In this document: positions 1-21,609 of the stretch, piece after piece
Layout of the letters: each line of letters opens with the position of its first letter
How positions within the stretch are numbered: position 1 is the first letter of the stretch
From: a virus
Direction: 5' to 3' (one strand)
Length of the DNA: 21,609 nucleotides
Virus record (IMG/VR): IMGVR_UViG_3300032053_000609
Location: 1 to 21,609 of that record
Program-made: the position numbers and the translations under genes
Notes under the pieces: generated by a model
The model's database searches: none
What the model saw: only the letters and a program-made list of their open reading frames with translations
Told to the model about the DNA's origin: nothing

Positions 1-2
1 CC

Positions 3-1217
3 ATTAATGTCAAGAAGATTATGCTGGAATTAAATTTGTATGAAGATATCTATTCACCAATTATGACTGGTGATGTTACTTTGGGTGATGCTGCTGACAT
101 TGTTTCTTCATTTAAACTCCATGGAAACGAGTACATTTTAATAGATGTAGATAAACCTAGTTTAGATAAGCCCATTCGTAGGACGTTTCGTATCTACAAA
201 ATTTCCAATAGAACTTTTGTTACCAATGCTCTACAGAACTACACATTGCATTTTTGTTCAGAAGAACTGATTTTATCTACGCAGACTGTTTTGAGTAAAT
301 CATTCAAAGGATTAAGAATAGATCAAATGGTTAAGAATATTCTTACCAATACTCTAAAAGTAAATCCTAAGAAGATGAAAGATGGTATCTTTACTGAGAC
401 AACTGGTCAATTTGATATTATCGTTCCACGTATGCAACCATTAGAAGCAATTCAATGGTTGTCTCCTAGAGCATACAAAGACAAACAAAATCTATTTTTC
501 TTCTATGAGAATAGAGATGGATTCAATTTTACCTCATTAGAAAATCTCATAAGTAAACCAGCATATGATACATATAGTAGATCTGTAAAAATCAGCACTG
601 AAGTCCCGGAAAATCAAAACTCATTCAACTTTATTAGTATAGTCGAGGATTTCGACATCATAAAGGCAATGAGGAATGGTAGCTTTTCTTCTACACTTAT
701 GGTACTAGATTTGGTGACTAGAAAACTTGGTACATATAACTACAATGCTACGCAGATACCAAAGGCTAGTTTATTGAATAAGCAAATTCCTACCAATGAC
801 TTGAAGAACCGTCTTGGAAATAGTCTTTATACATCTAAAGAAAATATGTTCAAATTTATTACATCAAAAGATTCAGATCCTACATCCAATCCTGCTGATA
901 TCAAAAATTGGTTGCCGCAAACGGCTACTAGACTTGGTTTGCTTAATACATTCAAAGTTGTTATCTCCATTCCTGGCGATATTATGGTCAAGGCTGGCGC
1001 GGTAGTTAATCTAATTATCCCCAGAATGTTAGTACAAGATGATAAAACTATCAATGATCCTATGAGAACTGGTAAATATTTTGTGTCTAGTGTTCACCAT
1101 CAATTTACTCAAGACATTGCCGCTACGGTATTAGAATTGCTTTCTGATAGTGTTGGTGCAGATTTACCTGGTGCTGCTCAGAGTTCTCAAACAATTTCTA
1201 ATATCATCAAACTATAA
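3..1217 (+). CDS. gp27: Baseplate central hub protein, T4 gp27-like (5' end outside window)
   Basis: This is the ring-forming hub protein that joins the tail tube to the spike in contractile phage tails. The frame is open from base 3 and reads INVKKI before the first ATG at 21. The conserved-looking text LELNLYEDIYSPIMTGDVTL follows directly, so the ATG at 21 is probably internal and the true start lies before the window. At least 404 residues are present, against about 390 for T4 gp27. Family-like patterns are the early 'YEDI..P.MTG' strand and the middle block with 'LSKSFKG' followed by 'IVPRMQPLEAIQWLSPRA' and 'FFFYENRDGF'. The C-terminal third is beta-rich. It overlaps the spike gene by one base (TAATG), as expected for two proteins made together and assembled as one complex. 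The assignment rests on pattern recognition and on the gp5 neighbour; sequence identity to T4 gp27 is certainly low. Confidence 0.8.
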   Translation: MNVKKIMLELNLYEDIYSPIMTGDVTLGDAADIVSSFKLHGNEYILIDVDKPSLDKPIRRTFRIYKISNRTFVTNALQNYTLHFCSEELILSTQTVLSKSFKGLRIDQMVKNILTNTLKVNPKKMKDGIFTETTGQFDIIVPRMQPLEAIQWLSPRAYKDKQNLFFFYENRDGFNFTSLENLISKPAYDTYSRSVKISTEVPENQNSFNFISIVEDFDIIKAMRNGSFSSTLMVLDLVTRKLGTYNYNATQIPKASLLNKQIPTNDLKNRLGNSLYTSKENMFKFITSKDSDPTSNPADIKNWLPQTATRLGLLNTFKVVISIPGDIMVKAGAVVNLIIPRMLVQDDKTINDPMRTGKYFVSSVHHQFTQDIAATVLELLSDSVGADLPGAAQSSQTISNIIKL

Positions 1218-3256
1218 TGTCATCATTAGATAAAAATTTCCTTGGTATGGATGGATTCATCTGGTTCTTCGGCGTTGTCGAAGACCGCCAAGACCCATTG
1301 GGTTTGGGTAGAGTTAAAGTCCGTATATATGGTTGGCATTCAGAATCACTTACAGACATTCCATCTGAGAGTCTACCTTGGGCACATGTTGTTCATTCCA
1401 ACAATGATCGTGCATTTGCTACGCCAAGAGAAGCAGATTTAGTAATTGGATTTTTCGCAGATGGGAGAAATGGACAGGCACCAATCATTCTTGGTATAGT
1501 TCCTGGATATTTCACTAGCAAGCCAGATACAGGTTCAGGCTTTCATGATCTAAGAACTAAGGAAACTCTAAAGCTTTCCCCAAAGCATCCAATCAAGCGC
1601 ACATATAATAAGGATGGCTCTGGTATTGTCATTGAAGAAGCTAACACTGCTAGCAATACTGTTCTGGAATCTCTACGTCATCCAAACTCAGATGAATTTG
1701 ATAAGGAAAGTATCTCTGGTGTCGCTCGCTATGAGAATCTGGCTAATACTGTTATCAAGGCACGTAAGACCAATCTAGACAAAGATGTGATCACCGCAAA
1801 TGGTGTTCAGTGGTCTGAACCATATCCTGCTTATAATCCTCTCTATCCATATAATCAAGCCAATGAAACAGAATCTGGACATATCTTTGAACTAGATGAT
1901 ACTCCGAAACATGAACGAATTCATTTAGCTCATCGTTCAGGATCATATGTTGAATGGTTTCCTACCGGAACAAAAGTTGAGAAGGTCACCAAATCTAACT
2001 ACAGCATAGTCATGGCAGATGATCATTTGCATGTCATGGGCAAAGTAATGATCACCATAGACAACGATGCTCTGATTAAAGTAAAAGGCGATGTAATTTT
2101 AGAGGCAGGCAATAATCTATCTGCTAATGTTGCAGGCTCTATGAATTTCTCCGTTGGTGAAAATCTAAACATCAAGAGCAAGAATCTCAATTTAGACGTT
2201 GCAACTGATATTACACTTGTGTCACAATCGGTTCATCTAGCAGGACAGAGCGTAGATATTACATCAGCAGACACGAAGATTGCTTCTTCTGGAGATCTAA
2301 ATCTATCCGCTGGCGGCGCTGGAAACTTCCAGTCTGGTTCCGATATGAATCTTTTGGCTGGCGGCGGCTCCAAGCTCACAGGCTCCGGAGTAGATATTAA
2401 TGGTGGTTCTTCTGTCAAAATACAGGGTTCAGATGTTGCTATCAAGAAGGGTGCTGCCAGTGCCTCCGGAGCGTCCTCTGCGGCGGCAGGAACGGCGACA
2501 GGATTGCCTGCTGCCGCTGGTAAAGCCACAAAGACCACCGGAGAGGCGGCAGCAGAGACGGTTCCGGTCCCATTAAAATCTGTGCTGATAGATTTCGATC
2601 CAGAAACGGCTGTGGCATACAAACAACAGCAATTTTTGGTGGACAAGGGTGATGGAACTCTTACAACTCCTGATGCGCCTGCTTCAAATACTTCAAACAC
2701 ATCGAATACTTCTTCGAACAATTCATCGAGTGCCTGCGGATTTGATCCATTAACACATACCTTTCTATCGGATCCATCTTCTTGGGCAATCAGCGATAAT
2801 GGTCTTTCTTTCATCAAACGTAAAGAGGGTTTCGCAAAAGTTGTCAAGGCAGATACTGTTGCCGCATATCCAGATCCTCCAGGGTCTGCAACAACGTTTG
2901 CTATCGGCTATGGAACCACTGGACCAGCTGTTGACCAGACAATTACAATTGGAACATTGATCTCTCGTGCTACTGCCGAAGAGTATCTGCGCTATGCTAT
3001 CAACAAGAAATTTCTGCCAAAGCTTCGTCAGACTATTTCTGTGCCATTGACTCAAAATATGATTGACGCATGTTTGTCTTTCATGTATAACATTGGAGAA
3101 GATGGTTTCTCAGGGAGCACCATGAGAAAGCGCATCAACGAGAAGAATTGGTGTGCAGCTGCTGATGCGATGCTCGCTTGGAAGTTTGTTGATAAGGTTC
3201 CTAATGCCAGTTTGTTAGCGCGCAGACGAGATGAACGAGCATTGTTCTTGACGTAA
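1217..3256 (+). CDS. gp5: Baseplate spike, T4 gp5-like, with C-terminal GH24 lysozyme
   Basis: This is the cell-puncturing spike, 679 residues. Residues about 12-105 form the gp5/VgrG OB-fold, with 'GVVEDRQDPLGLGRVKVRIYGW' spread over two strands and 'DLVIGFFADGRNGQAPIILG'. Residues about 233-411 are short repeating beta strands (for example GDVILEAGNNLSANVAGS), consistent with the trimeric beta-helix needle. Residues about 412-510 are an Ala/Ser/Thr linker that includes an Asn-Thr-Ser tract. Residues about 525-679 are a glycoside hydrolase 24 (T4-lysozyme-like) domain, which cuts peptidoglycan. Its Glu537 (KRKEGF) and Asp553 (AYPDP) match the catalytic Glu and Asp, but the usual Thr before IGxG is Ala562 (FAIGYG). 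In T4 the lysozyme lies between OB-fold and needle, so the order here is changed. The start at 1217 overlaps the upstream stop and has no clear Shine-Dalgarno, suggesting translational coupling. Confidence 0.88.
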   Translation: MSSLDKNFLGMDGFIWFFGVVEDRQDPLGLGRVKVRIYGWHSESLTDIPSESLPWAHVVHSNNDRAFATPREADLVIGFFADGRNGQAPIILGIVPGYFTSKPDTGSGFHDLRTKETLKLSPKHPIKRTYNKDGSGIVIEEANTASNTVLESLRHPNSDEFDKESISGVARYENLANTVIKARKTNLDKDVITANGVQWSEPYPAYNPLYPYNQANETESGHIFELDDTPKHERIHLAHRSGSYVEWFPTGTKVEKVTKSNYSIVMADDHLHVMGKVMITIDNDALIKVKGDVILEAGNNLSANVAGSMNFSVGENLNIKSKNLNLDVATDITLVSQSVHLAGQSVDITSADTKIASSGDLNLSAGGAGNFQSGSDMNLLAGGGSKLTGSGVDINGGSSVKIQGSDVAIKKGAASASGASSAAAGTATGLPAAAGKATKTTGEAAAETVPVPLKSVLIDFDPETAVAYKQQQFLVDKGDGTLTTPDAPASNTSNTSNTSSNNSSSACGFDPLTHTFLSDPSSWAISDNGLSFIKRKEGFAKVVKADTVAAYPDPPGSATTFAIGYGTTGPAVDQTITIGTLISRATAEEYLRYAINKKFLPKLRQTISVPLTQNMIDACLSFMYNIGEDGFSGSTMRKRINEKNWCAAADAMLAWKFVDKVPNASLLARRRDERALFLT

Positions 3257-3264
3257 CATAAATA
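3257..3264 (+). promoter_or_regulatory. Possible T4-type late promoter (CATAAATA)
   Basis: CATAAATA lies immediately after the spike stop codon, 28 bases before the gp25 start. It matches the NATAAATA form of the late promoter described for T4-like marine phages and differs from T4 TATAAATA at one base. Its position in a short non-coding gap favours function. The motif would be expected a few times by chance in AT-rich DNA of this length, so support is modest. The gp25 gene also lacks an obvious Shine-Dalgarno. Confidence 0.4.
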
Positions 3265-3292
3265 AGCACAAGCATAACCATAAGTAGACAAA

Positions 3293-3685
3293 ATGGCTTT
3301 AACCACCAGAACATATTCAGACTTTGATGTTTCATTCAGAGCTCATCCGATAACGAAAGATCTTGTTAAAAAGACAGGTGCTAATGCTGTTGTGCAAGCT
3401 ATTATTAATCTAGTTCAGATCAATAATTACGAAAAGCCTTTCCACCCAGAGATCGGCGGCAACCTTCGTAAACTACTTTTTGAACCAGTTGATAACATAA
3501 CGTCAAATTTAATAGCTCAAGAAATTAGACTTACCATAGCGAATTTCGAACCAAGAGCTACTGTGTTGGGAGTATATGTTCAAAGCAATGTTCAAGAAAC
3601 AGGGTATGATGTCACGATAGAATTTTCTATATTGACTCTACCAACACCAATTACCATTTCCGTCTTTCTAGAGAGACTAAGATAA
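3293..3685 (+). CDS. gp25: Baseplate wedge subunit gp25
   Basis: At 130 residues it has the expected size for gp25 (T4 gp25 is 132). Gp25 is the small wedge protein that contacts the hub and helps start sheath polymerisation; related proteins occur in type VI secretion (TssE). Visible features are 'DFDVSFRAHPITKDLVKKTG' at the N-terminus, 'INNYEKPFHPEIGGNLRKLL' in the middle, and the diagnostic EPR motif at Glu86-Pro87-Arg88 (NFEPRATV). The start is the ATG at 3293, 36 bases after the spike stop. No strong ribosome binding site is visible. It lies one base upstream of the gp6 start, matching the T4 gene order 25-6-7-8. Confidence 0.95.
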   Translation: MALTTRTYSDFDVSFRAHPITKDLVKKTGANAVVQAIINLVQINNYEKPFHPEIGGNLRKLLFEPVDNITSNLIAQEIRLTIANFEPRATVLGVYVQSNVQETGYDVTIEFSILTLPTPITISVFLERLR

Positions 3686-3686
3686 A

Positions 3687-5744
3687 ATGTCAGCCAATAG
3701 CAAAGTAAATTTAACAAATATAGATTTCGACTCACTAAAGTCAAGTCTAAAAACTTTCATGAAATCACAGTCTCAATTTTCAGACTTTGATTTTGAAGGT
3801 GCTGGTATCAATATCATATTAGATCTTTTGGCATATAATACCCATTATAATGCTTTCTATCTGAATATGGTCGCCAATGAAATGTTTTTGGATACAGCAG
3901 TTCTTCGTCAGTCTGTTGTTTCTCATGCTAAGTCTTTAGGATATACACCACTATCTTCTGTTGCATCACAAGCTACTGTTAATGTAACTATCACCAAAGC
4001 TAATAGTGATCCTACAGTTTTGCTGACGATGCCGCGCTTTTCTAGTTTCTCATCTGATTCTCTTGATGGAGTTTCTTATAATTTCGTAACGCTTGATAAT
4101 ATCATAGCTAATGCAAGTGGTAATACCTTTGCTTTCAATAATGTAATTATCAAAGAAGGTTCTCCAACAGTCAAGACATTTATTCAGGATGGGGCTACTA
4201 ATTCTAAACAAATATTTGATTTGGTTGATGCTGGGATTGATACTTCTACAATTCAAGTGATTGTCCAGAAGTCCCTGACTAACATTCTACAAACACGCTT
4301 TACATTAGCCACTGATAGCACTGTAGTTAATGCTACATCAAATGTATATTTCCTACAAGAAGGAACTAATGGAAATTATCAAATATACTTTGGTGATGGT
4401 GTTATTGGTAGTGCTCTAGAGGATGGTAATATTGTTATTATTAGCTATATCACCACCAATGCTGATGCTGCAAATTCTTTACAGACATTCAAACTAAAGA
4501 GCAGTTTGCTCTCTAGTTCTACTTCTAATGTATCAACAGTAGCTATATCCGCAGGTGGAAGTGCCGCTGAAGATATTAGTAGCATTAAATTTAATGCACC
4601 AAAATCATATATTGCACAGAATCGTGCAGTGACTAAGAATGACTACATTGCTTTGATCAATCAGAAGTATCCATATTTTGATGCAGTGACTATTTGGGGT
4701 GGAGAAGAAGAACTTCCACCAGTTTATGGCAAGGTCTTTATTTCTGGCAAACCAAAGAATGGTTATGCTGTAACAGAATCTCAAAAACTATATATCATTA
4801 ACAATATAATCAAACCAATTTCAGTTCTAACGGTTACTCCAGAATTTGTAGACGTAGATTATAATTATATTCTTCTATCTATAAATGCTGAATACGATTC
4901 AAAGCAGACAACGAGATCTGAAGGAGAAATCAAGACTCTGATTTCTTCTGCCGTGAATAACCATGCTAATTTAAATCTAAACACTTTCAATTCAGAATTC
5001 CGTTTGTCACGACTTTTAAGATCAGTAGACGATTCAGAAGCTTCTATTCTATCTTCTACTGCAAGTGTTTTCATAGAAAAACAATTTGTTCCTAGTATTA
5101 CTTCATCACAAACATATACCCTAACATATGGAATTCCTCTGAAGCGTGGAACTACAACAGATAAACTCTATAGCACTCCATCATTTAGTATTCTGGATAA
5201 TGGCGGTGTTACTCGTTCAGCCTTTATTGAAGAGACTCCAGAAAGCTTCTCTGGACTAGAAGAAGTGAAAATTGCAACATCTGGCACAGGTTACATTACC
5301 GCTCCTGCTCTAACAATTACTGGAGATGGTATAGGTGCAAATGCTTATGCTATTATTGTAAATGGTAAAGTGGCTTCTATTGTTATTGATAATCCAGGTT
5401 CTGAATACACGACAGCAACAATCAAAGCAACAGGTGGTGGCGGCTCTGGAGCAACCTTCGTTGCAGGTCTACACGGACGTACTGGAATATTGAGAACATA
5501 TTATTATGATGGTAACAACAATAAGACTATTATAGATGCTACTGCCGGGTCCATAGACTATACAAGTGGTATAATTGTTTTAACAGACTTTACTCCAACG
5601 GCAATCTCTAGTCAATACGGTATCTTGAAGCTCATTATTCAACCTGATGTTCTATCATTTGCTTCTTCAAAAGCAAATATTCTAACGATTGATCCTAATG
5701 ACATCAATGCAATCACTGTTGCACTAACAAATATAAACAATTAA
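3687..5744 (+). CDS. gp6: Baseplate wedge subunit gp6
   Basis: This is a 685-residue homologue of T4 gp6 (660 residues), whose dimers form the inner ring that ties the six wedges together; it is related to the phage P2 J family. The N-terminal block, 'IDFDSLKSSLKTFMKSQSQF' then 'DFEGAGINIILDLLAYNTHY' and 'NMVANEMFLDTAVLRQSVV', is highly characteristic of gp6 in T4-like phages. A 'FGDGVIGSALEDGN' strand and the 'AVTKNDYIALINQKYPYFDA' segment follow in the usual order. Residues about 525-605 carry two GxGY-type repeats (Tyr536, Tyr574) with a Gly-rich stretch, a module also present in three other proteins here and not a standard part of T4 gp6. A GAGAG tract about 11 bases upstream could serve as ribosome binding site. 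It ends one base before the gp7-like start. Confidence 0.95.
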   Translation: MSANSKVNLTNIDFDSLKSSLKTFMKSQSQFSDFDFEGAGINIILDLLAYNTHYNAFYLNMVANEMFLDTAVLRQSVVSHAKSLGYTPLSSVASQATVNVTITKANSDPTVLLTMPRFSSFSSDSLDGVSYNFVTLDNIIANASGNTFAFNNVIIKEGSPTVKTFIQDGATNSKQIFDLVDAGIDTSTIQVIVQKSLTNILQTRFTLATDSTVVNATSNVYFLQEGTNGNYQIYFGDGVIGSALEDGNIVIISYITTNADAANSLQTFKLKSSLLSSSTSNVSTVAISAGGSAAEDISSIKFNAPKSYIAQNRAVTKNDYIALINQKYPYFDAVTIWGGEEELPPVYGKVFISGKPKNGYAVTESQKLYIINNIIKPISVLTVTPEFVDVDYNYILLSINAEYDSKQTTRSEGEIKTLISSAVNNHANLNLNTFNSEFRLSRLLRSVDDSEASILSSTASVFIEKQFVPSITSSQTYTLTYGIPLKRGTTTDKLYSTPSFSILDNGGVTRSAFIEETPESFSGLEEVKIATSGTGYITAPALTITGDGIGANAYAIIVNGKVASIVIDNPGSEYTTATIKATGGGGSGATFVAGLHGRTGILRTYYYDGNNNKTIIDATAGSIDYTSGIIVLTDFTPTAISSQYGILKLIIQPDVLSFASSKANILTIDPNDINAITVALTNINN
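5268..5480 (+). repeat. GxGY repeat module in gp6
   Basis: Gp6 residues about 525-600 hold two copies of a short beta motif. The first is TSGTGYITAPALTITGDG (Tyr536), followed by 'ANAYAIIVNGKVASIVI'. The second is NPGSEYTTATIKATGGGGSG (Tyr574). The pattern is Gly-x-Gly-Tyr-x3-Pro, a strand, a Gly-rich turn, then 'A.A.I..G.V..I'. The same pattern occurs in the gp7-like, gp8-like and 919-residue proteins. Function is unknown. Confidence 0.7.
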
Positions 5745-5745
5745 T

Positions 5746-8700
5746 ATGACTGAGCCGATCACTAACACTGTATCAACTTTCATTGATAGTCAGCTTCCTC
5801 AATTTATTAGGGAAGATAATCCTCGCTTTGGTGCGTTTCTCAAAGCATATTATCAATGGATGGAGACAAGCAACAATTCTGCCATCATTGGAGAATCTAA
5901 GAAACTTCTCTCATATAAAGACATAGACCGTACTACAGATGCCTTTATTCAATATTACATTAATGACTTTCTACCATATTTCCCAAATTCAACAGCATTG
6001 GATGAGAAGAAGCTTCTAAAAGCAGCAAGAGATTTCTACCAAAAGAAAGGAAGTGTAGAATCCCTTCAGTTCTTATTTCGCGTGCTTTACAATAAAGAAG
6101 CCAGTATCTATTTTCCAAAAGACAATATTCTAAAAACTTCTGATGGTAAATGGACTCAACCACAAGCTTTACGCGTGGTTCTTGATGCCGAAACATTGAA
6201 TTTTGATGTGAATCAACTCGTTGGTAGATTTGGAGTTGGTTCTATTTCTAATACTTATTGTGTTATTGAATCAGCCAGTAAGACGGTTGATTCAGATCTT
6301 GGTATCACCCTAATAGAATTAATTGTGTCTGGTGTTACTCAAGCATTTGCTCAATTAGAAAATTTGAATATAACTTATACTACAGCCAATGGTAGTTCTC
6401 AATTATTCAGTCAAAAGATTATTGCTGCTTTGTCTGACATAAAGATTGATCCTAATAATCGTGGAACAAAATACACAGGGTATGTTAAGGATTCTGGTGG
6501 AAATTTCACATATCTTGGTGATCCTGTTGTTATTACTGGTGGTCTTGCTTCAGGCGATGTTCAGGCACGTAAAGCAACGGCATTTGTCGGAAATGTAACT
6601 TCTGGATCTATCACTGGAGTTACTGTCCAATATGGTGGTTGTGGCTATCGTGTGTTTCCGAACACAATATCAAGAGTCGTAAATGATCCAGCTGATAACA
6701 CTGGAGCAGGCGCAAATGTTATTGTGCAAGCATTTGATTCTACAAATTCTATATTTCTATTATTGAATACTGATGCAATCATATATAAACAAAATTCAAC
6801 TATTAGTGCTGCAGACTACGCATTCTTAAATTTGGCATTTTCTAATGCCAATACTCCTCTACAAAATGCATTTTCATTTGCAAATGTTCAGTTTGCTGCA
6901 ATCACATCAATGAATGTCATCAATGGCGGTGGTGGATATACAGCAGTACCTACTCTAAATCTCTCAACATTCTATTATTCAGATTACACTACTGACACTG
7001 CTAACACTGGCAATACTGCATTGCTAGCTAATGTATTGAGCTATATTTCTGAGCTTGGATATGTTTGTAATGTGGTTATTGGTTCCGGTGGAACAGGATA
7101 TAGCAATGTGACTGATACAATTGTAGTACCATCAGCCATTGGATATAATGCTACTTTCACATTCCAAACAACAGCAAACGTTATCAGCAGTGTTACTATC
7201 ACTAATAGAGGGGAAGGATATATTCAACTTCCTATAAATTTAATTATTGCTAATAGTACAAATGTTTCTAATTCCTCAGCCGGGTCTAATGCTGTTCTAA
7301 CAGCGTATGGATTTGGTCAAGGTGCACAATTCAATATTGCCGTCGACAAAATTGGTTTGATTAGTGATTTCAGAATCACAAGTCGTGGATTTGATTATAT
7401 TTCAACTCCAAATATATCTCTAAGAATACAAGATGTCATTATTAATACATTGCCAGCAAATACTTCATTTGTTGTAGACACTAAACTATATCAAGGAGCT
7501 AGTATAAATGCGGCAAGTTATAGCGCATACATTGACTCCTATAATGTGACTTCAGGTGTTCTTAGATTATACGACTATCAGGGAGCACTAAATGTCTTTG
7601 CTAATCTTGTTGCTACAACGCTTAATGCTAGAGTTAACATTTCTGCTACTGGAAACGTCAAAACCTATGGTGATGGTAAAGCAAAGGCTACTGCAATTTT
7701 CTTGAATGGTTTAATTAAATTCCCAGGATTCTATTTGAACACAGATGGAATGCCAAGTTCAGATATGTATCTTCAAGACTCAGATAAATATCACAACTAT
7801 TCTTATGTCATTGTTGTAGAAAAGGCATTGTCAGAATACAAGAACACTTTGATGCAATTAATTCATCCGCCAGGAATGGATATGTTGGGGCAATATTCTA
7901 TCATTGCTGATGAGAATATCTCACTCAACGCCGTTAGTAATATTAGTATTTCTACAAATGCTGCTGGAAATATTGGCGTTGATGGGCAATACTTTTCTAA
8001 TACTGGAAATGGTAATGGTTGGTATTCTATATTGAATGCTGGTAACACACCGCTAACAACTATGAAGCCACTATCAAATAGCACATATTGGATACGCACT
8101 GCTGCTAATACTCTAATAGTTAATTCTCCTACAGGAATATTAGCTCCTGATGGATCAACTTCAAATGTTGTTAGAATGACTGAGAATACTTCTCCATTAG
8201 CATTTTATGGACTATCTCACGATTGGGTGGGAGCTGAAAATCCAGTTGGGCAACAAGTAGCTAACGCAAATGTAACATTCTCAATATATGCTAAGTTTGG
8301 TAGTTCTAATGGTGCAAATCAGTTTCTCTCAATAATTTCAGATATAACTGGTGGTAATGATAATGCAGCGGTAACTACATTCAATACTGCAGCAAGTCCT
8401 ATGACGTTTCTTGCCAATAGTAACACTGGCACTCAGTCAAGGCAACGTGGTTGGTCCATCACTCCTGTTGCTAATTCAAATGGTTGGCATCGTTTGGCAA
8501 CAACGGTTACTTTGGGTTCAAATACACAACTTCGTTTCGGAGTAAGTTTTGCTACAACTAGTGCTTCATTGAGTTATCCTACATATGCAGGAAATTCATC
8601 TAATATGATTTATCTTTGGGGTCCTCAATTAGATACTAACACCGGAAATTCAATTACACCAAACCAATATTATGGTTTACATACAATGTTTGGTACACAG

Positions 8701-9093
8701 AATTCATTTGGATCTGTTGGTAATGTTGGTGATATGGTTGTCTTCAATACTACCGATTCAAGCCGCAGACTACATACCAAGACTATCACTGGTATTGGCA
8801 ATGGCAATATTGCGTATTTGGATGCCAATACCAATTTCATCTTCACGAATCCAGCAAACGTTACTAACACATCAAATGTCATAGTAAGTACCAATGTACT
8901 GGGTAATATTGCAGTGAATGATCTTGTTCAATTGAATGTCAATGGAAATATTCAATTGTCACTTGTACAGGTTGTGGCTCAGAATAGTCTGTCTGTAAAT
9001 ACGATATTCCAAGTGAATGTTTCTAATATAATGCTGTCTGTTTTCCCAAGCATGAATGGTGCTAGTTACACAATCGTACAAGCTCCTAAATAA
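5746..9093 (+). CDS. gp7: Baseplate wedge protein, T4 gp7-like core with long extensions
   Basis: The protein has 1115 residues. Residues about 12-170 resemble the C-terminal half of T4 gp7: 'DNPRFGAFLKAYYQWM', then 'FYQKKGSVESLQFLFRVLYN' and 'VLDAETLNFDVNQLVGRFGV'. The closing element of this core, 'YVIVVEKALSEYKNTLMQLI' plus HPPGMDMLG, reappears near residues 688-714. Between them (about 250-565) lie at least five GxGY-type repeats. Residues about 750-975 look like a jelly-roll, carbohydrate-binding or LamG-like domain: 'TFSIYAKFGSSNG', 'NGWHRLATTVTL' and 'MIYLWGPQLD'. A beta-rich tail follows. In T4, gp7 anchors the wedge and contacts gp6, gp8 and gp10; the gene order 25-6-7-8 supports this role. 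The T4 N-terminal half is absent. The start follows the gp6 stop by one base, suggesting coupled translation. The gp7 assignment is strong for the core; the role of the added domains is inferred. Confidence 0.8.
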   Translation: MTEPITNTVSTFIDSQLPQFIREDNPRFGAFLKAYYQWMETSNNSAIIGESKKLLSYKDIDRTTDAFIQYYINDFLPYFPNSTALDEKKLLKAARDFYQKKGSVESLQFLFRVLYNKEASIYFPKDNILKTSDGKWTQPQALRVVLDAETLNFDVNQLVGRFGVGSISNTYCVIESASKTVDSDLGITLIELIVSGVTQAFAQLENLNITYTTANGSSQLFSQKIIAALSDIKIDPNNRGTKYTGYVKDSGGNFTYLGDPVVITGGLASGDVQARKATAFVGNVTSGSITGVTVQYGGCGYRVFPNTISRVVNDPADNTGAGANVIVQAFDSTNSIFLLLNTDAIIYKQNSTISAADYAFLNLAFSNANTPLQNAFSFANVQFAAITSMNVINGGGGYTAVPTLNLSTFYYSDYTTDTANTGNTALLANVLSYISELGYVCNVVIGSGGTGYSNVTDTIVVPSAIGYNATFTFQTTANVISSVTITNRGEGYIQLPINLIIANSTNVSNSSAGSNAVLTAYGFGQGAQFNIAVDKIGLISDFRITSRGFDYISTPNISLRIQDVIINTLPANTSFVVDTKLYQGASINAASYSAYIDSYNVTSGVLRLYDYQGALNVFANLVATTLNARVNISATGNVKTYGDGKAKATAIFLNGLIKFPGFYLNTDGMPSSDMYLQDSDKYHNYSYVIVVEKALSEYKNTLMQLIHPPGMDMLGQYSIIADENISLNAVSNISISTNAAGNIGVDGQYFSNTGNGNGWYSILNAGNTPLTTMKPLSNSTYWIRTAANTLIVNSPTGILAPDGSTSNVVRMTENTSPLAFYGLSHDWVGAENPVGQQVANANVTFSIYAKFGSSNGANQFLSIISDITGGNDNAAVTTFNTAASPMTFLANSNTGTQSRQRGWSITPVANSNGWHRLATTVTLGSNTQLRFGVSFATTSASLSYPTYAGNSSNMIYLWGPQLDTNTGNSITPNQYYGLHTMFGTQNSFGSVGNVGDMVVFNTTDSSRRLHTKTITGIGNGNIAYLDANTNFIFTNPANVTNTSNVIVSTNVLGNIAVNDLVQLNVNGNIQLSLVQVVAQNSLSVNTIFQVNVSNIMLSVFPSMNGASYTIVQAPK
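6500..7430 (+). repeat. GxGY repeat array in gp7-like protein
   Basis: At least five copies of a beta motif with a Gly-x-Gly-Tyr signature occur, at Tyr301 (YGGCGY), Tyr398 (NGGGGYTAVP), Tyr452 (GSGGTGY), Tyr492 (NRGEGYIQLP) and Tyr551 (SRGFDYISTP). Spacing is irregular, about 40-97 residues. Each is preceded by a hydrophobic strand and often followed by Pro. The array is inserted between the two parts of the gp7-like core. Confidence 0.7.
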
Positions 9094-9103
9094 GAGTAAT
9101 CAC

Positions 9104-9107
9104 GGAG
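9104..9107 (+). promoter_or_regulatory. Shine-Dalgarno GGAG for gp8-like gene
   Basis: GGAG ends seven bases before the ATG at 9115. It supports that ATG over the in-frame ATG at 9136, which would give a start at MSTLTIQQ. Confidence 0.7.
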
Positions 9108-9114
9108 TAGATAT

Positions 9115-10749
9115 ATGCCTGCAGTTTTATCAACAATGAGCACACTAACCATCCAACAGAGGGTGAGATTAGCTGCGGACATGCTTGCCGATTTGACTAC
9201 AGAGAACAACGAAAGTACATATCTTGGTATCGGAAGAAATGCTGCTTGGGCAGCAAATGACACTCTTGTTGAAACTCCTGTTCAGAGCATTGAATATGAG
9301 AATCAGGTTCGTAGAGATTTGATTGCTATTAAAAAACTCTTTCTAACTAATACAAGTCTTGTTATTCGTCGTAAAGATTGGGTTGCCAATACAAAATACG
9401 ATCAGTTCTCTCAGAATGTTGAGATGTACAGTTCTACAAGCACCATTAATGCCAATGGTCAGGTTACTCTAACAAATACCTCGAATGTTGTTGGTGTCAA
9501 TACAACATTCCTACTTGATTTTGCAAATAATAGTCTGATCACTCTTCCCGGAGACGGTATCAATATTCTTTCTCAATTAAGAGAAGTTATAAATGTTGTT
9601 AGCAATACAGTGATTACCACCAATCTAGCTTTCTCAGGAACATTTACATCCAACACTCCCCAAAAGACAGTAAATTACGCACCGAACTATGCTAAGAATT
9701 TCTATGTTCGCAATTCATATGATCAAGTATTTGTCTGTCTAGATAATAATAGTGAATCTCTATCTACTGATATGCCAAAGATCGGCATCGGTGGACAATT
9801 GCCGTCTGACCCATATATTATCACTGCAGATTCATATAAGTGGAAGTATCTCTACACGATGTCTGGTGGAATGAAACAGAATTTCCTAACTTCAGATTGG
9901 ATGCCTGTTACACAAGATGACAATGCTGCAATTGCTGCGGTTGATGGTAGACTAGATTTTGTCAGAATATTCAATGGTGGCACTGGATATAATAATACTG
10001 CAGCAACGCTCTCTGCTGCCATTCTCAATGTGAGTGGTGATGGTACTGGAGCGAATCTCACGGCACAGGTAGATGCCAATGGCACTATCTATGGTATAAA
10101 CATGCTTAATGGTGGTTCTGGATATACCAAAGGCAATATCACAGCAAATGTTGGAACAACTGGCGCTAATGCGAATCTCTATATGGTAATTGGTCCTTCG
10201 GGCGGCTGGGCATCTAATGTTGCTCTTGAACTGGGTGCGACAACAGCCATGTTCTCTATTACTATCACAGGAACAGAGAGTGGTACTATCCCGACAGTAG
10301 ATTCTTTGGGAAATTTCTTCAAATACAGACAAATTACTTTGATTCAAAAACCGCTGCTGGCAAATGGCGCGGCAGCAAATGCAACCAATTATGAAATGAG
10401 TTCTTCTGCTTCGGTTTCTTCAAATATACCATTTGCTATGGGAGATCTAGCTTACCAAAGCTCAACAGGGTTGTATGCTAATGCAACATTCACAGCAAAT
10501 GTTGTGTGGTTTGATCCAAGTACCAATCAATTACACCTAAATAACTTGAATGGGACATTTGCAGCACTTACTTCACTATATGGAACAACTAGCTCAAATG
10601 CATCACCATATGGGGCAACAACAGCATTTTCATTATCCACTCCAGCTATAAAATTAACTTCAGGCGATTTACTTTTTATGGAAAACAGAGCGTCAGTAAC
10701 TCGTTCTCCAAGTCAATCAGAAAATATCAGAATCATAATTCAGTTCTAA
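9115..10749 (+). CDS. gp8: Baseplate wedge protein, gp8-like
   Basis: This 544-residue protein carries the gp8 pattern: 'STYLGIGRNAAWAANDTLVE' near the start, 'VIRRKDWVANTKYDQFS', then 'NFYVRNSYDQVFVCLDNNSE' and 'ADSYKWKYLYTMSGGMKQNF', and a C-terminal 'GDLLFMENRASVTRSPSQSE' segment typical of gp8 in marine T4-like phages. T4 gp8 has 334 residues and forms dimers in the wedge next to gp7. Two additions explain the larger size here. Residues about 105-185 are a small beta domain with 'VVGVNTTFLLDF' and 'GINILSQLREVINVVS' (a 'GxxTxF' motif common in phage tail proteins). Residues about 280-360 hold two GxGY repeats (Tyr292, Tyr337). The start at 9115 is supported by GGAG upstream. It follows the gp7-like gene by 21 bases, as in T4 order. 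Confidence 0.87.
   Translation: MPAVLSTMSTLTIQQRVRLAADMLADLTTENNESTYLGIGRNAAWAANDTLVETPVQSIEYENQVRRDLIAIKKLFLTNTSLVIRRKDWVANTKYDQFSQNVEMYSSTSTINANGQVTLTNTSNVVGVNTTFLLDFANNSLITLPGDGINILSQLREVINVVSNTVITTNLAFSGTFTSNTPQKTVNYAPNYAKNFYVRNSYDQVFVCLDNNSESLSTDMPKIGIGGQLPSDPYIITADSYKWKYLYTMSGGMKQNFLTSDWMPVTQDDNAAIAAVDGRLDFVRIFNGGTGYNNTAATLSAAILNVSGDGTGANLTAQVDANGTIYGINMLNGGSGYTKGNITANVGTTGANANLYMVIGPSGGWASNVALELGATTAMFSITITGTESGTIPTVDSLGNFFKYRQITLIQKPLLANGAAANATNYEMSSSASVSSNIPFAMGDLAYQSSTGLYANATFTANVVWFDPSTNQLHLNNLNGTFAALTSLYGTTSSNASPYGATTAFSLSTPAIKLTSGDLLFMENRASVTRSPSQSENIRIIIQF
9960..10190 (+). repeat. GxGY repeat module in gp8-like protein
   Basis: There are two copies, at Tyr292 (NGGTGYNNTAATLS) and Tyr337 (NGGSGYTKGNITANVG), about 45 residues apart. 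They are separated by 'GDGTGANLTAQVDANGTIYG', which matches the strand-turn-strand pattern seen in the gp6 module. Confidence 0.7.
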
Positions 10750-10756
10750 GGTAAGA

Positions 10757-10831
10757 ATGAAACACCTACATCACACAATTTCAAAACTCATGAGTGGATT
10801 TAACGATCTTTCTAATATGGAGAATTCATAA
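10757..10831 (+). CDS. Possible 24-codon mini-gene between gp8 and the DUF4815 gene
   Basis: The 81-base gap, the largest in the window, contains an ATG at 10757 preceded by AAGG (10748-10751) at five bases' spacing. It reads 24 codons beginning MKHLHHTISKLMSG and stops at 10829-10831 in a TAATG junction with the next gene's start. The same one-base overlap joins two certain gene pairs in this window (at 1217 and 20062). The product is basic near the N-terminus and polar at the C-terminus, with no motif I recognise. It could be a translated leader that couples the large downstream gene to its neighbours, a tiny protein, or chance. A 10-base palindrome, ACTCATGAGT, lies inside it at 10786-10795. 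Confidence 0.4.
   Translation: MKHLHHTISKLMSGFNDLSNMENS
10819..10822 (+). promoter_or_regulatory. Shine-Dalgarno GGAG for the DUF4815 gene
   Basis: GGAG lies eight bases before the ATG at 10831. The downstream gene therefore has its own ribosome site and does not depend wholly on coupling to the mini-gene. Confidence 0.65.
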
Positions 10832-13800
10832 TGGCTCTGTCGTTCGATGTCGCTCCGTATTATGATGACTTTGCAACCAGTGGTGGTGCTCAAGACAACA
10901 ACTATATGCGTATTCTGTTTAGACCTGGTAAAGCAGTTCAGGCGCGTGAACTGACTCAACTACAGTCTATTTTACAGAATCAGATCAAAGCATTCGGCAA
11001 TCACATTTTTCAGGATGGATCTCCGGTTTTCGGTGGTCATATCTCTTTGGATACAAGTGTTGTTGCTATATCTCTTCAACAACAATATGCTAATGTAGAC
11101 ATAAATCTGTCAGATTTCCTTGTTGGTGGTAATGGTACTTTAATTATCAATGCCTCTGGTTCAACTACTGTAAAAGCAGTTGTTATCGCTACAGATACAA
11201 CAGGAACATATCCCACAATCATTGTTAAGTATCTAACTGGTAATAAATTTGCTAATGGTGATGTTATTCAAGTTGCTTCTGGTCTTCAAACACAAGCTCA
11301 ACTTGTTACTTCTAATGCAAGTGTCGGCGCGGCTTCAGCTAGTATTAATGAGGGTATCTTCTATAGTGGTGGATTCTTTGTCAAGGTTTCTCCGCAAACC
11401 ATTGTCTTAGATTCTACTACCACAAAACCAACCTATCGTGTTGGTCTAGAAATTTCAGAATCAATTGTTGATGAAGTTTCTGATACCAGACTCCTTGATC
11501 CAGCTCAGGGAAGTTTTAACTATCAAGCTCCTGGTGCCACTCGCTATCAGTATAAATTAAATCTTGCTAAGAGACTTGTATCTTCTATTGATGATAGTGC
11601 CTTCTATGAATTAATGCGTGTAGAAAATGGATTAATAACCAAACAAGTAGACTATCCAATTTATGCCGATCTAGATAAAACTCTTGCGCGTCGTACCTTT
11701 GATCAGGCAGGCGATTTCACTGTACGTCCGTTCATCATCACTCCTGCTTCTGATCCAGCCAATTCTGCACAATACACACTTGTCATTGATCCAGGTAAGG
11801 CATATGTCAAGGGATTTGAGTTTGAAACTGTTGGTACACAAAAGATATTCTCACCAAAAGCACGATCTACAAATACAATTACTGATTATGGTATGTCTCT
11901 TGAATTTGGTAATATCCTAACGGTAGCAAATGTTTTTGGTGGTAATGCTACAGGTATCTTTGATATCACAAACTATCAGCAGGCAGATTTACATTGCGTC
12001 CAGACTGCCAATGCGAATACTCTGAATGTCAATGTGTATAATGCAACTAAGGTAGGAACTTCTCGTGTTCGTGATATTGAATATCTAGGACTAGGATCTT
12101 TCTATGCCTATGTAACTGAAATCAATATTACTCCAAATACATTTATCTCTACGGCAGGTAATGCTAACTCAATTACCATGCCAGTCAACTTCTCCACGAC
12201 AGTTAATGCATATCTAAATGTCGCGGTCTCTGTCAATACAGCAGGCATCATTGATAGCAGAACTATTATCAATTATACTGGCGCTGCTACAAAAGTTGCA
12301 TTCCTAGATCGTCCACTATCTGTAAATGCTAATGCAACTTCTAATATCACTTTAAATTGGGGTATTAAAGACACACAGGCTTTGACCTATCCTCCTACAA
12401 CATTCGCTGCTAATGTGTATTATATGCAGAACGCAACTTCTGCGCTTTATACTGCTATGGATATTTCTGCCAGTGGACGAGACGTGCATGGTAATACGGT
12501 ATTGACGGATACACAATTTAATAGATTGATTTTCCCTTTGCCACAGAACTATGTTGCTCAAAACACTATTACCAATGCAAATTTCTACCATAGAAAGAAT
12601 CTATGGTCACAGACTTTCACATCAGGTAATTTATCCATCACTAGCGGTTCTGGATTGGGAACTGGTGAGACCATTCCTTATGGATTCACCAATGCATTCC
12701 TACCAGATAATACAGCAAACACTAATGTGTTGATTATTGTTCGTGATAAGCAAAGCTCTAACCGCGCTAATGGTGAGATTATCAATTTCAATCGTGGTTC
12801 AGTTGCCGCTGGTAATGGTGTTAATCAAATTGATAGCACTCATATGACTTTGGTAACTGGTTCTAGTGCTGCCTTTATTGGTGACGTCATTTTCACGGTT
12901 CAAGTTACTAATGCCGCTGCGGCGTCAGTAGCACGTAGAACAAAAGATATTAGAGGAAATGCTTCTAACACTGTCCTATTAAGCACGGATAGATATACTA
13001 ACGGAACCGCAGTTATTGGAACTACTCCTGCCCCAACGGTCTTTATTGATTCTGCAAATGGAATGGTTTGGTTCACAAGTAATACCGCAATGGCAATGGC
13101 TCCTGGTGCTAATCAGTCTCTATATGTTGCAGACGTTTTCAATCTAATTAAAGTTTATGATTCTGGTAATACCGCATTTGCTCCTAATGTAGCAAATGTG
13201 CTACTTGATATTACATCAAACTATTATGTCAACTCTGGTCAGCGTGATAACTACTATGATCATGCATCTCTTGTTCTAAAAGCAGGTGCTGCCGTTCCGA
13301 GAGGACAGACTGTGGTCATGCTTCAATACTACAATCATGATGCTGTCGTTGGATTCTTTGATGCCGATTCATATTCTGGTCTTGCATATACGAATGGGCA
13401 AATTCCATACTATAACTCTCCAAAGTTTGGAACATTCTCTCTAAGAGATTCTATTGACTTTAGACCAACCCGCACAATTGGTTCTTCTGCAAATGTCAAT
13501 ACATTTAATTTAAGTGGTTTAAAGATTCCGCAACCGGATCACTCAATGACATTGAGTTTTCAATTCTATTTGCCACGTATTGATAAGTTGTTATTAAGCA
13601 AGGACAAGAACTTCCGTATCAAACAGGGTACTCCTGCTCAATATCCAACTCCTCCTGCTGATAGTGACGACTCAATGACACTGTATGTCATTACACTCCC
13701 AGCTTATACTTCCAATCCTAAAGAAATTGGAATTAAATATGTTGAGAATAAACGCTATACTATGCGCGATATTGGTGCTCTTGACAAGCGCATTCAACAA

Positions 13801-14631
13801 TTAGAATATTATTCTTCTCTGAGCGTGTTGGAGTCTCAAGCTACAAATGAAAAGATTCTATATAATGATAATGTTACTGCAAAAGATCAGTATGGAATTA
13901 TTGCTGATGACTTCGGTGGATTTACCATTGCTGATAATAAAAATCGTGACCTACGTTGCTTCTTGTCTCAAGGTTCTCTGTCTGCCTATAAATTCCAGCA
14001 AACATTTGAAACAAAATTTCAATCATCTGCTGGCGGATCTTATGTGAAGAATGATAAGACGTATTGTCTTGCATTCACAGAAACTCCCGCAATAACTTCT
14101 AATACTGCAACTACATATATTAGTGTTCAGCCTTTCTTATTTGGACAATTCAAAGGACATTGCAAACTAACACCAGAAACAGATCCTGGCTTCAGTCCAA
14201 TGCCCCCAATTGTTACTTTACCACCAGAAACACCAATTGAGAGACCACCAGTGCCAGCGCCACCGGCAGCGCCAACAATTCCTGTACAAGAACCAACTCC
14301 TCCAGAACCAGTTGTTGTAAGTACTCTAGATGACTATGAGAACTATGAGGAATATTGGGCTTATCCGGGTGGATATGGTAGAGCTGGTTGGATTCGTATT
14401 GGTAGAAATAGTGCTGGATATGGTTTAGTGAACCCTGTAAAAAATTGGTATGGCAGATCTATTAGTGGACAGGATACAGTGTCTCAGATAACTCCACTGC
14501 CAAATCTTGGTACGTCTATTCAGTTGTCTCCAGGAGCTAAGTTATCACAAGGTACAGCTGTGAATATTCAGGGTGCAGGAAATCTAACATCACCAGTTGG
14601 ATATGATCTGCGTGACTTAGGACTATGGTAA
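10831..14631 (+). CDS. Large virion structural protein, DUF4815 family
   Basis: The protein has 1266 residues. The first 75 residues match the DUF4815 signature of T4-like phages: 'APYYDDFATSGGAQDNNYMR' then 'ILFRPGKAVQARELTQLQSI', 'LQNQIKAFGNHIFQDGSPVF'. Further family-like blocks are 'SGQRDNYYDHASLVLKAGA', 'FGTFSLRDSIDFRPTR', and a short helical segment from Asp980 (DIGALDKRIQQLEYYSSLSV) likely to form a coiled coil. Residues 1123-1160 are Pro-rich (PPVPAPPAAPTIP). The last 100 residues include Tyr/Gly-rich text (YEEYWAYPGGYGRAGW). Proteins of this family are virion components, encoded next to the wedge genes, and probably sit at the baseplate periphery; their exact position is not settled. 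In related phages the protein appears to continue into sequence that here belongs to the next gene, so the two may be halves of one ancestral protein. GGAG precedes the start. Confidence 0.82.
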   Translation: MALSFDVAPYYDDFATSGGAQDNNYMRILFRPGKAVQARELTQLQSILQNQIKAFGNHIFQDGSPVFGGHISLDTSVVAISLQQQYANVDINLSDFLVGGNGTLIINASGSTTVKAVVIATDTTGTYPTIIVKYLTGNKFANGDVIQVASGLQTQAQLVTSNASVGAASASINEGIFYSGGFFVKVSPQTIVLDSTTTKPTYRVGLEISESIVDEVSDTRLLDPAQGSFNYQAPGATRYQYKLNLAKRLVSSIDDSAFYELMRVENGLITKQVDYPIYADLDKTLARRTFDQAGDFTVRPFIITPASDPANSAQYTLVIDPGKAYVKGFEFETVGTQKIFSPKARSTNTITDYGMSLEFGNILTVANVFGGNATGIFDITNYQQADLHCVQTANANTLNVNVYNATKVGTSRVRDIEYLGLGSFYAYVTEINITPNTFISTAGNANSITMPVNFSTTVNAYLNVAVSVNTAGIIDSRTIINYTGAATKVAFLDRPLSVNANATSNITLNWGIKDTQALTYPPTTFAANVYYMQNATSALYTAMDISASGRDVHGNTVLTDTQFNRLIFPLPQNYVAQNTITNANFYHRKNLWSQTFTSGNLSITSGSGLGTGETIPYGFTNAFLPDNTANTNVLIIVRDKQSSNRANGEIINFNRGSVAAGNGVNQIDSTHMTLVTGSSAAFIGDVIFTVQVTNAAAASVARRTKDIRGNASNTVLLSTDRYTNGTAVIGTTPAPTVFIDSANGMVWFTSNTAMAMAPGANQSLYVADVFNLIKVYDSGNTAFAPNVANVLLDITSNYYVNSGQRDNYYDHASLVLKAGAAVPRGQTVVMLQYYNHDAVVGFFDADSYSGLAYTNGQIPYYNSPKFGTFSLRDSIDFRPTRTIGSSANVNTFNLSGLKIPQPDHSMTLSFQFYLPRIDKLLLSKDKNFRIKQGTPAQYPTPPADSDDSMTLYVITLPAYTSNPKEIGIKYVENKRYTMRDIGALDKRIQQLEYYSSLSVLESQATNEKILYNDNVTAKDQYGIIADDFGGFTIADNKNRDLRCFLSQGSLSAYKFQQTFETKFQSSAGGSYVKNDKTYCLAFTETPAITSNTATTYISVQPFLFGQFKGHCKLTPETDPGFSPMPPIVTLPPETPIERPPVPAPPAAPTIPVQEPTPPEPVVVSTLDDYENYEEYWAYPGGYGRAGWIRIGRNSAGYGLVNPVKNWYGRSISGQDTVSQITPLPNLGTSIQLSPGAKLSQGTAVNIQGAGNLTSPVGYDLRDLGLW

Positions 14632-14632
14632 T

Positions 14633-14649
14633 TAAATAAGGATATAGGA
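14633..14649 (+). promoter_or_regulatory. TAAATA element and double Shine-Dalgarno before 14654
   Basis: The 22-base gap holds TAAATA (14633-14638), part of an imperfect late-promoter-like match (ATTAAATA, two differences from T4 TATAAATA), then AAGGA (14638-14642) and AGGA (14646-14649). The first AAGGA is 11 bases from the start and the second is 4. The ribosome site is likely; the promoter is doubtful. Confidence 0.4.
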
Positions 14650-14653
14650 TAAC

Positions 14654-17413
14654 ATGTCGAAAATTTCACCTATTTTTACAACTGTTGGCAACTATTTGGT
14701 TGATCGATCAGTAGTGCCTTATATCAGATCATTGCCGATGTATATTAGAGGATTTAATCTACGTCCTTACGCTTATGCAAACTATTGGTTTGACCAAGTA
14801 GCAATTAATGCATATGTTCAACCAGCGTCATTTTTACATATTTCTTCTGGCGCCGCAGCAAATCTCTTCACACACCAAGAAGGTGTCTATTGTGTTAATA
14901 CTCACGCATATGGTGTAGTATGTGAGAATTCGCAAGGAACTATTCTCCACATTGACGAAAATTATCTGTGTATGAATGTTCAGCCATTTGGTCCGAATGG
15001 CTCAAACTCATTCGCATCATCTGATTATGCTGTTGGTGATGTTGTTTATATGTCTAACAACTCTCCAGATTTATATTCTAATACATCTATGGCGCGTGTG
15101 GTGTATTGGGATTCTGCAAATGGTGGATTGGCTCTTGATGTTTCTCATGGAACGTTCTCCAATACATCAATAAGTAATGTCATATTTAAAGTTGGTTCTA
15201 CTAATAGAGCTAATGTCGTCAATTTCGTATTTGGTGATAAATTTCCTATTGGTGGGAGAATTATTTCCGTTGCTAATACCGCAAAGAACTTTTTAAATGC
15301 CAATTATCTTCACAATCATGGTGTCATCACAAGAATTTCTGGCGCTGGCAATCAGATTCAATTGTCTGGTAAAGCTAATGCAAACATGGTCAATCAAAAT
15401 ATATATCTTTCTGGTGGGTATGGTATTGGTCAATTAGCAAAAATTATATCAGTTGATACTGGTACTCATGTTGTTACTCTGAATACTTCTTGGGTTGGTC
15501 ATTTTGGTAATTCTTATTATTCAATTGGTCAAGTTCAAGTAGATGATATTGGTATTGCTACTAGCATTTTCCGTATTCCTGAAGACGATAATGCTAAATT
15601 TCAATCTGGTAGTCGTTTGGTAACAGTTAATGATGGTATTTCTCACACTGATAATGCTGCGTCTATGCGCGCATTGGCTACATACGAAGCATCAGGTACA
15701 GGACCAACAAGTGATTCTAAGAGAACTCCGGTTGTTGCTCCTCCTCCACCATTGTCAGCGGGCAGCAGCACAACGACAAGTCCTACTGATCCAACATCAA
15801 GAGCACTAACTCAGATAAGTAATGATCCACAGGCATCAGCAGATCCTCTGGTACAAACATTCTTCACTCCAAAGCCAAATAGCCAAAAGACTGACTATGG
15901 TATTTTCTGCACATCTATAGATCTATTTTTACAAGCAAAACCAACTGGCAATGCAACACATTTTCCTATTAGCGTATACATCGTAGAAACTAACAATGGA
16001 TTCCCAACAACAAAAATGAGAGCACAGACCACGGTTCGCTGGGAAGATGTTAAGACTACAGATGGAGTGACCACGTTCCCTGATTCTGCAAATTCATCTA
16101 CCTATACCAAATTCAGTTTCCCAGATCCAGTATTTCTTTCTCCAGGTAGTGAATATGGTTTGGTTGTTTATTCTGAATCACCAGATTATCAAGTTTGGAT
16201 TGCTCAACTAGGTCAAACTGTTGTTAATAGCACACGTCTGGTTTCCCAGAGTCCATGGGTTGGTGCTCTATTCAAGTCTCAAAATGCTTCTGCTTGGACA
16301 CCTGTTCAAAATCAACAGTTAATGTTTGTATTGAATAAAGCATCCTTCAGCAATCAATCTGCTGCTTTAACTTTCGCAGTAGAACCTCCTACACAAAATA
16401 CTTTCATGGATATTGCATTGCTGCATAGCGGTGATCTAACTTTCCCAGCTGCCAACATATTATATGGATTGAAGACAACTGTTTCTAATACTCTTGCACA
16501 AGATTCTGGGTTCCTATCAGTAGAAGTCAATTCTCCATATAATTTTGGTGGCGATTTAATCAATTCTTCTTTGAGTTCAAATCGTCGTCGCTTGATTGCA
16601 GAAGGCAATGCGAATAGTTGCTTGGTTCAAGTTACTTTAAATAGTTCTGATCCGGATGTGTCTCCATTCTTCCATGCGGAACGTTTGAGTTTAATGTCCG
16701 TGACTAATGTTATCAACAATGGTAGTATTGCTAACACCGATATCTCCATGTTGACAACCGGCACCCATATCAATGCAGCTAACATAGTTGTCACATTCTC
16801 TGCTCCTACTGGAGTTGGTGGTGTCCTTGCTACAGCAAACGTTCTTGGTCTTGCTGGTAATGTTGTAACTTCATCTAATATTAATATTATCAATCCAGGT
16901 TCTGGATATATCGCATCTCCAACAATAACATTATCTGAACCAAGTGCTCTAGCAAATGCGACGGCGCAGGTTTATTCTGAAGATGGTAAGTTTGGTGGTA
17001 ATGGTGTTGCTCGATACATTACTCGTCAAGTTACTTTAGCTGATGGTTTTGACGCCGGAGATCTTGCAGTGTTCATGAATGTTATTCGTCCTCAGGGAAC
17101 TGACATTAGTGTGTACTATAAAGTTCTATCTGCTTCTGATACAGATCCTTTGACTAATAAAAATTGGAAAATCATGTCGAAAGCATTTGATATCTATTCA
17201 GCAGATCAAAGTACTCCTATTCAATTGAATTTTAATACTGGATCAACTGCCATTGGTAGTATTGGAAGTGTCTCTTATGTTGAGAATGGAATAACCTATC
17301 CTATCGGTGGAAAATTTAAGAGCTTCTCTATTAAGATTGTTCTAACAGCAAATGATCCTACAGTTGCTCCAGTGGTCCAAAACTTCCGTGCTATTGCTAT
17401 CCCAGCAGGTTAA
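14654..17413 (+). CDS. Large virion structural protein, companion of the DUF4815 protein
   Basis: The protein has 919 residues. The N-terminal block, 'NYLVDRSVVPYIRSLPMYIR' then GFNLRPYAYANYWFDQVAI, resembles the 'V.P..R...I.F...GL.P....Y.FFD' segment that follows the DUF4815 part in longer phage proteins. Residues about 395-575 form a recognisable beta domain: 'VQTFFTPKPNSQKTDYGIFC', 'SIDLFLQAKP', 'SPGSEYGLVVYSESPDYQVW', 'GALFKSQNASAWTPVQNQQL'. Residues about 705-780 carry a GxGY repeat (Tyr752). The C-terminal block, 'VARYITRQVTLADGFDAGDL' then ISVYYKVLSASDTDP, is also typical of these proteins. A short Pro/Ser/Thr-rich hinge lies near residues 355-390. The start at 14654 has two Shine-Dalgarno-like sites. 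I infer that it works with the preceding protein in the outer baseplate or fibre attachment. Confidence 0.75.
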   Translation: MSKISPIFTTVGNYLVDRSVVPYIRSLPMYIRGFNLRPYAYANYWFDQVAINAYVQPASFLHISSGAAANLFTHQEGVYCVNTHAYGVVCENSQGTILHIDENYLCMNVQPFGPNGSNSFASSDYAVGDVVYMSNNSPDLYSNTSMARVVYWDSANGGLALDVSHGTFSNTSISNVIFKVGSTNRANVVNFVFGDKFPIGGRIISVANTAKNFLNANYLHNHGVITRISGAGNQIQLSGKANANMVNQNIYLSGGYGIGQLAKIISVDTGTHVVTLNTSWVGHFGNSYYSIGQVQVDDIGIATSIFRIPEDDNAKFQSGSRLVTVNDGISHTDNAASMRALATYEASGTGPTSDSKRTPVVAPPPPLSAGSSTTTSPTDPTSRALTQISNDPQASADPLVQTFFTPKPNSQKTDYGIFCTSIDLFLQAKPTGNATHFPISVYIVETNNGFPTTKMRAQTTVRWEDVKTTDGVTTFPDSANSSTYTKFSFPDPVFLSPGSEYGLVVYSESPDYQVWIAQLGQTVVNSTRLVSQSPWVGALFKSQNASAWTPVQNQQLMFVLNKASFSNQSAALTFAVEPPTQNTFMDIALLHSGDLTFPAANILYGLKTTVSNTLAQDSGFLSVEVNSPYNFGGDLINSSLSSNRRRLIAEGNANSCLVQVTLNSSDPDVSPFFHAERLSLMSVTNVINNGSIANTDISMLTTGTHINAANIVVTFSAPTGVGGVLATANVLGLAGNVVTSSNINIINPGSGYIASPTITLSEPSALANATAQVYSEDGKFGGNGVARYITRQVTLADGFDAGDLAVFMNVIRPQGTDISVYYKVLSASDTDPLTNKNWKIMSKAFDIYSADQSTPIQLNFNTGSTAIGSIGSVSYVENGITYPIGGKFKSFSIKIVLTANDPTVAPVVQNFRAIAIPAG
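16880..16990 (+). repeat. GxGY repeat module in the 919-residue protein
   Basis: There is one clear copy at Tyr752 (NPGSGYIASPTITLSE), preceded by 'ANVLGLAGNVVTSSNINI' and followed by 'ANATAQVY'. It is inserted just before the conserved 'ARYITRQVTLADGFD' block, where related proteins would be expected to run on without it. Confidence 0.65.
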
Positions 17414-17417
17414 TATT

Positions 17418-17630
17418 ATGACTAGATTTGCTAAGATTATTGATCATGAAAATCTAATTAGAGATATGAGTACACAGGCGATCTTGAATACAGATCATTC
17501 TATTGTTAGAAAACATGAGAAAAGAATGCTTGATCTTCAAAAAGAACAGGCTCGTGAAAATGAAATAAATACCATCAGGGGTGATCTGGCGGAAATTAAA
17601 AAGCTTCTAAGTTCACTGGTTCACAAATAA
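17418..17630 (+). CDS. Small conserved T4-like phage protein, predicted coiled coil
   Basis: This is a 70-residue protein beginning MTRFAKIIDHENLIRDMSTQ. The opening FAK(I/V)(I/V)DHENL(I/V)RDM is, as I recall, a recurrent motif in small proteins of T4-like phages in this genome position; the function is unknown. The rest is strongly helical and charged (KHEKRMLDLQKEQAREN, then GDLAEIKKLLSSLVHK), with heptad-like hydrophobic spacing suggesting a coiled coil. I chose the ATG at 17418 because the upstream in-frame ATG at 17352 lies deep inside the preceding gene and lacks a ribosome site, whereas AGGT precedes 17418 by seven bases. It lies between the large virion gene and the fibre gene, so a role as adaptor or assembly factor is possible but unproven. 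Confidence 0.75.
   Translation: MTRFAKIIDHENLIRDMSTQAILNTDHSIVRKHEKRMLDLQKEQARENEINTIRGDLAEIKKLLSSLVHK
17564..17571 (+). promoter_or_regulatory. Possible T4-type late promoter (AATAAATA) upstream of the fibre gene
   Basis: AATAAATA lies within the small coiled-coil gene, 70 bases before the fibre start at 17642. It fits NATAAATA and differs from T4 TATAAATA at one base. It would let the fibre gene be transcribed separately. Chance occurrence within coding DNA is quite possible; a third match, GATAAATA at 7783-7790 inside the gp7-like gene, is probably chance. Confidence 0.3.
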
Positions 17631-17641
17631 GAGTATAACAG

Positions 17642-20062
17642 ATGGCAAATGCCAATATCAATTTAATTGCATTATCTAATACATTCAATGATTGGAGAAT
17701 TGTAGATAATAATCTTGCGAATTCAGTGAATGAATTGCGCAATGGAAACTATTATAAGGATGGAGGAAACTTCACTCTTGCGACCGGCACACTATTAATC
17801 TCTGGTGCAACTGGAACAACTCTTTCTGTTGTTGGCAATACTTTGTTGTCTGGCGTGACAACTATGGGATCCTCTATCACTACTGGTGATGAGAGCGCGT
17901 TTGGTAATCTAACAATGACAGGTGTGGGTAGTTCTTTGGCTGCTGCCAATGTCATTACTTCTCCAACTATTATAGCTAATGCAAGTTTGCTAGCTAATGG
18001 TTTGTTATTGGTCACAGGATCTAATCTTGCCAATACCAGATTGGTTAGTACCATCAATGGTAATGCTATAGTCAATGTTGCTAATGTGTTCTTAATGTCA
18101 AATACTGGTAACACAGAACTCAAGGGAGTTTTGTTTCTAACCAATACTGCAACTGCCTTGAATATTACAAATAATGCGATCATTGCTGGTAATCTATCTG
18201 TCCTTCAATCTGCCAATCTCAATATTGCCAATATAACTCAGGCAATTATCTTAACATCAAATGTTGCCTTAAGCAATACCGTAAACTCTTTTGTCACCGG
18301 AGTAATAACTGCTTCCAATTCTACGGTTGGTAATGCTTTTGTGGTTGCTGCTGGTAACATTGGTGCTAATGGTATCACTGTAACTAAAGACTTGGTTGTT
18401 GCTCAGAATACAAAACTAAATCAAGCTAATGTCACTCTTGCCAATATAACTCAGGCAATTATTGCAACATCAAATGTTGCCTTAAGTAACACGGTAAACT
18501 CTTTTGTCACCGGAGTAATAACTGCTTCCAATTCTACGGTTGGTAATGCGTTCGTTGTCGCTGCTGGTAACATTGGTGCTAATGGTATCACTGTAACTAC
18601 AGACTTGGTCGTTGCTCAGAACACAAAGCTAACTCAAGCCAATGTTACGACTCTTAATGCTTCAGTTGTTTCTATTACAACTAACGCAAGTCTTACAACT
18701 CTATTCTTAGATCCAACTAAAGTCTTCCAGATTGTCAATGGAAATGCTACGTTCAATAACGTAATAATTAATGGAACAACGACAACTGTGGGTAATACTG
18801 TATCTTCTTCTGATACATTTGTTCTTCGTAGTGGACTTGCTACCTCTGGTGATATACACATCGTTGGTATTCAAGGAACAACAAATGGTAATGCTGATTT
18901 CAAATTTAATCAGACTGCTAATGTATTTCAAACAACGGCTAATGTCGCCAATGGTTATACAACTGTTATTACAACAGCAAACATTGCTGATTCTGTAAGT
19001 AACACTTCTCTAACTGCGGTTGGCTCCGCTAACTCTGTTGCTTGGGCGTGGGAACAGGCAAATCTAGCATACAATGCTGCTAACAATGCGTCTAACATAG
19101 CAAACAGTGGAACCACTGCCAACGCTGCATATATTCAGGCAAATCTAGCAGCAAACCTTGTAGCCGTTCTTGCCAATGCTGGTTTGATAATGGCAAATGC
19201 CAATTTGAATTTTAACAATACCGCAACTGTTAATGTTTCTGTAACGGCAAATGGGACAATGAAGGCAGCTAATATTTCCTTCTCACTCAATACTTCTGCT
19301 GGTGTTCTTGGTCCTCAGGGTCCTCAAGGTCCTTCTGGAACAGCAGGAGCGCAAGGTCCTCAAGGTCCTGCGGGAACAGCAGGAGCGCAAGGTCCTCAAG
19401 GTCCTACTGGTGGTACTGGTTCAACAGGAGCGCAAGGTCCTCAAGGTCCTACTGGTGGTGCGGGTAGCACTGGTCCGCAGGGACCGCAGGGACCACAAGG
19501 ACCACAGGGACCAACTGGTGCTACTGGAGCACAAGGACCACAAGGTCCAGCGGGTTCAACTGGTGGCACTGGTTCAACAGGTCCGCAGGGTCCTCAAGGT
19601 CCGCAGGGTCCTACTGGTTCAACAGGTCCGCAAGGTCCTACTGGTCCTGGAACTCTAGTTTCGCAGGCATCAACTTATGTTGCCCACTATTCTGCAGCAA
19701 CAACCATCACAGGCGCAGCTGCATTCACATATAATGGCACAACAGTAACAGCAGGTGACTTTGCTGCTACATCTGATGCTAGATTTAAGAATATTGTGGG
19801 ACCAATTTATGATCCAATTGGAAAATTGAGTAGAGTTCGTGGTGTTGAATACACTTGGAATGGTTTAGGTCTCGAAAAAGTTTCTAAGGATACTAGATTG
19901 CAGGTTGGTGTCATAGCTCAGGATGTTGAACAAATATATCCTTCTGCTGTTTCAGAAAGTGCAGACAAATATCTAAGTGTTTCTTATAATAAGCTAATTC
20001 CTATTCTAATAGAAGCAATCAAAGCACTGGATGATAGACTTAAGAACCTAGAGAGAAAGTAA
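17642..20062 (+). CDS. Tail fibre with collagen-like stalk and C-terminal S74 intramolecular chaperone
   Basis: The protein has 806 residues. The N-terminus, '[20 protein letters not shown]' then [19 protein letters not shown], is the type found at the virion-attached end of T4-like marine fibres. Residues about 60-510 are repetitive Asn/Thr/Ala/Val beta text, including two near-identical 71-residue units. Residues 511-553 are a module shared with the gene at 21256. Residues 557-670 are 38 uninterrupted Gly-X-Y triplets (mostly GPQ, GPT, GST), expected to form a rigid collagen-like triple helix. Residues about 709-806 are a peptidase S74 domain: ATSDARFKN, then RGVEYTWNG, '[15 protein letters not shown]', '[20 protein letters not shown]'. 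Such domains help trimers fold and then release themselves at a conserved Ser-Asp, here Ser711-Asp712. The fibre probably mediates host recognition. AAGAG precedes the start by eight bases. Confidence 0.88.
18227..18652 (+). repeat. Two tandem 213-base units in the fibre gene
   Basis: Units at 18227-18439 and 18440-18652 encode 71 residues each, with only three clear substitutions in the aligned core (Leu/Ala, Lys/Thr, Asn/Thr). One 56-base stretch, beginning GTAAACTCTTTTGTCACCGG, is identical in both. Other parts differ mostly at silent positions. This suggests a fairly recent duplication or gene conversion that lengthens the beta shaft. Confidence 0.9.
19310..19651 (+). repeat. Collagen-like Gly-X-Y tract, 38 triplets
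   Basis: The tract encodes Gly-X-Y without interruption from Gly557 to Gly670. It is repetitive in DNA too: a 33-base block beginning GGAACAGCAGGAGCGCAAGG occurs at 19337-19369 and again, identically, at 19373-19405. Such DNA can expand or contract by slippage, changing stalk length. Confidence 0.95.
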
Positions 20063-20874
20063 TGACTCTTCCATCTAGTGGAACCATTCTTCTTAGTCAA
20101 ATTAAGACTGAATTCGGTGGTGCTGCACCATTTCTTAGCTATCTTGCTGGCGCAGGTATTGTTGGAGTTGGTCAAGCCAATGGAACTTCTGTTGCCATTC
20201 CCACATCTGGAACTCTCCACTTCTATGATTTTTATGGTGCCACCAAATTTGCTGGCGCTACTCATACATACACATCTGCTGTATCGGGTGCAACAGAAAC
20301 AATTCCTGATGGAGCAACTGCAGTCATCGTTGAAATATTCGGCGCTGGCGGTGGCGGTGGCGGCGGCAGCACCAATATCAAAGAAACGAATCTGGGCGGC
20401 GGCGGCGGTGGTGGAAGTGGTGCTCTTTCCAGAAGCTCTATATCTTGTGTTGGACAAAAGACCTTTACATACACCGTCGGTGCCGGTGGTGCCGGTGGTG
20501 CTGGCGATTCTGGTGGTAATCAAGCAGCCAGTGGATCTGCAGGTGGCGCATCTAGTGTCTCAAGTGGAACTCAATCCATTACCACAATGTCAGCTGATGG
20601 TGGCTTAGGTGGTATTGGAGCATTAGGTGCTGGTAGTGGTGCTGGTGGTGCTGGTGGCGCGAGTGCCAGCGGCGGCAACGTAGTTAATACTGTTCCTGGA
20701 ACCACCGGAACTGCTGGCACGGCGGGCAACCCAGGTACTGGTGGTGCTGGTGGTGCTGGTTTATCTGGATCTATTTCAAGTGGGCTAGCCGGTGGTGATG
20801 GTGCAACTGGTGGCACTCCATATTCTGCTGGATCTACTGGTGGCGCTGGTAAAGTAATCTTCCAATACACATAA
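20062..20874 (+). CDS. Glycine-rich tail protein, candidate fibre-tip adhesin
   Basis: The protein has 270 residues. The N-terminus, 'LPSSGTILLSQIKTEFGGAA' and later 'IPTSGTLHFYDFYGA', is a recurrent opening of phage tail and adhesin proteins. Next comes 'ETIPDGATAVIVEIFGAGGG', the usual lead into Gly-rich phage domains. From about residue 92 the protein is dominated by Gly/Ala/Ser with runs of up to seven glycines (GAGGGGGGGS, GGGGGGGSG) and GGAGGAGG blocks, ending GGAGKVIFQYT. It overlaps the S74 fibre gene by one base (TAATG) and has GAGAG upstream, so the two are probably made together. By analogy with Gly-rich gp38 adhesins of some T4-like phages, whose polyglycine helices pack as a sandwich and bind receptor, a fibre-tip role is plausible; I do not see enough similarity to name it gp38. 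Confidence 0.7.
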   Translation: MTLPSSGTILLSQIKTEFGGAAPFLSYLAGAGIVGVGQANGTSVAIPTSGTLHFYDFYGATKFAGATHTYTSAVSGATETIPDGATAVIVEIFGAGGGGGGGSTNIKETNLGGGGGGGSGALSRSSISCVGQKTFTYTVGAGGAGGAGDSGGNQAASGSAGGASSVSSGTQSITTMSADGGLGGIGALGAGSGAGGAGGASASGGNVVNTVPGTTGTAGTAGNPGTGGAGGAGLSGSISSGLAGGDGATGGTPYSAGSTGGAGKVIFQYT

Positions 20875-20876
20875 CT

Positions 20877-20894
20877 TCACCTAAATATTGGTGA
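20877..20894 (+). other. Small hairpin with TAAATA in its loop
   Basis: TCACC (20877-20881) and GGTGA (20890-20894) form a 5-bp stem around the 8-base loop TAAATATT. No strong T-run follows, so it is a poor intrinsic terminator. TAAATA (20882-20887) is the core of late-promoter-like motifs and lies 40 bases before the next start. It could be a weak regulatory site between the adhesin gene and the next unit. Confidence 0.3.
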
Positions 20895-20906
20895 TTACAA
20901 TTATTC

Positions 20907-20912
20907 TAAGGA
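20907..20912 (+). promoter_or_regulatory. Shine-Dalgarno TAAGGA for the gene at 20922
   Basis: TAAGGA ends nine bases before the ATG at 20922. It is the clearest ribosome site in the window and fixes that start. Confidence 0.75.
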
Positions 20913-20921
20913 TTTAAGAAA

Positions 20922-21254
20922 ATGGCATATACTGATTTATATTTGAATCAGGGAGCAGATTATAACACTACTTTGACATTGACCGCAACAGACGGATCTT
21001 TGTTGAATGTCGTGGGATATGTCTTTACTAGCCAGTTTCGCAAATCCTATTATTCTGCAAACGCAACTGCTAATATTGATGTAACCATTACTGATGGCTC
21101 TAATGGTCTGGTTACTCTTGCCATGACGGCAGCGAATACTACCAATGTTGCTGCAGGACGTTATGTCTATGATATCAAAATGAAAGATGTTGCCAATGTA
21201 GTAACTAGAATTGTAGAAGGTATTATCACTGTATCTCCTCAGGTAACAATATAA
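20922..21254 (+). CDS. Small virion-associated protein, all-beta, function unknown
   Basis: The protein has 110 residues. It begins AYTDLYLNQGADYNTTLTLT, followed by 'VGYVFTSQFRKSYYSANATA' and 'AGRYVYDIKMKDVANVVTRI', then VEGIITVSPQVT. This pattern (QG.D...., then 'G....SQ.RKSYYS', 'GRYVYD', 'R..EGI..V.P.VT') recurs, as I recall, in unnamed proteins of marine T4-like phages and resembles the immunoglobulin-like N-terminal domains of tail or upper-baseplate proteins. It has no signal peptide or membrane segment. It is translated from a strong TAAGGA site and sits one base before the next start. A role in attaching the following collagen-motif protein is possible. Confidence 0.7.
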   Translation: MAYTDLYLNQGADYNTTLTLTATDGSLLNVVGYVFTSQFRKSYYSANATANIDVTITDGSNGLVTLAMTAANTTNVAAGRYVYDIKMKDVANVVTRIVEGIITVSPQVTI

Positions 21255-21255
21255 C

Positions 21256-21609
21256 ATGAAGATCATTGTTACCGAAACTCATAAAATTGCCAACGTCAAG
21301 TTTGGTGGTATTACTACAGGACCGCAAGGTCCTTCTGGTCCTTCTGGTCCTTCCGGTGGCGGTGGCGGAAGTGGTGCTAACGTAGCTTCTACATATGCCA
21401 ATGGAACACTTGTTGTTGCTAATGCCAATATCAATTTCAATAATACAGCAACAGTAAATGTTGTAGCAACAGCAAATGGTACGACTGCTGCCAATATTTC
21501 ATTCTCTGTAAATACAGCGGCTGTTGGTGGCGGAGGAGCTAATGTAGTTTCTACCTTTGCCAATGGTACTCTGATAGTTGCCAATGCAAATATCAATTTC
21601 AATAATACA
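21256..21609 (+). CDS. Second collagen-motif fibre-like protein (3' end outside window)
   Basis: An ATG at 21256, one base after the preceding stop, opens a frame of at least 118 codons that runs off the window without a stop. It starts MKIIVTETHKIANVKFGGI, then has four Gly-X-Y triplets (GPQGPSGPSGPSG, 21319-21354) and a Gly-rich hinge (GGGGGSGAN). Two copies of a 54-residue module follow: 'STYANGTLVVANANINFNNT' with 'ATVNVVATANGT', then ANISFSVNTAA. The same module stands before the collagen tract of the fibre encoded at 17642. AGGT at 21241-21244 is a weak ribosome site. It is probably another fibre or adhesin subunit; its length and C-terminal domain cannot be seen. Confidence 0.75.
   Translation, partial: MKIIVTETHKIANVKFGGITTGPQGPSGPSGPSGGGGGSGANVASTYANGTLVVANANINFNNTATVNVVATANGTTAANISFSVNTAAVGGGGANVVSTFANGTLIVANANINFNNT
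21376..21609 (+). repeat. 162-base tandem units in the second fibre-like gene
   Basis: The unit at 21376-21537 begins again at 21538 and continues to the window end. Each encodes (G)ANV(A/V)ST(Y/F)ANGTL(V/I)VANANINFNN. Several differences between copies are silent (GCTAACGTAGCT against GCTAATGTAGTT). Further copies may follow outside the window. Confidence 0.85.

Follow-up and report, generated by a model that had tools for sequence, protein, structure and literature searches.

The window analyzed here, a stretch of 21,609 nucleotides, carries near its start a single unbroken open reading frame of 679 aa. Directly 5' of it lies a gp27-like gene, a placement also found in KVP40, phiM7, and pf16, and on its other side stand genes for two baseplate wedge proteins (Table 1). 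The gp6-like gene has its nearest isolates in Melnitz, HTVC008M, Cr30, and cyanophages, and the order gp27-like, gp5, gp25, gp6 is a usual setting of gene 5 in T4-like phages. Judged by its sequence, the product of 1217-3256 is the gp5 central spike of an uncultivated T4-like bacterial virus; a search of NCBIfam gave no better family for it. Elsewhere in the window, a fibre-like protein (17642-20062) combines collagen triple-helix repeats with a C-terminal S74 chaperone domain, and similar Gly/Tyr-rich stretches (e.g., GTGYITAP, GGGYTAVP, GTGYNNTA, and GSGYIASP) recur in several baseplate proteins (3687-10749 and 14654-17413).

Table 1. Features of the spike locus and of two related phage loci, with the basis of each assignment
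Feature	Position	Strand	Basis
gp27-like baseplate hub gene	3-1217	+	PHROG 350 "tail protein," 1.1e-81; 5' end cut by window
gp5-type central spike with C-terminal lysozyme, 679 aa	1217-3256	+	Domain searches, T4 gp5 homology, model
OB-fold domain, residues 12-105	1250-1531	+	Pfam, T4 gp5 homology, strands 16-94 in model
Linker, residues 106-204, at position of T4 gp5 lysozyme	1532-1828	+	No catalytic domain found
Predicted beta-helix (needle) domain, residues 205-411	1829-2449	+	Period-8 repeat after antiparallel strands 213-256
Tether, residues 412-520, mostly low confidence	2450-2776	+	pLDDT; Ser/Asn/Thr-rich run 490-505
GH24 lysozyme domain, residues 521-679	2777-3253	+	Pfam, P22 lysozyme homology, fold
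Glu537, catalytic Glu equivalent	2825-2827	+	Alignment with relatives
Asp553, catalytic Asp equivalent	2873-2875	+	Alignment with relatives
Ala562 (GCT) replacing catalytic Thr	2900-2902	+	Thr in every clade relative
gp25-like baseplate wedge gene	3293-3685	+	PHROG 261, 5.6e-43; directly 3' of gp5
gp6-like baseplate wedge gene	3687-5744	+	PHROG 219, 5.1e-148
PAAR + M15-like fusion	L180:3846-4835 (Vibrio phage 1.244); L179:4446-5450 (Pseudomonas phage Milchi)		

The OB-fold of T4 gp5 matches spike residues 14-120 (phmmer, i-Evalue 2e-10), a homology that marks the protein as a gp5-type spike, and the Pfam matches Phage_base_V (19-94) and Gp5_OB (47-112, 1e-4), both under the Pfam cut-offs, fall in the same region. 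Pfam and comparison with T4 gp5 found no enzyme domain in residues 106-254, and the T4-type internal lysozyme is absent; KVP40 gp5 likewise has no lysozyme between OB-fold and beta-helix. Homology to the T4 gp5 beta-helix follows at residues 175-278 (i-Evalue about 3e-13), PHROG 430 covers residues 164-450 (2.6e-77), and the Pfam trimer-domain match is weak. An 8-residue period runs through residues 255-335 (z 4.5; other periods from 5 to 14 are not comparable) and is weaker over residues 335-411 (z 1.7). The domain begins near residue 205 with antiparallel strands, which compare with T4 gp5 389-427. We modeled the spike with AlphaFold2 as a single chain, using an alignment of 50 proteins from the window and contigs (mean pLDDT 77; about 90 in the OB-fold, about 80-91 in residues 205-340, about 65-76 in 341-400, and about 62-96 in the lysozyme). 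In VIA-align, model residues 12-411 match T4 gp5 6-576 (Z 16.9, 343 residues), but at an rmsd of 9.5 Å and with no strands assigned in the needle, as would be expected for a single chain taken out of an interwound trimer. The identity of the needle is thus supported by homology and the 8-residue period rather than proved by the monomer model.

Past the needle, mean pLDDT is about 35-65 across residues 401-510, and the chain then enters a domain that Pfam assigns to GH24 (residues 549-673, 4.3e-23). The closest solved relative of this domain by sequence is P22 lysozyme (7e-22), free P22-type endolysins are the nearest to it (about 40% identity), and in fold comparison with VIA-align residues 521-679 match muramidases at Z 20-22, the best being a GH24 muramidase at 21.7. 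The hydrolase therefore stands C-terminal to the needle within one chain, as in spikes of the RaK2 gp078 type. The first-pass annotation had proposed an OB-fold at residues 12-105, beta-helix-like repeats at 233-411, a flexible linker, and a GH24 lysozyme at about 525-679. Domain searches and the model bear out this order and the OB-fold; the alignment with T4 gp5 up to residue 411 and the period of 8 agree with the proposed beta-helix, but its start lies nearer 205, and the onset of the lysozyme is corrected to near 521.

The same arrangement recurs beyond the window. Three further contigs from this phage (L014-L016) and the relatives L094, L095, L017, L018/L005, and L019 keep OB-fold, needle, tether, GH24, gp25, and gp6; relatives with this order come from other metagenomes at 58, 53, 47, and 44% identity, and the distant L020 and L021 also have a C-terminal GH24. 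Such repetition in independent contigs and diverged relatives refutes the explanation that the order is a product of chimeric assembly or gene calling. Mean identity within the clade is 0.56 for the OB-fold, 0.51 for GH24, and about 0.34 for the end of the tether (residues 476-505). The GH24 value, near that of the OB-fold and well above that of the tether, indicates that the lysozyme domain is being kept and is not decaying. Given its kinship with free endolysins and the cleavage of T4 gp5 itself (PMC3004832), the GH24 domain might be taken for the lysis endolysin of this phage, freed from gp5 either by proteolysis or through an internal start. This seems to us very improbable: no in-frame Met codon occurs between residues 377 and about 615, related spikes have quite different hydrolases, including peptidases, at the same place, which fits entry better, and in L020 and L021 the neighbors of the spike also include a PAAR gene and an ORF with an M15 motif.

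Further searches extended the comparison to phage records and bacterial genomes. By tblastn, neither the full window spike nor that of L021 found a phage record covering 80%, a search that diverged cases such as RaK2 gp078 escape. A prophage scan of the genome collection yielded one distant spike, in a flavobacterial metagenome-assembled genome, with no lysozyme by Pfam. A GH24 candidate in cyanophage ACG-2014f was rejected as not being gp5; this 405-aa protein with a GH24-like end (L171:1754-2971, Synechococcus phage ACG-2014f) adjoins genes for ferrochelatase and NAD synthetase.

The catalytic set Glu-Asp-Thr is incomplete in the window's GH24 domain. Glu and Asp are kept, at a spacing longer than in T4 lysozyme, whereas the Thr is replaced by Ala in four contigs of this phage (the window and three others) and is present in all relatives. 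Solved structures of this endolysin family are all said to keep Glu-Asp/Cys-Thr (PMC8228626); a literature search for a measured activity of a Thr26-to-Ala lysozyme found nothing. Set against the family-wide Thr, Ala562 leads us to predict that the window's copy may be weak or inactive. It could even be that the domain has ceased to work as an effective enzyme and now acts as a structural or wall-binding tip, much like the co-opted muramidase domain of SpmX, which ranks with the closest folds (Z 21.1) and is described as a detoxified phage lysin (reference 52 of PMC8228626). We regard this as unlikely, since Glu537 and Asp553 are retained and the catalytic Thr or Ser is an accessory, water-positioning residue (PMC5674055); with Thr in all other members, at most the window's species would be affected.

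Other enzymes are found after the needle in related spikes. Among the gp5 relatives from IMG/VR, GH19 occurs in L026, L033, and L146 (only L146 exceeds the Pfam cut-off, and the calls in L026 and L033 come from a model built from these tails), M15 in L046, L106, L107, L116, and L131, and an NlpC/CHAP-like TIGR02594 domain, under the model's cut-off, in L097 and L155. The sister spike L050 ends in a VgrG3-type domain (Pfam PF21277, 1.8e-30); in the same protein (L050:242-2503) the needle is separated from this domain by a PAAR-like stretch (AARVGDP ... GSTTVKIG) at about residues 390-440. In the isolates pf16, Cr30, BUCT-ZZ01, and Melnitz, gp5 terminates in an M15-family domain, and phiM7 gp5 has an endolysin-like C-terminus. 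The gp5 of Melnitz-3 is encoded by two overlapping genes (L175:3001-6044), of which one has the OB-fold and an M15-like motif and the next the needle and another M15-family domain. Pfam found no hydrolase family in the long gp5 tails of L027, L040, L102, L105, L117-L125, L130, L140, and L145.

Phage PAAR proteins were described as standalone in a survey of jumbo phages (PMC7824862). Milchi and Vibrio phage 1.244 have a short gp5 without an enzyme and a PAAR protein fused to an M15-like domain (Table 1); the M15 part is under the Pfam cut-off, its motif is visible in the sequence, and pieces of it align with M15-tailed gp5. One domain family, M15, thus moves between spike ends and PAAR tip proteins. 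This suggests a common site of delivery for the two, so that an enzyme on the gp5 C-terminus would be brought to the tip region.

Is the PAAR tip itself affected by an enzyme at the needle end? We found no PAAR gene between gp5 and gp25 or anywhere in the 21.6-kb record, an incomplete genome, in line with the first-pass annotation, which had seen no PAAR-like gp5.4 gene; the window's GH24 clade likewise shows none where PAAR usually stands. We then surveyed 89 nonredundant contigs with gp25 downstream, a sample seeded with the window spike, so that its percentages are not prevalences. A PAAR gene stands between gp5 and gp25 for 19/20 bare spikes, which end with the needle, against 6/20 enzyme-tailed spikes (1/8 of those with GH24), 0/13 spikes with an HxH end, and 0/6 with a PAAR-like end. 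Bare ends differ from all others at a Fisher p of 3.5e-12, a value that ignores relatedness. On a tree of 330 N-terminal columns, which requires at least eight changes for the presence or absence of an enzyme and at least three for GH24, independent pairs agree with the link between bare end and PAAR gene in 5-8 of 9 cases, with none opposed (median p 0.016); this test is weakened by end classes that are simple patterns chosen after seeing the sequences and by the move of L120 out of the bare class for the tree. The survey yields a simple, testable rule: from how gp5 ends one can predict if an adjacent PAAR gene is present. Enzyme tails do go with the absence of PAAR from its usual place, but the earlier idea that a tail might bar a PAAR tip is not a rule: Cr30 has a C-terminal M15-family domain on gp5 together with a PAAR gene, and in L020/L021 a spike with C-terminal GH24 is followed by an ORF with an M15 motif, two small ORFs, a PAAR protein, gp25, and gp6. 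The free ORF with the M15-type motif in L021 (2829-3593), between GH24-tailed gp5 and PAAR gene, has no Pfam match. In the window's own clade, a changed tip is likely.

How would such a spike work? We hypothesize that three gp5 chains sit with their OB collar on the gp27 hub and are wound into a beta-helix needle, as in T4, whereas the T4 lysozyme position is empty and a GH24 domain related to P22-type endolysins is attached after the needle by a flexible tether of about 100 residues. Contraction of the sheath would most likely drive the needle through the outer membrane, whereby three tethered lysozymes would be carried into the periplasm to cut peptidoglycan near the needle and allow the tube to pass. 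The data show the domain order and its conservation, the homologies, the gene neighborhood, and the recurrence of other hydrolases in this position; we infer the trimer, its position in the virion, the timing, the cutting of the wall at entry, and the activity of the window's copy. In our best reading, which we consider probable, the wall is cut by lysozymes that are brought in at the needle tip or behind it. It is favored by the occurrence of other predicted peptidoglycan hydrolases in this position (GH19, M15, NlpC/CHAP-like, and VgrG3-C). In T4 the beta-helix inhibits the gp5 lysozyme (PMC3004832), and by analogy the tethered lysozyme of the window would be free of such inhibition, which counts against it.

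The three lysozymes might lie at or beyond the tip, as the first-pass annotation had them; a tether of roughly 100 residues could also allow them to fold back along the needle and to work exactly as in T4, the chain order alone being different. In T4, long linkers do place the lysozymes alongside the beta-helix (PMC3004832), and the length of flexible chain after the window's needle would suit such a course. We nevertheless find the folded-back arrangement doubtful, although less so than the loss of enzyme function discussed above, because the PAAR tip of other phages carries the same M15 family and because the coincidence of enzyme tails with loss of the PAAR gene means that something at the tip has changed.

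The chances seem to us evenly balanced that a large group of T4-like phages from the environment shares an exchangeable slot at the needle's end, which may be bare and capped by a PAAR tip, hold a built-in apex (HxH or PAAR-like), or carry a swappable wall hydrolase (GH24, GH19, M15, NlpC/CHAP-like, or VgrG3-type), the PAAR gene then often being lost or itself an enzyme carrier. If true, phages would have in this slot their own counterpart of evolved VgrG and specialized PAAR effectors. A literature search covering few subscription journals found no paper describing the slot or the PAAR link. Whether the effector-on-spike design is a peculiarity of the type VI secretion system (T6SS) or was already common in phage tails can be addressed directly with these proteins. 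At least five distinct enzymes and positions are concealed under automatically assigned names of the type "baseplate hub subunit and tail lysozyme."

A lysozyme at the C-terminus of a spike, and with it an unusual composition, has been reported for RaK2 gp078 in 2013 (PMC3622015) and for CBB_240 in 2017 (PMC5259590). These proteins of Alcyoneusvirus-type jumbo phages share OB-fold, predicted beta-helix, and C-terminal GH24 with the window spike but are longer (886-894 aa) and distant in sequence, with an M23 peptidase match between needle and lysozyme (we checked RaK2 gp078: OB-fold 23-116, helix-type repeats 280-344, M23 match 545-607, and GH24 763-870). The window spike thus adds a new and simpler case to a kind of protein that is known but has drawn little notice. 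T4 gp5 has a homologous OB-fold and beta-helix, a gp27-like hub partner, and a GH24 enzyme on the spike, but in the order OB-fold (1-129), lysozyme (174-339), beta-helix (389-575), with gp5.4 as the PAAR tip (PMC4576200); in the window the lysozyme comes last, and no gp5.4-type gene is seen in the 21.6-kb record. The gp5 proteins of pf16, Cr30, BUCT-ZZ01, and Melnitz also have a hydrolase after the needle, which is an M15 peptidase instead of a lysozyme, with an extra internal muralytic domain in Cr30 and BUCT-ZZ01 and a division into two genes in Melnitz. Cyanophage A-1(L) gp15 similarly builds several hydrolases into the center of the baseplate, but on the hub and not on the spike (PMC10966104). 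A likeness to evolved VgrG proteins, suggested by the first-pass annotation, is strengthened by the VgrG3-type domain at the same place in the sister spike. Evolved VgrGs of the T6SS (e.g., VgrG3 and VgrG3cp of Vibrio cholerae) carry an antibacterial wall hydrolase after the needle as well, in VgrG3cp a pesticin-like (lysozyme-type) muramidase (PMC9927483); in the window, however, the gp27-like and gp5-like parts are separate chains encoded in a phage baseplate operon and not one chain in a T6SS locus.
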